Source of the DNA: Parapedobacter koreensis
Lineage (GTDB): Bacteria > Bacteroidota > Bacteroidia > Sphingobacteriales > Sphingobacteriaceae
Reading direction: 5' to 3'
Length of the DNA: 64,000 nucleotides
NCBI RefSeq assembly: GCF_900109365.1
Contig: NZ_FNZR01000001.1
Span: 868,001 to 932,000, forward strand
A model generated the notes under the pieces. It saw nothing but the letters and a program-made list of their open reading frames with translations, did no database searches and was not told where the DNA came from. A program made the translations under genes and the position numbers. Of the stretch, positions 1-64,000 are shown piece after piece. Position 1 is the stretch's first letter; each line of letters opens with the position of its first letter.

Positions 1-2
1 CA

Positions 3-314
3 CTTTTTCGCTGTTATACCCGGTTTAATCCGCAATGGACGGATCTCATCTGGTCCGAAGCATTTATAAACAGCATGATCCCCTTGTTTGTCAATACGAA
101 GGAGCCCCTCCTGGTCAGCAGTTTTCATACATATTCCCAGGACAAACGCGCATTTGTCGGTACCGTTTCATTGCCGCACCGCGCAAAGACAGCACAGGAT
201 ATTGGTCAAGTGCCAAACCAGGCAAATACGATACCTTATCTGGCATGGATAGCTTTACTGATCTTCGCTGCAGAACGGATCGTGACCTATCATTATAAAA
301 TTAAAACGGAGTGA
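3..314 (+). CDS. C-terminal fragment of a BatA-type membrane protein (5' end outside window)
   Basis: The open frame runs from the window edge to a TGA at 312-314, so only about 103 C-terminal residues are visible. They end in one hydrophobic segment (YLAWIALLIFAAERIV) followed by a short basic tail. This fits the C-terminal anchor of BatA/aerotolerance-type proteins, which in Bacteroidota commonly precede a DUF4175-like gene and follow MoxR and DUF58 genes. The stop overlaps the next ATG by one base (TGATG), so the two are probably translationally coupled. The family call rests mainly on the tail and on gene order and is moderate. Confidence 0.55.
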   Translation, partial: LFRCYTRFNPQWTDLIWSEAFINSMIPLFVNTKEPLLVSSFHTYSQDKRAFVGTVSLPHRAKTAQDIGQVPNQANTIPYLAWIALLIFAAERIVTYHYKIKTE

Positions 315-2578
315 TGGATAGTGCCAAAGGTCTAAAATGGATATCAAAACGTAAGCAGCAATGGTTGGCTTACCAACTAACGGCAAAGTTATGTTATGCC
401 ATTGCGGCTACATTTGCAGTGGCAGCAGTGCTGTTCTGTTTTATGCAGACCCCGCTTTGGATATACCCTGTCATATGCAGTGTGTTATTCTCGGCTATGG
501 TACATTTTTCAGGCATTGCCAAGGTGCAGCATCACCAGATAGCCGACATGCTCGACATCCGTTTTCCGCAGTTGGAGCATAGCGCTTCGCTTTTCTTGAA
601 ATCCTCCGAATCGTTAGGTATGCTCCAAAAGCTACAGATCCATCGGCTATACCAATCGGCATTTGATCTTCCCGTAGGTCATTTTATCAATTATCGGATA
701 TTGTATAAACCCGTTGGCATCTTGTTGTTAACCGCAACAGCTTATTTCATCGTTTTATATAATGTCACACCTCACCTGGGCAACGGCCAAGTAAGCAGCC
801 TGCAGCAAACCGCCAACACTCCCAAGCCTTCGATGGATCTGCCTGCGGCAATAGCAGCTGCACAGGTGCGCATCACACCTCCGGTCTATACCGGTCTGCC
901 GAAAAGCAAACAAACAGATCTGTCCATTGCTGCACCTCTTGGCTCAACCATTGGTTTAAACCTCACCACTACCGCACGCATCCGCGAAATGGCTTTGTTG
1001 CTTGATGGCAAAACAACCATCCGTTTGCATCCACACGACAAGGACAGCCTTCGATGGGATATCGAATTTAAACCACAGAAAAATGGTTTTTACCAACTTT
1101 CGCTGGATGGCGAGCTATCGGCTCTTTATCCGCTGGAGCTGATTCCCGACTTACCGGTAACCATTCGCGTGAGTAACCCCGATCAGCATACCGTGATTGA
1201 CTTCGGTTTCCCGGAAACGGTAGCACTAAACGCCTCCATGCAAGATGATTATGCTATCCGCGAGGCACAAATTATGGCCACGATTTCTTCGGGCAAGGGA
1301 GAAGGCGTTAGCTTTAAATCGCATGAAATACCCCTCCGCACCGCGGTAAAGAACAAAAAGGATGCAACGATTGCGCAGACAATTGATTTGAAAAAATTAG
1401 GTATGGGGCCGGGCGATGAACTCTATTTTTACATGAAAGCCAACGACAATGCCGGGCAGGAAAGCCGCTCTGATGTGTTTGTCGTCGTCTTGCAAGATAC
1501 CGCCGAACTATTCAGTATGTCCGGTATGGTAAGTGGTGTGGATCTTGCGCCCGAATACTTCAGAAGCCAACGCCAAATCATCATCGACACCGAAAAACTC
1601 CTTGCTGAAATGGACTCACTCTCCACCCCAGAAGTGCACAACAGGAGTAATAACCTGGGGATTGATCAGCAGCTTCTGCGCTTACGCTATGGGCAATTTT
1701 TAGGAGAAGAAGCCGAAGACGCCATCGGTGGCCATGTGGGACATGACCATGGCGAGCAAGGCCCTCAAAGCCTTGCCCACCTGCCCAAAGAAGAAGTGGT
1801 GAGCCACAACAAAGTCCGGGATTGGAAAAACCATGATCCAGGCCATGAAGGCCATGAAAACCACGCCAATGAGTTTAAGGGAGAAGGCCCCACCGAAGTA
1901 CCCATAAACATGGAAAGTCTTATTGCTGAAATGTCCCATCAGCACGATCGTGCTGAAGACGCCACTTTTTTCGATGCCGAGCAAAAAGCCCACCTCAAAG
2001 CCACGCTGACGGAAATGTGGAACACTGAACTACGTCTGCGAACCTACAAACCCCGTGAAGCATTGCCCTATGCTTATAAGGCGCTTCGTATGTTGAAAGA
2101 ACTGCAACAAAAATCAAGGGTATATGTGGGCAAAGCCCCTACTAAAACTACTCCCTTGAACCCTGAAAAACGCCTTGCCGGAGACCTCGAAGAGATTACA
2201 GGTGCAGAACAGCACTATACGACACTGGAAAACCCCGACGAACTCAATGTGCAACAACGCTTGAAACGTACGCTCGCTTACCTCTCCAACCTGAAAACTA
2301 CCCGAAAGCTGGATGAAATGGGTAGGCAACTGCTCATCGAAGCGGAGCGCAGCGTGATGGAAGCCGCAAGCCGTGAGCCTGCCCAATACTTAAGCGCACT
2401 CAAAGCGATACGGCTGCTTGAGGAAGACGGGGGGGAAAACACCCAAGCTGAAATCCAGTTGATCGAAAAAGCCATCCATGAATTGCTCCCAACGCTGACA
2501 CAACAGCCACAAAAGAAAAACCATGTAAGCAAGCAGCCTATTTATCAGCTTTATTTCAAGCAATTAACCGTTAATTAA
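314..2578 (+). CDS. DUF4175-like large membrane protein with His-rich insert
   Basis: A protein of about 754 residues. Hydrophobic segments near residues 25-45, 50-68 and 137-152 place the N-terminus in the membrane, and the long remainder is soluble with a charged, helical C-terminal half. This matches the DUF4175-type protein of BatA operons, whose biochemical role is unknown. ATG at 314 overlaps the upstream stop; an in-frame GTG lies at 311. Residues about 470-520 form an unusual histidine-rich stretch (GGHVGHDHGE and NHDPGHEGHENH) that could bind metal. The next gene starts four bases after the stop, so this is one operon. Confidence 0.65.
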   Translation: MDSAKGLKWISKRKQQWLAYQLTAKLCYAIAATFAVAAVLFCFMQTPLWIYPVICSVLFSAMVHFSGIAKVQHHQIADMLDIRFPQLEHSASLFLKSSESLGMLQKLQIHRLYQSAFDLPVGHFINYRILYKPVGILLLTATAYFIVLYNVTPHLGNGQVSSLQQTANTPKPSMDLPAAIAAAQVRITPPVYTGLPKSKQTDLSIAAPLGSTIGLNLTTTARIREMALLLDGKTTIRLHPHDKDSLRWDIEFKPQKNGFYQLSLDGELSALYPLELIPDLPVTIRVSNPDQHTVIDFGFPETVALNASMQDDYAIREAQIMATISSGKGEGVSFKSHEIPLRTAVKNKKDATIAQTIDLKKLGMGPGDELYFYMKANDNAGQESRSDVFVVVLQDTAELFSMSGMVSGVDLAPEYFRSQRQIIIDTEKLLAEMDSLSTPEVHNRSNNLGIDQQLLRLRYGQFLGEEAEDAIGGHVGHDHGEQGPQSLAHLPKEEVVSHNKVRDWKNHDPGHEGHENHANEFKGEGPTEVPINMESLIAEMSHQHDRAEDATFFDAEQKAHLKATLTEMWNTELRLRTYKPREALPYAYKALRMLKELQQKSRVYVGKAPTKTTPLNPEKRLAGDLEEITGAEQHYTTLENPDELNVQQRLKRTLAYLSNLKTTRKLDEMGRQLLIEAERSVMEAASREPAQYLSALKAIRLLEEDGGENTQAEIQLIEKAIHELLPTLTQQPQKKNHVSKQPIYQLYFKQLTVN

Positions 2579-2582
2579 AATC

Positions 2583-4376
2583 ATGACATTGCCTCAAGCT
2601 TTTTTTATTGTTCTTGCATTCATCTTACTTATTTATGTGTTGTTGAATGAGAAACGATCAAAAAGCCAGGTACCTTTTCTGATCAGGTGCCTAGCTGGGC
2701 TATTAGCAATAGGGGCGCTTTCAGGCTTGTTCTTTCCATTGAAATACCCACAAAGTTGGCACACCTCCGATAAATCCGATGAACTGGTAGTCTTCACTAA
2801 AGGGACACCCGATTCAACCATCCGTATAGCGACAAAAAATGGCAATACTGCGACCACTGATAGTGCTATCGCTCGTCAACACCTGATTCCTTTAATTCAG
2901 AATTGGGAAGCTTTTCTTCGTCAACACCCACGGGTACCGATAGCTCTCTACGGATTTGGCCTTACCCGTCCGCAATTGGACGCACTTACTGACCGTCCGT
3001 TGCATTACCACGCGCCTCAGCCTCCGCAGGGTTTCGTCTTTTGTGCGTGGCCCCTACAGCTACAAGCTTTATCACCGCTTGTGGCACAAGGACAGTACAA
3101 TAACCCTTCAGATCAGGAGGTGAAAGTCGTCTTATTAAGTGCCAACCAGCCTGTGGATTCCACCATCATACCCGCAAGGGCCGCTCACGCATTTACCTTG
3201 TCTTGCCTACCCAAGCAACTCGGCAATACACTATTCAATGTATTGGCGATAGCCGGGCAGGATACACTGCAACACGAGAAATTGCCTGTATTCATCAATC
3301 CTCCGCAAACACTCAACGTAGTGATGCTGGCTGCTTCGCCCTCGTTTGAATATAAATTTCTAGGCAACTGGTTTCAACAATTGCGGTATGGCATAGCCTC
3401 CAGAGCTCGTATTTCCGTTGATAAATTTTCATTTACCTATAGCGAGGGATCACCCCTGTCATTAGCACCCCCGCTGGATGCATCTACTTTCAAACAAGCA
3501 GACCTGCTGATTGCCGACGAAGCAGAGCTGGCAATGTGTACGCAAACAGAACAGCAGGCAATAGCCGCCGCCGTCCGCTCAGGAATGGGACTCTTACTGT
3601 TTGTCGGTGATGAAAAGAAACATTCGCTGTTGGGCCAGGAATTCCGCGTTGCCACAACCTCCAATGAACACGAGCAAACGATTGCAATTAAATCGATAAC
3701 CAAGCAAGATTATCCCCAGCTGCCCATCGTTTTGCTCAATGGTATCCAAGTAAAGCCTTCACAACAACCCTTGTTGTACCATGATACCCAAATCGTAGCA
3801 GCGTCACAACTTTACGGTAAAGGTTTCGTTACGGCAATGACCATCAACAACAGTTATAGCTGGTGGCTTAGGGATCAGCAAGAAGCCTATACCCGCCTTT
3901 GGTCATTTCTCCTGGACAACACCACTGCCGGCCGCCAGCAGGCCTTGCACTACGTACAAACACCTCATTTCCCTACAACTCATAACTGGATGGAACTGTT
4001 GTTACAGCATCCGGAGCCTTTGCTTTCCATTGACGGGCAACCTCATCCCGTACTTCAACATGAATATTTACCAGAATTATCCAAATTATCGTTTTGGCCC
4101 CAGCACGGTGGATGGCATTCCATAACAGCCCAGCAGGCAGACAGCGCTTGGTTTTATGTGTATGATCAAACCGATTGGCAACCTGCAAGAGATTTTGCAA
4201 CACTGGGCGCAACAAAAGCGTTCGCAACAAGGGAACACGAAAAGCTTACCAACAAACCCGAAATCGAAGTAAATCCAGAAAATGAAATACCCAAATGGAT
4301 ATTTTTTCTATTATTTCTAATAGCAGCCACGGTATTATGGTATGCTTCGAGGCAATATAACCAAAATGTTATGTAA
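2583..4376 (+). CDS. BatA-operon membrane protein with N- and C-terminal anchors
   Basis: 597 residues. Two N-terminal hydrophobic segments (FFIVLAFILLIYVLLN, then LAGLLAIGALSGLFF), a long extracytoplasmic region of about 500 residues, and a C-terminal anchor (WIFFLLFLIAATVLWYA) with a short basic tail. The topology is that of the BatA/VWA-like proteins seen third in such operons. The central region around residues 240-330 looks like a glutamine-amidotransferase-like Rossmann fold (VMLAASPSFEYKFL; LLIADEAELAM), as often seen in these proteins, but I cannot name catalytic residues. It starts four bases after the DUF4175-like gene. Function unknown. Confidence 0.6.
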   Translation: MTLPQAFFIVLAFILLIYVLLNEKRSKSQVPFLIRCLAGLLAIGALSGLFFPLKYPQSWHTSDKSDELVVFTKGTPDSTIRIATKNGNTATTDSAIARQHLIPLIQNWEAFLRQHPRVPIALYGFGLTRPQLDALTDRPLHYHAPQPPQGFVFCAWPLQLQALSPLVAQGQYNNPSDQEVKVVLLSANQPVDSTIIPARAAHAFTLSCLPKQLGNTLFNVLAIAGQDTLQHEKLPVFINPPQTLNVVMLAASPSFEYKFLGNWFQQLRYGIASRARISVDKFSFTYSEGSPLSLAPPLDASTFKQADLLIADEAELAMCTQTEQQAIAAAVRSGMGLLLFVGDEKKHSLLGQEFRVATTSNEHEQTIAIKSITKQDYPQLPIVLLNGIQVKPSQQPLLYHDTQIVAASQLYGKGFVTAMTINNSYSWWLRDQQEAYTRLWSFLLDNTTAGRQQALHYVQTPHFPTTHNWMELLLQHPEPLLSIDGQPHPVLQHEYLPELSKLSFWPQHGGWHSITAQQADSAWFYVYDQTDWQPARDFATLGATKAFATREHEKLTNKPEIEVNPENEIPKWIFFLLFLIAATVLWYASRQYNQNVM

Positions 4377-4478
4377 ATATTGTAAATTATGTCGTTACAA
4401 ATCTTATTTTGGTTTCATTATTTAAACGGTTAAGCGACGATACTTTTTTTTGGCAATACCTTAATAAACAGCACTGAA

Positions 4479-6116
4479 TTGAAAAGAAAAGATTTCCTCA
4501 AATTGACAGGGTTAAGCTTTGGAGCCTACGTTTTGGCTGATTTACCTGCTTTCGCGAAGGTGATTGATCCGCAGGCAGCGTTGGATCGCATCGATACATC
4601 GCTCAAAAAAGAATTGGCCGATGTAGCACTCAATGTGGCCAAAAGCAAGGGGGCGACTTATGCGGATGTACGCATCGGACGTTATCTCAACCAAACCATT
4701 GCTACGCAGGAAAAGCGAGTACGGGGACTGCAAAGCACGGAGTCCTATGGAGTAGGCATACGCGTCATTGCGGATGGATGCTGGGGATTTGCCGCTACCG
4801 ATAAAGTAGACAAGGACAACATTGCGCAGGCGACAGCCCTTGCGATTGCCATCGCCAAAGGTAATGCACGCTTCATGACTGAGCCCGTCCGGTTGGCTCC
4901 CCAAAAAGGGATCGGTGAGCAAACCTGGGCTACGCCTATCGAAAAAAACCCTTTTGAAGTACCCGTCGGTGAGAAAGTGGAGCTATTATTGGCCGCCAAT
5001 CAATCGGCACTGGATCAAGGGGCCAATTTCGTGACATCCAACCTATTCATGATCAATGAACAAAAATATTTTGCCAGCACAGACGGTTCTTATGTTGATC
5101 AAGATGTCCACCGGATATGGCCGACGTTCACCGTCACAGCCATCGACCGTGCCTCTGGGAAGTTTGAAACCCGCGATAGCTTAAGCGCACCCATGGGGAT
5201 GGGCTATGAGTACCTTACTCCAGGTTCGCCTTATAAAATCGATGGGGTACCGGTGACGCTTTATAAAGATCGATACGATATACTTGCGGACGCAGCAACA
5301 GCTGCCCAACATGCCAAGGAAAAAATCGGCGCCAAGTCCGTAGACCCAGGCAAGTATGACCTGGTATTGGATCCGCTGCATTTGGGCCTCACTATCCATG
5401 AGTCGGTAGGCCATTCCACCGAACTCGACCGGGTGCTTGGTTATGAAGCGAACTATGCCGGTACAAGCTTCTTGACGCTGGACAAATGGGAGTCGAAAAA
5501 TTTCAACTTTGGCAATGAACTGGTGAATGTAGTAGCCGACCGTACACAACCCGGCTCCCTCGGTGCCGTTGGATATGATGATGAAGGTGTACCTGCCGGA
5601 AAATGGGATGTCATCAAAGATGGCATACTGGTCAATTACCAAACCATTCGCGACCAAGCCCATATCTTAGGGCTTGATGCTTCGCAAGGCTGCTGCTATG
5701 CCGATAGCTGGAATAGCATCCAATTCCAACGCATGCCCAACATTTCCTTGCTTCCCAATAAAAATAGCCGCAAGGTGGCCGATATGATTAAAAATGTGGA
5801 AAAAGGCATCTACATCGTGGGACGGGGCTCCTATTCCATCGACCAGCAACGGTACAATTTCCAGTTCGGCGGCCAGCTGTTCTATGAAATCAACAACGGA
5901 AAAATCGTGGGCATGCTCAAAGATGTCGCCTACCAAGCGAATACGCAGGAATTCTGGAATGCCATGGCCGACATTGCTGATGAAGATGACTACCGCCTGT
6001 TTGGGACGTTCTTTGACGGCAAAGGACAGCCCTCCCAAGTAAGTGCGGTGTCGCATGGTTCATCAACAGCCCATTTTAAAGGCATTAACGTCATTAATAC
6101 AGGTCGAACGATTTGA
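4479..6116 (+). CDS. tldD: TldD-like metalloprotease, copy 1
   Basis: 545 residues of the TldD/PmbA (modulator of DNA gyrase) family. The zinc-protease signature HESVGH is at residues 307-312, and the family motif with YEANYAGTSFLT follows. TldD works with TldE as a heterodimer that degrades unfolded peptides and matures some peptides. The start is a TTG, supported by the same KRKDFL N-terminus in the downstream paralogue, which also has TTG. Unlike cytoplasmic TldD (about 480 residues), this one has an extra hydrophobic N-terminus (LTGLSFGAYVLADLPAFA) resembling a Tat-like leader without the twin arginine. It heads a tldD-tldD-tldE operon. A palindrome-like TAAACGGTTA lies 47 bases upstream (4423-4432). 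Confidence 0.88.
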   Translation: MKRKDFLKLTGLSFGAYVLADLPAFAKVIDPQAALDRIDTSLKKELADVALNVAKSKGATYADVRIGRYLNQTIATQEKRVRGLQSTESYGVGIRVIADGCWGFAATDKVDKDNIAQATALAIAIAKGNARFMTEPVRLAPQKGIGEQTWATPIEKNPFEVPVGEKVELLLAANQSALDQGANFVTSNLFMINEQKYFASTDGSYVDQDVHRIWPTFTVTAIDRASGKFETRDSLSAPMGMGYEYLTPGSPYKIDGVPVTLYKDRYDILADAATAAQHAKEKIGAKSVDPGKYDLVLDPLHLGLTIHESVGHSTELDRVLGYEANYAGTSFLTLDKWESKNFNFGNELVNVVADRTQPGSLGAVGYDDEGVPAGKWDVIKDGILVNYQTIRDQAHILGLDASQGCCYADSWNSIQFQRMPNISLLPNKNSRKVADMIKNVEKGIYIVGRGSYSIDQQRYNFQFGGQLFYEINNGKIVGMLKDVAYQANTQEFWNAMADIADEDDYRLFGTFFDGKGQPSQVSAVSHGSSTAHFKGINVINTGRTI

Positions 6117-6164
6117 TAAGTATCAACCAATAACATCATATGTTTCATTTTTATTAAACCATCA

Positions 6165-6170
6165 CAGGAG
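6165..6170 (+). promoter_or_regulatory. Ribosome binding site supporting the TTG start of TldD copy 2
   Basis: CAGGAG lies nine bases before the TTG at 6179, a good Shine-Dalgarno match in a genome where most genes lack one. It decides the non-ATG start. Confidence 0.6.
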
Positions 6171-6178
6171 ATAACACA

Positions 6179-7816
6179 TTGAAAAGAAAAGATTTCCTCT
6201 ATTACACCTCAATGGGAATGGGTGCATTGCTAATGCCCAAAATGGGATTATTCGCCCGTCCTATTGATCCCTTGGAAGCTTTGGTGGAACGGGCTGATGC
6301 CCAAGCCAAAAAAGCGTTGGCTGATGTGGCATTGAACGAAGCCACTGCACAGGGAGCCACTTACGCCGACGTACGTATCGGCCGTTACCTCAACCAGTAT
6401 GTCTTTACCCGTGAAAAACAGGTGCAGGGTGTATCCAATACAGAGTCCTACGGTGTCGGCATCCGCGTCATTGTAAACGGTTGCTGGGGCTTTGCCGCCA
6501 CCAATAACATGACAAAGGAAGACATTGCCAAAGCTGCTGGCCAGGCCGTAGCTATTGCCAAGGCCAATGCAAAAATCCAAGGCGGATCAGTCACGCTGGC
6601 CCCACAGCAAGGCTATGGAGAAGTCAGTTGGAAGACCCCTATTGAGACCAATGCCTTTGAAGTACCCATTAAAGACAAAGTGGATCTGCTGCTGCAAGTC
6701 AACAGCATAGCCATGGAAAATGGCGCCAATTTTGTCAATTCCCGTATCGCAGCCATCAATGAGCAGAAATATTTTGCTTCCACGGATGGTTCGTATATTG
6801 ATCAAGACATCCACCGCATCTATCCCAGCTTCAACGTGACGGTCATCGACCGTGCCTCGGGCAAGTTCCAGACGCGCAATGCATTGAGTTCACCCATGGG
6901 TATGGGTTATGAATACTTAGATGCACGTCCTGAAGATAAAGTCGCCGGTGTAGTCACACGCTATAAGAAGCGGTATGACATTTTAGAAGATGTAAAGGCT
7001 GCCGCGCAGAATGCGACGGAGAAAATTAAGGCTAAATCTGTAGAGCCCGGGAAGTACGATGTAGTACTGGACCCTTCGCACCTCTGGCTCACCATACACG
7101 AGTCAGTAGGTCACTCTACGGAACTCGACCGTGTACTGGGCTATGAAGCCAATTATGCAGGTACAAGCTTCCTGACGCTGGATAAACTGAATTCCAAGAA
7201 TTTCAATTTTGGCAACAAATTGGTCAACGTCGTAGCCGACAAGACCGAGGTCGGCTCCCTCGGCGCCGTAGGTTACGATGATGAAGGGGTCAAATGTAAA
7301 CAATGGGACTTGATTAAGGATGGTATCCTCGTCAACTTCCAGGCTACACGCGACCAAGTACATATGCTCGGTGAAAATGCATCACATGGCTGTAGCTACA
7401 GCCAAGGTTGGGAAGACGTGCAGTTTCAACGTATGCCCAACGTCTCGCTGCAGCCCGGCAAGACAAAGCTGTCTGTCGATGATCTCATCAAGGATGTGGA
7501 GAAAGGGATATACATCATCGGCGATGGCAGTTTTTCCATTGATCAGCAACGGTACAATTTCCAGTTCGGTGGACAGGTGTTCTACGAAATCAGTAACGGG
7601 AAAATTGTGGGTATGCTCAACGATGTCGCTTACCAATCCAATACGCAAGAGTTTTGGAACTCGTGTGCAGGCGTATGTGATGAATCTGATTACCGTCTCG
7701 GTGGCGCATTTAATGATGGCAAAGGACAACCTTCACAAAGCAACGCCGTGTCCCATGGCAGCGCCACGACCCGGTTCAATGGAGTTAATGTAATCAACAC
7801 AGCAAGAAATATTTAA
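6179..7816 (+). CDS. tldD: TldD-like metalloprotease, copy 2
   Basis: 545 residues, exactly as long as the upstream copy and colinear with it throughout, so the pair is a tandem duplication. HESVGH is again at residues 307-312, so this copy also keeps the zinc-binding and catalytic residues. It starts at TTG with a good ribosome binding site. The N-terminus (YYTSMGMGALLMPKMGLFARP) is again hydrophobic and leader-like. The TldE-like gene starts four bases after the stop. Two intact TldD copies beside one TldE suggest two alternative heterodimers or divided substrate ranges (inference). Confidence 0.88.
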   Translation: MKRKDFLYYTSMGMGALLMPKMGLFARPIDPLEALVERADAQAKKALADVALNEATAQGATYADVRIGRYLNQYVFTREKQVQGVSNTESYGVGIRVIVNGCWGFAATNNMTKEDIAKAAGQAVAIAKANAKIQGGSVTLAPQQGYGEVSWKTPIETNAFEVPIKDKVDLLLQVNSIAMENGANFVNSRIAAINEQKYFASTDGSYIDQDIHRIYPSFNVTVIDRASGKFQTRNALSSPMGMGYEYLDARPEDKVAGVVTRYKKRYDILEDVKAAAQNATEKIKAKSVEPGKYDVVLDPSHLWLTIHESVGHSTELDRVLGYEANYAGTSFLTLDKLNSKNFNFGNKLVNVVADKTEVGSLGAVGYDDEGVKCKQWDLIKDGILVNFQATRDQVHMLGENASHGCSYSQGWEDVQFQRMPNVSLQPGKTKLSVDDLIKDVEKGIYIIGDGSFSIDQQRYNFQFGGQVFYEISNGKIVGMLNDVAYQSNTQEFWNSCAGVCDESDYRLGGAFNDGKGQPSQSNAVSHGSATTRFNGVNVINTARNI

Positions 7817-7820
7817 TACT

Positions 7821-9137
7821 ATGGCGATTTTAAGCAAAGAAGAAGCACAAGCAATATTAACGAAGGTGCTGAGTTTTTCCACGGCCGACGAATGCGTAGC
7901 CTCCTTGAGCGGTACGGACGAAGGAAATATTCGCTATGCCAACAATGCCGTATCCACGGCAGGCGCGGCGAGCACAATGAGCCTGTCGGTAAGTTCAGTA
8001 TATGGCAAAAAAGTGGGATCAGCGAGCATCAACGAGTTTGACGATGCCTCGCTAAAAAAGGCCGTGGAACGCTCAGAGGAATTGGCCAGGTTATCGCCGG
8101 AAAATCCGGAATACATGCCGATGCTAGGCCCCCAAACCTATGATGAGTCGCTGACTTATGCGGAAAGCACAGCCGCTATTGATCCCGCTGTCCGGGCAGA
8201 TATGGTGGCCCAAAGCATCCAAGCCGCTAAGGATGAAAAGTTGGAAGCAGCTGGATTCCTGAACAACAGTACCGGCTTCAGGGCTATGATGAATTCAAAA
8301 GGGCTCTATGCGTACAATCGGAATACTAACGTATCTTTTTCGGTAACGATCCGCAATCAAGAAGGTACCGGGTCGGGCTATACCAGCAACAGTTTCAACG
8401 ACGCAAGCAAGCTAAGTACACTCTCCATGAGCAAAGTAGCCGCTCAAAAGGCCAAGACATCGGCCGGGGCTAAGGCTATCGAACCTGGCAAGTACACCGT
8501 CATATTAGAGCCCTTGGCCGCCAGCGATTTGGTGGGATGGATACTACGGGGATTCGACGCGCGAAGTGCCGACGAGGGAAGAAGCTTCATGAGCAAGAAA
8601 GGCGGTGGAACACGTTTGGGCGAACAGCTTTTTGACGAGCGCATCAGTATCTACTCTGATCCCTTGAATCCGGAACTACCCTCTCCAACCTGGGAAGGCG
8701 ATGGCCTGCCATTGAAGAAGACCACGTGGGTAGAAAATGGGGTGGTCAAGAACCTGTCATACTCACGTTACTGGGCAGCTCAAAAAGGCGTGGATCCACT
8801 TCCCTCAAGCTGGGGCATGATCATTCCCGGAGGTAATTCTTCATTGGAAGATATGATTAAAAGTACCGAACGGGGCGTTTTGGTGACCCGATTCTGGTAC
8901 ATCCGATCGGTGGATCCCCAAAGCCTCTTGCTTACCGGGCTCACCCGCGACGGCACGTTCTACATTGAAAATGGAGCCATTCAATTCCCGATAAAAAACT
9001 TCCGGTTCAACGAAAGCCCTATCATCATGCTCAACAACGTAGAAGATTTGGGCAAGACCGAACGGTCGGGCAATATCTTGGTACCGCCCATGAAAATCAG
9101 GGATTTCACGTTTACGTCCTTGTCAGACGCAATATAG
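7821..9137 (+). CDS. pmbA: TldE/PmbA-like protein
   Basis: 438 residues, close to the usual PmbA/TldE length. It has the PmbA/TldD fold (ARYANNAVSTAG-like N-terminus; C-terminal glycine-rich segments such as GLTRDGTFYIENG) but no HExxxH motif, as expected for TldE, the non-catalytic partner. It has no signal peptide, in contrast to the two upstream TldD-like proteins. It is last in the operon, and a rho-independent terminator follows 86 bases after the stop. Confidence 0.85.
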   Translation: MAILSKEEAQAILTKVLSFSTADECVASLSGTDEGNIRYANNAVSTAGAASTMSLSVSSVYGKKVGSASINEFDDASLKKAVERSEELARLSPENPEYMPMLGPQTYDESLTYAESTAAIDPAVRADMVAQSIQAAKDEKLEAAGFLNNSTGFRAMMNSKGLYAYNRNTNVSFSVTIRNQEGTGSGYTSNSFNDASKLSTLSMSKVAAQKAKTSAGAKAIEPGKYTVILEPLAASDLVGWILRGFDARSADEGRSFMSKKGGGTRLGEQLFDERISIYSDPLNPELPSPTWEGDGLPLKKTTWVENGVVKNLSYSRYWAAQKGVDPLPSSWGMIIPGGNSSLEDMIKSTERGVLVTRFWYIRSVDPQSLLLTGLTRDGTFYIENGAIQFPIKNFRFNESPIIMLNNVEDLGKTERSGNILVPPMKIRDFTFTSLSDAI

Positions 9138-9222
9138 CAAACTGAATAGTCCTGAAATAGCGAGACAGAATTTATAGGGCAAAAACAGTTTATCAAAAGA
9201 CGTGTCAAAGGTTTTTTATAAC

Positions 9223-9258
9223 AAATCCCCGGTCAAAAAGTCCGGGGATTTTTGTTTG
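9223..9258 (+). terminator. Rho-independent terminator after the tldD-tldD-tldE operon
   Basis: A 10-bp perfect stem (9223-9232 with 9242-9251, core AATCCCCGG/CCGGGGATT) with a 9-base loop, followed by a T-rich run. It sits between convergent genes. Confidence 0.85.
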
Positions 9259-9278
9259 TCTTGGTTGCTACTAAAAGG

Positions 9279-10169
9279 TTATTTCAGTTCCTCAGCCAAC
9301 ATGACTTTTTCCTCCATAACGTTTTGTTGCCATTGTTCAGGAGAAATACGATACCGTTTACTATTGGGAACCGGTTCCCAAGGATTGCCAAACGCAAAAT
9401 GAAAATCGTATGACCCGCCTACAATGCCGAGTTCAGGTATATAAATGAATCGATCTATACCCCGATGTATATTTGGGCCGTCAACCACGTTCCAATCGTC
9501 AAACACCCAGAAAAAATACGCTTTTCGATTATTTACACACAATTCTTTGGATAAATACATGCCGATTAACATCCTGTCTTGGACAATTGCCATACTGTTT
9601 TGCTGTGAAGGGAAGGTAGCATCAGGAAATAATCTCAAGTACTCCTCCTGCATCTTTACTACGTCAATAGGGGGTCTATTGATGTTGATGGTCCCCGGAG
9701 GCGTATTGATGGCGTGGTGATATTCCCGAATATTGAACTGCTCAAACAAACAAAGCTTGCTTGCCAGGTACCTGCCATTATCTACCCGCACAATCCGTAA
9801 GGAAAATGATTTCTCCAATCGAACCCCTCTTCGGATTTTTCTTACATAGTTCTCGTTAAAATCGGCATATTGGATCATTGCCCCTTCTATCTCGCTTTTA
9901 TCCACTTCTTCCCAATTTTGTGTGTTATCAAAACCCGGTAAAACCGAAAATAAGATTAAACTTTGTTCATCGATATATACATTGAATAGTTCAATGCGAT
10001 CGTCCGTTCCGTATAATTCCGCAGTACTTAACGTATATTGCTTGATTGTGTACGCGCTATCCAGCATATCCAACAGGATATATTTTCTTTTTTGAGCATG
10101 ACCAAAACTGAAAGCCATCAATGCTAAAAACAAAAATACCGTGCACAATCTGTTTGTTCGAGATGCCAT
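9279..10169 (-). CDS. Secreted protein of unknown function
   Basis: About 296 residues from the ATG at 10169, chosen because it puts a signal peptide at the very N-terminus (MASRTNRLCTVFLFLALMAF, then a cut near GHAQ). An upstream in-frame ATG at 10220 would add 17 residues before the signal peptide. The mature protein is rich in aromatic and charged residues and has no repeat or catalytic motif I recognise. It is a single gene between terminators, so its neighbours do not suggest a function. Confidence 0.6.
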   Translation of the reverse strand: MASRTNRLCTVFLFLALMAFSFGHAQKRKYILLDMLDSAYTIKQYTLSTAELYGTDDRIELFNVYIDEQSLILFSVLPGFDNTQNWEEVDKSEIEGAMIQYADFNENYVRKIRRGVRLEKSFSLRIVRVDNGRYLASKLCLFEQFNIREYHHAINTPPGTININRPPIDVVKMQEEYLRLFPDATFPSQQNSMAIVQDRMLIGMYLSKELCVNNRKAYFFWVFDDWNVVDGPNIHRGIDRFIYIPELGIVGGSYDFHFAFGNPWEPVPNSKRYRISPEQWQQNVMEEKVMLAEELK

Positions 10170-10311
10170 ATCATTAAGGACTTTTTTTGCCTTTAGCACT
10201 GGATGTTGAATTTCTTTCATAGTTGTTTATATCTATCTCTGAAGAGGTTAAGCTCGGTATTGCAGTTTCTCAAACAGGGAATGTCGTTTGTTCTTTTTCT
10301 CTTTTGCATAA

Positions 10312-10347
10312 TAAACCCCAAAAGTTTTGTCTAACTTTTGGGGTTTA
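10312..10347 (-). terminator. Terminator-like hairpin after nagB
   Basis: A 15-bp perfect inverted repeat (10312-10326 with 10333-10347, core AACCCCAAAAGTT) with a 6-base loop, 51 bases beyond the nagB stop. The minus-strand T-tract is poor, so it may work as a weak terminator or as an RNA 3'-end stabiliser. Confidence 0.55.
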
Positions 10348-10397
10348 CTTCAGGACATTCCCGGACGGCCTTTTTATTAGGCCTTCGCGATAGCCTT

Positions 10398-12326
10398 TTA
10401 TTCATCTTCAAACTTCCACCGCACAAATGCTTCAATGGCTTCATACTCTGCCATGCCCAAACCGTCGTATAACTTAGCTGTTTCACGTGTACGTTCCTCA
10501 GCGCGTACCCAAAACTCACGGGCATCATCCCCAGGGAATACCGGTACATCTTTTTGAGACTGGTGTTTGAAAATCGCATGGCGTTTGCGCAATACCTCCT
10601 GCGGCGAAAGCGGCACAGCCATTTCAATCTCATGGATCTCGAATTCATGCCAAGCGCCACGGTAAAGCCATACCCAGCAATCTTTTGTCCACGCTTCTGT
10701 CTTGCGCAAACGTACCATCGCCGCATGGATGATATCAAAACATACTTTATGGGTGCCATGTGGATCTGCGAAATCTCCGGCAGCAAAAATCTGGTGAGGT
10801 TTAACACGTTGCAACAGCTCCATGGTTTGTAGGATATCATCCTCATAATCCAATTTCTTGCTGTACTTGCCACGGTCATAGAAAGGCAGGTTTTGGAAGT
10901 GGATGTTTTCATCCGGAAGACCTGCAAATCGGGCTCCAGCAATGGCCTCCCCTTTGCGGACAAGCCCTTTCACGGTAAGCAATTCCGGCGTGTCTATTTG
11001 GTTGGGTTTTTTGCTTCCGATGAATTGCCGTGCATCTTTGTAGAGTGCCTCCAGTTTTTGGGTATCAATACCTTGTGATTTGGCAAAGTCGGTCGCGAAC
11101 TCAATAAACCGCAATGCATCGTCATCCCAAACCGCCGTATTGCCGGATGTTTGATAAGCCACATGCACATCGTGGCCTTGATCAGCCAACCGGATAAATG
11201 TACCGCCCATGGAGATCACATCGTCATCTGGATGTGGTGAAAAGATAATGGAACGCTTCTTAGCAGGCTCACGGCGTTCAGGGCGCTGGCTGTCATCCGC
11301 ATTTGGCTTTCCTCCGGGCCATCCGGTAATGGTATGTTGCAGTTGATTGAAAATATCAATGTTGATGTTATACACGGGCCCCTTTTCCGTTGCCAGCTGG
11401 GCCATACCGTTCGTGTTATAATCATCTTCGGTAAGCTTAAGTACAGGCTTTTTAAGTGTCTGCGAAAGCCACACTACCGCTTTTTTGATGGTCCTGTTAT
11501 CCCATTCGCAATCTTTGACCAACCAAGGAGTATCAAAGCGGGTCAGCTGCGATGCTGCATCACGGTCAAGTACAAATTCTACGCTGTCCGATAGCTGGAG
11601 ATAAGTAGCGGGTACGTCCGAGGAAATTTCGCCTTCAATTGCTTTTTTTACAATTTCAGCTTTTTTCTCATTCCAGGCCATTAAAATGATTTCCCGTGCC
11701 TTGAAAATGGTGCCAATGCCCATGGTGATGGCTTTTGTAGGCACATTTTCCTTACCACCGAAATCACGTGAAGCGTCACGGCGCGTCAGATCATCCAGCG
11801 TGACCAATCGTGTACCGGAATTGGGCGCAGAACCAGGTTCATTGAACCCGATGTGACCCGTACGACCAATACCCAGCACTTGCAGATCAAGCCCTCCCAA
11901 TGCGGTAATTTTTTGCTCGTAAGCCAGGCAGTAATCATGGATATCCTCCATAGCCAATGTACCATCGGGGATATGTACATTCGCCCGGTCAATGTCGACA
12001 TGATCAAAGAGATTCCTGTTCATGAAGGTGACATAACTCTGCTCTGAATCGGGCAGCATTGGATAGTACTCATCCAGGTTGAAGGTAATCACGTTTTTGA
12101 AACTGAGCCCTTCTTCCCGGTGCAGACGTACCAACTCTGCATACACTTTTACAGGGGTTGCACCTGTAGCGAGACCAAGAATGGCCTGCTCACCTTTTTC
12201 TTGTTTGCCGCGGATAAGATCGGCAATACGCTTAGCCACGGCTAATGAGGCCGTGGTAGGGTTGGAGTAAACACTTACGGGTACTTTCTCGAAGCGTGTT
12301 TCTTCCAGTAAATTTAATCTTGCCAT
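10398..12326 (-). CDS. nagB: Glucosamine-6-phosphate deaminase fused to a PIG-L/LmbE deacetylase domain
   Basis: 642 residues. Residues about 1-290 are a NagB domain (LGLATGATPVKVYAEL; FNLDEYYP; GIGRTGHIGFNEPGS; motif with TKAITMGIGTI) that converts glucosamine-6-phosphate to fructose-6-phosphate and ammonia. Residues about 385-620 are a PIG-L/LmbE deacetylase domain with the metal motif SPHPDDDVISMGG. This two-domain form is common in Bacteroidota and could deacetylate and deaminate amino sugars on one chain (inference). The start at 12326 (MARLNLLEET) fits the family; the frame extends 24 codons further upstream without support. It is divergent from a GH109-like gene with shared operator-like palindromes. 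Confidence 0.93.
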   Translation of the reverse strand: MARLNLLEETRFEKVPVSVYSNPTTASLAVAKRIADLIRGKQEKGEQAILGLATGATPVKVYAELVRLHREEGLSFKNVITFNLDEYYPMLPDSEQSYVTFMNRNLFDHVDIDRANVHIPDGTLAMEDIHDYCLAYEQKITALGGLDLQVLGIGRTGHIGFNEPGSAPNSGTRLVTLDDLTRRDASRDFGGKENVPTKAITMGIGTIFKAREIILMAWNEKKAEIVKKAIEGEISSDVPATYLQLSDSVEFVLDRDAASQLTRFDTPWLVKDCEWDNRTIKKAVVWLSQTLKKPVLKLTEDDYNTNGMAQLATEKGPVYNINIDIFNQLQHTITGWPGGKPNADDSQRPERREPAKKRSIIFSPHPDDDVISMGGTFIRLADQGHDVHVAYQTSGNTAVWDDDALRFIEFATDFAKSQGIDTQKLEALYKDARQFIGSKKPNQIDTPELLTVKGLVRKGEAIAGARFAGLPDENIHFQNLPFYDRGKYSKKLDYEDDILQTMELLQRVKPHQIFAAGDFADPHGTHKVCFDIIHAAMVRLRKTEAWTKDCWVWLYRGAWHEFEIHEIEMAVPLSPQEVLRKRHAIFKHQSQKDVPVFPGDDAREFWVRAEERTRETAKLYDGLGMAEYEAIEAFVRWKFEDE

Positions 12327-12428
12327 TTGAGGAATTACGTATAAGGTGAGACGCAAAACTAACGATAAATGTCTATACGTTGCGTGGAATTTTTGCAAAT
12401 AGTTGTTTTTTTAAACGAACAGCACAAT

Positions 12429-12544
12429 GCAATCGTTTGCGTCCAGGGGCAAGGAATCGGTAAAGAAAAGGTAAGCAAACGGTAGCCGACAGGTAAGGCG
12501 TAACGACGACCTATTTGATGGATAATATTTTAAACAAACGGTTG
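12429..12544. promoter_or_regulatory. Three LacI-type operator-like palindromes between nagB and the GH109-like gene
   Basis: GCAATCGTTTGC at 12429-12440 and CAAACGGTTG at 12535-12544 fit the LacI-family core CAAnCGnTTG. GCAAACGGTAGC at 12475-12486 is one base off. All three lie in the 295-bp divergent promoter region, so a LacI-family regulator probably controls one or both genes. No LacI gene is in the window. Confidence 0.5.
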
Positions 12545-12621
12545 CGTTGACCGAACGCTTTGATAACTCGGCTAACCGTCCTATACTTGCTCTTAAAATT
12601 GTTACTATCCCAATTTTCGTT

Positions 12622-14040
12622 ATGAAATACAACCGTAGAAGTTTCCTCAAAAACGCGACCCTGCTTTCTGGAGCCGTAGCAACTTTGCCGGCCGTGACGG
12701 GCGGAGTAAACGCCAATGATTTGCAGGCATCAGCTTATCAACCGATGCAGCCCCAGCGCTTCAACATGAGCGGATACGCAGCGCCAACGATCGACAAGGT
12801 ACGTATTGGCTTCATCGGTTTGGGGATGCGCGGCCCCGGAGCGGTGGAACGGATGTCGCATATTGATGGCGTAGAAATCAAAGCGCTCTGTGACAAGGAT
12901 CCGGATAGGGCAACAAAAGCCCAAGGTATTTTGGAAAAGGCTGGACTCCCTAAAGCTAAGGAATACAGCGGGGAAGAGGGCTGGAAAGACATGGTAGCCA
13001 ACGAAGAACTTGATCTCGTGTACATCTGTACGCCTTGGCACCTGCATACTCCAATGGCCGTTTATGCGATGCAGCATGGCAAACATGCAGCAAGCGAGGT
13101 TCCCATAGCCGTCACAATTGATGAATGTTGGGAGCTCGTGGAAACATCCGAGAAAACCAAAAAACATTGCATGATGCTGGAGAACTGCTGCTATGATTTC
13201 TTCGAGATGCTCACGCTCAACATGGCCCGCAATGGGCTATTCGGCGAAATTATCCATGCAGAAGGCGCATACATCCACAATTTGCTGGATCTGAATTTTG
13301 ATAAAAACGGGTATGCCGATATGTGGCGGTTGCGCATGAATGCTACACACAATGGCAATCTTTATCCTACACATGGCCTTGGCCCCATTGCCCAATGCCT
13401 CGATATCAACAGAGGCGATAAGATGGATTACCTGGTCTCACTATCGACCAATGACTTCATAATGGCGCATACTGCCGAAGAAAAAGCCAAGGAAGACGCT
13501 TTTTTCCAGCCTTTTGCAGACAAGAAATACCGGGGAAACATGAACACCACGGTGATTAGAACCGCCAAGGGAAAGTCTATCATGGTGCAGCACGACGTCA
13601 CTTCTCCGCGCCCCTATTCGCGGATACACCTCGTCAGCGGTACGAAAGGTGTCGCATCCAAATGGCCCTCACCGGAGCGTATTGCCTTTGGCCATGACTG
13701 GCTTAAAGAAGAAGAATTACAAAGTCTGTATAACCAATATACGCCCCCCCTCATCAAACATGTGGGCGAGGTAGCCAAGCAAGTCGGTGGCCATGGAGGG
13801 ATGGACTTCGTCATGGATTGGCGGCTTATCGACTGTTTGCGCAATGGCTTGCCACTGGATCAGGATGTGTATGACGGTGCCTTGTGGAGCAGCATCTTCC
13901 CCCTAAGTGAACAATCAGTAGCCAATCGATCGCGTTCATTAGATATCCCCGACTTCACCCGAGGTGCATGGAAGACCAACAAACCTGTAAATCTGACATT
14001 GGAAGGCGGTGCCACTACAGGAGTAAGGCAAGTCAAATAG
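12622..14040 (+). CDS. Gfo/Idh/MocA-fold protein, GH109-like (alpha-N-acetylgalactosaminidase type)
   Basis: 472 residues. The N-terminus NRRSFLKNATLLSG is a twin-arginine export signal, followed by a Rossmann NAD-binding motif (RIGFIGLGMRGPGAV). The region with GNLYPTHGLGPIAQ is characteristic of GH109 enzymes, which remove alpha-N-acetylgalactosamine by an NAD-dependent mechanism. The ATG at 12622 is chosen because the Tat motif follows directly; a TTG at 12547 would only add 25 unsupported residues. It is divergent from nagB, so exported hexosamine release plus cytoplasmic catabolism is a coherent pair. A different substrate is possible, since many GH109-like proteins are uncharacterised. 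Confidence 0.8.
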   Translation: MKYNRRSFLKNATLLSGAVATLPAVTGGVNANDLQASAYQPMQPQRFNMSGYAAPTIDKVRIGFIGLGMRGPGAVERMSHIDGVEIKALCDKDPDRATKAQGILEKAGLPKAKEYSGEEGWKDMVANEELDLVYICTPWHLHTPMAVYAMQHGKHAASEVPIAVTIDECWELVETSEKTKKHCMMLENCCYDFFEMLTLNMARNGLFGEIIHAEGAYIHNLLDLNFDKNGYADMWRLRMNATHNGNLYPTHGLGPIAQCLDINRGDKMDYLVSLSTNDFIMAHTAEEKAKEDAFFQPFADKKYRGNMNTTVIRTAKGKSIMVQHDVTSPRPYSRIHLVSGTKGVASKWPSPERIAFGHDWLKEEELQSLYNQYTPPLIKHVGEVAKQVGGHGGMDFVMDWRLIDCLRNGLPLDQDVYDGALWSSIFPLSEQSVANRSRSLDIPDFTRGAWKTNKPVNLTLEGGATTGVRQVK

Positions 14041-14043
14041 GCC

Positions 14044-15198
14044 TCATAACTCTGAAACGCGGGCGAGGCGTTCAGCAGCTTGTTCTAGCGTTTCGGATTG
14101 TTTCGCAAAACAGATCCGAACGAGCTGTTGATTGATTTCCTTGTGATAAAACGAGGAAATGGGTATCGTAGCCACCCGATGCTGAGTGGTCAGCTCTTGG
14201 CAGAAAACGTGTTCAGGCAGGTCGCTAATAGCTGAATAATCAGCCAGCAGGAAATAGGTACCCTGACAGGACAACACCCGGAAGCGGGTGGCGGCAAGTG
14301 CGGCAAGCATGAGGTTCCGTTTCTGCTGGAAGAATGCGCCAAGTCCGAGGTATTCGTCCCGGTAGCCTAAAAAATCCGCCAAAGCATATTGGACGGGTGT
14401 ATTTACACTAAATACATTAAATTGATGCACCTTACGAAACTCCGCCATAAGGGCAGCAGGCGCAAGGCAATACCCAACCTTCCATCCGGTAGTATGGTAT
14501 AGCTTACCAAAAGAGGCCACGATAAACGTATGTTCGCGGAGTTCGGCATGGTGTGCAGCGCTACGATGCGTTGCACCATCGTATACAATGTGTTCATACA
14601 CCTCATCACTCAAGACATAACAATGCTGATCGCGAATGATGCGCGCGAGCTGTTCATAATCTGCGTCGGTCAGCACACGGGCTGTAGGGTTATTGGGCGA
14701 ATTGATAATGATCAACCGCGTCTTAGGCGTCATCAACCCTTCCACGGCTCTCCAATCGATCGCAAAATCCGGCGCTCGCAAGGTAACAGGTTTGGGAATG
14801 CCCCCAAATACCCTGACACTGGGCGCATAAGCATCGTAAGCGGGTTCGAATAAAATCACTTCGTCGCCGGGGTGGATTACCGTGGCGATGGCGGTGAAAA
14901 GTGCCTGAGTCGCTCCCGCTGTTATGGTAATCTCAGTTTCGGGATGGTAATATATGCCAGCTACCGCTTCCACCTTGGCGCTTATTTGCTCGCGAAGTGC
15001 AATAACGCCTGCCATTGGCGCATACTGGTTGTGGCCGGCTTGCATCGCGCGCTCCACCATTGAAATGAGCCGGGGTGAACAATCAAAGTCTGGGAAACCC
15101 TGGGAAAGATTTATCGCATGGTGCTGAATAGCCAATTGCGACATCTGGGTAAAAATAGAAATAGCAGTATTGGGCAGTTTTGATCTAAAGGCACTCAT
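14044..15198 (-). CDS. Class I/II aminotransferase, methionine aminotransferase type
   Basis: 384 residues, a PLP enzyme of the YbdL/methionine (kynurenine-type) aminotransferase group. It has NLSQGFPDFD near the N-terminus, SPNNPT at 167-172, the DEVYEH motif at 198-203 and the PLP-lysine motif SFGKLYHTTGWK (Lys232). The family interconverts methionine, or glutamine and aromatic amino acids, with 2-oxo acids, including 4-methylthio-2-oxobutyrate. Position beside a SAM riboswitch supports a sulfur amino acid role (inference). It is convergent with the GH109-like gene, with three bases between the stops, and lies 59 bases after the XRE regulator on the same strand. Confidence 0.85.
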   Translation of the reverse strand: MSAFRSKLPNTAISIFTQMSQLAIQHHAINLSQGFPDFDCSPRLISMVERAMQAGHNQYAPMAGVIALREQISAKVEAVAGIYYHPETEITITAGATQALFTAIATVIHPGDEVILFEPAYDAYAPSVRVFGGIPKPVTLRAPDFAIDWRAVEGLMTPKTRLIIINSPNNPTARVLTDADYEQLARIIRDQHCYVLSDEVYEHIVYDGATHRSAAHHAELREHTFIVASFGKLYHTTGWKVGYCLAPAALMAEFRKVHQFNVFSVNTPVQYALADFLGYRDEYLGLGAFFQQKRNLMLAALAATRFRVLSCQGTYFLLADYSAISDLPEHVFCQELTTQHRVATIPISSFYHKEINQQLVRICFAKQSETLEQAAERLARVSEL

Positions 15199-15257
15199 TT
15201 GTCAATGATAAGCAGCATATCATGCAAGATTAAGCATTTTATTGGAAACCTCTTCAT

Positions 15258-15611
15258 TTAAAACACCCTGCTTTCGCGGAGTATTTCCCGATAAAAACGA
15301 ATGCTATCTTCCAACTGTGCAATATAAGCCTCCTTATCATGGATAATTTTATGATATAATGCCTTTTCCTCACTGATAAATCTAACAACATCTTCGCTTG
15401 CAGTTTCCTCGTTACCCATTAGCCTGGGCAGCCCGACATCCAATACATCCGCAATCTGTCCAAGACGATCAATGTCTATACGGGTAATGCCTCCCTCGAT
15501 ATTCTGGTAGGTTTTCAATGCAATATGTAATGCTTCTGCCATCGCTGCCTGCGAAAGGCCCCTGGCCTTCCTTAATCGCTTAATATTATCCAAAATGTCG
15601 GGTTGTGCCAT
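15258..15611 (-). CDS. XRE-family helix-turn-helix regulator
   Basis: 117 residues from the ATG at 15611 (123 if the ATG at 15629 is used). Residues about 5-65 form a Cro/CI-type HTH (NIKRLRKARGLSQAAMAEAL, then TYQNIEGG). The C-terminal 45 residues are a charged helix likely to dimerise. The 15629 ATG sits inside the arm of an 11-bp inverted repeat, so the downstream start may be favoured. The target is unknown; candidates are its own promoter and the neighbouring aminotransferase and riboswitch operon. Confidence 0.8.
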   Translation of the reverse strand: MAQPDILDNIKRLRKARGLSQAAMAEALHIALKTYQNIEGGITRIDIDRLGQIADVLDVGLPRLMGNEETASEDVVRFISEEKALYHKIIHDKEAYIAQLEDSIRFYREILRESRVF

Positions 15612-15625
15612 AGCTGAATAGTTAG

Positions 15626-15660
15626 GCATAAATCATACTTAATTGCCGCATGATTTATGC
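15626..15660. repeat. 11-bp perfect inverted repeat over the XRE start codon
   Basis: GCATAAATCAT (15626-15636) and ATGATTTATGC (15650-15660) are exact reverse complements separated by 13 bases. It covers the outer XRE start codon (15627-15629). It could be an autoregulatory operator, or an RNA hairpin in the XRE leader that blocks that start. Confidence 0.6.
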
Positions 15661-15700
15661 GTTTTTTACCTTGCATGAACCTATTATCTTTGTTGCAAGG

Positions 15701-15743
15701 CAAAGGTATTATTTTTTATCAAAAAAGACTACCTAATAAGTAG
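15701..15743 (-). promoter_or_regulatory. Probable XRE promoter with upstream palindrome
   Basis: On the minus strand TACCTTTG (15701-15708) matches the Bacteroidota -7 box TAnnTTTG. Twenty bases upstream lies the near-perfect palindrome CTACCTAATAAGTAG (15729-15743, one mismatched pair), centred near -41, a usual activator or repressor position. A related half-site, CTACCTA, occurs at 25818. Confidence 0.5.
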
Positions 15744-15896
15744 ATATTTTTTCTGCATTGAGCGGTACCGCAATAAGAAGTTTGTTTGTTGTTTAGTTAA
15801 GGCGGCGGGTGGCGGCATCCGCCGCTCTTACATTGCGAGGTATTTAGTCCGAAATTAATTTCACATAATCCCTATAAACATAATAGATTTTATTCT

Positions 15897-15904
15897 TACT
15901 TTTG
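15897..15904 (+). promoter_or_regulatory. -7 box for the SAM riboswitch transcript
   Basis: TACTTTTG matches TAnnTTTG and would start transcription near 15911, about 18 bases before the aptamer. No clear -33 element is seen. Confidence 0.5.
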
Positions 15905-15928
15905 CCCCACTTAGTTCTTTTATTTGTG

Positions 15929-16032
15929 CTTATCAAGAAAGACCGAGGGAAAGGCCCGATGACGTCTTAGCAACCTGAAGCTACATTAAGGTGCTACATC
16001 CTGCCTTGGGCGTTGCCAAAGGTAAAGATAAG
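15929..16032 (+). promoter_or_regulatory. SAM-I riboswitch (S-box aptamer)
   Basis: P1 is CTTATC (15929-15934) with GATAAG (16027-16032). Between them lie the S-box conserved blocks in order: GAGGGA, GGCCCGATGA (kink-turn), GCAACC, then GGTGCTACATCCTGCC and a P4 hairpin near CCTTGGGCGTTGCCAAAGG. The aptamer binds S-adenosylmethionine. No classic terminator follows. A short hairpin (16037-16043 with 16060-16066) sits directly after P1, and the next gene starts 153 bases on, so the switching mechanism is unclear. It is upstream of the M20 amidohydrolase and, on the same strand, the TlpA and SusCD genes. Confidence 0.95.
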
Positions 16033-16185
16033 TGAAATGCTTGCCACGCAACGCTGCTCCAAGCATCCAACTATCACGATTAACTTGAAAACACCGTTTA
16101 TTCATATCCAAGACTAAGGATAAGCCACATTGATGAACTAATTGACAATTAACATGGCGTCAATACGTATATAAAATAATTGAAT

Positions 16186-17628
16186 ATGAGCAAAAAACAG
16201 CTACTACTAATACCTATCGTCTTACTTCCCTTCATGCTATTTGGACAAAAAGCAACGAACATCCCGCTGGATTACCTTGACCGTTCATTCCAGACTTATG
16301 ACCAAATCCAAAAGGCTATCTGGGCCACTCCTGAATTGGGCTTTCTGGAAACCGAAAGCTCAGGAATCCTCCAAAAACACCTTGAAGAACAAGGATTCAA
16401 CGTGGAAGTCGGGTTGGCGGGCATGCCCACATCATTTATTGCTACTTATGGCAGCGGTAATCCTATCATTGGCATCTTGGCCGAGTTTGACGCATTACCA
16501 GGTATATCACAGGATACCGTACCTTACCGTAAGCCGGTAGAAGCAGGTGGAAACGGCCATGCTTGTGGGCACAACGTATTTGGCACTGGCTCGGTGGCCG
16601 GGGCTGTAGCCATCAAAGAATGGCTGGCAAGTACCGGCCAACAAGGCACCATCAAGATCTTTGGCACACCTGCCGAAGAAGGCGGCGGCGGCAAAGTATA
16701 CCTCGTACGAGATGGTTTCTTCAATGACGTGGATGTGGTATTGGATTGGCATCCGGCTACGAGAAATGCTGTGAATGTAACCACCGGCACCGCCATACAA
16801 ATGGTCGATTATACCTTCCACGGCAAGGCGGCGCATGCCGCAGCGAGCCCGGACAAAGGACGTTCGGCATTGGACGGTGTCGAAGCCCTTAACTACATGG
16901 TAAACCTACTCCGCGAACATGTACCGTCGGAATCACGCATTCATTATGTCATCACCAACGGAGGGGAAGCACCCAATGTGGTACCGGAAGTCGCCACAGT
17001 ATCTTATTACATCCGCCATCCCAAACGGGAAATTTTGCAAGACCTCGTCAATTGGATAAACGAGGCAGCAGATGGGGCCGCCAAAGGCACCCAAACCACG
17101 CTGAGCAGCGAAATCATCGCGGGTTTCTATGAAAAATTGCCCAACCGTAAATTAGCGGAAGTGGTACAGAAAAACCTTGAAACGGTGGGGGGTATTCATT
17201 ATGACGACCGTGAGCGGGTATTTGCCGAAGCCATTGCCAACGATCTGGGGCTCGACAATTCCGCATTGGAAGATGTAGCAAAAGTACAGCCTCTGGATGA
17301 AGAAAAACCATCACAAGGCGGCGGCTCTTCCGATGTAGGTGATGTAAGCTGGAACGTGCCTACCGTCTCATTCGGTACAGCCACCTTCGTGCCTGGAAGT
17401 GCTGGCCACAGCTGGCAGAATGTCGCCTCCGGTGGCACAACCATTGGCACCAAGTCCCTTATCAACACGGCTAAAGTTTTTGCGCTTACAGCCATCGATC
17501 TCTACACCAATCCAACATTGATCGATGAAGTAAAAAAAGAATTTGAATCCCGCAGGGGTTCCAACTTCCATTACGAATCATTGCTTGGCGACCGCGCTCC
17601 TGCGCTGGACTATCGCGTGAAAAAATAA
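16186..17628 (+). CDS. M20 family amidohydrolase (AbgB-like), secreted or periplasmic
   Basis: 480 residues from ATG 16186 (a TTG two codons upstream is less likely). A signal peptide (LLLIPIVLLPFMLFGQK) is followed by an M20D peptidase/amidohydrolase: GILAEFDALPGIS, NGHACGHNVFGTGS (metal ligands), GTPAEEGGGGK (catalytic Glu), a lid domain from about residue 205, and the C-terminal GTATFVPGSAGHSWQ. The family cleaves N-acyl or aminobenzoyl amino acids. Because a SAM riboswitch precedes it, release of a sulfur amino acid from an N-acyl conjugate is the natural guess (inference). The TlpA-like gene follows after 47 bases. Confidence 0.88.
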   Translation: MSKKQLLLIPIVLLPFMLFGQKATNIPLDYLDRSFQTYDQIQKAIWATPELGFLETESSGILQKHLEEQGFNVEVGLAGMPTSFIATYGSGNPIIGILAEFDALPGISQDTVPYRKPVEAGGNGHACGHNVFGTGSVAGAVAIKEWLASTGQQGTIKIFGTPAEEGGGGKVYLVRDGFFNDVDVVLDWHPATRNAVNVTTGTAIQMVDYTFHGKAAHAAASPDKGRSALDGVEALNYMVNLLREHVPSESRIHYVITNGGEAPNVVPEVATVSYYIRHPKREILQDLVNWINEAADGAAKGTQTTLSSEIIAGFYEKLPNRKLAEVVQKNLETVGGIHYDDRERVFAEAIANDLGLDNSALEDVAKVQPLDEEKPSQGGGSSDVGDVSWNVPTVSFGTATFVPGSAGHSWQNVASGGTTIGTKSLINTAKVFALTAIDLYTNPTLIDEVKKEFESRRGSNFHYESLLGDRAPALDYRVKK

Positions 17629-17675
17629 ATGACAAAATAAACAATGTAATACTTATTCATCAGCATTCTCAAAAT

Positions 17676-18671
17676 ATGAAAACAACAATAACATCAGCTG
17701 TACTGTCAACGCTTTTATTCGGTATTGTATATGCCGGGCAAATTAAACCTTTACAACTTAAGGGCACCGTAAAGGATGTGCAGACAGGAACCATCTACCT
17801 CCAACGGTTTGACAACAAGATCTTCCACACGGTCGATTCAGCTACCCTTCACAACGGCGAATTCAACTTTACCACGCGTGTGGAATTACCCGAATTATAT
17901 GGCCTTACCCTTGAAAAGGATAAAACACCGTTTTATATTTTCCTCGAAGACGCTCCCATCACGGTAACATTTGATTCAGGCGCGTCTTACCACAACACCG
18001 TCGTATCCGGCTCAAAATCGCATGATCGCTTTGTAGACTACAGCAACCGCCAGCAAAATGTTCAAGTCGCTGATTTCATCAAGGAAGATCCTGCTTCCAT
18101 CACCACGGCGTATGTGCTATACCGCAATTTTGCTTACCGGTTGAGCCCTTCAGAAATCAGGGAATATGTAAGCCAGCTTGATCCATCCCTTCAAAACACC
18201 CAATATGCAACCGTACTACACGGATTAGCAAACACGCTGGAGACTGTGTTGCCCGGCAATAAAGCGCCCGACTTTACCTCTACGGGGCCAGACGGAAGCA
18301 CCATTCGGCTTTCCGACCACCTCTGCAAAGGCTATGTATTGCTGGATTTTTGGGCAGCGTGGTGCGGCCCCTGCCGCCGGGAAAATCCCAATGTGGTAGC
18401 AGCCTATCAACACTACAAAGACAAGGGTTTCACGGTCTTTGGAGTCTCGCTTGACAAGACCAAAGAAGCCTGGCTGAAAGCCATTGAGGCAGATGGGCTT
18501 ACATGGCCCCATGTGTCCGACCTTACGTTTTGGGAAAGCGAGGCCGCTGCCATCTATGGCGTACGGGCTATCCCTGCCAATTTCCTGATAGGACCTGATG
18601 GAACCATCGTAGCCCGCAATCTCCGTGGGGAAGGCTTGCGGAAAAAATTACAGGAATTACTGGGCGAATAA
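17676..18671 (+). CDS. TlpA-like periplasmic thiol-disulfide oxidoreductase
   Basis: 331 residues. Signal peptide (SAVLSTLLFGIVYAG), a DUF4369-like beta domain (about 25-125), a helical linker, then a thioredoxin/AhpC-TSA domain from about residue 190 with the active site WCGPC (Cys230, Cys233) and a cis-Pro motif near AIPANF. It would reduce or exchange disulfides in the periplasm. Together with the neighbouring riboswitch and SusCD this fits handling of disulfide or thiol nutrients such as cystine derivatives (inference); general redox folding is the alternative. Confidence 0.85.
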   Translation: MKTTITSAVLSTLLFGIVYAGQIKPLQLKGTVKDVQTGTIYLQRFDNKIFHTVDSATLHNGEFNFTTRVELPELYGLTLEKDKTPFYIFLEDAPITVTFDSGASYHNTVVSGSKSHDRFVDYSNRQQNVQVADFIKEDPASITTAYVLYRNFAYRLSPSEIREYVSQLDPSLQNTQYATVLHGLANTLETVLPGNKAPDFTSTGPDGSTIRLSDHLCKGYVLLDFWAAWCGPCRRENPNVVAAYQHYKDKGFTVFGVSLDKTKEAWLKAIEADGLTWPHVSDLTFWESEAAAIYGVRAIPANFLIGPDGTIVARNLRGEGLRKKLQELLGE

Positions 18672-18701
18672 ACATGGAAACTTGCTAAGATACCATGCCA
18701 T

Positions 18702-18724
18702 GGATAGGGCTATCACCCCTATCC
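18702..18724 (+). terminator. Hairpin between tlpA and susC (attenuator-like, weak)
   Basis: GGATAGGG (18702-18709) pairs with CCCTATCC (18717-18724) around a 7-base loop. No U-tract follows, so read-through into susC is likely. It may only reduce expression or stabilise the upstream mRNA. The rest of 18672-18894 shows nothing I can call. Confidence 0.35.
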
Positions 18725-18894
18725 CTTAAACACCACCGGGCTGAAATGTTACGCTATACATGCGCCAACTGAAAACACCAAACAATCTATATTCAAATAC
18801 AGACAAAATCGTCAATAATCAAAAAGATAAGCGCCCCCATAAACCAATTGCAGTCGGGCATGGAAGCGCTTGTTTCTAAAAACATTTTAGAATT

Positions 18895-21800
18895 ATGGCA
18901 AATATATTGCTTTTTTTCAGGAGCAAACCGCTATTCTCGTCGTTAAAAAAATACAATTATGCTTTTTTTGCGATGTTTTTATGCTCCTTTACCAGTTATG
19001 GACAACATTCCATACGTGGAACAGTCGTCGATGAGGCAAATCAAGCAGTGGCAGGAGCTACAATTGCAATAAAATCAACCAGTACGAGCACCGTCACTGA
19101 TGCAAATGGCCAATTTAGTATTACAACAGACCAGCCCCTACCGCTTACGATTACCATAAATTTTTTGGGTTATAAACCACAAGAAATAGCCATTAATGAT
19201 ACCAGTGAACCTGTTATCATTACATTGGCTGAAGACGTGAACCAATTGGATGAGACGGTAGTGGTGGGTTATACTACGGCCAAAAGATCGAGTTATACGG
19301 GATCGGTAGCGGTTGTCAACGCAACAGAGTTGGATAAATTGCAAATTACTTCTATTGGCAAGGCTTTGCAGGGAACGGTGCCGGGATTGCAATCCATTGC
19401 GCAGGCAGGACAACCTGGAAGTGATGCAGAGCTGTTTGTACGGGGGGTAGGTTCAGTCAATGCGTCCACATCACCACTCTATGTTGTAGACGGTATTCCG
19501 GGCGCAAATCCCAATCAATTAAACCCGAAAGACATCCAATCCATTTCCGTCTTGAAAGATGCTACGGCAAGTGCGCTCTATGGCTCACGCGGTGCTAACG
19601 GTGTAATTGTCGTCACCACCAAATCAGGAGACCTGAATTCAAAGCCCTCAGTCAACTTTTCAGCCAACTATGGCTATACAGGGCGTGCCGTTGCGGATTA
19701 TGACTATTTATCAGCACAAGAGTATTATGAATTGCAATGGGAAGCCATCCGTAACACCCAGCTGGACCAAGGCAAATCGACTGCGGAAGCAGCTCAATAT
19801 GCAACGGATTATTTGGTTGACGGCTCGCTAAAGGTCAATATTTTTGGGCCACAATACCCAGATCCTGTTGGTACAGATGGTAGATTGGCTGCTGGCGCAA
19901 CACCATTATGGAATGATGACTGGGGCAAAGCCATCTCACGGCCCGGCCGGCGTCAACAGTACGACCTCAGCATTAGCGGAGGAAGTGTTAACACGAAATA
20001 TTACTTTTCAGGCGGTTATTTGAACGAGGAGGGTTGGATTAAAACCTCCAATTTCGAACGCTACAATTTACGTACTAACGTACAATCGAAAGTTAATAGT
20101 TGGTTTGATATCGGCGCAAATGTATCGCTTTCGTCAGGTTTTCAACGATCCCCTTCGCAAAGCGACAGCAACCAAGGGAATTTCGCCAATTTCCAACGGC
20201 TGATTTCAAATATTTACCCAGTTTATGAACGTAATCCGGACGGTTCGTTTGTATTGGACGAAAACGGCAACAGAAAATGGGATTATGGCATATGGCGTCC
20301 TACAACTGCTGCCAGTGGGGTCAACATCCTGGGAAGCGCAGAACATGCGATATCAGGCACCCGGACCGATGCCGTATTACTTGGAACAAACCTGAACATC
20401 ACGTTCATGAAAGGACTGTTTTTGAGAACAACGGCAAGCATTGATTATCGGGCGGGTAGCTCTCACTCTTATTCTCACCCTTATTACAGTACAGGAGTCA
20501 TGACAGAAGGCGCTGGCTCAGCAAGTCGACGTGCAGATCGTACGCTCAATTATACGGTAAACAGCTTCCTCAATTACGCGTTTAATTTGAACGGCGGCAA
20601 GCATAGCATTAGTTTATTAGCAGGACCGGAAATTTACGTCAACCAAACTTCAGAATTATCCGGAAGCCGGTCTGGTTTTCAAGTACTTGGAAAAACCGAA
20701 CCTTCAGCAGGAACCGTGAGCGGAGTGTTTAACGGCACTTCGGCTGATTACCGCTTGGGAAGCTGGTTGAGCCAACTGAACTATGATTACCTCGGGCGAT
20801 ATCATTTTTCGGCAAGTTTTCGCCGCGATGGATCTTCGCGTTTTAGCAAACAAGCGCGCTGGGGCAATTTCTGGTCGGTGGGAGCTGCCTGGAATGTGAA
20901 ACAAGAAAATTTCTTGAAGGACGTATCCAGTATAGATAACCTCAACCTACGTTTCAGCTATGGTGCCCAAGGCAACGATAATGTTGGCAATTATGCCTAT
21001 GGCGGTTTTTATTCCATTTACAACAGTTTGGATATGTTGGGATTATTGCCGTCCGATCTTCCAACGCCTAATCTGAAGTGGGAAACCAACCTGAATCTCA
21101 ATTTCGGCGCTGATATATCACTGTTCAACAATCGATTGATCGCCCAAATTGATGTGTTCGACCGGCAATCGAAAGACCTCTTATTCACAAAACCCCTTGC
21201 TCCTTCAACAGGTTACGACGGCATCGATGCCAATATTGGTTCATTAAGCAACAGAGGCATCGATGGACAGATCACGGGTGCCCTTATCCGGAACAACGAT
21301 TTCCGATGGAATGCCACCCTCAATTTCGGACACTATACCAACAAAATAACCAAGTTGCCTCAAGACGAAATCCTGACCGGCTCGATTGGGCAATACGGCA
21401 ACACTAAAAAAATGATAGAAGGAGGTTCGATTTACGACTTTTATATTAAGGAGTGGGCTGGTGTCAACCCTGAAAACGGCAAAGCAACGTGGTATAAAGA
21501 TATTGTTGATGAAGCTGGAAATGTTACCGGAAGGACGACCACTGAAAATCAAACCGAGGCGACACCCTATTTCCAAGGAAGCTCACTTCCCGATCTATAC
21601 GGTGGCTTAAGCAACAGTTTTTCCTATAAGGGTTTTGAACTCTCATTCTTGTTATCGTACAACATCGGCGGTAAGATTTTCGATGGTGACCAACCGATGA
21701 TTATGCACCTCGGCTCTGCTCCTGGACGCAATTGGTCAAAAGAAGCCCTCTCGCGGTGGACACCGGAAAATACAGACACCGATTTTCCACGCCTCTCCTA

Positions 21801-22074
21801 TGTCTCCGATCCATGGAACACGATTCCCTCAACCCGCTTTTTGTTCAATGCGACCTATGCACGCTTACGAAACATTAACCTGTCATACGCACTACCGCGA
21901 AACCTCGTGTCCAAATGGTCACTCACGGATGTAAGACTACGTTTAGTAGGTGAAAATCTATTGACATTTTATGGCCATAAAGGGTTAGACCCCGAACAGA
22001 CGGTATCGGGCTCGACATATTATCGATATCCTGCTCAGAAAGCATATTCACTGGTCCTTAATGTGTCATTTTAA
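18895..22074 (+). CDS. SusC/RagA-type TonB-dependent outer-membrane transporter 1
   Basis: 1059 residues. A long N-terminal leader with a hydrophobic stretch (YAFFAMFLCSFTSYGQ), a carboxypeptidase-regulatory-like domain (about 40-120), a plug domain with the SusC hallmarks VVVGYTTAKRSSYTGS, PLYVVDGIPG and DATASALYGSRGANGVIVV, and a 22-strand barrel ending in an aromatic residue (VLNVSF). It imports a ligand delivered by the partner SusD lipoprotein, powered by TonB. It lies downstream of the SAM riboswitch, amidohydrolase and TlpA genes, so the cargo may be a sulfur compound (inference). Confidence 0.95.
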   Translation: MANILLFFRSKPLFSSLKKYNYAFFAMFLCSFTSYGQHSIRGTVVDEANQAVAGATIAIKSTSTSTVTDANGQFSITTDQPLPLTITINFLGYKPQEIAINDTSEPVIITLAEDVNQLDETVVVGYTTAKRSSYTGSVAVVNATELDKLQITSIGKALQGTVPGLQSIAQAGQPGSDAELFVRGVGSVNASTSPLYVVDGIPGANPNQLNPKDIQSISVLKDATASALYGSRGANGVIVVTTKSGDLNSKPSVNFSANYGYTGRAVADYDYLSAQEYYELQWEAIRNTQLDQGKSTAEAAQYATDYLVDGSLKVNIFGPQYPDPVGTDGRLAAGATPLWNDDWGKAISRPGRRQQYDLSISGGSVNTKYYFSGGYLNEEGWIKTSNFERYNLRTNVQSKVNSWFDIGANVSLSSGFQRSPSQSDSNQGNFANFQRLISNIYPVYERNPDGSFVLDENGNRKWDYGIWRPTTAASGVNILGSAEHAISGTRTDAVLLGTNLNITFMKGLFLRTTASIDYRAGSSHSYSHPYYSTGVMTEGAGSASRRADRTLNYTVNSFLNYAFNLNGGKHSISLLAGPEIYVNQTSELSGSRSGFQVLGKTEPSAGTVSGVFNGTSADYRLGSWLSQLNYDYLGRYHFSASFRRDGSSRFSKQARWGNFWSVGAAWNVKQENFLKDVSSIDNLNLRFSYGAQGNDNVGNYAYGGFYSIYNSLDMLGLLPSDLPTPNLKWETNLNLNFGADISLFNNRLIAQIDVFDRQSKDLLFTKPLAPSTGYDGIDANIGSLSNRGIDGQITGALIRNNDFRWNATLNFGHYTNKITKLPQDEILTGSIGQYGNTKKMIEGGSIYDFYIKEWAGVNPENGKATWYKDIVDEAGNVTGRTTTENQTEATPYFQGSSLPDLYGGLSNSFSYKGFELSFLLSYNIGGKIFDGDQPMIMHLGSAPGRNWSKEALSRWTPENTDTDFPRLSYVSDPWNTIPSTRFLFNATYARLRNINLSYALPRNLVSKWSLTDVRLRLVGENLLTFYGHKGLDPEQTVSGSTYYRYPAQKAYSLVLNVSF

Positions 22075-22093
22075 TTGAAATAATTATCAGATT

Positions 22094-23596
22094 ATGAAAC
22101 GGAAATTTAGTTATATACTGACTGTTTTGACGCTGTTTACATCGTGCAGCGAAGATTTTTTTGACACTGCGCCTGCGACCCAGATTACTACACCGGAAGT
22201 GTTTTCTTCGGAAGATAACATCAATGCTTTCGTCAATGGAGCAATTCGTTTTTTATTGGAAAACAGCACTTCACAGGACAATCCAGGTCTCCCAGCGATA
22301 TTTCTTACCCACGAAGTAATGGGCGAAGATGCTTTTGCCCGCGATGGCCGATACGGCTTTCGTGATTCGTATCCTTATCGCGATCCTTTTGACAATACCA
22401 CGCGGCGCGCGCTGTTTTTTTGGACGTTGCAGTATACGTCGATTGACCATGCCAACAACATCATCGCTAATATTCCCATTAACGAAGATAGCAAGCCCAG
22501 TTTGAAACATCTTAAGGGACAAGCTTATGCCTTGCGTGCGCACAATTATCTGAACTTGGTGCGGCAATACCAGTTTACCTATGCGAAAGATGCGAATGCC
22601 AAAGCCGTTCCGATTTATACGGAGCCTACGACCCCGAGTACCGAGCCCAAGCCACTGGCTACCGTACAGGAAGTATACAATCAGGTCATCAGCGACTTGT
22701 CAGAGGCCGAAAAATTATTGCCGGGATTCGAACGTACGGTTAAAAATCGTCCTGACATTAATGTAGTGTATGGATTATTTGCCCGGGCCTATCTAACACT
22801 TGAAAATTGGGAACTGGCCAAAGAATATGCGGCCAAAGCACGCGCTGGATATGCTATCATGACACCCGAACAATATGCTGAAGGGTTCAATGATGTGAGC
22901 AATCCCGAATGGATTTGGGGGCATCCACAGACACAAACCCAGAATAAAGGAGGTTCTTCGTATTTGGCGTATATCGAAACAACTCCTTATGCCACGGATG
23001 CTAACGGGACGAATCTTTATTATGGGTACAACAGCATTATACCCGATCCCCATTTTATTGCGTTGTTCGATGACGAAGACATACGAAAGTCATTGTTCGA
23101 AATTGCAACGCAACCTGCCGAAGCGCTTTATAGGTCTTACCGATACAAAAAATTCAGAAACAAATATCCCAATCATGACGGGCATATCGTGTTGATGCGT
23201 GCTTCGGAACAATTGCTTATCGAGGCTGAAAGCAAAGCAAGGCTGGATGACGTAGCAGGCGCCGTTGAGACACTGAATGAATTGCGCCGCAATAGAAACC
23301 TCCCTGATTTATCAGCGACTGATTTTAACAAAGACACGATAATCGATGAAATTCTACTCGAACGCCGCAAAGAACTTTGGGGAGAAGGATTCCGCTTGTA
23401 CGACATTTTGCGATTGCAAACGGCGCCGGTGAGACGGGAAGCAAACGAAACGTTTGTAGATGATGCCGGTAATACGACAACCATATTAGGCCATTGGATC
23501 ACGAAGTTCCCTGATGGAACAGATTTATCACCGAATAGCAAATATTATCTTTTCCCAGTTCCGTTAAATGAAATTAACAACAACCCCAACCTGTAA
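22094..23596 (+). CDS. SusD/RagB-type lipoprotein 1
   Basis: 500 residues. A lipobox (TLFTSC, Cys about 18) makes it an outer-membrane lipoprotein. The TPR-like SusD fold is indicated by LKGQAYALRAHNYLNLVRQY and the C-terminal ERRKELWGEGFRLYDILR motif. It is the lid and capture protein for the SusC 20 bases upstream. A strong terminator follows. Confidence 0.93.
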   Translation: MKRKFSYILTVLTLFTSCSEDFFDTAPATQITTPEVFSSEDNINAFVNGAIRFLLENSTSQDNPGLPAIFLTHEVMGEDAFARDGRYGFRDSYPYRDPFDNTTRRALFFWTLQYTSIDHANNIIANIPINEDSKPSLKHLKGQAYALRAHNYLNLVRQYQFTYAKDANAKAVPIYTEPTTPSTEPKPLATVQEVYNQVISDLSEAEKLLPGFERTVKNRPDINVVYGLFARAYLTLENWELAKEYAAKARAGYAIMTPEQYAEGFNDVSNPEWIWGHPQTQTQNKGGSSYLAYIETTPYATDANGTNLYYGYNSIIPDPHFIALFDDEDIRKSLFEIATQPAEALYRSYRYKKFRNKYPNHDGHIVLMRASEQLLIEAESKARLDDVAGAVETLNELRRNRNLPDLSATDFNKDTIIDEILLERRKELWGEGFRLYDILRLQTAPVRREANETFVDDAGNTTTILGHWITKFPDGTDLSPNSKYYLFPVPLNEINNNPNL

Positions 23597-23603
23597 ATAA
23601 AAC

Positions 23604-23637
23604 AAAAAGGGAAAGTCAGCGTGTCTTTCCCTTTTTT
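23604..23637. terminator. Bidirectional rho-independent terminator
   Basis: A 12-bp perfect stem (23604-23615 with 23625-23636, GGGAAAG/CTTTCCC flanked by A- and T-runs) with a 9-base loop. It lies between the convergent susD and monooxygenase genes and can serve both. Confidence 0.9.
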
Positions 23638-23657
23638 ACCTGATTTTTTTCAATGCC

Positions 23658-24695
23658 TTAATTTGCAGAAACAGCTACCTTGCCGATAACAGCCTCAGCA
23701 AACCGCTCCATCTCCTCCAGCTGCGGACTGCACTGCAAAAGAAAGAAATCCACGCCCACCCGCTCAAATTCGGCAATCCTGTCCTGCACTTGAGCAGGAG
23801 TGCCAACGAGTCCGCTCCGTAGTCCCCGATTGGACACTGCATAATCCTGTAAAGACAATTGTTGCTCCAATTGTGTACCGGCCAGCCATTGCTGGTAATT
23901 TTTATAGCCGGGATTTCCTTCTTTGATGATCGTAATACGTTCCAATTCCCGCTTGACTTCCTGTTCAGTGGGCCGTACAATGCTGTATGCCGCAACGCCA
24001 AATTGTAATGGGGGTAACCCCTTTTTATCACGTCTTTCACGCATGTCGGCAATACGTTTGCCGATGATCTCAGGCGAGTCGCCATGCATGACGTAGCCAT
24101 CGCACAGCGATGAAATCATATCTTTAGCCGCTTCGGATTCACCTCCAGCGTAGATAGGGGGGCGCGGCGCAGAAAGTGGCTTGGGCTGCAGCACATTGTC
24201 ATTTACCTGATAGTAATTGCCCGTAAAGCTATAATGGTCGCTTTTCCACACATTGTCCAATACCTCCAGCCATTCCGTAGACCGTGCATAACGGTTGTCA
24301 TGCTCTTCGAAATGCACCCCGTATTTTTCAGCCTCATCCTTCCACCAGGATGATACCAAGTTTAACGATATTCGCCCGCTACTGATGTGATCGATGTTAG
24401 CCGCCTGTTTGGCCAACAAAGCAGGGTTGTGGAATGTCGGCCGTACCGCCACCATGATTTCCTGTTTGTCGGTTACGGCAGCAAGGGCAGCGGCTGTTGA
24501 CCAGGCATCCAACGATGGGGCCTCCTCTCCTTTGATGTCATTTAGGTTCAATTCGGCTACCAATGTCAAATCAAAGCCAATCGCTTCCGCGCGTAATGCC
24601 AACCGTTTAGCATACGCCCAAGTAGCTTGCATGCCTTCATCTTCCACATTCCGCAGCCAACCACCAAAAACCGGCAACCAATACCCGTATCTCAT
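23658..24695 (-). CDS. Luciferase-like flavin monooxygenase, SfnG/SsuD type
   Basis: 345 residues of the class C flavin-dependent (LLM) family. GRISLNLVSSWWKDEAEKYG, the HDNRYARSTEWLEVL block and YSFTGNYYQVND resemble the FMNH2-dependent dimethylsulfone monooxygenase SfnG and alkanesulfonate monooxygenase SsuD, which split C-S bonds to free sulfite or sulfinate. Pyrimidine oxygenase RutA is a more distant alternative. Its start overlaps the stop of the upstream ATP-grasp gene by ATGA, so the two are translationally coupled. No flavin reductase gene is nearby. Neighbouring SAM- and cysteine-linked leaders support sulfur scavenging. Confidence 0.85.
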   Translation of the reverse strand: MRYGYWLPVFGGWLRNVEDEGMQATWAYAKRLALRAEAIGFDLTLVAELNLNDIKGEEAPSLDAWSTAAALAAVTDKQEIMVAVRPTFHNPALLAKQAANIDHISSGRISLNLVSSWWKDEAEKYGVHFEEHDNRYARSTEWLEVLDNVWKSDHYSFTGNYYQVNDNVLQPKPLSAPRPPIYAGGESEAAKDMISSLCDGYVMHGDSPEIIGKRIADMRERRDKKGLPPLQFGVAAYSIVRPTEQEVKRELERITIIKEGNPGYKNYQQWLAGTQLEQQLSLQDYAVSNRGLRSGLVGTPAQVQDRIAEFERVGVDFFLLQCSPQLEEMERFAEAVIGKVAVSAN

Positions 24696-25654
24696 TGCAC
24701 TAACGCTCCTTCCATGCAGCGCTCAATAAAATCGACCAATTTCTGATGCGGGTCAAAACCAATGACGTTCACGGCATCAGCAACAAAGTTGGATAACGCA
24801 TTCACGTCATAGTAAAGAATTTCCCCATCCCGATCATCAATGATGTACTCAATGCCGCCCACATCGATACCGCTACGCTGTGCGATGGTTTCAATCGTTT
24901 TGATAACGTCATCACTAGGCGTAAATGCCTCTACCTTCAAACCATTTTTTGGGGCATCCAATGCGCATGCGTTACGTACCAGTTCTTGTCCGGCAGTGGT
25001 CTGGCAGATATCAGCGGGGCAGAGGTTGAAGCTCTCCCCGGTGATATAAACCCGTATGGCATACAAATATTTTCCACCAAGCGTTTCCACCCGTGTGATG
25101 TACCCGCCTCGCGCAGGAATAAACTCTTGAACCAATGCGGTATGGTCTACGCCAAAGTCCAGCAGGTTGTTTTCAACGGCATGCCTTACCTCTTCGATGG
25201 TATCGAATTTTTCAATTCCAGCACCACTCCCCCCAATGTTGGCCTTCACAACGATGGGAAAACGTAGCCCTTCCGCTGCTGCTTCAACTTGGGAACTATG
25301 GTTGACCAGTCGCGATTTGGGATACTTGATACCCAATTGTTGCAAAAGCACCAGTTGGAGGGCCTTTGATGTCTCGTAAGTAAAAGCCTGATAACCATTG
25401 ATGACCCTCACACCGTGATTTTCGAGGTGCTTCAAGTAATTTAATGTGTAAAACATCCCCTGCACACCATCACGGAGGTAAGCAGATGGGCTCATACGAT
25501 TGAAAAAGACTTCAAATCCGGGCGAAGGTTCTTCCAACGCAAAATGATGTTGCGTGGGGTTAATGGTTTGATAAGGAATGTTACGTCGTTGTAATTCGGC
25601 AAAGAGTGGTTTAAACCAATCGGGATGCTCATGTGAAATAACTAAAGGGTTCAT
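24692..25654 (-). CDS. ATP-grasp ligase (RimK-like)
   Basis: 320 residues from ATG 25654 (the frame extends 17 codons further, unsupported). A pre-ATP-grasp N-terminal domain, then an ATP-grasp core: FPIVVKANIGGSGAGIEKF (phosphate loop and ATP lysine, about 135-155), ALVQEFIPARGG, and the Mg-binding end GEILYYDVNALSNF. Such enzymes join a carboxylate to an amine or thiol through an acyl phosphate. The substrate is unknown. It is first in a two-gene operon with the flavin monooxygenase (ATGA overlap) and divergent from the Cys-leader/SusCD operon. Confidence 0.82.
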   Translation of the reverse strand: MNPLVISHEHPDWFKPLFAELQRRNIPYQTINPTQHHFALEEPSPGFEVFFNRMSPSAYLRDGVQGMFYTLNYLKHLENHGVRVINGYQAFTYETSKALQLVLLQQLGIKYPKSRLVNHSSQVEAAAEGLRFPIVVKANIGGSGAGIEKFDTIEEVRHAVENNLLDFGVDHTALVQEFIPARGGYITRVETLGGKYLYAIRVYITGESFNLCPADICQTTAGQELVRNACALDAPKNGLKVEAFTPSDDVIKTIETIAQRSGIDVGGIEYIIDDRDGEILYYDVNALSNFVADAVNVIGFDPHQKLVDFIERCMEGALVQ

Positions 25655-25817
25655 ATTTTCTAAATTCTTATTATGCAGTATGGGATATAAGCAAAGGTAC
25701 GACATCCTTTTAACTACTTAAACACTATACTATGTGTATTAAGGATTTTACGTCATTTTTATAACACGTGCAATAGTAAGAATTTAAACAGCTACGTGCA
25801 TTCAATACGCAAAAAAA

Positions 25818-25834
25818 CTACCTACAATAGGCAG
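25818..25834. promoter_or_regulatory. Operator-like palindrome in the ATP-grasp/leader divergent region
   Basis: CTACCTACAATAGGCAG is a 7-bp inverted repeat (six of seven pairs) with a 3-base spacer, centred about 56 bases before the predicted leader transcription start. It shares the half-site CTACCTA with the palindrome at 15729. Confidence 0.4.
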
Positions 25835-25844
25835 CATTTATGGG

Positions 25845-25875
25845 TTTAACGGGAATAAGCAATCGTTTACTTTTG
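25845..25875 (+). promoter_or_regulatory. Promoter of the Cys-leader/SusCD-2 operon
   Basis: TTTA (25845-25848), 19 bases, then TACTTTTG (25868-25875) fits the Bacteroidota TTTG-N19-TAnnTTTG promoter with one mismatch. Transcription would start near 25882, leaving about 63 bases before the leader ORF. A LacI-like CAATCGTTTA overlaps it. Confidence 0.55.
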
Positions 25876-25944
25876 AACCGAGCTAAACGTACAAGAATCG
25901 TTACAGACTTTCGGTAATCTTTTACTCTTTAATAGTATCTTTTC

Positions 25945-26097
25945 ATGAACCAATTCAATTACATTAAATTTTCACTCGCCAAGGATTGTGATATCCTACC
26001 GAGCGAGTTGCCAAAGACATTTACTGCCATACGACACCAATCCCTTACCTACCTACTCTCCATCCCCGCACGAATGTGCATGTGTTGTTGTCACTGA
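25945..26097 (+). CDS. Candidate 50-residue leader ORF ending RMCMCCCH
   Basis: The frame ATG 25945 to TGA 26095-26097 is open for 50 codons in what otherwise looks like an untranslated leader. Its last residues are RMCMCCCH: a Cys, a Met, then three Cys codons in a row just before the stop. The cysteine codons form the left arm of a 7-bp hairpin (26082-26103). This is the design of a cysteine-responsive leader peptide: slow translation at Cys codons when cysteine is short would open the hairpin and favour expression of the SusCD operon starting 100 bases later. Polycysteine leaders are known attenuators in mycobacteria. Starts at TTG 26008 or ATG 26074 would give shorter versions with the same tail. 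Confidence 0.6.
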   Translation: MNQFNYIKFSLAKDCDILPSELPKTFTAIRHQSLTYLLSIPARMCMCCCH

Positions 26098-26103
26098 CAA
26101 CAC
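25974..26103 (+). promoter_or_regulatory. Two leader RNA hairpins around the poly-Cys codons
   Basis: Hairpin 1: ACTCGC (25974-25979) with GCGAGT (26003-26008), enclosing AGGAT (25982-25986) with ATCCT (25993-25997). Hairpin 2: GTGTTGT (26082-26088) with ACAACAC (26097-26103), whose arms contain the cysteine codons and the last base of the leader stop. A T-rich stretch follows from 26115. Either could be part of an attenuator; no unambiguous intrinsic terminator is formed. Confidence 0.5.
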
Positions 26104-26197
26104 GGTTCACCCTACTTTTTATTTTCATCGTATTTGCTTCTGCCTAAAAATAATGACGGAGAGGTAGAAATCATCCATATTCACAAACTTTAATAAA

Positions 26198-29100
26198 ATG
26201 TCAATTAATTTTAGCGAGATACATCGCACGTTTAAAAAGACGTTTTTGCTAACAGCAGGGTTGCTGTTCGGTTCATTGACGCTTATTTATGCGCAAAGCG
26301 CCATCACTGGTACGGTGTTGGATGCCAGTAAAGGAACACCAATCCTCGGAGTTTCCGTAGCACAGGCCGGCACAAATAACGGCGTTGTGACCAATGCTGA
26401 AGGCCAATTTTCCATTAGGATACAGCAGCTTCCCGCGAGGCTGAGGATCTCTTTTGTGGGCTATAAACAACAGGAAGTATACGTTCAAGACGCCTCGAAA
26501 CCTGTAGTGGTCAATCTGAGTGAAGACTTAAGCTACCTGGAAGAAGTGGTCATCACAGGATATACCACCCAGCAACGCAAGAACGTCAGTGGTGCCATTG
26601 CCACGGTATCATTCAGTGAAGCGAATACCCAACAAGCCGACCAAGACCCCCTCAAACTTTTGCAGGGAAAAGCTGCCGGGGTGCAAATTACGTCCACATC
26701 GGGTAACCCAGGCGGGGGCGTTAGTTTTGTGGTACGTGGTAATAACTCCATCGGTGGAAGCGTAAATCCGCTGTACGTCGTGGACGGGGTATTCCTCAAC
26801 ACCAGCTTACCGGTAACGGGCGGTGGCGGAAACCTGTTATCCAACCCGCTGGCCGACATAAACCCAGCTGATATTGAAACCATTACACTATTGAAAGACG
26901 CTAATGCTACAGCCATTTATGGCTCACAAGGTGCCAATGGTGTGGTGGTGATTACTACCAAGCGCGGACAGCGGAATGCTGCTTCGCGCATTAACGTATC
27001 CGCCAAACACGGAGTATCGAATGCTGTCAATAAATTCAAGGCCACTACCGGACCGGAAACGGGCGAACTGCTTAACGAGGCATGGATCAATACCGCGGCC
27101 GAAAATGGGGAAAGTCTGGAAGATTACATTCTCAGGGAAAGACCTACCAATTGGGACATCGTATATCCGTTCACAACGGCTGGCGGTACGCCCGACTTCA
27201 GTCGCGACAACATCGCCAACCTGGCCACCTACGACCGCATCAGTGATCTGTTCCAAACGGCCAGCACTACCGACTATCAGCTGTCCTTGTCTGGCGGAAC
27301 CGCGACCAGCAACCACTACATTGGTCTCGGTTATGCAAATCAGGAATCCATTGTGAAGCCCAACACCTTTCAGCGGTTTTCGGGCCGCGTCAATTATGAC
27401 AACAATGTGACCTCGCGCCTGAAGGTGGGCACGAGCTACAACGTGACGCGCACCGGACGCAGTAACGTACGTAATAGCGACAACGATCCCGGCGGCATCA
27501 TCAACGCGGCTATTTTTCCACGCTCATTTCTGCCCGTTTTCGACGCTAATGGCAATTACCTCAGTCATGCTACCTTCAACAATCACCTCAGATTAATTGA
27601 GCACCTGGACAATAATTATGTGACTTGGCGCAACACGGTCAATCTCTATGGTGAATATGCTTTCCTGCCCGAATTGAAATTCCGTACCAGTGGAAGCTTT
27701 GATTACACCAGCAACGGTTCCCGGAGTTTCGCTGACTTCGCTCTGACCAACAACGGGTCGGCAAGTGCGGAGAACGATCTGATCCAGATTTATACCGCCG
27801 AACAGTTGCTCACCTACGTGAAAAACTTTTCCGAGAAGCACAACGTCAATATCCTCTTGGGGAACACGGTAAACGTACGGCAATTGCAGGGTGTGAATGC
27901 CAATGGGAGCAACTATATATTTGATTCGTTACGGGAAGTGTCGTCTGGCGGTACCACATCCGGGGGATCTGAAAGGAACGAAAACCGCCTGGTTTCCTTC
28001 TTTGGCAGCGGCGGGTATACGTATGACGACAGGTATTCCGTTGAGTTCAATTTCCGGGCCGACGGATCGTCCCGCTTTGGCAAAAACGTACGTTGGGGTT
28101 ACTTCCCCGCTGGCGGTTTCATCTGGAACGCCGGGCAAGAAACGTTCATACAGGACCTGCAGGTATTTGATGCGTTGAAACTACGTGCCACGTATGGTTA
28201 CTCGGGCAACCAGAATGGCATTGGCAACTACGACGCCCTGGCTATCTGGTCTACCAGCGCACAGTCTTATTTGGATCAGCCCAGCCTTTCCCCGGGCAGA
28301 CTCGCCAATCCGGACCTGACGTGGGAGACTACCCGGCAAACGAATGTTGGCTTGGATGTTGGTTTGCTGAGAAACAGGTTGAATGTGACCGTTGACGTGT
28401 ACGAGAAATATACCACCAAGGGCCTTCAGGACGTGACGGTGCCTTCTCGCAGCGGATACAGTACCGCCGTACGCAACTACAGCGAAATCAGCAACAGAGG
28501 AGTAGAATTGACCATTCAGTCCATCAATCTACAAACGCAGGATTTCCGCTGGACCACCGATTTCAACATATCCGCCAACCGCAATAAGATAGAGCGAATC
28601 CCGCAGGAGCAGACGATGGGTGCAAGCAACCGAGGCACTTCCATCCTGCGGGAAGGTTATCCCGTTAATTCCTTTTTCCTCTACAAGCAACTGTATGTGG
28701 ATCCGCAAACGGGGAATGCGGTGTATGAGGATGTAGACGGAAACGGTATAATCACCTACGCCGACCGACAAATCGTAGGTAATGCCCAACCCAATTTTAC
28801 GGGTGGACTCACAAACACGGCAACCTATAAAGGCTTTGAGCTGTATGTGTTCTTCTACTTCACCCAGGGAAATCAAATCATGAACATGCACGACTTCTTC
28901 TTGGTACATGGCGGCACGCAAAACGGCATCGGTTTCACCTCCCGCCAACTTGACCGCTGGCGCCAACCGGGCGACGTCACTGACATCCCCAAGATGACCA
29001 AGTACACGTTGAATCCGGAGCAGAACAATTCGCCTGCAAACAATTATACGGGCCAAGTGGCCAGCATCAGTAGCCGTTACCTGGACGATGGCTCGTTCCT

Positions 29101-29335
29101 GCGGCTGCGAAATGTGGCCCTGAATTACACATTGCCCCAAGCGTTCACCTCGCGGCTGGGTCTCAACCGCATAAAGGCTACGTTTTCGGCAACCAACCTG
29201 TGGACGTGGACAAATTACAAAGGGCTCGATCCCGAAGTAAGTGCGCAAAGCACAAACCAGAACACAGCGGGATATGATTGGGCTACGGTACCCCAGCCCC
29301 GTACTTATGAATTTATATTAAATCTCACCTTATAA
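26198..29335 (+). CDS. SusC/RagA-type TonB-dependent outer-membrane transporter 2
   Basis: 1045 residues. Signal peptide (FLLTAGLLFGSLTLIYAQ), carboxypeptidase-regulatory-like domain (about 35-115), plug with EEVVITGYTTQQRKNVSGAI, PLYVVDGVF and LLKDANATAIYGSQGANGVVVITTK, and a barrel ending ILNLTL. It differs from SusC-1 through most of the barrel, so the cargo is probably different. Preceded by the poly-Cys leader and followed by its SusD and two secreted M14 peptidases, it may import sulfur-containing peptides or their products (inference). Confidence 0.95.
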   Translation: MSINFSEIHRTFKKTFLLTAGLLFGSLTLIYAQSAITGTVLDASKGTPILGVSVAQAGTNNGVVTNAEGQFSIRIQQLPARLRISFVGYKQQEVYVQDASKPVVVNLSEDLSYLEEVVITGYTTQQRKNVSGAIATVSFSEANTQQADQDPLKLLQGKAAGVQITSTSGNPGGGVSFVVRGNNSIGGSVNPLYVVDGVFLNTSLPVTGGGGNLLSNPLADINPADIETITLLKDANATAIYGSQGANGVVVITTKRGQRNAASRINVSAKHGVSNAVNKFKATTGPETGELLNEAWINTAAENGESLEDYILRERPTNWDIVYPFTTAGGTPDFSRDNIANLATYDRISDLFQTASTTDYQLSLSGGTATSNHYIGLGYANQESIVKPNTFQRFSGRVNYDNNVTSRLKVGTSYNVTRTGRSNVRNSDNDPGGIINAAIFPRSFLPVFDANGNYLSHATFNNHLRLIEHLDNNYVTWRNTVNLYGEYAFLPELKFRTSGSFDYTSNGSRSFADFALTNNGSASAENDLIQIYTAEQLLTYVKNFSEKHNVNILLGNTVNVRQLQGVNANGSNYIFDSLREVSSGGTTSGGSERNENRLVSFFGSGGYTYDDRYSVEFNFRADGSSRFGKNVRWGYFPAGGFIWNAGQETFIQDLQVFDALKLRATYGYSGNQNGIGNYDALAIWSTSAQSYLDQPSLSPGRLANPDLTWETTRQTNVGLDVGLLRNRLNVTVDVYEKYTTKGLQDVTVPSRSGYSTAVRNYSEISNRGVELTIQSINLQTQDFRWTTDFNISANRNKIERIPQEQTMGASNRGTSILREGYPVNSFFLYKQLYVDPQTGNAVYEDVDGNGIITYADRQIVGNAQPNFTGGLTNTATYKGFELYVFFYFTQGNQIMNMHDFFLVHGGTQNGIGFTSRQLDRWRQPGDVTDIPKMTKYTLNPEQNNSPANNYTGQVASISSRYLDDGSFLRLRNVALNYTLPQAFTSRLGLNRIKATFSATNLWTWTNYKGLDPEVSAQSTNQNTAGYDWATVPQPRTYEFILNLTL

Positions 29336-29348
29336 ATAGGATAGATCG

Positions 29349-30719
29349 ATGAAAACCACTTTGAATCAATACATCATACGCGCCCTGTTTGTCCTATCCG
29401 TCATCGGATTTGGTGCCTGTGAGTCATTTTTGGATTTGAAACCCACGAATTCGTTATTAGCAGACAACGCCGTTTATGATGCTAAAACATCCCGCGCGTT
29501 GGTGAATGCTGCTTATTCCAGGTTAAAAAGCTATACGATAAGTCCTGCCATTATCCTGGCAGTCATCCCAGCCGATAATGTGTTTTTTGGAGGCAGCCTG
29601 AGCCAATATTTAGAACTGGATAACAACGCCTTTACGGTCACCAATTCGGCCATCGTGGATGCATACCGATCCAACTATTCACTAATTAATACGACCAACT
29701 GGGCAATTTCAGAAATACCAAAAGTGACGGACGAGTCCTTTGCTGCCGGCGAACAGAATAAGCTGGTGGGAGAAGCGCATTTTATCCGCGCCTTTGCCTA
29801 TTTCAGCCTCGGGCGGAGCTGGGGGGGCGTCCAGTTGCAGCTGAACCCCACTACTGATCTGAGTTCGCTCGGCAATATCCCCCGCAGTACACAGGCGGAG
29901 ACTTATGCCCAGGTGCTGGCCGACCTGAATACTGCCGAACAGTTGCTGCCTGACGACGACAACACCACGCGCAATCTTGTGCAACGCGCTATCGTGCGCG
30001 CCTTCCGTGCCAAGGTATACCTCTATACCCAACAGTTTGATCAAGCGGAAACCGAAGCCACAGCGGTCATCAATAACCCGAAGTATGAATTGGTGAAGCC
30101 TTACAATGCTTTTTTCCAGGCACCATTCCTGACCAAAGAATCCGTCTTCGAGATTTCAGCAACCACCAACAATTCGGGTACTTCCGGAAGTCCATGGTTC
30201 CTGGCATCGGGAACGCCCCGTGGCTCCTATGAGTACCGTCCCACCAACGAAATCATCACCTTGCTGAATGATCCAGCGAAAGGCGGCGGCAGAAATGCGC
30301 TTATAGCTACCCGTGGCAGCGACACCTACGGGAATCTGTATCATACGACCTCACCTAATATCAATCCGGCCTACGTAATTCGCATTGCCGATCTGTACTT
30401 AATACGTGCTGAAGCGCGGGTGAGGAAAGCAACGCCAGATTATGCCGGTGCCATTGCCGACCTCAACGCAGTGCGCAGCCGTGCAGATGCCGAGTTGTTC
30501 CCCACAGGCAATATCGATAGGGCCGCCATCCTACAAGCCATATGGGATGAACGGCGACTGGAATTTGCCTTCGAAGCTGACCGTTGGTACGACCTCGTGC
30601 GTACCGAACAGGCCGAGACCGAACTGGGTGTTAGTAGAAATTTCTGGCTGTTCCCGATCCCACAGGCAGACGTGCTTGCTGACCCGGACCTTGGCGGAGA
30701 AAATAACCCTGGCTATTAA
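29349..30719 (+). CDS. SusD/RagB-type lipoprotein 2
   Basis: 456 residues. Lipobox GFGAC (Cys about 24) and the SusD TPR-type helices (GEAHFIRAFAYFSLGRSWGG), with the C-terminal WDERRLEFAFEADRWYDLVR motif. It is the partner of the SusC ending 13 bases upstream. It is 44 residues shorter than SusD-1. Confidence 0.93.
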   Translation: MKTTLNQYIIRALFVLSVIGFGACESFLDLKPTNSLLADNAVYDAKTSRALVNAAYSRLKSYTISPAIILAVIPADNVFFGGSLSQYLELDNNAFTVTNSAIVDAYRSNYSLINTTNWAISEIPKVTDESFAAGEQNKLVGEAHFIRAFAYFSLGRSWGGVQLQLNPTTDLSSLGNIPRSTQAETYAQVLADLNTAEQLLPDDDNTTRNLVQRAIVRAFRAKVYLYTQQFDQAETEATAVINNPKYELVKPYNAFFQAPFLTKESVFEISATTNNSGTSGSPWFLASGTPRGSYEYRPTNEIITLLNDPAKGGGRNALIATRGSDTYGNLYHTTSPNINPAYVIRIADLYLIRAEARVRKATPDYAGAIADLNAVRSRADAELFPTGNIDRAAILQAIWDERRLEFAFEADRWYDLVRTEQAETELGVSRNFWLFPIPQADVLADPDLGGENNPGY

Positions 30720-30772
30720 AAACGGCATTTAAGAACAAGCAGACTCACTAAAAATTTAAATCAATCATCAAG

Positions 30773-33346
30773 ATGAAAAGAAGTATCGTTCTTTTTTTTG
30801 TGTCACTGCTCGCAGTGGCACACGTCCATGCGCAGGACGAGTATTACTTTGGCGGTCGCGGATCGCTGAATCCCGACATTCCAACGCCCGAATCATTTTT
30901 TGGTTTCCGCATCGGTACCGCATTGGTACGCTACGACAAAGTGGTGGAGTATTTCAAGTTGCTTGCTGACAAGTCAGACAGGGCTTCCTTGCAAGTATTT
31001 GGCAAATCATGGGAAGATCGCGAACAGGTGAAATTGTTTGTTACTTCGCCGGACAACCAGCGCAACCTGGAAAATATCCGTCAGGAGCATATTAAACTGG
31101 CAGATCCGAGTGCGTCAGTAGCTACCAGCGGTCAAAAAGTCATCGTCGAACTTGCCTACAACGTGCATGGTGGTGAGATAGCAGGCACCGATGCTTCCGT
31201 GCTCGTGGCTTATTACTTGGTGGCTTCCGAAGACCCCGATATCGTCCGCCGTCTGAACGACGCCGTCGTATTGATTGAACCTTCTCAGAATCCCGATGGA
31301 CGGGAACGGGCAGCCAACTACATCAACGGTTTCCACTCTTGGCCCCCTATCGCTGACCCTGCCGATGTAGAACACGGAAGCGGCGTGACCCCCCATCGGG
31401 GCAATCACTTTTGGAACGATCTCAATCGAGACTGGCTTGCCCTCGCACAGATTGAGAGCCGAAACCGAGTTGCTTTCTACCACAAATGGTATCCCAATGT
31501 CTATTTGGACTTCCATGAAATGGGAAGCAGTAGTACGTATTATTTCGAACCTTCGCCACTCACCACATGGAACAAAATCCTTCCGAAAAGCAATTATGAA
31601 GTACTGAACGCTATTTTAGCGAAGCATTTCTCGGCATCCCTTAACAGCATCGGGTCGTTGTATTATACCAAGGAAAGTTTCACCAACCTATCGCCCATCT
31701 ATGGTTCTACCTATCCCGATTATCAAGGGGGCGTGGGCACCACGTTAGAGGTGGGGTCTACTTCTGGTGTGGTGATTGAAACCGCCGCCGGATTGCGCCC
31801 CTTTTCCAAAAACTTAAGAGATAATTTTCTTATCAGCATCGCAGCTGTACGTGCTGCTACCGATGAAAAAGACACGTTTCTGAAACATCAGCAGGAGTTC
31901 TTCAAAAGTGCACTGACACAGGCCGATAAGCTTGCTACTAAATACATCGTGTTTGGCAGCAAAACGGATAAAAGCTTGAACAACCTCTTCTTGGAACATC
32001 TGCTTCAGCACCACATCGATGTATACGAACTGACGGCTTCATTTTCGCAGGATGACAAGACCTTTGAGGCCGGTAGCGCCTATGTGGTACCGCTCCGCCA
32101 GCCGCAGTTCCGCGTGCTACAATCCATCTTTGAGGAAAACGAGACCAACGGCTTTTCAGATACGACGACCTTCTACGATATTTCGGCATGGAGCACGGTT
32201 CACGGTTATGGCATACCCTTCGTCAAGGTGAAAACGGCTGTGAAAGAAGGCCCTCAGCTAACACAGGTACCCGCCGTAGCCGGATCGGTCACCGCCCGTT
32301 CCGAACTGGCGTATGCGTTTGATTATTTCGATTACCTCACTCCAAAAGCACTCTACTATTTGCAGGATCACGGGGTGAAAGCCCGCGTGGCGCAACGTCC
32401 TTTCACCAGCAAAACGAGTGTAGGCGACAAAAGCTTCGTTGCCGGCTCGATCGTCATCCCTGTGGCCTACCAAAGCCTTTCGTCAGACGAGTTGTACACG
32501 TTATTGAACGAAGCTGCCAAGCTGGCGAATGTCACCGTGTATGCAATCAGCGATGGATTCAGCGTGGCTGGCATAGACCTCGGAAGCAATAACATCCGCG
32601 TATTGAAGAAGCCCGCTGTGGCAGCCATTACTGGCGGCAACTGGACGAGCATAGGCGAACTGTGGGCATTGCTTGGCAATACCCACCATATTCCATTGGT
32701 CAAAATTACACCCCAATCTGCCGAACGTGTAGATTTATCTAACTACACATCGATTATCCTAAGCGGAGGGCAATTGTCACCTGAATTGAGCAGGCGGCTT
32801 ACCGATTGGGTGGAGAATGGCGGAACACTGATCGCATTGAGTGGAGCCGCTCAGTGGGCTTCTTCGTTGGCCACCCCTGCTCCCGCCGGAGGTGGGCGCG
32901 GCAATCAGCGGGGTACATCAACTGCTGACACGACGGATGCCGCGGCTTCCACTACCGCTCAACGCGGGCGTGGAGGATTGGGTGGCAACGGCGGCTCTCG
33001 GCTCAATGGCATCATTGTCCACGCGGAATTGAACCTATCGCATCCACTGGCCTACGGATTTACGTCCAAAGACTTTTATACGCTAAAAAACAGCACCTCG
33101 GGCTTGCGTCAAACGGGCTCCAGCAACGTGGTGCTAAAAACTACTACAGGCGAATTAGTCAATGGATACGCTACTCCCGAAGCATTATCGGAATTAACGG
33201 ATAACGTGGTGATAGCTTCAGCAACCCGTGGACGAGGTTCTATCGTGATCTTTGGCGAATCGCCCACATTCCGTGGCTATTGGCTTGCTCCGGGCAGGAT
33301 ATTGACCAATGCGATATTCTTCGGTGGCGGAAGCGGTAATAGATAA
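30773..33346 (+). CDS. Secreted M14 zinc carboxypeptidase, copy 1
   Basis: 857 residues. Signal peptide (IVLFFVSLLAVAHVHAQ), then an M14 peptidase domain with zinc ligands His132 and Glu135 (NVHGGE) and His248 (DFHEMG) and a candidate catalytic Glu326 (TTLEVGS). The C-terminal half, from about residue 600, looks like a class I glutamine-amidotransferase-like domain (VAAITGGNWTSIGELWALL), usual in these 850-residue Bacteroidota forms, with a Gly/Arg/Ala-rich loop near 705-745. It would trim peptides outside the inner membrane, fitting the adjacent SusCD. Confidence 0.88.
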   Translation: MKRSIVLFFVSLLAVAHVHAQDEYYFGGRGSLNPDIPTPESFFGFRIGTALVRYDKVVEYFKLLADKSDRASLQVFGKSWEDREQVKLFVTSPDNQRNLENIRQEHIKLADPSASVATSGQKVIVELAYNVHGGEIAGTDASVLVAYYLVASEDPDIVRRLNDAVVLIEPSQNPDGRERAANYINGFHSWPPIADPADVEHGSGVTPHRGNHFWNDLNRDWLALAQIESRNRVAFYHKWYPNVYLDFHEMGSSSTYYFEPSPLTTWNKILPKSNYEVLNAILAKHFSASLNSIGSLYYTKESFTNLSPIYGSTYPDYQGGVGTTLEVGSTSGVVIETAAGLRPFSKNLRDNFLISIAAVRAATDEKDTFLKHQQEFFKSALTQADKLATKYIVFGSKTDKSLNNLFLEHLLQHHIDVYELTASFSQDDKTFEAGSAYVVPLRQPQFRVLQSIFEENETNGFSDTTTFYDISAWSTVHGYGIPFVKVKTAVKEGPQLTQVPAVAGSVTARSELAYAFDYFDYLTPKALYYLQDHGVKARVAQRPFTSKTSVGDKSFVAGSIVIPVAYQSLSSDELYTLLNEAAKLANVTVYAISDGFSVAGIDLGSNNIRVLKKPAVAAITGGNWTSIGELWALLGNTHHIPLVKITPQSAERVDLSNYTSIILSGGQLSPELSRRLTDWVENGGTLIALSGAAQWASSLATPAPAGGGRGNQRGTSTADTTDAAASTTAQRGRGGLGGNGGSRLNGIIVHAELNLSHPLAYGFTSKDFYTLKNSTSGLRQTGSSNVVLKTTTGELVNGYATPEALSELTDNVVIASATRGRGSIVIFGESPTFRGYWLAPGRILTNAIFFGGGSGNR

Positions 33347-33383
33347 GATGAAATTGTTATATTGCAAACTGTAAAAAATCATC

Positions 33384-35960
33384 ATGAAGCATCTAAAAAC
33401 CATACTATTACAGCTACTCATCATTAGTTTTGCAGCCACGGATGTGGTTGCCCAAAACACCTACTATTTTCCGAAGGCCCAGTTTGACCCTTCCATTCCT
33501 TCCCCCGAGACATTCTTGGGCTATCCCATTGGTTCGCATTATACACGCCACGACCGAATAATCGCCTATTTCCAGGAGCTCGATCGCCTGTCGGATAAAA
33601 TTAGCGTCAACATCATCGGCCAATCTTACGAGGGACGTCCATTGGCGGTTGCGACGATTACGTCTGCCGCCAACCACGGACGTTTGGAAGAAATCCGACA
33701 GGAACACATTAGACAGGTAGATCCCCAAGCACCGCAGCTCGACGCAAGTACATCACCCGTCGTCGTGTTGCTTGATTACAGCGTACATGGCGCTGAAACC
33801 TCCAGTGGCGAGGCTTCTTTGCTTACCGCCTACTACTTGGTTGCCAGCCAAGACCAAGAAGCCCAGAAATGGCTTGACGAAGCCGTGATACTTATTGATA
33901 TTGCCCAAAATCCAGATGGGCGCGACCGCACGGCCAATTGGCACAATGCTTATAAATCTACGCCCCCGGTAGCCGACCCCCTGGATAAGGAACACTTGGA
34001 GCAATTCCCCGGTGGCCGAACAAATCACTATTTTACCGATTTGAACCGCGACTGGCTTAGCATCACCCAAATTGAAACCCAGCCGAAAATCGACTTCTTC
34101 CATCAGTGGTATCCCAATGTGCATATCGATTTTCATGAAATGGGTGGTGGAAGCACATACTACTTCGAGCCCACGCCGAAAAGCTCTGAAAGCCCACTGA
34201 TTCCGAAATCTTCCTATGACTTTAATACCGTGCTGGCTAAATACCATGTTGAAGCGCTAGATGGCATAGGCTCCCTTTACTTTACCAAGGAAGTCTTTGA
34301 CAATTTCTCTCCGATTTATGGTTCTACCTATCCTGATTTCCATGGTGCCGTAGGCGCAACGTTTGAACAGGGCAGTTCGCGTGGCTTGTTGCAGGAAACC
34401 GCAAATGGATTGTTAGAATTTCGGTTTACCGTGCGGAATCAACTACTTACCGGGCTGGCTACCGTCAAAGGCGCAATAGCCGAAAAAGCCGGATTATTCA
34501 ACTTGCAAAAGGATTTCTTCCGCACAGCGTTGGATGAAGCCCGGGCACATAAAACCAAATCGTATATATTTGGTGATGAGCATGACGAATCCCTTACACA
34601 GAAGCTGGTAGACCTACTTTTGCGTCACCGTATTACGGTATTTGAGCTTGGCAGCGACCAAACCATCGATGGCAAGTCATTCAAGCAGGGTTCGGCATAT
34701 GTCGTTCCTGCTGTGCAACCTCAATTCCGTCTGGTGCATTCGATCTTTGAAGAAACACCGCCGATACAGGATAGCGTTTTTTATGGAAGCACCTCTTATT
34801 CCATCATCCACGCGTATGGATTGAAATATGCCAAATCGGCAAGTGCTGTTAGCCCCGGGAATCGTGTCAGCAACGTCAAAACAATACCAGGGGCGGTCGT
34901 TGGTGATAAGTCCAATTACGCCTACCTGCTGGGTTGGACAGAGTATACTGCTCCCAGGGCACTCTATGCACTGCTGGAAAAAGGCGTCTTTGTCAAAGCG
35001 GCCTTCAAACCGTTTACGTCATCCACGGCAGAGGGCCCTATAAGCTTTGGATACGGCTCGTTGGTCATTCCAGTGGCCGGGCAGACCTTTAACGGCGATT
35101 CCTTATATCGTGCCATCACGGCAGTCGCCAGCGAAGCCGGGCTGAAGTTTTACAGCGTTTCTACAGGGTTCAATGTAGAAGGGATTGACTTGGGAAGCAA
35201 CAATATACAAACGCTTCAAAAACCTCATGTCGCGCTGGTACTTGGTCAGGGCATCAATTCGGCGCAAGCTGGCCAGGTGTGGTACCTGCTTAATGAGCAC
35301 CTCAAATTACCTGTGGTAAAAATCGACCCGACAAACATTCCCAGGGCTAACCTCAGCAAGTATACGACCTTGATCCTTACGGGCGGCTCCTATAACGGCT
35401 TATGGGACAAGGAGACGACCGAACGCATCAAATCATGGGTCAATAACGGCGGCACGCTTATCGCATTCCAAACCGCAGCCGAATGGGCCATTGCCAATGG
35501 TATTGTACGCGAGAAAGTGTACCGGGATACTACTCGCGGACGGGATCCACAGACCGGAAGATTGGACTATGCAACGCGATCAGAAGCCACCGCACCAGAC
35601 CGATTAAGCGGCAATATCTTTTCAGCCGACATCGACATTACGCACCCTGTAGCGTTTGGTCTCCAAAAGCGTAAGCTATTTGTCAATATTGACGGCAGCA
35701 CCATCCTATTGCCCAGTGCCGACAGATTTTCAACGGTGGCACAATTTGACAGCGAACCTTGGGTAAATGGGTACATTTCCAAGCAGATTTTGGATCCCTT
35801 CCGGGATAAAGCCTACATTTTGGCATCTTCCGCTGGCCAGGGAAGCGTCGTCCTTTTTTCAGACGACCCTACCTACCGAAAGTACTGGTATGGTACCGAC
35901 CGTTTGTTGATTAATAGTATCTTCTTCGGAAATCACATTTCAAGTGGGGGACGGAGATAA
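33384..35960 (+). CDS. Secreted M14 zinc carboxypeptidase, copy 2
   Basis: 858 residues, colinear with copy 1 and 37 bases after it, so a tandem duplication that has diverged. Signal peptide (TILLQLLIISFAATDVVAQ). Zinc ligands His135 and Glu138 (SVHGAE) and His251 (DFHEMG), with FEQGS at the catalytic Glu position. The same C-terminal amidotransferase-like domain is present (VALVLGQGINSAQAGQVWYLL). Loss of the Gly/Arg loop of copy 1 and a changed HGAE motif suggest different specificity. Its stop codon lies inside a 27-bp perfect inverted repeat. Confidence 0.88.
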   Translation: MKHLKTILLQLLIISFAATDVVAQNTYYFPKAQFDPSIPSPETFLGYPIGSHYTRHDRIIAYFQELDRLSDKISVNIIGQSYEGRPLAVATITSAANHGRLEEIRQEHIRQVDPQAPQLDASTSPVVVLLDYSVHGAETSSGEASLLTAYYLVASQDQEAQKWLDEAVILIDIAQNPDGRDRTANWHNAYKSTPPVADPLDKEHLEQFPGGRTNHYFTDLNRDWLSITQIETQPKIDFFHQWYPNVHIDFHEMGGGSTYYFEPTPKSSESPLIPKSSYDFNTVLAKYHVEALDGIGSLYFTKEVFDNFSPIYGSTYPDFHGAVGATFEQGSSRGLLQETANGLLEFRFTVRNQLLTGLATVKGAIAEKAGLFNLQKDFFRTALDEARAHKTKSYIFGDEHDESLTQKLVDLLLRHRITVFELGSDQTIDGKSFKQGSAYVVPAVQPQFRLVHSIFEETPPIQDSVFYGSTSYSIIHAYGLKYAKSASAVSPGNRVSNVKTIPGAVVGDKSNYAYLLGWTEYTAPRALYALLEKGVFVKAAFKPFTSSTAEGPISFGYGSLVIPVAGQTFNGDSLYRAITAVASEAGLKFYSVSTGFNVEGIDLGSNNIQTLQKPHVALVLGQGINSAQAGQVWYLLNEHLKLPVVKIDPTNIPRANLSKYTTLILTGGSYNGLWDKETTERIKSWVNNGGTLIAFQTAAEWAIANGIVREKVYRDTTRGRDPQTGRLDYATRSEATAPDRLSGNIFSADIDITHPVAFGLQKRKLFVNIDGSTILLPSADRFSTVAQFDSEPWVNGYISKQILDPFRDKAYILASSAGQGSVVLFSDDPTYRKYWYGTDRLLINSIFFGNHISSGGRR

Positions 35961-36009
35961 AGACAGGGGGCACCTCCTCAAGTGAGGAGGTGCCCCCTGT
36001 CTTTATCTC
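35954..36009 (+). terminator. 27-bp perfect inverted repeat; terminator or extragenic palindrome
   Basis: Bases 35954-35980 and 35983-36009 are exact reverse complements with a 2-base centre (AG at 35981-35982). The core GGGGGCACCTCCTCA is very GC-rich. It starts inside the last codons of the M14 gene and includes its stop. It probably ends the SusCD-2/M14 operon, but it is far longer than a normal terminator and has no strong T-tract. Confidence 0.7.
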
Positions 36010-36034
36010 ATTCTTCATCTAATGCAACATGGGG

Positions 36035-36253
36035 TTATTCCTCATACAATTGCGTGGCATGGATACCATGGCCATCAAGTGTATTAATGATATCGGTAGC
36101 CCTGATGTTGATGCCTTTAACGGATAACAGTACGTAATTTGTAAAGCGATCGATACACCAATCAATAATATTAGGGATACTGTCCATGATGTGCGAAAGT
36201 TCAGCTAACTGGGAGGAGGCTCCCACGGCGGTTTCAAATTTTAATGTTTCCAT
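36035..36253 (-). CDS. Small protein of unknown function downstream of the antiporter
   Basis: 72 residues. A good ribosome binding site (AAAGGAGAA) precedes the ATG, which supports it as a real gene. The C-terminal half (VKGINIRATDIINTLDGHGIHATQLYEE) has the look of an HMA-like ferredoxin fold, but there is no CxxC metal site. It lies 50 bases after the antiporter gene on the same strand, so it is probably co-transcribed and could be an accessory or regulatory subunit (inference). Confidence 0.6.
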   Translation of the reverse strand: METLKFETAVGASSQLAELSHIMDSIPNIIDWCIDRFTNYVLLSVKGINIRATDIINTLDGHGIHATQLYEE

Positions 36254-36303
36254 AACGCTTCTCCTTTTTAATTTAATACCTATACCAAGTTTAGTTTTGC
36301 ATC

Positions 36304-38568
36304 TTATGGTTTCAATACCAATGTAGACGGCGTATCCTTAAGCCATCGTTGTTTATCATGCACAAGCTGCTTCCAAGCCGAAAGACTAACCAGCACCAAG
36401 TCAAATGATTTCCACTGGATGGTCTCAATTGCTGTTTCATGTACCAAATTAACATGGTTAGGGGCGGCATGGTCTATTGCCCGTACGGCTTCTTTAAATT
36501 CCAATGTATTTTTTATCGCATCATTTACATCCAACAGCGTAATATGTATGCCGCTGTTTTGGATAAATTTCTGGATATAAACCAGCAAGAAGCTATCGCT
36601 TATGGAATATACCGGAACAACGATGCTTTGGCATGTTTCCTCCAGTCCTTTATCGATAAGAATCCCCAAGGGTATTTGCACCGTCCGTATCATGTTTTTC
36701 GTACGTTCGTCAAAATATCCAGCAGCGAACAAATTGTCTTTCCCCGTGATGGTTTCATATATCCGTTCAGGATTGATCACTTTACTGGTAAATCCCAAGA
36801 TACGCCCCAGCACTGTTCCTTCAAAAACCGACCGGCCCACGCCTACAAGCAATAGATCATAATCATCCGTGTTCGACACTTCTGCGATATCATCGTCTAT
36901 ATCGTCGGTAGGTTTGAAAATCGGTGTAAAAGGCTGCCGCAGTTTGCTCCCTTCTTCTTCAAGCAAAGCAAAACTTTCCCGCTCGTATTCCACTGAATTA
37001 AATTGGTTCAGCTCGTTGCCGAGTGACAGATGGAGGGCTGTCACCGTAGAATTGCCTTTGGATTTGCGCGTAAGCATATGAGCGATCCGCAGCAACAACG
37101 TACCCGTATAGGGGCTACCAAACGAGATCAAGATGTTGTACTTGTCTTTTTTTGTCAATAATGCCTGTGCTTCCGCTGGTTTCAGAAAACGGTTGATTAG
37201 GTCAAGCGATGGGCCTGTCATAAAGGTCGTCACCAAAGCCATCAATACCAGAATCGCAAACATCTCGGGAGTAAGCACCCCAAGGTCATAGCCGATATTG
37301 AGTGCCACCAATTCCATTAGACCACGGGTATTCATCAGTGCGCCAATGGTAAGGCTATTGTGCCAGCTTTGGCCGACAAAACGTGCAGCAACAGCACTAC
37401 CCACAAATTTGCCCGTAACGGCAACGACAATGACTATCAAACAAAGTTGCCAAAGCCCTGGCTCATTCAGGAGACCAATCTGCGTACGTAGTCCCGTAAA
37501 AACAAAAAATAGCGGCAATAGAAGCACTTGAGCAACATCTTCTACTTTTTCAATAAAGATGTTTCTAAAATTGACATTGACCGGCATGATGACACCCGCC
37601 ATAAACGCACCGAACAATGCGTGTATGCCGATGATTTCCGTAGTCCACGCCGATAATAGCAGCGTCACAAAAAACAGCCCCACGACCGGCTTACTTAATC
37701 GCTCCTTCGTAGCATGAAGCTCACCGATACGTTGGAGAAACGGGGCTACAAACCGCAACATCAGGATGACATAGGCCACAGCAAAAAGAATGGTGTAACC
37801 AGCACTGGCCAAGGATCCAGCTTTTACTACCGCAATGACGGCAGCAAGTATACACCAGGCAGTAATGTCATCAGCAGCAGCACAGGTGATGACAATTGAC
37901 CCCAGTTTTGTCTTCGTCATTCCCCGCTCTTGGACAATCCGGGCCAAGACCGGGAAAGCGGTAATACTCATCGATATGCCAATGAACAAGGCGTAAGAAA
38001 GAAAGGACACCTCGGGGGGCGCTGTTTGCTGATAGATAAAATATGCCAAGCCCATGCCTAAAGCAAAAGGAAATACGATACTTGCGTGGCTAATCACCAC
38101 GGCCTCATGAGCTTGGTTTTTCAACAGCTTAAGATCAAGCTCCATCCCCACGACAAACATGAAGAGGATGAGTCCCATCTGGCTCATCACCCCGAGATTT
38201 GGCAAAGAACCAGCAGGAAAAAGGAACGCGGCAAACTCAGGAAAATAATGCCCTAATAACGAAGGCCCCAGCACGATGCCGGCTACAATCTCACCGATAA
38301 CCGATGGTTGGCCTATCTTCCGGAAGAGCAAGCCGAAGACACGGGCAACCAGTATAATCGTGATAATTTGCAACAATAAGGTAGAAAGAGGATAAACGAG
38401 GTTCGCATTAATAGCATCTTGAAAGTGCTGCCATGACGATGCGGAGTTGATGTTATCCGGTATCAAGGCACGCTTTTCCAACAGTTTTCCTTGCGAAACG
38501 ATCCAAAAGCCGATACCTATACCACCTCCTATGACGATCAAATAAAAAAGCGAATTTCTTAATTTCAT
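36304..38568 (-). CDS. Kef/CPA2-type cation:proton antiporter with C-terminal USP-like region
   Basis: 754 residues from ATG 38568; the frame extends 33 codons upstream without support. One N-terminal anchor (FYLIVIGGGIGIGFWIVS), then about 12 membrane segments from about residue 60 to 430 with the Na+/H+ exchanger motifs GEIVAGIVLGPSLLG, GMELDLKLL and TCAAADDITAWC. The C-terminal 270 residues (YNILISFGSPYTGTLLLRIAH; DYDLLLVGVGRSVFEGTVLGR) look like tandem universal-stress-like folds that may sense nucleotides. It would exchange K+ or Na+ for protons. Confidence 0.88.
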   Translation of the reverse strand: MKLRNSLFYLIVIGGGIGIGFWIVSQGKLLEKRALIPDNINSASSWQHFQDAINANLVYPLSTLLLQIITIILVARVFGLLFRKIGQPSVIGEIVAGIVLGPSLLGHYFPEFAAFLFPAGSLPNLGVMSQMGLILFMFVVGMELDLKLLKNQAHEAVVISHASIVFPFALGMGLAYFIYQQTAPPEVSFLSYALFIGISMSITAFPVLARIVQERGMTKTKLGSIVITCAAADDITAWCILAAVIAVVKAGSLASAGYTILFAVAYVILMLRFVAPFLQRIGELHATKERLSKPVVGLFFVTLLLSAWTTEIIGIHALFGAFMAGVIMPVNVNFRNIFIEKVEDVAQVLLLPLFFVFTGLRTQIGLLNEPGLWQLCLIVIVVAVTGKFVGSAVAARFVGQSWHNSLTIGALMNTRGLMELVALNIGYDLGVLTPEMFAILVLMALVTTFMTGPSLDLINRFLKPAEAQALLTKKDKYNILISFGSPYTGTLLLRIAHMLTRKSKGNSTVTALHLSLGNELNQFNSVEYERESFALLEEEGSKLRQPFTPIFKPTDDIDDDIAEVSNTDDYDLLLVGVGRSVFEGTVLGRILGFTSKVINPERIYETITGKDNLFAAGYFDERTKNMIRTVQIPLGILIDKGLEETCQSIVVPVYSISDSFLLVYIQKFIQNSGIHITLLDVNDAIKNTLEFKEAVRAIDHAAPNHVNLVHETAIETIQWKSFDLVLVSLSAWKQLVHDKQRWLKDTPSTLVLKP

Positions 38569-38679
38569 TTTCTTGCAGCAATTTGATTGATTGTGCGGAC
38601 TCCAATTATACGGGATTTCAAGCGGATTATAGGCCGTATGTCTTACTTTTTGTACCAAAAAGTGCAACTTTTGTACCCG

Positions 38680-39396
38680 TCAGCTTGACAACTTGGACTT
38701 AAAATCTTCGCGGTATTGCTCCGATATCGAAAATTGAACAGGCGCCTCCGATAGTGGGGATATGCAATAGACCCATTGTCCGGTATAGCTGGATATCGTA
38801 TCCAATGCAACAAGTGTTTTCCTGTTGATTCGGCAAAAAGCGCGAGCGGGGAGGGCATGGGCAAGGTGGTCAAACGTGATATTCTTCGCCAGCACGTACC
38901 GGCCATCTTTCAATAAGATGGATTTGTCCCTGCGATCATTTTCAGCTACCGTCACGAAGGCGATTTCGTTGGAATTTATTCGGGCTTTACCCCTATTGGT
39001 GTTCAACTCCAAATAGGTATTTGACTGCAGTTGCTTTGCCGAAAGCCAGTCTTTTGCTTTCAAAAAAGCTTTTTCAAGGCGGCCAAGCTGATAGGGCTTA
39101 CGAATATAATCCACCACATCCAAATCAAACGCTTCAGCGGCATACTCCTTATAAGCCGTAGAAAAGATGATGGCCTTATCCCGAAGTTGCCGGGCGAGTT
39201 GCACACCACTAATGCCCGGCATGGTGATATCGAGAATGCAAACATCGAAATCAAGCGAATGGCGTTCGTTCAGAAATTTTAAGGGATTATTGTATGACTT
39301 GATCACTTCGACATACGGCAACTGCCTGCAAAGCGTTTGCAGATAGCCCAGCGCCGGAAATTCGTCATCCACCAATATACACCTAACGGTCTGCAT
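38680..39396 (-). CDS. LytTR-family response regulator
   Basis: 238 residues from ATG 39396 (MQTVRCILVDDE); an ATG five codons upstream is possible. Receiver domain with Asp56 (CILDITMPG) and a KP motif (YIRKPYQ), then a LytTR DNA-binding domain (about 130-235). The start lies inside the 3' end of the kinase gene (14-base overlap), so the two are coupled. Binding sites are not identified. Confidence 0.9.
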   Translation of the reverse strand: MQTVRCILVDDEFPALGYLQTLCRQLPYVEVIKSYNNPLKFLNERHSLDFDVCILDITMPGISGVQLARQLRDKAIIFSTAYKEYAAEAFDLDVVDYIRKPYQLGRLEKAFLKAKDWLSAKQLQSNTYLELNTNRGKARINSNEIAFVTVAENDRRDKSILLKDGRYVLAKNITFDHLAHALPARAFCRINRKTLVALDTISSYTGQWVYCISPLSEAPVQFSISEQYREDFKSKLSS

Positions 39397-40126
39397 GAAG
39401 TTTAATTTCAAGTTTTACTTGATACACATCACCATCCGTTTCCGTTTGCAAGCGATAGTCCTGCCCATAAATTTGATCCAATCGACTGATGAATGCCTTA
39501 TTTCCCAAACCGCCCCGATGGCTGTTGTTTTGCATCGTCTTTGGTTGTATCTTATTGGAAACAGACAATAAGAATCGGTTGTCCCGGACCTCGAAAACCA
39601 CAGAGATAAATGAGTGTTCACTTTGTACGTCGGCATGTTTAAAAGCATTCTCAATGGGGTTGATGGTGACAAATGGAGCTATAGGCAAATCCGCGAACTC
39701 CTCACCTATTTTTTTCCGCACATGGAGGTCAAACAGGGGGCTTATTTTTAACCGATTTATCTCAATAAGATTTTGGGCAAAGGCAATTTCGTCTTTCAAC
39801 GGGACAAATCGGGTATCTGATTCATAAAGGATATAATCCAATATATTAGAAAGTTTATCCAGCGCATAATAACTCTGATAGGCATGGGATTGTATCGCAT
39901 TTAACGCATTTTTAAGCAGGTGTGGGTCAAGCTTATACTTAAACGGATCTGCCAACACCTCAGCTACCATCGTTTTCTGGCCCTCAAGCTTGGCACCCAA
40001 TGCTTGTATTTCAGCTTTAGATTTAGACAATTGACGGTAAAACCACCATACCACGCCCAAACCAATCAAAAGCGCAACCGACAGCACCAGCAAATACGGG
40101 ACGACAAGAATGATCATTTTCGACAA
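39383..40126 (-). CDS. LytS-type sensor histidine kinase, single membrane segment
   Basis: 247 residues. One N-terminal membrane segment (VVPYLLVLSVALLIGLGVVWWFY), no extracytoplasmic sensor, then a His_kinase domain. The phosphorylation motif reads LDPHLLKNALN where the family normally has NPHFLFN, so two usually invariant positions are changed, but the His remains. The ATP-binding domain keeps the N-box (NPIENAFKHA) and GLGN. It overlaps and pairs with the LytTR regulator. Confidence 0.87.
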   Translation of the reverse strand: MSKMIILVVPYLLVLSVALLIGLGVVWWFYRQLSKSKAEIQALGAKLEGQKTMVAEVLADPFKYKLDPHLLKNALNAIQSHAYQSYYALDKLSNILDYILYESDTRFVPLKDEIAFAQNLIEINRLKISPLFDLHVRKKIGEEFADLPIAPFVTINPIENAFKHADVQSEHSFISVVFEVRDNRFLLSVSNKIQPKTMQNNSHRGGLGNKAFISRLDQIYGQDYRLQTETDGDVYQVKLEIKLHADR

Positions 40127-40217
40127 TTAACAAACAAAAGTCCATAAAAGTTTCCTTTATGCAAAACGCTTATGAACTTATGGGATCTGTCAGATGCAAT
40201 CGCTGCTGATGAGAAAC

Positions 40218-42764
40218 TCAAAACGCGTACCGTAAGGTGACGCCATATGTTCTCGGGTCGCCCAATACCCCGGCATAATGACCGGCATTACCGGCTCCGG
40301 GCAATAACTGCTCAAAATAATTGGTATCAAATAGGTTGCGTGCCCAAAGGAACAGCGTCACCCCCTCAGTCGCTCTAAAGCCAATGCGTGCATTCAACAA
40401 GGTATAGGCATCTACCACCAAATACCTTGACGGCGACGGATTTGACGAAAATGACGATCGGTAAAACCCGTCGACTCCTAAAAAGAATTGGCCGTCTTGC
40501 CCCAGAAAAGCGCTCGTTGCCGTAGCGGCTTCGCCGCCCAGTGATGCCGCCCATTTAGAAATGCCGGGAAGTTCACCGCCCGAAATATCCTTGAATGTCG
40601 GCCCACCCGTTTCTTCCAGTGGCGGCGGAGCATTAGTAAACGATACATATTTCCCATCTGTATAAGCAAGCGCCCCATATATCGAAATGTAGTTATTGAA
40701 CCGGACACTTCCATCAAATTCGACACCCCTTACCCGTACCTTTTCAGCGTTAGCCAGGTAGCCCCGGTTTACAGCCAGGTCTGCCGTCTGCACCTGTGCT
40801 TGGTAGTCACGGACATCGGTATTGTATACAACGATGTTCAGCGAAGTATTTGCCGTCGGCTGGGCTTTCACGCCAATTTCATAGTGGTTGACGCTTTCCG
40901 GTTTAATTACTGCCAGCTCCAGCATCGGCTGGCCATTCGCGTTCGGCAAACCTCCCAAATTAAGGCCAACGGGCTTAAAACCATTGGCAAATGTCGCGAA
41001 CGCATTGATATGGTCAGCAGCTTTAAAAGCCACCGTAAGCTGCCCTGAAACGTTGGTATCATCAATGTCAGCCTCAAACGCCTGATCGCTATATACAGCA
41101 CGCTTGATGGCCAGCAGATCAGGATCATCGGTCTGCAAACCACCGTAGGTTTCCCGCCTAAAATTCACAGACTTATCGTCATAATTCACCCGAATACCCG
41201 GAAGAATACGTAAGCGTGGGGTGATAGCATAGTCCACTTGGGCAAAGATAGCGCCACTGAAGGTTTTTAAACTGGGGTAGCTTTTGATACCATAGCCATC
41301 CAACAAACCGGGAGTCTGCCAAAGCGGACTTTCCGTATTTTGTGAAAACCGCCACTGATCCCTTCCCGCCTCTTCGGTATGTGCTGGATCAGCATCCAAT
41401 GTTTGCCCAAAAGCATATAAGCCGACGACGGCACTCAGCCGATCAGAAAATTCACCTGCCCACCGGACTTCCTGCGACCACTGATCGTGACGCGAAGGAG
41501 CCTGCGATAAGGCGAGGCCTTGCAAGCCTGTAAAATCCCGGTCATTGGATGGATCCCAATTCCAAAATCGCCATGCTGTAGTGGAAGTGAGTGTACCCGG
41601 CCCAACCTTCACATCCACATTGGCAGAAACCCCGCCCAAATCCTGCCCGGATCGCCACGGCGTATCGTGATCAATCACCCGATCAAAGGGATTCCGGCTG
41701 GGCAGTTCGTAGCCTAAATCGGCTATAATCTGCTCAAATTGCTGATAAGGAGCCCGCAATGTAGGTGCAACACCGGCAAATACCTGTGCATAGCCGTCAG
41801 GTCGTTGGCGGCTTATATCGCCAGCGAACAAAATATGTAAATTTTCAGACGGGGCATAGAGCAACTGACCCCGGAATCCAAGGTTATTCAGATCATTTAC
41901 CGGCTTCTGCGTGGCCACATTATCGAGTATTCCGTCCCGCTGGGTACCGCTAAACGAAACCCGTGCAGCAAGGGTTTTACCCAATGGTCCGCTTACCGAT
42001 GCTTTTGCCTGGATAAAGCCATAATTCCCATAACTCAACTCCACATGCGCTTCGGGGGTGAATGTGGGTCTGCGTGTAGTCACATTAAATGCTCCTGCCA
42101 CGGTATTCTTGCCAAATAACGTACCCTGCGGACCACGCAATACTTCTATTTGCTCCACATCAATAAAGTCGAGCGTGGTGGCCGCGGTACGCGCATAATA
42201 CACCCCATCTACATAAAACCCCACGCCGGGATCAATTCCATCATTGGTAAGACCAAACGTGGTGCCTAACCCCCGGATGCTCAAGCCTGTATTACGCGGA
42301 TTGGATGAATATAATTGAACCGAGGGCACCAATTCTTTCAACCGATTGACATTGAATGCCCCAGCGTCGTCTGCGAGGGTTCCACTAATGACCGATACTG
42401 GTATGGGGACCTCCTGCAGCAATTCCCTACGGCGTCGAGAGGTCACCACAATCTCCGACAGCAGGTTGTCTGCCATAAGGGTGATTCGCAAGGGTTCTGT
42501 TGGCCATTCGTTGATGCGTATTTCTCTTGATTTATATCCGACCGAATTGATTTGCAATGAAAATGGAGGGGCTTCCTGTATAGCAAGATTAAATTGGCCG
42601 TCATCAGCTGCCACCGTGTAAGCATTGGTACCCTTGACTACCAACGTCGCATGTGGCACAGGTGCTCCTGAAGCGTTTTTCACGGTACCTACCAAGGTTT
42701 GCTGGCCAGAAGCGATATTTACCCAAAGAAGAATGATTAGGCTTTGTACGATAAATCTATCCAT
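40218..42764 (-). CDS. TonB-dependent outer-membrane receptor (not SusC type)
   Basis: 848 residues. Signal peptide (FIVQSLIILLWVNIASGQ), carboxypeptidase-regulatory-like domain (about 22-100), TonB box/plug region (LSEIVVTSRRRRELLQEVPIPVSVI; EVLRGPQGTLFGKNTVAGAFNVTTRRP), and a barrel ending LRYAF. Length and plug resemble siderophore or oligosaccharide receptors rather than SusC, and no SusD is beside it. It follows the MurNAc symporter by 130 bases on the same strand and could take up muropeptides or disaccharides, but iron chelates are equally possible. Confidence 0.88.
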   Translation of the reverse strand: MDRFIVQSLIILLWVNIASGQQTLVGTVKNASGAPVPHATLVVKGTNAYTVAADDGQFNLAIQEAPPFSLQINSVGYKSREIRINEWPTEPLRITLMADNLLSEIVVTSRRRRELLQEVPIPVSVISGTLADDAGAFNVNRLKELVPSVQLYSSNPRNTGLSIRGLGTTFGLTNDGIDPGVGFYVDGVYYARTAATTLDFIDVEQIEVLRGPQGTLFGKNTVAGAFNVTTRRPTFTPEAHVELSYGNYGFIQAKASVSGPLGKTLAARVSFSGTQRDGILDNVATQKPVNDLNNLGFRGQLLYAPSENLHILFAGDISRQRPDGYAQVFAGVAPTLRAPYQQFEQIIADLGYELPSRNPFDRVIDHDTPWRSGQDLGGVSANVDVKVGPGTLTSTTAWRFWNWDPSNDRDFTGLQGLALSQAPSRHDQWSQEVRWAGEFSDRLSAVVGLYAFGQTLDADPAHTEEAGRDQWRFSQNTESPLWQTPGLLDGYGIKSYPSLKTFSGAIFAQVDYAITPRLRILPGIRVNYDDKSVNFRRETYGGLQTDDPDLLAIKRAVYSDQAFEADIDDTNVSGQLTVAFKAADHINAFATFANGFKPVGLNLGGLPNANGQPMLELAVIKPESVNHYEIGVKAQPTANTSLNIVVYNTDVRDYQAQVQTADLAVNRGYLANAEKVRVRGVEFDGSVRFNNYISIYGALAYTDGKYVSFTNAPPPLEETGGPTFKDISGGELPGISKWAASLGGEAATATSAFLGQDGQFFLGVDGFYRSSFSSNPSPSRYLVVDAYTLLNARIGFRATEGVTLFLWARNLFDTNYFEQLLPGAGNAGHYAGVLGDPRTYGVTLRYAF

Positions 42765-42782
42765 ACTTGTGTTCTAAACAAG

Positions 42783-42790
42783 CAAATCTA
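42783..42790 (-). promoter_or_regulatory. -7 box upstream of the TonB receptor
   Basis: On the minus strand TAGATTTG matches TAnnTTTG, 19 bases before the start codon. Upstream (42823-42849) the plus strand carries the direct repeat ATTTTATGC twice, 11 bases apart. No -33 element is obvious. Confidence 0.35.
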
Positions 42791-42894
42791 TACCAAATCA
42801 GTAGACTTTAATAGGTACAAATCATGCGTATTTTATGCACATTTTATGCTTAGTGGGCAGTTATTGCTATAAAAAATCAATTTGTCCAAGCTTA

Positions 42895-44394
42895 TCAAGC
42901 TGGCAAGGTTGCAGCCGCGGACGAAAGTGAATCTTGCCTTGACGACGTGCTCCAAAGCATCAACCCGGTAAGCGCGCCATTATAAATGATCAATTCAAAG
43001 CCAACGGCATATGTGGTATAGGGTATAATGATATACGTATTGATCAAATAACAAAGGATCGGTGACAACAGGCAAATATACGGCACCAGCCTATCGGTCA
43101 CCTGCCGCTTGGTGAGGATCCCGAATGCAAACAACCCCAATAATGGGCCATAGGTGTAAGTAGCCGCTGTAAAAATGGCGTTCACCACGGAATCATCATT
43201 AATCGTTCTGAAAACCATAATAACCAGCAACATGATTACGGAAAATACAAGATGCACCCGGTTGCGCGTTTTCACCAAGCCGGCATCATTTGGGTTGGCC
43301 TTCTTGTTGAAATTCAGAAAATCCACACAAAATGAAGTAGTCAAAGCCGTCAATGCAGAATCCGTCGTAGCAAACGTTGCAGCCGTAAGCCCCATCATGA
43401 AAATAACACCGGGCACGATGGCCAGGTGATGCAAAGCAATTTCAGGATATAGGTAGTCTGGTGTTGGCAAGCTCGCCACATCAATGCCGTTTTTGGCGGC
43501 ATAGCTATACAACAATGCACCTACAGCCAAAAAGAACAGATTAACGACCACAAATATGGAGGTAAAAGTAAGCATGTTTTTCTGCGCCTCCCCGATTGTT
43601 TTCATGCTCAAGTTTTTCTGCATGAGATCCTGGTCTAATCCCGTCATGGCCACGGTCACGAATATTCCGCCCAAGAAATGCTTCCAAAAATGAATCCGAT
43701 TGCCCAAGAAATCCTCAAAGACAAACATGCGCGCATAGCGGCTTTCCCTAACCGTCTCGATAGTCTCCATAAAGCCAAGGTCGAGGCTATTAGCCATGAA
43801 GTAGATCGATAAAATAACCGCAAGCACCAAGAAGAACGTTTGCATCATGTCCGTGACAATGATGGTTTTCAGCCCGCCTTTATTGGTATACAACCAAATG
43901 AGCAGCAAGCATAAGGCGATGGTCACTACAAAAGGTACATTCCAAGCATCGAAGATGAACCATTGGAGGACGATAGCCACCAAGTAAAGGCGGAATGCTG
44001 ATCCTAACGTTCGTGACACCAGAAAGATCATGGCTCCAGTTTTATAACTTCGATGTCCTAGTCGTTCTTCAAGGTAAGTATAAATGGACGTAAGATTCAT
44101 CCGGTAATACAAAGGCAACAGGACATAGGCAATGATGATAAAGCCGACAGCATTGCCCAGTATAAACTGGAAATAACCAAAATTACTACTCCCTACAGCT
44201 CCGGGCACAGATATGAACGTCACTCCGGAAAGTGCCGTACCGATCATGCCGAACGCCACCATATACCACTTTGCGTTTCGATTAGCGACAAAAAACGTAG
44301 CATTGTCAGCTGATTTCCGGGAAGTAAAGTAGGCTACACCGAGCAAAAGGCCAAAGTAAGCTACCAAAAAAAACAGGAGAACGACAGGTGTCAT
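42895..44394 (-). CDS. Sodium:solute symporter (SSS family), probable MurNAc transporter
   Basis: 499 residues with about 13 membrane segments. SSS features include TALSGVTFISVPGAVGSSNFGYFQ at the N-terminus, GLDQDLMQKNLS, and MGLTAATFATTDSALTALTTSF in the Na+ site region. It starts five bases after murQ, so it is co-transcribed with it. In Tannerella an SSS transporter (MurT) sits with MurQ and imports N-acetylmuramic acid, which is the best guess here. Sialic acid or other sugars cannot be excluded. Confidence 0.87.
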   Translation of the reverse strand: MTPVVLLFFLVAYFGLLLGVAYFTSRKSADNATFFVANRNAKWYMVAFGMIGTALSGVTFISVPGAVGSSNFGYFQFILGNAVGFIIIAYVLLPLYYRMNLTSIYTYLEERLGHRSYKTGAMIFLVSRTLGSAFRLYLVAIVLQWFIFDAWNVPFVVTIALCLLLIWLYTNKGGLKTIIVTDMMQTFFLVLAVILSIYFMANSLDLGFMETIETVRESRYARMFVFEDFLGNRIHFWKHFLGGIFVTVAMTGLDQDLMQKNLSMKTIGEAQKNMLTFTSIFVVVNLFFLAVGALLYSYAAKNGIDVASLPTPDYLYPEIALHHLAIVPGVIFMMGLTAATFATTDSALTALTTSFCVDFLNFNKKANPNDAGLVKTRNRVHLVFSVIMLLVIMVFRTINDDSVVNAIFTAATYTYGPLLGLFAFGILTKRQVTDRLVPYICLLSPILCYLINTYIIIPYTTYAVGFELIIYNGALTGLMLWSTSSRQDSLSSAAATLPA

Positions 44395-44399
44395 GCGGC

Positions 44400-45221
44400 T
44401 TAGTGATTAGGATTTACTACATGCGAATACGCGATAGCCTTACGTACGCTACCATGCCTTTCCAGCAGGTCAGCGGCAGACTGGGCATCAATCCCTGTTT
44501 CCTCCATAATCATGCGGATACCGCGGTTAACCAGCTTGCTGTTGGTCAGTTGCATATCTACCATTTTATTCCCTTTTACCCGGCCCAATTGGATCATGAT
44601 TGTGGTACTTATCATGTTGAGCACCAGCTTCTGTGCAGTACCCGCTTTCATACGGGTGGAGCCGGTGACAAATTCCGGCCCCACAATCACTTCTATCGGA
44701 TAGTTGGCTTCCGCGGCGATAACTGTATTGTCATTACACACGATACACCCGGTCGCCAGCCCCGCTTCATTGGCTGCCTTTAGTGCGCCTTTTACATAGG
44801 GTGTCCCTCCGGATGCTGCAATCCCCACGACCACATCTTTGTTATTGATGCCATATTCCTGCAAATCAATCCATGCTTGCGCTTCATCATCCTCAGCAAA
44901 CTCCACGGCCTTGCGAATAGCACTATCGCCACCGGCAATAATGCCGATAACCCAATCGTCAGGCACACCAAAAGTAGGCGGGCACTCCGAGGCATCCAAA
45001 ATCCCCAGTCGGCCACTGGTACCGGCACCAACATAGAACAACCGCCCTCCCGCTTTCATGGACGCCACCGCCACCTCAACGAGCCGTGTTATCTGTGGGA
45101 TGGCTTCTTGCACGGCAATGGCGACTGTCTGATCCTCCTTGTTGATAGTTATCAATAGTTCACTTACGGACATTTTGTCCAAATCCTGATAATTCGATGC
45201 TTTCTCGGTTGTGTTCGTCAT
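44400..45221 (-). CDS. murQ: N-acetylmuramic acid 6-phosphate etherase
   Basis: 273 residues from ATG 45221 (matches the family N-terminus; an ATG 10 codons upstream is possible). SIS-domain protein with the MurQ signatures GGRLFYVGAGTSGRLGILDASECPPTFG, IAGGDSAIRKAVEFAEDD and VGPEFVTGSTRMKAGTAQK. It removes D-lactate from MurNAc-6-phosphate to give GlcNAc-6-phosphate, which NagB-type enzymes can then feed into glycolysis after deacetylation. It lies between the NamZ-like gene and the symporter. Confidence 0.95.
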   Translation of the reverse strand: MTNTTEKASNYQDLDKMSVSELLITINKEDQTVAIAVQEAIPQITRLVEVAVASMKAGGRLFYVGAGTSGRLGILDASECPPTFGVPDDWVIGIIAGGDSAIRKAVEFAEDDEAQAWIDLQEYGINNKDVVVGIAASGGTPYVKGALKAANEAGLATGCIVCNDNTVIAAEANYPIEVIVGPEFVTGSTRMKAGTAQKLVLNMISTTIMIQLGRVKGNKMVDMQLTNSKLVNRGIRMIMEETGIDAQSAADLLERHGSVRKAIAYSHVVNPNH

Positions 45222-45313
45222 TTCGCGTTCGTTATACTTCCCTCCTGTCAATACCTGTCAATACCTACTAACCCTTACAGAATATGCCGTTAAAGTAAAG
45301 AAAAAAACCGCTT

Positions 45314-46543
45314 TCATTCAAAATCCGGATACAATAGGTAGTTTTTTCGCATTGCTTTGTATACGTTCAAATCCGCGGCCCAAGATGACCGTATTTCTTC
45401 TGCCCCCATTCCTGCCATAATTTGTTTCCGCAATTCATCTGTTCCCGCCAATTTGTCAAAAAAATCAGCACGGGCAAAAAAACGATCCTTGAAAGGGGCC
45501 TTTTGATAAAAATCAATGAGATATTCCAACGTAAAGGTTTGCTCGTGCGGTGCCAAACCGCGCAAATCAAGTCCGTAGCATCGTTTCCCTTGCTGTTCCA
45601 CATGGGCCGCCATTCCGGGGCGCGTACCGGGTGTAAATGAGAAGTCACCAAATATCGGATTGGGATAGCCCAAGACCTGAAAAGGCCAATCGGTTCCCCG
45701 GCCCACGCTGATAGCTGTGCCTTCAAACAGGCAGAGTGACATGTATAAGCGGACAGCCAATTGGTTGGGAAGGCTTGGCGACGGAATTATTGGCAATTCA
45801 TAGGGCATGCTGTGGTCGTAATTTTGTACGGTGATAACGTCCAAGTCACATTGAGCACCGCCATCGAGCCATCCCTCACCATTGATCATTCCTGCCAATT
45901 CGCCTATTGTAAGCCCATGAATCATGGCAATCTTATGGTAGCTGACATTGGATTTGAATTTATCATCTTTCCGCACAGGACCATCCACTTGATCGCCGTT
46001 GGGGTTTGGCCGGTCTAGGATGATAAGCTTTTTACCCTGATTGGCACATAACTGCATGATTTGATGCATGGACGTGATATAAGTATAGAACCTGGCCCCC
46101 ACATCTTGCAAATCGAATATCATCACATCCACCGAAGCTACAATGGAGTCAGCTTTTTCATTTTTCCCATAGAGCGAGTACAACGGCAATCCCGTCCGCT
46201 CGTCCAATTCATTGGAAACATTTTCACCCCGCTCAATATCGCCTCGAAACCCATGTTCCGGGGCAAATACAAATTTAAGGTCAACACCTTCATCCAGCAA
46301 AACGTCAACCAAATGCCTATCACCGATGACGGAAGTTTGATTGCCCATCAACCCTACTTTTTTACCTTCCAGCAAGGGCATGTAGCGATCGAGTTGATCC
46401 GCTCCGGGCAACAGCATTGACGTGTCACTATTGACGAGGGACGCTCCTTGGTATTCATTTTTACCCTGATGTCCACAAGAAAAAATGACAACCAAATAAA
46501 GCACTACCACTGTTATGTACTTAAAACGTACCATCTTTTTCAT
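45314..46543 (-). CDS. namZ: NamZ-like exo-beta-N-acetylmuramidase (DUF1343), lipoprotein
   Basis: 409 residues from ATG 46543; the frame extends 15 codons upstream. Lipobox VIFSC (Cys about 23) anchors it in a membrane. DUF1343 motifs are plain: VGLMGNQTSV, FAPEHGFRGDIERGE (catalytic region), FDLQDVGARFYTYI, LDRPNPNGDQVDGP, and GRGTDWPFQVLG. NamZ releases MurNAc from the non-reducing end of peptidoglycan chains. With murQ and the symporter downstream it forms a release, uptake and degradation line. Confidence 0.9.
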   Translation of the reverse strand: MKKMVRFKYITVVVLYLVVIFSCGHQGKNEYQGASLVNSDTSMLLPGADQLDRYMPLLEGKKVGLMGNQTSVIGDRHLVDVLLDEGVDLKFVFAPEHGFRGDIERGENVSNELDERTGLPLYSLYGKNEKADSIVASVDVMIFDLQDVGARFYTYITSMHQIMQLCANQGKKLIILDRPNPNGDQVDGPVRKDDKFKSNVSYHKIAMIHGLTIGELAGMINGEGWLDGGAQCDLDVITVQNYDHSMPYELPIIPSPSLPNQLAVRLYMSLCLFEGTAISVGRGTDWPFQVLGYPNPIFGDFSFTPGTRPGMAAHVEQQGKRCYGLDLRGLAPHEQTFTLEYLIDFYQKAPFKDRFFARADFFDKLAGTDELRKQIMAGMGAEEIRSSWAADLNVYKAMRKNYLLYPDFE

Positions 46544-46749
46544 ATCATTCAGAACATTAGTTAGTCTACGAAAACGTAGCGCATCCAATTCTGTACCATA
46601 ATTTTCAACCTACGCCAAGCCCTATCTGCAATTTTTAATTTTGCATTCAATTTTAACTGTTTTCAAGAGCTAATCTCGCTTTTCATTATCCGAAAGGGCT
46701 ATGCCATCCATTTTTTTTCTTACTTTAGACGCTTGATTTATAAACGCTA

Positions 46750-47925
46750 ATGGACACGACAGTAACAACTTCCCTGCAAGATTCAGTATATGAAAAATTT
46801 CAAGCCCTTTTCAATGGTACGCCACTCGTCGTGCGCTCTCCGGGCCGCGTAAACCTTATTGGCGAACATACCGATTACAACAACGGGCTGGTACTCCCAG
46901 CCGCGATAGACAAAAATATCATCATTGCCGTCGGGAAACGCGATGACCATACCATACAGTTGCATTCGCTGGATCAGGATCAGTCATATACGACAACACT
47001 GGCTACCATTAAGCAGTCGTCGCTGCTTTGGCCGGATTATATCCTGGGCGTGGTGCAACAACTCCAGCAACGCGGGCATACGTTGCAGGGGTTCGACCTC
47101 GTATTTGGCGGCGATATACCCCAAGGCGCTGGGCTTTCCTCTTCGGCTGCCCTGGAATGTGCCACTGCTTTTGCGCTCAACGAATTGTTTGCCCTGGGTA
47201 TCCAACGGTTGGATATCGCCCTTATTGGGCAAGCCGCAGAAAATGAGTTTGTGGGTGTGAAGTGCGGATTGATGGATCAGTTTGCCAGTGTATTTGGGCA
47301 AGAGCAGCGGCTCATCAAGCTGGATTGCGCGGATTTTTCCTATGAATACATTCCGTTTAATAATCCGGATTTGCGAATTGTATTGTTTGATACGCAGGTC
47401 AAGCATTCCCTGGCGTCGTCGGCCTACAACGAACGCCGGGAGCAATGCGAATATGGCGTATCGCTCATCCAAAAGCATCACCCCGAAGTGAAAAGTCTAC
47501 GCGATGCGACCTTCGAACAACTCAACTTGTACGTAAAACCCGTGGATGAAGTGGTGTACAACAGATGCCTTTATGTAGTATCGGAGATACAGCGCTTGCA
47601 GGACGGTTGCGAAGATCTCAAACGAAATGATTTTACATCATTTGGGAAACGGATGTTTGAGACTCATGACGGACTCCAACATCACTACGAAGTAAGTTGT
47701 GATGAATTGGATATCTTGGTAGACCTCGTGCGGGACAACGACGCTGTACTGGGCGCCCGGATGATGGGTGGTGGATTTGGCGGATGCACCATCAACTTAG
47801 TAAAAGCCGATCAGGTGCAGGAAGTGATAGCGGTCGTCACCCATGCCTATGCTGCGAAAACAGGAAAGACGGCGCAAGTTTATGTTGCAAACATATCAGC
47901 GGGTACCAATGTTATAACGGGATAG
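46750..47925 (+). CDS. galK: Galactokinase
   Basis: 391 residues, near the usual length. GHMP kinase with the galactokinase signature GRVNLIGEHTDYNNGLVLP (about 32-50), the phosphate loop GGDIPQGAGLSSSAALE, and the C-terminal MMGGGFGGCTINLV. It phosphorylates galactose at C1. It is followed by galM after 25 bases. A -7-like TACTTTAG (46721-46728) precedes it. It is divergent from the namZ operon. Confidence 0.95.
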   Translation: MDTTVTTSLQDSVYEKFQALFNGTPLVVRSPGRVNLIGEHTDYNNGLVLPAAIDKNIIIAVGKRDDHTIQLHSLDQDQSYTTTLATIKQSSLLWPDYILGVVQQLQQRGHTLQGFDLVFGGDIPQGAGLSSSAALECATAFALNELFALGIQRLDIALIGQAAENEFVGVKCGLMDQFASVFGQEQRLIKLDCADFSYEYIPFNNPDLRIVLFDTQVKHSLASSAYNERREQCEYGVSLIQKHHPEVKSLRDATFEQLNLYVKPVDEVVYNRCLYVVSEIQRLQDGCEDLKRNDFTSFGKRMFETHDGLQHHYEVSCDELDILVDLVRDNDAVLGARMMGGGFGGCTINLVKADQVQEVIAVVTHAYAAKTGKTAQVYVANISAGTNVITG

Positions 47926-47950
47926 CCAACGGGGCAAAACAAAGCAACCA

Positions 47951-49024
47951 ATGAATCATTATAAACTGCCTGAACAACGCGACTTCGAGCACCGGATCGC
48001 GGGCAAAAACACACACCTCATCACGCTGGAAAACAGCCGTGGAGTAGTCGTGGCACTTTCTGATTTTGGTGCCCGCATCGTAAGCTTGCTTGTGCCGGAC
48101 AAATACGGTACGCCTACCGATGTGGTACTGGGTTTTAGCCACATCCAGGATTACCTTACCGCAGACGAACAATACCACGGCGTCACCGTGGGCCGATTTG
48201 CAAACCGCATTGCCAATGGGCGTTTCACCATTGATGGCGAAACGTTCTATATCGAGCCCAATAATGGGCCAAATGCCCTCCATGGCGGCGCAGCCGGATT
48301 CCACAAGCGTGTATGGGATAGACGCGTTGTCTATAAAGAAAAGGCTGATTTTTATTATGTAGCTGCCGATGGTGAAGAAGGATTCCCAGGTAAGCTGTCC
48401 GTGATGGTCAAATACCGCCTCACAGACAACAATGAGCTAGTCATTACCTACCGGGCACAGACTGATAAGCCTACCGTCATCAACTTAACCAACCATGCTT
48501 ATTTCAATCTCAATGGCGAAGGCAATGGCGATGTACTTAATCATCGCTTGCAAATACAGGCTACCAATTACCTCCCGGTAGATGAATTCCAAATTCCGGC
48601 CGGCGTACCAGCACCAGTGGAAGATACCCCCTTTGATTTCAGAACGCCAAAACTTATCGGCCAAGATATCCGGTATGCCGACGACCAATTGGCGAAAGGT
48701 AATGGCGGATATGATCACAACTATATTTTGGATACCGAAGTTTTAGCCAAAAAATTACCGGTGGCTACCGCGGTGTCTCCAACCACGGGGATCAGCCTTG
48801 ACGTGCTGACAACCGAACCCGGGCTGCAGTTTTACACCGGCAACTTCCTGAGCGGCAAGGATGTTGGCAAACGGGGACAGCCCTATGGTAAGCATGGTGC
48901 GTTTTGCTTGGAGACTCAGCATTTCCCTGATTCGCCCAACCAACCGGACTTTCCAACGACATTGCTCATGCCGGGGGAAGTCTTCCAATCGGAGACCATA
49001 TATCGATTTTCAATAGTCAAGTAA
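47951..49024 (+). CDS. galM: Aldose 1-epimerase (mutarotase)
   Basis: 357 residues. GalM features: NRIANGRFTIDGE, NALHGGAAGFHKRVW (catalytic His in the HGG region), NLTNHAYFNLNGEG (second His), and TTEPGLQFYTGNF (catalytic Glu). It interconverts alpha and beta galactose anomers before galactokinase. No signal peptide. A two-component gene begins ten bases after its stop. Confidence 0.93.
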   Translation: MNHYKLPEQRDFEHRIAGKNTHLITLENSRGVVVALSDFGARIVSLLVPDKYGTPTDVVLGFSHIQDYLTADEQYHGVTVGRFANRIANGRFTIDGETFYIEPNNGPNALHGGAAGFHKRVWDRRVVYKEKADFYYVAADGEEGFPGKLSVMVKYRLTDNNELVITYRAQTDKPTVINLTNHAYFNLNGEGNGDVLNHRLQIQATNYLPVDEFQIPAGVPAPVEDTPFDFRTPKLIGQDIRYADDQLAKGNGGYDHNYILDTEVLAKKLPVATAVSPTTGISLDVLTTEPGLQFYTGNFLSGKDVGKRGQPYGKHGAFCLETQHFPDSPNQPDFPTTLLMPGEVFQSETIYRFSIVK

Positions 49025-49034
49025 CCTTTGCACG

Positions 49035-50183
49035 ATGATACTAATCGTAGACGACAAAATTGAAAATATCAAGGCGCTGAAGAAGATTCTGGAGTCACAA
49101 AATTTCGAGGTAGATACCGCATTGTCCGGTGAAGATGCCTTAAAGAAGGTATTGAAACATGACTATCAATTGGTCATATTAGACGTACAGATGCCCGGCA
49201 TGGATGGATTTGAAGTTGCCGAAGCCATCTCCGGCATCAGTAAAACCAGCGAACTGCCGATCATTTTTCTTTCTGCCGTCAATGTAAGCAAGGCCTTCAT
49301 TACCAAAGGATACACCTCAGGCGGACATGATTACCTCGTGAAGCCAGTCGATCCAGACATCCTCGTGCTTAAAATAAAAATGTTTGTCAAGCTTCAAGAA
49401 CAAGCCAAGGAGCTGGCACGTACCCAGTTGGAATTGCGGAAAGAAATCGAACACCGCATCCGGGCAGAAGAACGGAAGGATGAATTTATCGGAATGGCAA
49501 GCCATGAGGTAAAAACCCCATTGACATCCGTAAAGGCCTATATCCAGCTCGCCGGAGTGGCTGTGCATGACAACAAAATAGCAAGGGCACTCCAGTTTAT
49601 CAATAAGGCCAATAACCAGGTAGATAAACTAAACCAAATGATGACCGAGCTTTTGGATATTGCAAAGATGGAATCCGGAAGGCTTGATTTCAATCTATCC
49701 GAATTTAATATCGGCCAATTACTGGATGATGTACTTGATATTTTCAGACAAAGCAATCCCGAACGAGAGGTAATACGGAGTGGCAATGCATCCGTCAGGA
49801 TTCGTGGGGATGCGTTACGGCTAGAACAGGTCATCCTGAATTACCTATCCAATGCTGCAAAATATTCACCTGAAACAGAAAAAATCCATCTTGACATCTA
49901 TCAATCTCCAAACAACGAAATCAAAATCTGCGTAAAAGATCATGGTATCGGTATAGCGGAAAACGAACAAGTCAATCTTTTTACCAAATTTTACCGAACC
50001 AAGCAATCAAGTGCCGAATACCGTGGCTTGGGGATGGGGCTGTACTTATGCGCCAAAATCATCAAATTCCATGGTGGGAAATATGGCGTGGAAAGTCAAC
50101 TGACAAAGGGCTCTACGTTCTATTTCACGTTGCCAACGTCGGCGGAGATTGCCATTGATATCCAAAATACCCAAACTTCCTGA
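49035..50183 (+). CDS. Receiver-histidine kinase hybrid, cytoplasmic
   Basis: 382 residues with no membrane segment. Receiver domain first (Asp50, LVILDVQMPGMDGF; KPVDP), a coiled coil (about 120-150), HisKA with His157 (MASHEVKTPL), then HATPase_c (NYLSNAAKYSPE; DHGIGIAENE; GLGMGLYL). The receiver-before-kinase order suggests the kinase is itself controlled by phosphorylation from another protein, perhaps the hybrid kinase encoded next. Confidence 0.9.
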   Translation: MILIVDDKIENIKALKKILESQNFEVDTALSGEDALKKVLKHDYQLVILDVQMPGMDGFEVAEAISGISKTSELPIIFLSAVNVSKAFITKGYTSGGHDYLVKPVDPDILVLKIKMFVKLQEQAKELARTQLELRKEIEHRIRAEERKDEFIGMASHEVKTPLTSVKAYIQLAGVAVHDNKIARALQFINKANNQVDKLNQMMTELLDIAKMESGRLDFNLSEFNIGQLLDDVLDIFRQSNPEREVIRSGNASVRIRGDALRLEQVILNYLSNAAKYSPETEKIHLDIYQSPNNEIKICVKDHGIGIAENEQVNLFTKFYRTKQSSAEYRGLGMGLYLCAKIIKFHGGKYGVESQLTKGSTFYFTLPTSAEIAIDIQNTQTS

Positions 50184-50184
50184 T

Positions 50185-53100
50185 ATGAACAGTAGCGCAA
50201 ATGCCAATCTAAAAACAGGTTTCGGTCTATCGATCTTATTGCTAATAATCAGCTCCATCGTTTCCTACGTATGCATCGATAGGTTGCTGAACAGCTCTAA
50301 CTTGGTCCGGCATACCCATGAAGTAACCCAGGTGCTGAGCCAAGCCGTATCGAGCGTTAGAGAAGCCGAATCGGCCCAGCGAGGTTTTCTGCTCACCGGC
50401 AATTTGCTGTATATGGACCCCTATTCCGAGGCTTGCAGGCAGGCCCACGAATACATCGATCAGGTGTTGCAGCTCACCCGTGACAATCCCGCTCAGCAAG
50501 AAACCGGACGACAGTTAAAAGAGGCCATCAGCATGCGCATTTCCCGTATGAATGCCATGATCGAGACGATGCAAAAAACCGGCAATATCGACAGCGAAGA
50601 TATGGAAATCGGCCGCACCTATATGGTCAATATCCATACGCTGGCCAATCAAATGATCAGTGAGGAGAATCGGCTACTCGAAACCCGCACAGCGATACAA
50701 AACAGATTTGCCATGTATACGCCCGGTGTGATTGTCTTGGCTGCACTGCTGGCCATTTTGGTCGCTGTTGTTTTTTATATACGGATCATCAGGGATATGG
50801 CCATGCGTAGAACGCTGACCCTACAATTGGAGCAAAAAGACTGGGAAATGCAACAACGCATAGACTTGATACAAGGCATTGCAGCACAGATCTCAGCCGG
50901 AGATTACACCATCCGGATAAATGACGAGGAAAAAGATGCCCTCGGTAGTTTGGCCGGATCGCTGAATCGAATGGCCGAATCCCTTCACCTGTCCTTCGAA
51001 CGGCTCGAAAATAATGAATGGCTGCAAAGTGGCGTGGCCGAGCTGAACGAAAAGATGGTTGGCGAGAAGCAAGTGGACACCATTTGTACAGACATCATCA
51101 ATTTCTTGGCAGAATATACAGACAGCAAGGCTGGGGCTATTTACCTCTTCAGTGGAGATAAACTCATCCTGCAAAGTGGGTATGCCCTCCAGCCGGACAA
51201 GGCTACAAGCATCGCCCCCGGGGAGGGAATCGTGGGCCAATGCTTACTTAGCCAAAAAGAGATTGTATTGGATGACGTCAAGGCGGATACGGTAATCATT
51301 TCGCATGCTATCGGCACAATCAAACCGGGCGGTGTGATTGCTTTCCCCATATTCCATGAAAAGAAGGTTATCGGTGCCATTGAACTGGCTGCCTTAGATC
51401 CATTTACGCAAAACGAACTGGCATTTTTTAACGCCGCTGCCCAAAATATAGGCACGGCTATTTATGGGGCTCAAAGTCGAAAAAAACTTCAGGAGCTCTT
51501 GGAGGAGACCCAAACACAGACCGAAGAATTGCAAGCGCAGCACAACGAGTTGGAAAACCTGAATACAGAGTTGGAAGCCCACGCACAAAAGTTGCAAGCG
51601 TCTGAGGAAGAGCTACGCGTGCAACAGGAAGAATTGCAGCAAAACAATCTCGATTTAGAAGAGCGAAACCGGATGATCCGCGAACGTAATTCCGAAATCA
51701 CCAAAAAAGCAAAAGAGCTCGAACTCAGCACACAATACAAAAGCGAGTTCATGGCCAACATGTCACACGAATTACGTACGCCGCTCAATTCCATCCTGCT
51801 CCTTTCGCGTTACCTCGCCGAAAACAGCGAACAGAACCTTACGGAAGATCAAAAGGAATCAGCTTCCGTCATCTATAATTCCGGGAATGGCCTATTGCAA
51901 TTAATCGACGAACTGCTCGACCTCTCCAAAATCGAAGCCGGCAAGATGGACGTCGAGTATGCACCTGTAAGCATTGGCGACGTGCTGGGGAATATGGAGA
52001 GCACATTTATCCCAGTAGCCAATGATAAAAAACTCGAACTGCACGTGACAAATACGTTGCCGGAAGGGTTTACAATCGATATTGACAAAATGAAATTGGA
52101 GCAGATACTGAAAAACCTGCTTTCCAATGCGCTGAAATTCACGTCAGCAGGTTATGTCAAATTAACGGTGAGCGCGAAGCCCCACGATGATGCTTGGCTG
52201 GAGTTTACCGTAGAAGACACCGGGGTTGGCATCCCCGCAGAGAAGCTTTGGCAGGTTTTCGAAGCCTTTACCCAAGCCGATGGTTCCACCAAACGCAAAT
52301 ACGGAGGCACAGGGCTTGGGCTCTCCATCAGCCGCCAGCTGGCAAGGCTCCTCGGTGGCGACATTGACGTAAGCAGCGAACCGGGGAAAGGCAGCACATT
52401 TACCTTGACTGTACCCGTGGCCAAGCCACTGCCGCAGGACACGGCTTCCTCAGCTCCCTTGGATAACAATGATGCCGCATCCCGGATAGACACGGCCCCT
52501 TTGCGGTACATTGAGACGATCATCCCGGCACCGATACCGGATGATCGGAGCCGCATTCGCAGCGAAGACAAAGTCATCTTAATCGTGGAAGACGATACCG
52601 CTTTTGCCAAGGAACTCCTTCGCTTTACGCGCAGCCAGCACTATAAAGGAATCGTAGCCGTGCGGGGAGACGAGGTCATGAATCTGGTACTTCAGTATAA
52701 GCCACTTGCTATCCTATTAGACATCAAATTGCCGGTGAAAGACGGCTGGCAAGTGATGGACGAATTAAAAGCCAATACCGAGACCCGCCATATCCCAGTG
52801 CACATCATGTCATCATTGGAGGCGAGAAAAGAAAGCCGCAAGCACGGTGCAGTAGAATTTTTCAGCAAACCCATTGCCATAGAACACATGCAGGAAATGT
52901 TCAGAAAACTGGAAGTGGCGCTGGCGAAAAATCCCAAAAAAGTGCTTATCGTAGAGGAAAACACCAAGCATGCCGAAGCACTGGCCTATTTTCTGGAGTC
53001 GTTTAAGATTTCTTCCACGGTGAAATATTCCATCGATGACAGCGTGGACAGCCTATTGAACAATGAGGCAGACTGTGTGATATTGGATATGGGTGTTCCT

Positions 53101-53745
53101 GATAAAAACGCTTATGACCTGTTGGAGATGGTGCGGCAAAATCCGGGACTTGAAGATGTCCCCATCATCGTATTTACCGGCAAAAACCTATCGTCGGCTG
53201 AAGAATTCCGCATTAAACAATACGCAGATTCCATCGTCGTCAAAACGGCCTATTCTTATCAGCGGATCATCGACGAGGTGGCCATCTTTTTGCACTTGGT
53301 GGAGTCACAAAAGGAAAACATTGCAAAGACCGGCAGGTTACAGCTTTCCGTAAAAGACATCTTGCATGGAAAAACGGTATTAATAGCCGATGACGATGTG
53401 CGCAATATCTTCTCACTAACCAAAACATTGGAAAAACTGGGGATGGTCGTGGTAACGGCCACCGATGGGTTAGAAGCGTTGAAAGAACTGGAAAATCATC
53501 CAGAGACGAATATTGTACTGATGGATATGATGATGCCGCATATGGATGGTTATGAAAGTACCACAAAAATACGGCAGCACCCACAATTCAAAGATTTGCC
53601 TGTCATCGCGGTAACAGCCAAAGCGATGCTTGGCGACCGCGAAAAGTGCATCACGGCAGGAGCATCTGACTATATTTCAAAACCTGTGGATATAGACCAA
53701 CTCATTTCTTTGTTGCGCGTTTGGCTGTACGATAACAATACTTAA
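50185..53745 (+). CDS. Large hybrid sensor kinase (CHASE3-HAMP-GAF-HisKA-HATPase-REC-REC-REC)
   Basis: 1186 residues from ATG 50185, two bases after the previous stop. First membrane segment about 11-30, CHASE3-type periplasmic helices to about 170, second segment near 185-205, HAMP, GAF (about 290-430), a Glu/Gln-rich coiled coil (430-520), HisKA with His528 (MSHELRTPLNSI), HATPase_c (NLLSNALKFTSAG; GTGLGLSISRQL), then three receivers. REC1 and REC3 look intact (LLDIKLPVKDGW; LMDMMMPHMDGY). REC2 begins VEEN in place of the acidic pair DD and has an altered KT site, so it may be degenerate. Signal unknown. Confidence 0.9.
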   Translation: MNSSANANLKTGFGLSILLLIISSIVSYVCIDRLLNSSNLVRHTHEVTQVLSQAVSSVREAESAQRGFLLTGNLLYMDPYSEACRQAHEYIDQVLQLTRDNPAQQETGRQLKEAISMRISRMNAMIETMQKTGNIDSEDMEIGRTYMVNIHTLANQMISEENRLLETRTAIQNRFAMYTPGVIVLAALLAILVAVVFYIRIIRDMAMRRTLTLQLEQKDWEMQQRIDLIQGIAAQISAGDYTIRINDEEKDALGSLAGSLNRMAESLHLSFERLENNEWLQSGVAELNEKMVGEKQVDTICTDIINFLAEYTDSKAGAIYLFSGDKLILQSGYALQPDKATSIAPGEGIVGQCLLSQKEIVLDDVKADTVIISHAIGTIKPGGVIAFPIFHEKKVIGAIELAALDPFTQNELAFFNAAAQNIGTAIYGAQSRKKLQELLEETQTQTEELQAQHNELENLNTELEAHAQKLQASEEELRVQQEELQQNNLDLEERNRMIRERNSEITKKAKELELSTQYKSEFMANMSHELRTPLNSILLLSRYLAENSEQNLTEDQKESASVIYNSGNGLLQLIDELLDLSKIEAGKMDVEYAPVSIGDVLGNMESTFIPVANDKKLELHVTNTLPEGFTIDIDKMKLEQILKNLLSNALKFTSAGYVKLTVSAKPHDDAWLEFTVEDTGVGIPAEKLWQVFEAFTQADGSTKRKYGGTGLGLSISRQLARLLGGDIDVSSEPGKGSTFTLTVPVAKPLPQDTASSAPLDNNDAASRIDTAPLRYIETIIPAPIPDDRSRIRSEDKVILIVEDDTAFAKELLRFTRSQHYKGIVAVRGDEVMNLVLQYKPLAILLDIKLPVKDGWQVMDELKANTETRHIPVHIMSSLEARKESRKHGAVEFFSKPIAIEHMQEMFRKLEVALAKNPKKVLIVEENTKHAEALAYFLESFKISSTVKYSIDDSVDSLLNNEADCVILDMGVPDKNAYDLLEMVRQNPGLEDVPIIVFTGKNLSSAEEFRIKQYADSIVVKTAYSYQRIIDEVAIFLHLVESQKENIAKTGRLQLSVKDILHGKTVLIADDDVRNIFSLTKTLEKLGMVVVTATDGLEALKELENHPETNIVLMDMMMPHMDGYESTTKIRQHPQFKDLPVIAVTAKAMLGDREKCITAGASDYISKPVDIDQLISLLRVWLYDNNT

Positions 53746-53758
53746 GTAGGTGGTTGAC

Positions 53759-54145
53759 ATGGAAAAGAAGATCCTCATCATTGATGACGACACCCGGAAC
53801 ATCTTTGCGTTGGCACTCACATTGAAAACGAAAGGTTATCCTTGCTTATCGGCCACCAGCGCAATAGAAGGATTAGCCGTACTAAAACACCATCCGCAAA
53901 TAGGTATCGTACTGTTGGATATGATGATGCCCGATATGGACGGGTACCAAACGCTGAGCGCCATTAAAGGCGATCGCCAATATGCGCATTTGCCCGTGAT
54001 AGCCGTCACCGCACAGGCAATGCGCGGCGATAGGGAAAAATGCTTGGAAGCAGGAGCCGATGACTACATCGCAAAGCCAATCGATGTAGACAAGTTATTG
54101 CAGGTACTTGAAAAGTATGGATTGAACCCGCAACGCCGGATATGA
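53759..54145 (+). CDS. Stand-alone CheY-like receiver protein
   Basis: 128 residues from ATG 53759 (a GTG three codons upstream is possible). A single receiver domain with the acidic pair IIDDD, phospho-Asp in LLDMMMPDMDGY and KPIDVDK. It is strikingly similar to REC3 of the preceding hybrid kinase (shared DDDxRNIF and GDREKCxxAGAxDYIxKP blocks), which suggests it arose by duplication of that domain and receives phosphate in the same relay. No output domain. Confidence 0.88.
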   Translation: MEKKILIIDDDTRNIFALALTLKTKGYPCLSATSAIEGLAVLKHHPQIGIVLLDMMMPDMDGYQTLSAIKGDRQYAHLPVIAVTAQAMRGDREKCLEAGADDYIAKPIDVDKLLQVLEKYGLNPQRRI

Positions 54146-55477
54146 TCACTCCACCAATTTGCGCAGGGCTTCCTCTACCCGGCCAAACCCGAACGTAGCA
54201 ATCACGGCATCAAAGGCCTGTCGGATTTCGGCATTGCAAAGATTGCCGATACTGCCTTCGTGCGTGTGGTTTACCATTTTCTGGGGCTTGAATGTACCAG
54301 CTTCGATGGCCAAGCCAACATGGCGGTAAGCTTCGCGAAAAGGAACACCATTGAGCACCTCGTTGTTTACCACCTCCACACTGAATAGGTAATCATACTT
54401 GGGATCGGCCAGTATATTTTCTTTGATTTGGATATGATCCAGCATAAATGCGGTAATCTCCAAGCATTCATTCAGCGATTTGAAAGCGGGAAAAAGATTT
54501 TCTTTGAGCAATTGCAGATCACGGTGATAGCCGGACGGCAGGTTCGTTGTCATCAAGGCAATTTCGTTGGGTAATGCTTGTATCTTATTACATCGGCCCC
54601 TTACCAACTCAAACACATCGGGATTTTTCTTATGGGGCATGATGCTGGATCCCGTGGTCAGCTGATCGGGGAAGGCTATAAACCCGAAATTCTGGTTGAT
54701 ATATAAGCAGATATCCATCGCCAACTTAGCCAAGGTAGCCGCTACGGCGCTCATTGCCTGCGCCAGTATGCGTTCGGTTTTACCCCGGCCCATCTGCGCA
54801 TATACGACGTTATAGTTGAGGTCTTCGAATCCCAGCAGCTCCGTGGTCATCCGCCGGTTCAGCGGAAACGACGATCCATAGCCAGCGGCCGATCCCAAGG
54901 GATTTTTATTGCACACTTTCCAAGCGGCCAGCATCACTTCCATATCGTCTACCAAGCTCTCTGCATAAGCACCAAACCACAAACCGAATGACGAAGGCAT
55001 GGCAATCTGCAGGTGTGTATAACCCGGCAGCAACACAGACCGATAGGTGTCACTCAACGTAATGAGCCGGTCAAACAATACTTCGGTGTTTTTGACCAGA
55101 TGTGCTATTTCCGTACGGAAGAACAGCTTCAGATCGACCAATACTTGATCATTCCGCGAACGGCCGCTATGGATCTTTTTGCCAGCCTCGCCGATGCGTT
55201 GGGTGAGCAACAGTTCTACCTGCGAATGCACATCTTCCACATGTTCATCAATGGTAAACTCCCCGGCCATGACTTCCCTATACAGTTGCTTCAGCCCCTC
55301 CTGCACCGATGTCAGATCTCGGCTATCCAATAATCCAATACTGTGCAACATGCGGGTATGTGCCAATGACCCCAAGACGTCGGCGGTTGCTAATTGCAAA
55401 TCGAGCTCACGATCATTGCCTACCGTGAATGCCTCCACGAAACGATCCACGTCCGTATTTTTCTGCCAAATCTTCAT
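54146..55477 (-). CDS. argH: Argininosuccinate lyase
   Basis: 443 residues from ATG 55477 (MKIWQKNTDVDRFVEAF, family-typical); an ATG 11 codons upstream is less likely. Fumarase/aspartase superfamily with the signature GSSIMPHKKNPD, the N-terminal DVHSQVE and GRSRNDQ motifs, and LPGYTHLQIAMPS. It splits argininosuccinate into arginine and fumarate. No other arginine gene is near; it is convergent with the receiver gene (stops adjacent) and divergent from the S9 peptidase. Confidence 0.95.
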   Translation of the reverse strand: MKIWQKNTDVDRFVEAFTVGNDRELDLQLATADVLGSLAHTRMLHSIGLLDSRDLTSVQEGLKQLYREVMAGEFTIDEHVEDVHSQVELLLTQRIGEAGKKIHSGRSRNDQVLVDLKLFFRTEIAHLVKNTEVLFDRLITLSDTYRSVLLPGYTHLQIAMPSSFGLWFGAYAESLVDDMEVMLAAWKVCNKNPLGSAAGYGSSFPLNRRMTTELLGFEDLNYNVVYAQMGRGKTERILAQAMSAVAATLAKLAMDICLYINQNFGFIAFPDQLTTGSSIMPHKKNPDVFELVRGRCNKIQALPNEIALMTTNLPSGYHRDLQLLKENLFPAFKSLNECLEITAFMLDHIQIKENILADPKYDYLFSVEVVNNEVLNGVPFREAYRHVGLAIEAGTFKPQKMVNHTHEGSIGNLCNAEIRQAFDAVIATFGFGRVEEALRKLVE

Positions 55478-55623
55478 TTCAAGGGCAAACTTATATAAAA
55501 TGCTCGGCATTCAATAAGCAGGCACAAATAAACTATGCCGAATAATTGCTTTTCTTGAAAAATAACTAACAAAAAGCGATATTTTAGCCAACACATTACA
55601 GACAACCAAATTAGCATAGCACA

Positions 55624-58491
55624 ATGAACAAAACACTGCTTTCTCTTTTTCTCTTGATAGGCACCGCTTCGTTCACCGGAATACGGGCCCAAGAAAAACC
55701 ACCACTGGCGTGGCAAGATATCGCCTCGTGGCAATCTATACGTCCTTACAATACGGCGCTTTCCCCGGATGGACAGTGGCTATCATGGACAGTGGGCCCT
55801 ACAGAAGGAGATTTAAAACTCACGTTGCGGCATACCACCGATACGCTAAAATACGATTTTACCATAGGCGGTGCCACCACCACAGCCGTCTTCAGCCACA
55901 ATGGGAACTATGTTGCATTCCGCGAGTCGCCTAAATACGCCGAAGCCAAGGCTGCGGAAAAATCAAGGAAACCGCTATATAATAAGCTACATGTCGTCTC
56001 GCTTCCGGATACCCAAAAAGTGGCCTTTGAAAAGGTCAAGGATTTTAGCTTTTCCGGCGAGCAACCCGATTGGATAGCCATTAGCTTTGCAGCGCCGGAG
56101 GGAGCTCCGAAGGGTGATGATGCACCCAAAGGGACGGATTTGCTACTTTACCATTTGCCAACCAAAAAAAGCTTTAATACCGGCAATGTGGCCGCTTATG
56201 CTTTCAACAAAACAGGTAGCTACCTGGCCTATACAGTGGATGCCAATGGAAAGAATGGCAATGGCATTTTCCTGCGCGATATGGCTACCGGCATTACCAC
56301 AGCCCTCGACAACGACAAGGCGTCCTACAGTGGAATCCAGTGGAATGAGGAGGGCACAGCCTTTGCACTGCTCAAAGCAAAAAAAGAGGAGACCTATAAA
56401 ACACCCGTATATAGTGTCATCGGTATCAGCCACATAAATGGCGACAACACGGCAAAGGTAATTTACTCCGGCATCGATGATGAGCACTTTCCAAAGGGTC
56501 AGGGCATCAGCGAGCATGGTGCTACTTTTTGGTCTGACGATCTGAACACCCTTTTCTTTGGCATCGCCAAGCTGGAAAAGAAAGATGACAAAAAGGACAG
56601 CGTAAAGACGGACACAACGGCAATAGCCAAAGCAGACACAACGGGTGGTAAAGACGGCAAAAAAGCGATAGCTGCCAAACCAAAAGCCAAAGCGGATATT
56701 GAAAAACCGGACATGATCATCTGGAACTGGCAAGACAAACGCCTGCAATCAGCTCAGCAGGTACAGCAGCAGCGCGACAAGAATTTCAGTTTCGCCGCCG
56801 CATACCAGGTAGCCGAAAAACGTTTCGTCCAATTGGCTGACAGCAACATGCGCAATGTGGTCGTAGGCCCTAAGCAATTGCATGCCATAGGATACGATTA
56901 TTCACCCTACGAATGGAACAACAGCTTGGATGGGCAGAGCTACGTAGATCTTTACCTGATAGACCTCAAAAGCGGCACAAAAAAACTGTTGCTGGAAAAA
57001 TACTACCAGTCTGCTGCACGGGGAATCCCCTTCGCACCAAATGGCAAGCTGCTGAGTTACTACCAAGACGGGGCCTATTATGCACTTGATCTTACCACCC
57101 AGCAGACTTATCCGTTGACCACGCAAATCGACGCTTCGTTTGTAAACGAATTGGATGATCACAACGTCACCAAGCCTGCTACACCCCATTTTGGATGGTC
57201 TGAGGATTCGAAATATGTACTCATCCGCGACAATTTCGACCTTTGGCGTATAACGGCCGATGGTAAACAAGCCATATCGCTGTCCGACAACTGGAAGCAA
57301 ACCAAGGTGCAAGTCGCAGGCGCTTACCGCATCTATCCGGATGATAAGGCACTGGATCTGAAAAAACCACAATATTTCTCCGTTTTCAATGACGCTACGA
57401 AACAAACGGGCATCGCGCTCCTGGAAGCGGGCAAGACGGGCTTGCGGATATTGTTTATGGATGATCAAGGATACGGAGGTTTACAGAAAGCGGAAGACAA
57501 GCCTGTATTTGCCTTTACGAAAGAAAGCAGCATCAAATCGCAAGAGGTGTTGGTGAGCACCGCTGCTGACCTCGTCAACGCCAGGCAGTTGACGGACAAC
57601 ACCCCCGATCAAGACAATTACGCCTGGTCACCGGGCGTTAGGCTTATTGACTACGTGAGTGATCATGGCGATACACTCCAAGCCGCTTTGTACCTGCCCG
57701 CTGGATACGAGGAAGGGAAAAGTTATCCCACCATTACTTACATCTATGAGCGGCTTACCCAAGGCCTCAATGGCTACGCCATGCCCGCCTATCCGAGTGG
57801 TGGCTTCAACAGAGCGGTATATACCAGTAATGGCTACGCGGTGTTAATGCCCGATATCAAATACAAACTCAATGATCCGGGCATGTCCGCGGTGGCTTGC
57901 GTGGTTCCTGCCGTCAAGGCGGCCATTGCTACAGGGATTGTAGATGGTGACAATGTGGCCATACACGGCCATTCATGGGGTGGTTACCAGACATCGTTTC
58001 TCATCACGCAGACCAATATCTTCAAAGCCGCTGCGGCAGGAGCACCGCTTACCAATATGATCAGTATGTATAGCCTGATCTACTGGAATAGCGGCAGCAC
58101 CAACCAGCCCATATTCGAAGCCAGCCAGGGCAGGCTTACACCCGGATATTGGGACAATTGGGAAGCTTTTACCCGTAATTCCCCCATCTTCCATATCAAA
58201 CAAGTACAGACACCGCTTCTATTGCTCCACAATGACAAGGACGGCGCCGTGGACTACACCCAGGGAATCGAATATTACAACGGCCTGCGCAGGCTTAATA
58301 AACCTGTCGTCATGATTACGTACAAAGGCGAAAACCATGGCATCGCAAAGGATCCCAATAAAAAGGATTATGCCGTGCGCATGCTCGAATTTTTTGACCA
58401 CTACCTCAAAGGCAAATCCGCGCCCGAATGGTGGGAGCGGGGAATCGATTTGCTTGATATGGAAAAACACTTGGAAGAACGAGCTTTTTAA
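55624..58491 (+). CDS. Secreted S9 prolyl-oligopeptidase-family peptidase
   Basis: 955 residues. Signal peptide (LLSLFLLIGTASFTGIRAQ), a beta-propeller N-terminal part with a Lys/Asp/Ala-rich insertion near 320-355, and a C-terminal alpha/beta hydrolase. The nucleophile is Ser784 in GHSWGGYQT, the Asp lies in NDKDGAVDY and the His in GENHG. It cleaves peptides, usually after proline or basic residues, outside the cytoplasm. Single gene with a terminator. Confidence 0.9.
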   Translation: MNKTLLSLFLLIGTASFTGIRAQEKPPLAWQDIASWQSIRPYNTALSPDGQWLSWTVGPTEGDLKLTLRHTTDTLKYDFTIGGATTTAVFSHNGNYVAFRESPKYAEAKAAEKSRKPLYNKLHVVSLPDTQKVAFEKVKDFSFSGEQPDWIAISFAAPEGAPKGDDAPKGTDLLLYHLPTKKSFNTGNVAAYAFNKTGSYLAYTVDANGKNGNGIFLRDMATGITTALDNDKASYSGIQWNEEGTAFALLKAKKEETYKTPVYSVIGISHINGDNTAKVIYSGIDDEHFPKGQGISEHGATFWSDDLNTLFFGIAKLEKKDDKKDSVKTDTTAIAKADTTGGKDGKKAIAAKPKAKADIEKPDMIIWNWQDKRLQSAQQVQQQRDKNFSFAAAYQVAEKRFVQLADSNMRNVVVGPKQLHAIGYDYSPYEWNNSLDGQSYVDLYLIDLKSGTKKLLLEKYYQSAARGIPFAPNGKLLSYYQDGAYYALDLTTQQTYPLTTQIDASFVNELDDHNVTKPATPHFGWSEDSKYVLIRDNFDLWRITADGKQAISLSDNWKQTKVQVAGAYRIYPDDKALDLKKPQYFSVFNDATKQTGIALLEAGKTGLRILFMDDQGYGGLQKAEDKPVFAFTKESSIKSQEVLVSTAADLVNARQLTDNTPDQDNYAWSPGVRLIDYVSDHGDTLQAALYLPAGYEEGKSYPTITYIYERLTQGLNGYAMPAYPSGGFNRAVYTSNGYAVLMPDIKYKLNDPGMSAVACVVPAVKAAIATGIVDGDNVAIHGHSWGGYQTSFLITQTNIFKAAAAGAPLTNMISMYSLIYWNSGSTNQPIFEASQGRLTPGYWDNWEAFTRNSPIFHIKQVQTPLLLLHNDKDGAVDYTQGIEYYNGLRRLNKPVVMITYKGENHGIAKDPNKKDYAVRMLEFFDHYLKGKSAPEWWERGIDLLDMEKHLEERAF

Positions 58492-58493
58492 CC

Positions 58494-58522
58494 CGCAGGC
58501 TTTTATCCCTGCGCGTTTTTTG
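58494..58522 (+). terminator. Rho-independent terminator after the S9 peptidase
   Basis: CGCAGG (58494-58499) pairs with CCTGCG (58508-58513) across an 8-base loop, followed by a run of T. Confidence 0.85.
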
Positions 58523-58559
58523 TTGATTTCTGCTGCTAAAAGGATAAAGCTAATATCTT

Positions 58560-58583
58560 GTGAGTGTTTACTCACTTATTTTT
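58560..58583 (+). terminator. Second terminator-like hairpin
   Basis: GTGAGT (58560-58565) with ACTCAC (58570-58575), a 4-base loop, then TTATTTTT. It may back up the upstream terminator and insulate the promoter that follows. Confidence 0.5.
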
Positions 58584-58593
58584 AAAAAAATCC

Positions 58594-58624
58594 TTTGTAG
58601 TAATAATTTATATTCATACGTTTG
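58594..58624 (+). promoter_or_regulatory. Exact-consensus Bacteroidota promoter without a downstream protein gene
   Basis: TTTG (58594-58597), exactly 19 bases, then TACGTTTG (58617-58624): a full match to TTTG-N19-TAnnTTTG. Transcription should start near 58630. The only protein gene downstream is on the opposite strand. Confidence 0.7.
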
Positions 58625-58629
58625 TAGCC

Positions 58630-58845
58630 ATGACAGGGGAAAATGGTGTTGGTTCAGTTGCTTTTTGACAAGATTAAAGAAAAGTAAGTGAATCTTGAAT
58701 TACTCGATATTGTAAACATAAATTGATGATAGACTTCCAGGTCTTAAAACTGGAAACTAAAATTCACTAACCAATTATAAACCTATTTGTTTATTTTTAT
58801 TTGACAAAAGCGGTGTAAAGAATGGGAAACTTTATGCCGCTTTTA
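58630..58845 (+). ncRNA. Candidate small RNA, about 215 nt
   Basis: It lies between an exact-consensus promoter and a 15-bp hairpin (58806-58820 with 58830-58844) that ends in UUUU. No ORF longer than a dozen codons is seen. The body can form nested helices: TTGGTT (58649-58654) with AACCAA (58769-58774), AGTGAAT (58687-58693) with ATTCACT (58762-58768), and TTCCAG (58735-58740) with CTGGAA (58750-58755). A long rod closed this way recalls 6S-like RNAs, but I cannot assign a family. The terminator also overlaps the end of the convergent Crp-type gene. Confidence 0.55.
58806..58844. terminator. Shared terminator of the candidate small RNA and the Crp-type gene
   Basis: A 15-bp stem (58806-58820 with 58830-58844; AAAAGCGG/CCGCTTTT plus an inner helix with two G-U pairs) and a 9-base loop. 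T- or A-rich on both sides, so it can work in both directions. Confidence 0.7.
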
Positions 58846-59430
58846 ATCTTTACGTGTAGCCAACCGCTTTCTTACTTTACTCAAAAATTCGGGCGTCATG
58901 CCCAAGTAGGAGGCGATATAATGCTGTGGCACGCGCAATGCAATTTTGGGATATTGCCGAATAAATTCCAGGTATCGTTCTTCAGCCGTTTGGGCAATCG
59001 TGTGGATGAGGCGATGTTCCAAAGCTGATAGGTGGCGTTGTACCATCAGCCGGAATACCCGTTCAAATTGCGGCACCCTTGCCAAGAGTTCTTCTTTTCG
59101 TGCCGGATTGAGCGTCAGTAATTCACTATCCTCCATTGCCTCGATATACAACTGGCTGGGTTTCTGCTCGTGAAAGCTTCCGATGTCACTTACCCACCAG
59201 TCTTCCACGGCAAATTGTAAAATCACTTCACTGCCACTTTCGTCGATGTAGTAATTACGGATACACCCTTTCACGATGTAAGCTTCAAAATCACAGATCT
59301 CTCCCTGGCGCAGCAGCAATTGCTTTCGCTTGACTGATTTTGGCTTTAGCAAGCTATTAAAAATAGCGATGTCTTCCGGCGTGAAGCTGCCGCAGCGGTT
59401 TACATAATCGTTGATAACGGCAAACATCAT
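58843..59430 (-). CDS. Crp/Fnr-family transcriptional regulator
   Basis: 195 residues. Cyclic-nucleotide-binding-like beta barrel (about 25-115; LLLRQGEICDFEAYIVKGCIR) and a short C-terminal HTH region (HYIASYLGMTPEFLSKVRKR). No cysteine cluster for an Fe-S cluster, and the ligand residues of true Crp are not evident. It is divergent from the dioxygenase/esterase operon, which it probably regulates. Confidence 0.88.
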   Translation of the reverse strand: MMFAVINDYVNRCGSFTPEDIAIFNSLLKPKSVKRKQLLLRQGEICDFEAYIVKGCIRNYYIDESGSEVILQFAVEDWWVSDIGSFHEQKPSQLYIEAMEDSELLTLNPARKEELLARVPQFERVFRLMVQRHLSALEHRLIHTIAQTAEERYLEFIRQYPKIALRVPQHYIASYLGMTPEFLSKVRKRLATRKD

Positions 59431-59439
59431 TTAGTTTAT

Positions 59440-59457
59440 TGTTTGTTGAATCAAACA
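59440..59457. promoter_or_regulatory. Palindrome next to the Crp-type gene start
   Basis: TGTTTG-TTGAAT-CAAACA is a perfect 6-bp inverted repeat with a 6-base spacer, ten bases before the regulator's ATG. The spacing is typical for a Crp/Fnr dimer, so it may be its own operator. Confidence 0.45.
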
Positions 59458-59529
59458 TAATCATTATTTGTATTAAATTCATCAGGCAATTTCTTGTCAT
59501 AGATTAATGCGCATGGAATGTGGCCTGCC

Positions 59530-59537
59530 TACTTTTG
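59530..59537 (+). promoter_or_regulatory. -7 box of the dioxygenase operon
   Basis: TACTTTTG matches TAnnTTTG and lies 25 bases before the dioxygenase ATG. A ribosome binding site AAAGGA follows at 59549. Confidence 0.5.
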
Positions 59538-59562
59538 CATCAACAAAGAAAGGAACAATAGC

Positions 59563-60501
59563 ATGGACTACAAAATCTTGGGCATACACCACATCACCGC
59601 CATCGCCGGAGATGCCAAACGCAACTACGACTTTTATACCCGCGTATTGGGTTTACGGATGGTCAAGAAAACCGTCAATTTCGACGACCCCGAGACCTAT
59701 CACTTCTACTTCGGAGATGAAGTGGGCACGCCGGGCACTATCCTTACTTTTTTCCCTTGGGGCAACCGCGTGCACCAAGGCCGCCGCGGCACCCAGCAGG
59801 TCACCGAAATTGGTTATGCTGTGCCCGAAGGCAGCCTTGAATTCTGGCGGCAACGGTTAGATGCCAACAACGTCATCTATAACAATGTGGCTGAGAAATT
59901 TGGCGAGCAGTATCTCTCATTCATTGATCCCGACGGACTGAAGCTGGAGCTTACCGTCCCGAAAAAAGCAGATACACGCACACCCTGGGAAACCGACGAG
60001 GTAAAGGCCGAACACGCTACCCGTGGCTTCCATCACATTACCATCACCACCAGCAAAATGGACGCTACGGCACGCATCCTTACCGATGTATTCGGCTATC
60101 GCCTCCTCGAACAGGAAGTAAATCGTTATCGATTTATTATTGATACAGTAGCACACGCATCCTTAGTGGATATTGTAGAAGTACCTGGCGAGGCTGCAGG
60201 GCTAGTGGCTGGCGGGTCAGTACACCACGTGGCCTTCCGCGTGAAAGATGAAGCCTCGTTGATGCATTTCAGGGAAAAAGTAATCGCCCAAGGCCTTAAC
60301 ATCACGGAAAAGATCGATCGCAACTATTTCTATTCGCTCTATTTCCGCGAACCGGGAGGTGTATTGTTTGAGATTGCCACAGATAACCCCGGCTTCGCCA
60401 CGGACGAAACCGTAGCTGAACTTGGCAGTGGGCTGAAATTGCCCCCGCAATACGAAGGGTACCGCAGGCGCATTGAAAATGTCTTACCTCGATTGGACTA
60501 A
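59563..60501 (+). CDS. Ring-cleaving dioxygenase of the VOC/glyoxalase superfamily (MhqO-like)
   Basis: 312 residues from ATG 59563 (good ribosome binding site; the frame extends 15 codons upstream). Two VOC modules: ILGIHHITAIAGDAKRNYDF and, from about residue 145, GFHHITITTSKMDATARI, with HHVAFRVKDE and VLFEIATD supplying metal ligands. MhqO/LinE-type enzymes open hydroquinone or related rings and protect against quinones. Its stop overlaps the next start by one base (TAATG). Confidence 0.87.
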   Translation: MDYKILGIHHITAIAGDAKRNYDFYTRVLGLRMVKKTVNFDDPETYHFYFGDEVGTPGTILTFFPWGNRVHQGRRGTQQVTEIGYAVPEGSLEFWRQRLDANNVIYNNVAEKFGEQYLSFIDPDGLKLELTVPKKADTRTPWETDEVKAEHATRGFHHITITTSKMDATARILTDVFGYRLLEQEVNRYRFIIDTVAHASLVDIVEVPGEAAGLVAGGSVHHVAFRVKDEASLMHFREKVIAQGLNITEKIDRNYFYSLYFREPGGVLFEIATDNPGFATDETVAELGSGLKLPPQYEGYRRRIENVLPRLD

Positions 60502-61130
60502 TGATCATGTACACGCACGAAAAGCAACTTATACAGACGGGCAAATTGGCTGCACACGCCAAAAAAGCTGTGGTGCTGCTCCATGGACGGGGCAGCACCG
60601 CACAAGGCATACTTTCGCTCCAACGCCACCTGCACATCAGTGACGCATTATTGTTGGCACCCCAAGCCACCAACAACTCGTGGTATCCCTACAGTTTCCT
60701 GGCACCGGTAGCCAACAACCAGCCCGCGCTGGATTCAGCATTGGCGTTGCTGGATGACGTGGTCGCAGAGGCTGCTAAACAGGGGTTTACTGCTGACCAA
60801 CTCTATTTCGTTGGGTTTTCGCAAGGGGCTTGTCTCATGCTTGAATACGTAGCACGCCATGCCAAGCGATATGGCGGAGTGATAGCGTTTACCGGCGGGC
60901 TCATCGGGGAAGTACTGGACAACGCCAATTACCAAGGCAATTTTGCCAACACACCCATCCTCATAACAGCCGGAGATAACGATCCGCATGTACCGCTGTA
61001 TCGTATAGGCGAAAGTGTGGTCGTCCTCCGGGAACTGGGGGCCAATATCAAAATGGAAATCTATCCCGACAAGCCGCATAGCATCAGCGCAGATGAAACT
61101 TTGCTGGCCAATGAATTTATTTTAAATTAG
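60501..61130 (+). CDS. Phospholipase/carboxylesterase-family hydrolase (MhqD-like)
   Basis: 209 residues, no signal peptide. Alpha/beta hydrolase with VVLLHGRGSTAQG (oxyanion loop), the nucleophile motif GFSQGAC, an Asp in TAGDNDPHVP and the His in YPDKPHSIS. It is coupled to the dioxygenase (one-base overlap). In Bacillus, dioxygenase MhqO and hydrolase MhqD are both induced by methylhydroquinone, and the pairing here is the same. Confidence 0.86.
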   Translation: MIMYTHEKQLIQTGKLAAHAKKAVVLLHGRGSTAQGILSLQRHLHISDALLLAPQATNNSWYPYSFLAPVANNQPALDSALALLDDVVAEAAKQGFTADQLYFVGFSQGACLMLEYVARHAKRYGGVIAFTGGLIGEVLDNANYQGNFANTPILITAGDNDPHVPLYRIGESVVVLRELGANIKMEIYPDKPHSISADETLLANEFILN

Positions 61131-61148
61131 TTACGAGAACTAACAACC

Positions 61149-61457
61149 ATGGAACTGCAGCAATTGCCTATTCTAAAAAATGAAGCCCAGCGCCAATACC
61201 AACTGGATGTAGATGGCCACGTCGCCTTCATTGACTATAAGCAAGGGGGCAAGCGGGTATACCTCATCCATACGGAAGTACCCCCGGCCCTGGAAGGCCT
61301 GGGAGTCGCCGCCGCACTGGTAGGCAAGGTGCTTACCCACATGGAGCAAAATGGCGAAATACTGATCCCGCTATGCCCTTACGTGCAAGCTTATTTAAAG
61401 CGCCACCCGGAGTGGAATCGTTTATTGGACAAACCAAAAACTAATGGAAGCACCTGA
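61149..61457 (+). CDS. Short GNAT-like N-acetyltransferase
   Basis: 102 residues of the compact YjdJ-like GNAT group: HVAFIDYKQGGKRVYLIHTEVPPALEGLGVAAALVGKVL contains the acetyl-CoA loop (GLGVAAAL), then a C-terminal LCPYVQAYLKRHPEW block. The substrate is unknown. It follows the esterase by 18 bases and ends the operon, convergent with bglX. Confidence 0.83.
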   Translation: MELQQLPILKNEAQRQYQLDVDGHVAFIDYKQGGKRVYLIHTEVPPALEGLGVAAALVGKVLTHMEQNGEILIPLCPYVQAYLKRHPEWNRLLDKPKTNGST

Positions 61458-61475
61458 TCTCCTCGGCATTCCGCC

Positions 61476-63770
61476 CTACCTCAGCGAGAAGTGCTTTTCT
61501 TGCACGTCGCGGGAATTGGTGCCCACAAATACGGCAAACTCGCCCGGCTCGGCCACATGCTCCAATTCGGTATTATAGAATTTAAGGTCTTCCTCCGTCA
61601 AGTCGAAGACGATTTGCTGTGACTGCCCCGGCTCCAGCCGCAATTTCCGAAATCCCTTGAGTTCTTTGACGGGGCGCGTCACCGATCCCACCAAATCCCG
61701 GATATAAAGTTGCACGACTTCCTCGCCTGCATAATTGCCCGTGTTAGTCACTCCCACGCTCACTTGCAGCTTGCCGCCCCGTTGCAGCTCCGTCGCATTG
61801 AGCGTTACTTCGCCATAAGTAAAAGTCGTATAGCTTAGTCCGTATCCGAAAGGGTACAGCGGCTCGTTGCTCACATCGAGGTAGTTGGAACGGAATTTCT
61901 GAAACCACTGCCCCTCCGCCAGTGGACGTCCGGTATTTTTGTGGCTATAATACAAAGGCACCTGCCCCACATGCTGTGGAAATGTGGCTGGTAGCTTCCC
62001 GGAAGGGTTTACATCCCCGAAGAGCACATCGGCGACGGCCTTGCCCGTTTCCGTACCGCCGAACCATACGTTGAGGATAGCCGGTACATGTTCATTTTCC
62101 CAGGTAAGCGTGAGCGGCCGCCCGGCAAACAGTACCAGTACGACCGGCTTGCCGGTTTTCAGCAGCGCAGCCAGTAGCCGTTGTTGTACGGCGGGGATGC
62201 CGATATCGGTACGGCTGGAGCTTTCGCCGCTCATCTCGGAGCTTTCGCCCAACGTGGCGACAATCACATCGGCCTGCTTCGCAGTTTCCAAGGCTTCCGC
62301 CAGGATATCCGCTTCAGGGCGCTCATCCCGGGGGATCGTCCGCCCGAACATCGTGGCTCGCTCCTGGTATGCCGTATCATCCAACAGGTTGGAGCCCAAA
62401 TGGTGGATGATCTTTACTTGGTTGCCCAATACCGCCTGCATACCTTCCAGCAATGAGGGTGTGTTGGCTAAATCGGCGCTTACGCTCCACGTGCCGGGCA
62501 TATTGGTACCCGTATTGGCCAATGGTCCAATCAGCGCCACGGTGCCCTGTTTTTTCAACGGCAATAGCTGTTGATCGTTCTTGAGCAATACAAACGACTT
62601 GCCGGCCGCTTCCCGGGCTTTGGCCAGGTGGGCAGGATTCAGGATGACCTGTTTGGCCCGTTCCTCATCGCAATAGCGAAACGGGTCTTCAAACAAGCCC
62701 AATTTATATTTCGCTTCCAATACCAAGCGGCAAGCACGGTCGATATCCGCCTCACTCACCTTGCCTTCCTCCAATGACTTTTTCAGGGTGGTGAGGAATC
62801 CTTCACCCACCATGTCCATCTCCACACCCGCCTTGAGCGACAGCGCCGATACGTCCTGCAAATCGCCCAAACCGTGGTCGATGAGTTCGTTTACAGCCGT
62901 ATAGTCGGTCACCACAAAGCCGTCGAATCCCCATTGCTTCCGCAGCACATCGGTCATCAGCCATTTATTGGCCGTAGCGGGCACGCCATTGATGTCGTTG
63001 AACGACGTCATCACACTTCCAGCCCCCGCATCAATCGCCGCTTTGTAGGGAGGCAGGTACTCGTTGTACATGCGGTGCAGGCTCATGTCGGTGGTGTTAT
63101 AGTCGCGTCCGGCTTCGGCAGCCCCATACAGGGCAAAATGTTTCACGCAGGCCATCAGCGTATGGGCTGCGGCGAGGTCATCGCCTTGATAGCCGCGCAC
63201 CATCGCTTCGGCAATGCGTGAGCCGAGATACGTATCTTCCCCGCTCCCTTCGGATATCCGGCCCCAACGGGGATCGCGCGAGATGTCCACCATCGGCGAG
63301 AATGTCCAGTTCAGCCCGTCCGCTGACGCTTCCGCAGCGGCGATGCGTGCCGTTTCCTGGATAAGCCCCATGTCCCAGGAAGCGGCCAGCCCCAGCGGGA
63401 TGGGAAAAATGGTTTTATACCCATGGATGACGTCCATCCCGAAGATAATGGGAATTTTCAGCCGCGAGTGGTTCACCGCCAATTCCTGTGCAGCTCGGAC
63501 ACGCTGCGGGGTAGTCATGCTGAATATCCCGCCGATTTTTCCTTCCTTGATTTTGGCCTCAACGTCCGTACTGACTACAGACCCCGTTACCGCCTCCCCA
63601 GCAGTGACCAAGTTGAGCTGGCCGATCTTTTCGTCGATCGTCATCTTGCCCATCAATTCCTTAATAAAATTATCCATATCGCCACTACCTTGTTGGGCGA
63701 ACACAGGCGTCATGCCCGTACAGAAGGCCGTAACGCAAGCAAAAATCAGCAGTTGGGTATGTGTTTTCAT
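61476..63770 (-). CDS. bglX: Glycoside hydrolase family 3, periplasmic beta-glucosidase (BglX-like)
   Basis: 764 residues. Signal peptide (LLIFACVTAFCTGMTPVFAQ), GH3 N-terminal barrel (IFGMDVIHGYKTIFPIPLG; nucleophile Asp in GFVVTDYTAVNEL), GH3 C-terminal domain (VIVATLGESSEMSGESSSR) and a fibronectin-III-like domain at the end. It releases terminal beta-glucose, and GH3 enzymes can take other beta-sugars. It starts two bases after the stop of the upstream gene, so it belongs to a glycan operon that continues past the window edge. Confidence 0.93.
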   Translation of the reverse strand: MKTHTQLLIFACVTAFCTGMTPVFAQQGSGDMDNFIKELMGKMTIDEKIGQLNLVTAGEAVTGSVVSTDVEAKIKEGKIGGIFSMTTPQRVRAAQELAVNHSRLKIPIIFGMDVIHGYKTIFPIPLGLAASWDMGLIQETARIAAAEASADGLNWTFSPMVDISRDPRWGRISEGSGEDTYLGSRIAEAMVRGYQGDDLAAAHTLMACVKHFALYGAAEAGRDYNTTDMSLHRMYNEYLPPYKAAIDAGAGSVMTSFNDINGVPATANKWLMTDVLRKQWGFDGFVVTDYTAVNELIDHGLGDLQDVSALSLKAGVEMDMVGEGFLTTLKKSLEEGKVSEADIDRACRLVLEAKYKLGLFEDPFRYCDEERAKQVILNPAHLAKAREAAGKSFVLLKNDQQLLPLKKQGTVALIGPLANTGTNMPGTWSVSADLANTPSLLEGMQAVLGNQVKIIHHLGSNLLDDTAYQERATMFGRTIPRDERPEADILAEALETAKQADVIVATLGESSEMSGESSSRTDIGIPAVQQRLLAALLKTGKPVVLVLFAGRPLTLTWENEHVPAILNVWFGGTETGKAVADVLFGDVNPSGKLPATFPQHVGQVPLYYSHKNTGRPLAEGQWFQKFRSNYLDVSNEPLYPFGYGLSYTTFTYGEVTLNATELQRGGKLQVSVGVTNTGNYAGEEVVQLYIRDLVGSVTRPVKELKGFRKLRLEPGQSQQIVFDLTEEDLKFYNTELEHVAEPGEFAVFVGTNSRDVQEKHFSLR

Positions 63771-63772
63771 AA

Positions 63773-64000
63773 TTAATCGATACGTTTCACTTCACTCCGC
63801 TCAGATACCCCATTCTCATTAATCGCCTCGATGGCAAAATAATAGGGTCTCTGGCTGTCCATAGCCTTGTAATAATAGTCGTTGGTACCATGTACCATGA
63901 TGCAATTGTACAGTTTGTCCGGTGCCAGCCCGGTATAGATGTTGTATGCATACGCATCATCCACGGGACTCCACTTGATCCACGCACTGCGTTTGTCCTT
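63773..64000 (-). CDS. C-terminal fragment of a secreted enzyme (fibronectin-III-like domain)
   Basis: Only 75 C-terminal residues are visible; the 5' part lies beyond the window. The sequence (YAYNIYTGLAPDKLYNCIMV; RPYYFAIEAINENGVSERS) is a fibronectin-III-like module typical of the end of Bacteroidota family 43-type and related glycoside hydrolases. The catalytic part is not seen, so the family is a guess. Two bases separate it from bglX. Confidence 0.6.
   Translation of the reverse strand, partial: KDKRSAWIKWSPVDDAYAYNIYTGLAPDKLYNCIMVHGTNDYYYKAMDSQRPYYFAIEAINENGVSERSEVKRID

Follow-up and report, generated by a model that had tools for sequence, protein, structure and literature searches.

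What is the role of a short open reading frame (ORF) that ends in a run of cysteine codons just before a SusCD operon? The question is raised by one locus of the window, by which we mean the whole stretch of 64,000 nucleotides that was analysed. It was originally predicted that the frame senses a shortage of cysteine and thereby switches on the operon. As described below, this cysteine-sensing idea is supported by the comparison with relatives, and we hold it to be probable, with good confidence, that the ORF encodes a leader peptide through which a SusCD operon for sulfur acquisition senses cysteine.

Results

The leader ORF and its neighbourhood

The features of the locus that are needed first are as follows.

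25945-26097, plus strand: leader ORF of 50 codons with the tail RMCMCCCH, a tail type that recurs upstream of homologs of SusC and of O-acetylhomoserine sulfhydrylase (OAHS)
26077-26091, plus strand: tail cysteine codons C-M-C-C-C (TGC ATG TGT TGT TGT), read in the sequence
26198-29335, plus strand: susC, TonB-linked outer membrane protein (TIGR04056, 793.7 bits, above cut-off)
29349-30719, plus strand: susD (Pfam SusD_RagB and SusD-like_3)
30773-33346, plus strand: M14 zinc carboxypeptidase-like gene (PF00246)
33384-35960, plus strand: second M14 zinc carboxypeptidase-like gene (PF00246)
24692-25705, minus strand: divergent ATP-grasp (RimK-like) gene (PF08443)
23658-24695, minus strand: luciferase-like monooxygenase gene, nearest SfnG/SsuD (TIGR04021, 246.8 bits, with a cut-off of 382.95)

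The predicted 50-codon frame is present in the sequence as claimed: it reads MNQFNYIKFSLAKDCDILPSELPKTFTAIRHQSLTYLLSIPARMCMCCCH in the window, from the ATG at 25945 to the TGA at 26095-26097, with the C-terminal end R-M-C-M-C-C-C-H-stop and with the tail cysteine codons at positions 26077, 26083, 26086 and 26089. The susC ATG, predicted to lie 100 bases past the leader, is indeed found at 26198, the gap from the leader stop being 100 nt.

It is noted that the neighbourhood points to sulfur, judging from a SAM riboswitch and the SfnG/SsuD-like monooxygenase. The best models for the latter are those for monooxygenases of dimethylsulfone and alkanesulfonate, with scores under the curated cut-offs. 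The SAM riboswitch (RF00162, 15927-16034, 74.8 bits) stands before SusCD operon 1 of the window, which encodes an M20 peptidase, a thioredoxin-like protein, SusC and SusD and is probably under SAM control. This riboswitch is the sole match in the window to the Rfam covariance models at the gathering score, with no match at the leader.

The simplest alternative is that a random frame happens to end in cysteine codons and is functionless. At this locus alone there is something to be said for it, with a 50-codon frame being unremarkable and the single-locus statistics being weak (z of −1.95 for the hairpin described below); by shuffling, some 2% of upstream regions of this kind (0.66 of 30) are expected to hold a tail with at least three cysteines in the last eight residues. 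The locus is taken to be more than chance because relatives were compared, while the single locus by itself is weak evidence.

Cysteine-tailed leaders before SusC homologs

SusC homologs were searched for in 151 genomes of the family, giving 56 places at E ≤ 1e-150, of which 30 (L039-L068, the window included) were examined. In the strict test, an ORF of 8-90 codons was required to end at most 450 nt before the susC ATG and to have at least three cysteines in its last eight residues, and the control consisted of the 30 best-scoring of the 56 other SusCs in the window's own genome. The test was passed at 15 of the 30 homologs and at 0 of the 30 control SusCs, and in 50 rounds of shuffling of the homologs' upstream regions a mean of 0.66 and a maximum of 3 of 30 passed, where the loci, here and in the comparisons below, are related and the leader counts are hence not independent. 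The tails include RMCMCC, RMCMCMC, GSCCC, HCCC, MCCCN, RCCCCCCA and others, while the bodies are variable. The original prediction proposed to look upstream of susC in Sphingobacteriaceae for frames whose body varies but whose cysteine tail is conserved, and such frames do exist, at those 15 homologs. Many of the 15 failing homologs have frames that end in one or two cysteines near the stop, e.g., RMRMCC, RMCC, TCRCW, FRC and MMC, by a reading made post hoc and partly by eye, and at L056 and L061 nothing resembling a cysteine-ended leader was seen before susC.

Beyond the family, a search of 395 genomes gave seven SusC loci (L119-L125), with cysteine-run ORFs at L123, L124 and L121, the one at L121 lying about 600 nt from susC, beyond the limit of the strict test. 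By eye, the leader of the Sphingobacterium psychroaquaticum SusC homolog ends in RMRMCC and that of the Dyadobacter luteus homolog (74% SusC identity) in a single cysteine.

The operons at the SusC loci with leaders, sorted by eye from the N-termini of their proteins, fall into two types. The first (the window and L069-L072) has SusC, SusD and an M14 peptidase; at L071 and L072 the ATP-grasp and monooxygenase genes are seen by eye behind the M14 gene, with ATP-grasp on the same strand. In the second (L073-L082), redox and membrane genes come after SusC and SusD. By eye, six of the ten type-two loci (L073, L074, L075, L078, L079 and L080) were seen to have a SoxC-like sulfite dehydrogenase and nine of the ten, L074 excepted, a YeiH-like exporter. 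Models were run on one of these ten loci, L078, giving a SoxC match of 461 bits (cut-off 420), a cytochrome c match and a YeiH match of 82 bits, below the cut-off of 232.6, with two further L078 proteins having no model match. The type-two SusCD operons thus point to organosulfur compounds or sulfite.

At two SusC loci a tRNA-Cys gene was observed near the leader, with 29 of the 30 SusC loci scanned: in genome G281 (L066/L081) it lies between the poly-cysteine leader and susC, and in G013 (L063) about 600 nt upstream of the poly-cysteine leader. There are one further tRNA-Cys match in G281 and two in G013, and the window's own genome has one in total.

Cysteine-tailed leaders before OAHS and other genes

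The OAHS survey was seeded by one pattern match (L017), with the identity of the query given by TIGR01326 (668 bits, above cut-off). The set of 40 family loci comprises 39 of the 73 places found (30 with loci and nine of the window's own genus) and the one of G054, and the strict test was applied within 350 nt. It was passed at 33 of the 40 loci, compared with a mean of 0.4 and a maximum of 2 in 50 rounds of shuffling; in the residue control the next most frequent residue, leucine, reached 10 of 40. In the 33 leaders cysteine makes up 54% of the last eight residues and 0.6% of the body.

Of the 25 OAHS loci scanned, leader-positive and leader-negative alike, 23 have a SAM riboswitch upstream, and at the two loci that have none, L156 and L166, the leader is missing too. 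The OAHS locus of the window's own genome (L174) has both the SAM riboswitch and a leader ending in RMCCGMRHMCC. For other families, 5 of 24 OAHS loci pass (L186, L188, L190, L192 and L196). A separate observation is that the OAHS leaders of family f25 at L200, L203 and L204 are rich in methionine and cysteine (MMCWSMMMPMHH by eye, CMMCMCM) and are followed by clear intrinsic terminators.

Directly upstream of PAPS reductase a cysteine-tailed leader was found at only 1 of 29 loci (L217), and in the window's own genome the operon with PAPS reductase starts further upstream, at sulfite reductase. The L217 leader, from G803, ends in seven cysteines 36 nt before the presumed PAPS reductase start.

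Two pattern scans broaden the sample. The pattern C-x-CCC-H-stop occurs at 59 places in 400 genomes, compared with 12 for the backward control. Many of these places are copies of one site, TGTTGATGTTGCTGCCATTGA, which is not an open frame, and the 36 of the 59 that were read include three leaders (the window, L017/L038 and L035). In the untargeted scan for CCCCC-stop, covering 251 family genomes, 30 places were fetched among the matches listed, and leader-like cases were taken to have a start codon, no overlying frame of more than 110 codons and a gene downstream, criteria set while reading the output. Nine of the 30 are leader-like, standing before OAHS (5), a MetX-like gene (1) and TonB receptors (3), with the genes named by eye; of the five OAHS loci, at least two (G292 and G269) also belong to the 40-locus set. 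One of the TonB-receptor loci adjoins an aminotransferase and a PhyH-like gene, and at the two others, L279 and L280, no neighbour was recognised as a sulfur gene. From these comparisons of sequences, the window leader appears as one of a leader family that stands mostly before sulfur genes and is not peculiar to SusCD.

With the leaders at hand, a second alternative can be weighed, in which the peptide itself is the product, i.e., a RiPP precursor or a metal-binding cysteine peptide, perhaps modified by the ATP-grasp enzyme. Cysteine-rich ends occur in RiPP cores, and the distance between the ORF and the start of the RimK-like ATP-grasp gene is 240 nt. Against this, no ATP-grasp gene was recognised by eye in the stretches fetched at the leader SusC loci L069, L070 and L073-L082; moreover, the leaders also precede OAHS behind SAM riboswitches, and their bodies vary freely. 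Neither the conserved recognition part nor the constant modification enzyme that mark a RiPP or graspetide precursor was recognised across the leader loci viewed, and we consider a role of the peptide as product very unlikely.

The cysteine codons appear to be maintained as codons

If the recurrence concerned the letters rather than the codons, the TGY repeat would be an RNA element or a protein-binding element, with the reading frame being incidental. A string common to some tails, CGAATGTG (the window, L047 and L182), is what such an element would offer. The frame evidence argues against it. When no ORF is required, a TGY cluster is found at 36 of the 40 OAHS loci, and in the 19 codons upstream of it only the cysteine frame is open, with 1 stop compared with 25 and 37 in the other frames; a stop follows the last cysteine immediately in 26 of the 36 clusters, and TGT and TGC alternate in the 33 OAHS tails (80 and 69, respectively). 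At the SusC loci (19 of 30) the corresponding stops are 2 in the TGY-cluster frame versus 13 and 8. Furthermore, in eight OAHS leaders of one genus, aligned at the stop without gaps, the differences summed over pairs are 45 synonymous versus 51 other in the last seven codons and 23 synonymous versus 291 other in codons 22 to 11 before the stop, the latter figure being inflated by misalignment because the OAHS leaders differ in length. Selection thus appears to act on the cysteine codons rather than on the letters, and an element with an incidental frame seems highly improbable.

The same evidence bears on the chance explanation: the cysteine-tailed frames before SusC and OAHS far exceed those in shuffles and in the SusC control, and the frame is open, which largely refutes it and leaves it hardly credible.

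A further alternative accepts a translated leader and supposes that the signal goes beyond the charging of tRNA-Cys alone, with either nascent-chain arrest by another sulfur ligand or joint sensing of methionine and cysteine. It has in its favour that methionine is enriched in the 33 OAHS tails (15.5% of the last eight residues versus 1.9% of the body) and that the OAHS leaders follow SAM riboswitches. By contrast, the number and spacing of the cysteines vary freely, which fits codon sensing and not a defined arrest motif, and some tails have no methionine near the cysteine run, e.g., RFICCCCC and TSQCCCC. We therefore regard such a signal as rather unlikely and retain tRNA-Cys charging as the preferred reading.

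The sulfite-reductase leader of the same genome

The sulfite-reductase operon of the window's own genome (L281) begins with a leader ending in MKQTNKLMAPCYMAHR, a frame with one cysteine and of 25 residues when read from an earlier ATG. It is followed by an antiterminator, GGCTGTT...AACAGCC, whose second arm overlaps the first arm of a terminator, CCTCC...GGAGG-TTTTTTT. This layout, the standard attenuator design, suggests that sulfur genes are attenuated through cysteine codons in this lineage.

Fifteen sulfite-reductase regions were fetched, with the start not located in five of them (L290 and L292-L295). In six of the nine genus members (L281-L289) the leader contains cysteine (CYM, CNCM, CCM three times, and PC); the leader at L283 is without cysteine, and at L285 and L289 no sulfite-reductase leader was recognised. 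The terminator is found in seven of the nine members, with a clear antiterminator in five of those seven. In addition, L291, of another genus, has a sulfite-reductase leader with MCNCCM and a terminator.

RNA structure between leader and susC

Two structural features of the window are considered here.

26082-26103, plus strand: hairpin in which cysteine codons pair with the stop region and the bases past it (arms 26082-26089 and 26096-26103)
26049-26167, plus strand: possible switch, speculative, in which GGAGAGGTAG (26158-26167) pairs either with 26049-26061 (in the leader) or with 26112-26120

The original prediction also held that the cysteine codons make up one arm of a hairpin that reaches the stop codon. 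Such a hairpin exists in the window, with GTGTTGTT (26082-26089) pairing with GACAACAC (26096-26103) and including two stop-codon bases, and its stability is modest (10 of 200 shuffles equally good, z of −1.95); as a general feature, however, it finds no support, with pairing at or below that of shuffled controls. Over the leader sets (18 SusC and 33 OAHS leaders) pairing of the cysteine codons is not above shuffles. A cysteine-codon hairpin as the general switch was rejected on these numbers: the mean pairing of the last 15 nt of the tail with the downstream RNA is 0.359 versus 0.362 shuffled for the 18 SusC leaders and 0.349 versus 0.393 shuffled for the 33 OAHS leaders.

In the minimum-energy folds of sub-stretches, from single-sequence folding, the two alternative partners of GGAGAGGTAG are mutually exclusive, and the distance of GGAGAGGTAG from the susC ATG, 31-40 nt upstream, is not that of a Shine-Dalgarno sequence. 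No Shine-Dalgarno sequence is evident before susC. Between susC and a point 60 nt ahead of the leader stop, the window RNA is more structured than its shuffled versions (z of −3.0). The mean z values are −1.76 for the 18 SusC leaders, −2.23 for the 33 OAHS leaders and −1.16 for the 30 controls, a modest difference. A consensus fold of eight OAHS leaders has 8 pairs, none with a two-sided change.

Neither the pattern tool nor our own scan found an intrinsic terminator between the window leader and susC. Scanning 52 leaders gave weak candidates at five (L063, L038, L145, L152 and L163), the one at L063 sitting inside the leader. At the SusC locus L045 a terminator after the leader was seen by eye (GCATCA/TGATGC, then TTTTT), which the scan missed because it required four G-C pairs. 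Over the 60 nt that follow the leader stop, C is more frequent than G in 13 of 18 SusC leaders and 31 of 33 OAHS leaders; ahead of the control susC genes, two stretches gave 18 and 13 of 30. This is at most suggestive of a Rho-type C-rich stretch after the leader stop.

Hairpins also occur immediately ahead of susC. Those of the second operon type have 20 pairs with 8 two-sided changes in five sequences and 8 pairs with 1 two-sided change in the other eight. Several of them look like minus-strand terminators, which occur at 9 of 30 loci of the leader set and 11 of 30 control SusCs. Because they are equally common in controls, these hairpins are not taken as parts of the leader and are probably the ends of antisense RNAs. 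Strong minus-strand terminators were observed before susC at L047, L051, L053, L055, L058, L059, L062, L066 and L068, and a hairpin containing CAATTGGCGTTG upstream of susC is common to some loci.

Promoter and palindrome

Two elements lie upstream of the leader.

25845-25875, plus strand: promoter-like TTTA-N19-TACTTTTG, read in the sequence
25818-25834, no strand assigned: palindrome CTACCTACAATAGGCAG, a candidate transcription-factor operator upstream of the promoter, of putative function

A promoter had been predicted about 70 bases upstream of the leader, and a promoter-like element is present there, with TTTA at 25845-25848 and TACTTTTG at 25868-25875, the leader ATG following 69 nt past its end. 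Apart from an imperfect −33 box, the element is similar to the Bacteroidota promoter type, TTTG-N19-TAnnTTTG.

The palindrome was searched for in the forms TCTAY..RTAGA, CTACCTA..TAGGYAG or TCTATAGA, picked after viewing the sequences. Palindromes of these three related forms are present upstream of SusC at 17 of 30 loci of the leader set versus 0 of 30 controls, and a looser form at 20 of 30 versus 1 of 30. The window palindrome is a single copy in its own genome at up to one mismatch, and the pattern tool reports a minus-strand terminator-like site (25835-25817) at the same place. Elsewhere the palindrome occurs before the PhyH leader (L035), before 1 of 40 OAHS genes and before 3 of 25 PAPS-reductase genes. 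Our guess is that it is bound by a sulfur regulator. A palindrome TCTATACCAAATCAGTAGA was also observed at 42787-42805 of the window, immediately ahead of a gene for a TonB receptor (40218-42764, minus strand), and no cysteine-run leader was seen at that site.

Discussion

The recurrence of cysteine-tailed leaders before sulfur-acquisition genes of relatives probably reflects the sensing of cysteine shortage, turning on sulfur scavenging. Based on this reading, when charged tRNA-Cys is short, a ribosome translating the leader would slow at the terminal cysteine codons, and the stalled ribosome would alter the fate of the leader RNA by refolding and/or by shielding it from premature termination, which would allow expression of susC and the downstream genes. 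With ample cysteine, the ribosome would reach the stop and depart, and the operon would remain low. Leader translation, stalling and the direction of control are all what we infer from sequence comparison, and at susC we regard the sensing step as likely.

The poly-cysteine leader family would span Sphingobacteriaceae and some other Bacteroidota, in settings that appear to differ by gene: a palindromic operator at many SusC loci and one PhyH locus, a SAM riboswitch at OAHS, and an antiterminator and terminator at sulfite reductase. A wider and tentative proposal, to which we give slightly less than even credence, is that of a cysteine-limitation regulon of Bacteroidota built on a portable poly-cysteine module, where the cysteine codons abut the stop and no intrinsic terminator is used. 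What counts would be the dwell time of the ribosome at the leader end, perhaps in competition with Rho or with a refolding of the RNA. Such a module would be joined to a SAM riboswitch on OAHS (with SAM and cysteine as inputs) and to a palindromic operator on SusCD/TonB uptake operons, and in two species it has an extra tRNA-Cys gene nearby.

Comparison with known systems

The nearest known systems are the polycysteine short ORFs of mycobacteria, which Canestrari et al. in 2020 reportedly described as leaderless and, by the title of that work, as cysteine-responsive. Their cysteine codons are presumed to be the sensor, and the ORFs stand before cysteine and sulfur genes (PMC13236596, PMC9094748), with translation attenuation described for M. 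smegmatis (PMC13236596). The window leader is like them in being a poly-cysteine-encoding short ORF upstream of an operon. Unlike the mycobacterial ORFs, it is probably not leaderless, since its ATG lies 69 nt past the promoter-like element; it also differs in belonging to Bacteroidota, in having SusCD/TonB and OAHS as the targets, frequently accompanied by a SAM riboswitch or a palindrome, and in the lack of an evident Shine-Dalgarno sequence for susC.

The leaders of trp and his are ribosome-mediated amino-acid attenuators. Another is ilvB1 (PMC13236596). As in the classical attenuators, the regulatory codons here lie in a short leader, and L281 has the layout of mutually exclusive antiterminator and terminator; taken broadly, the leader ORF has one of the defining traits of amino-acid leader-peptide attenuators, being a short ORF rich in the codons of the residue presumably sensed, before related metabolic genes. 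Unlike in the classical cases, the susC and OAHS leaders carry their cysteine codons at the very end of the ORF, with weak terminator candidates at 5 of 52, and no mutually exclusive pair of antiterminator and intrinsic terminator was found between the window leader and susC. Within Bacteroidota, leader peptides before amino-acid operons are described for Flavobacterium psychrophilum in a section on attenuation that names no cysteine leader (PMC9723704). At the level of titles and abstract openings in the open-access literature, which leaves most subscription papers outside, no report of a cysteine leader in Bacteroidota was found.

SusCD systems are usually regarded as glycan importers under substrate control. 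If the reading of the window leader as cysteine-sensing is true, a set of SusCD systems would serve sulfur supply, and the cysteine-tailed leader would be a sequence mark for finding such sulfur SusCDs. Finally, the SAM-I riboswitch controls sulfur amino-acid genes. RF00162 is found upstream of OAHS and of SusCD operon 1 of the window, with none at the window leader, and the OAHS layout differs from SAM-I alone in that the cysteine leader lies between riboswitch and gene, a two-input arrangement; if the reading is true, the tandem of SAM riboswitch and cysteine leader on OAHS would constitute a natural two-input sulfur gate.
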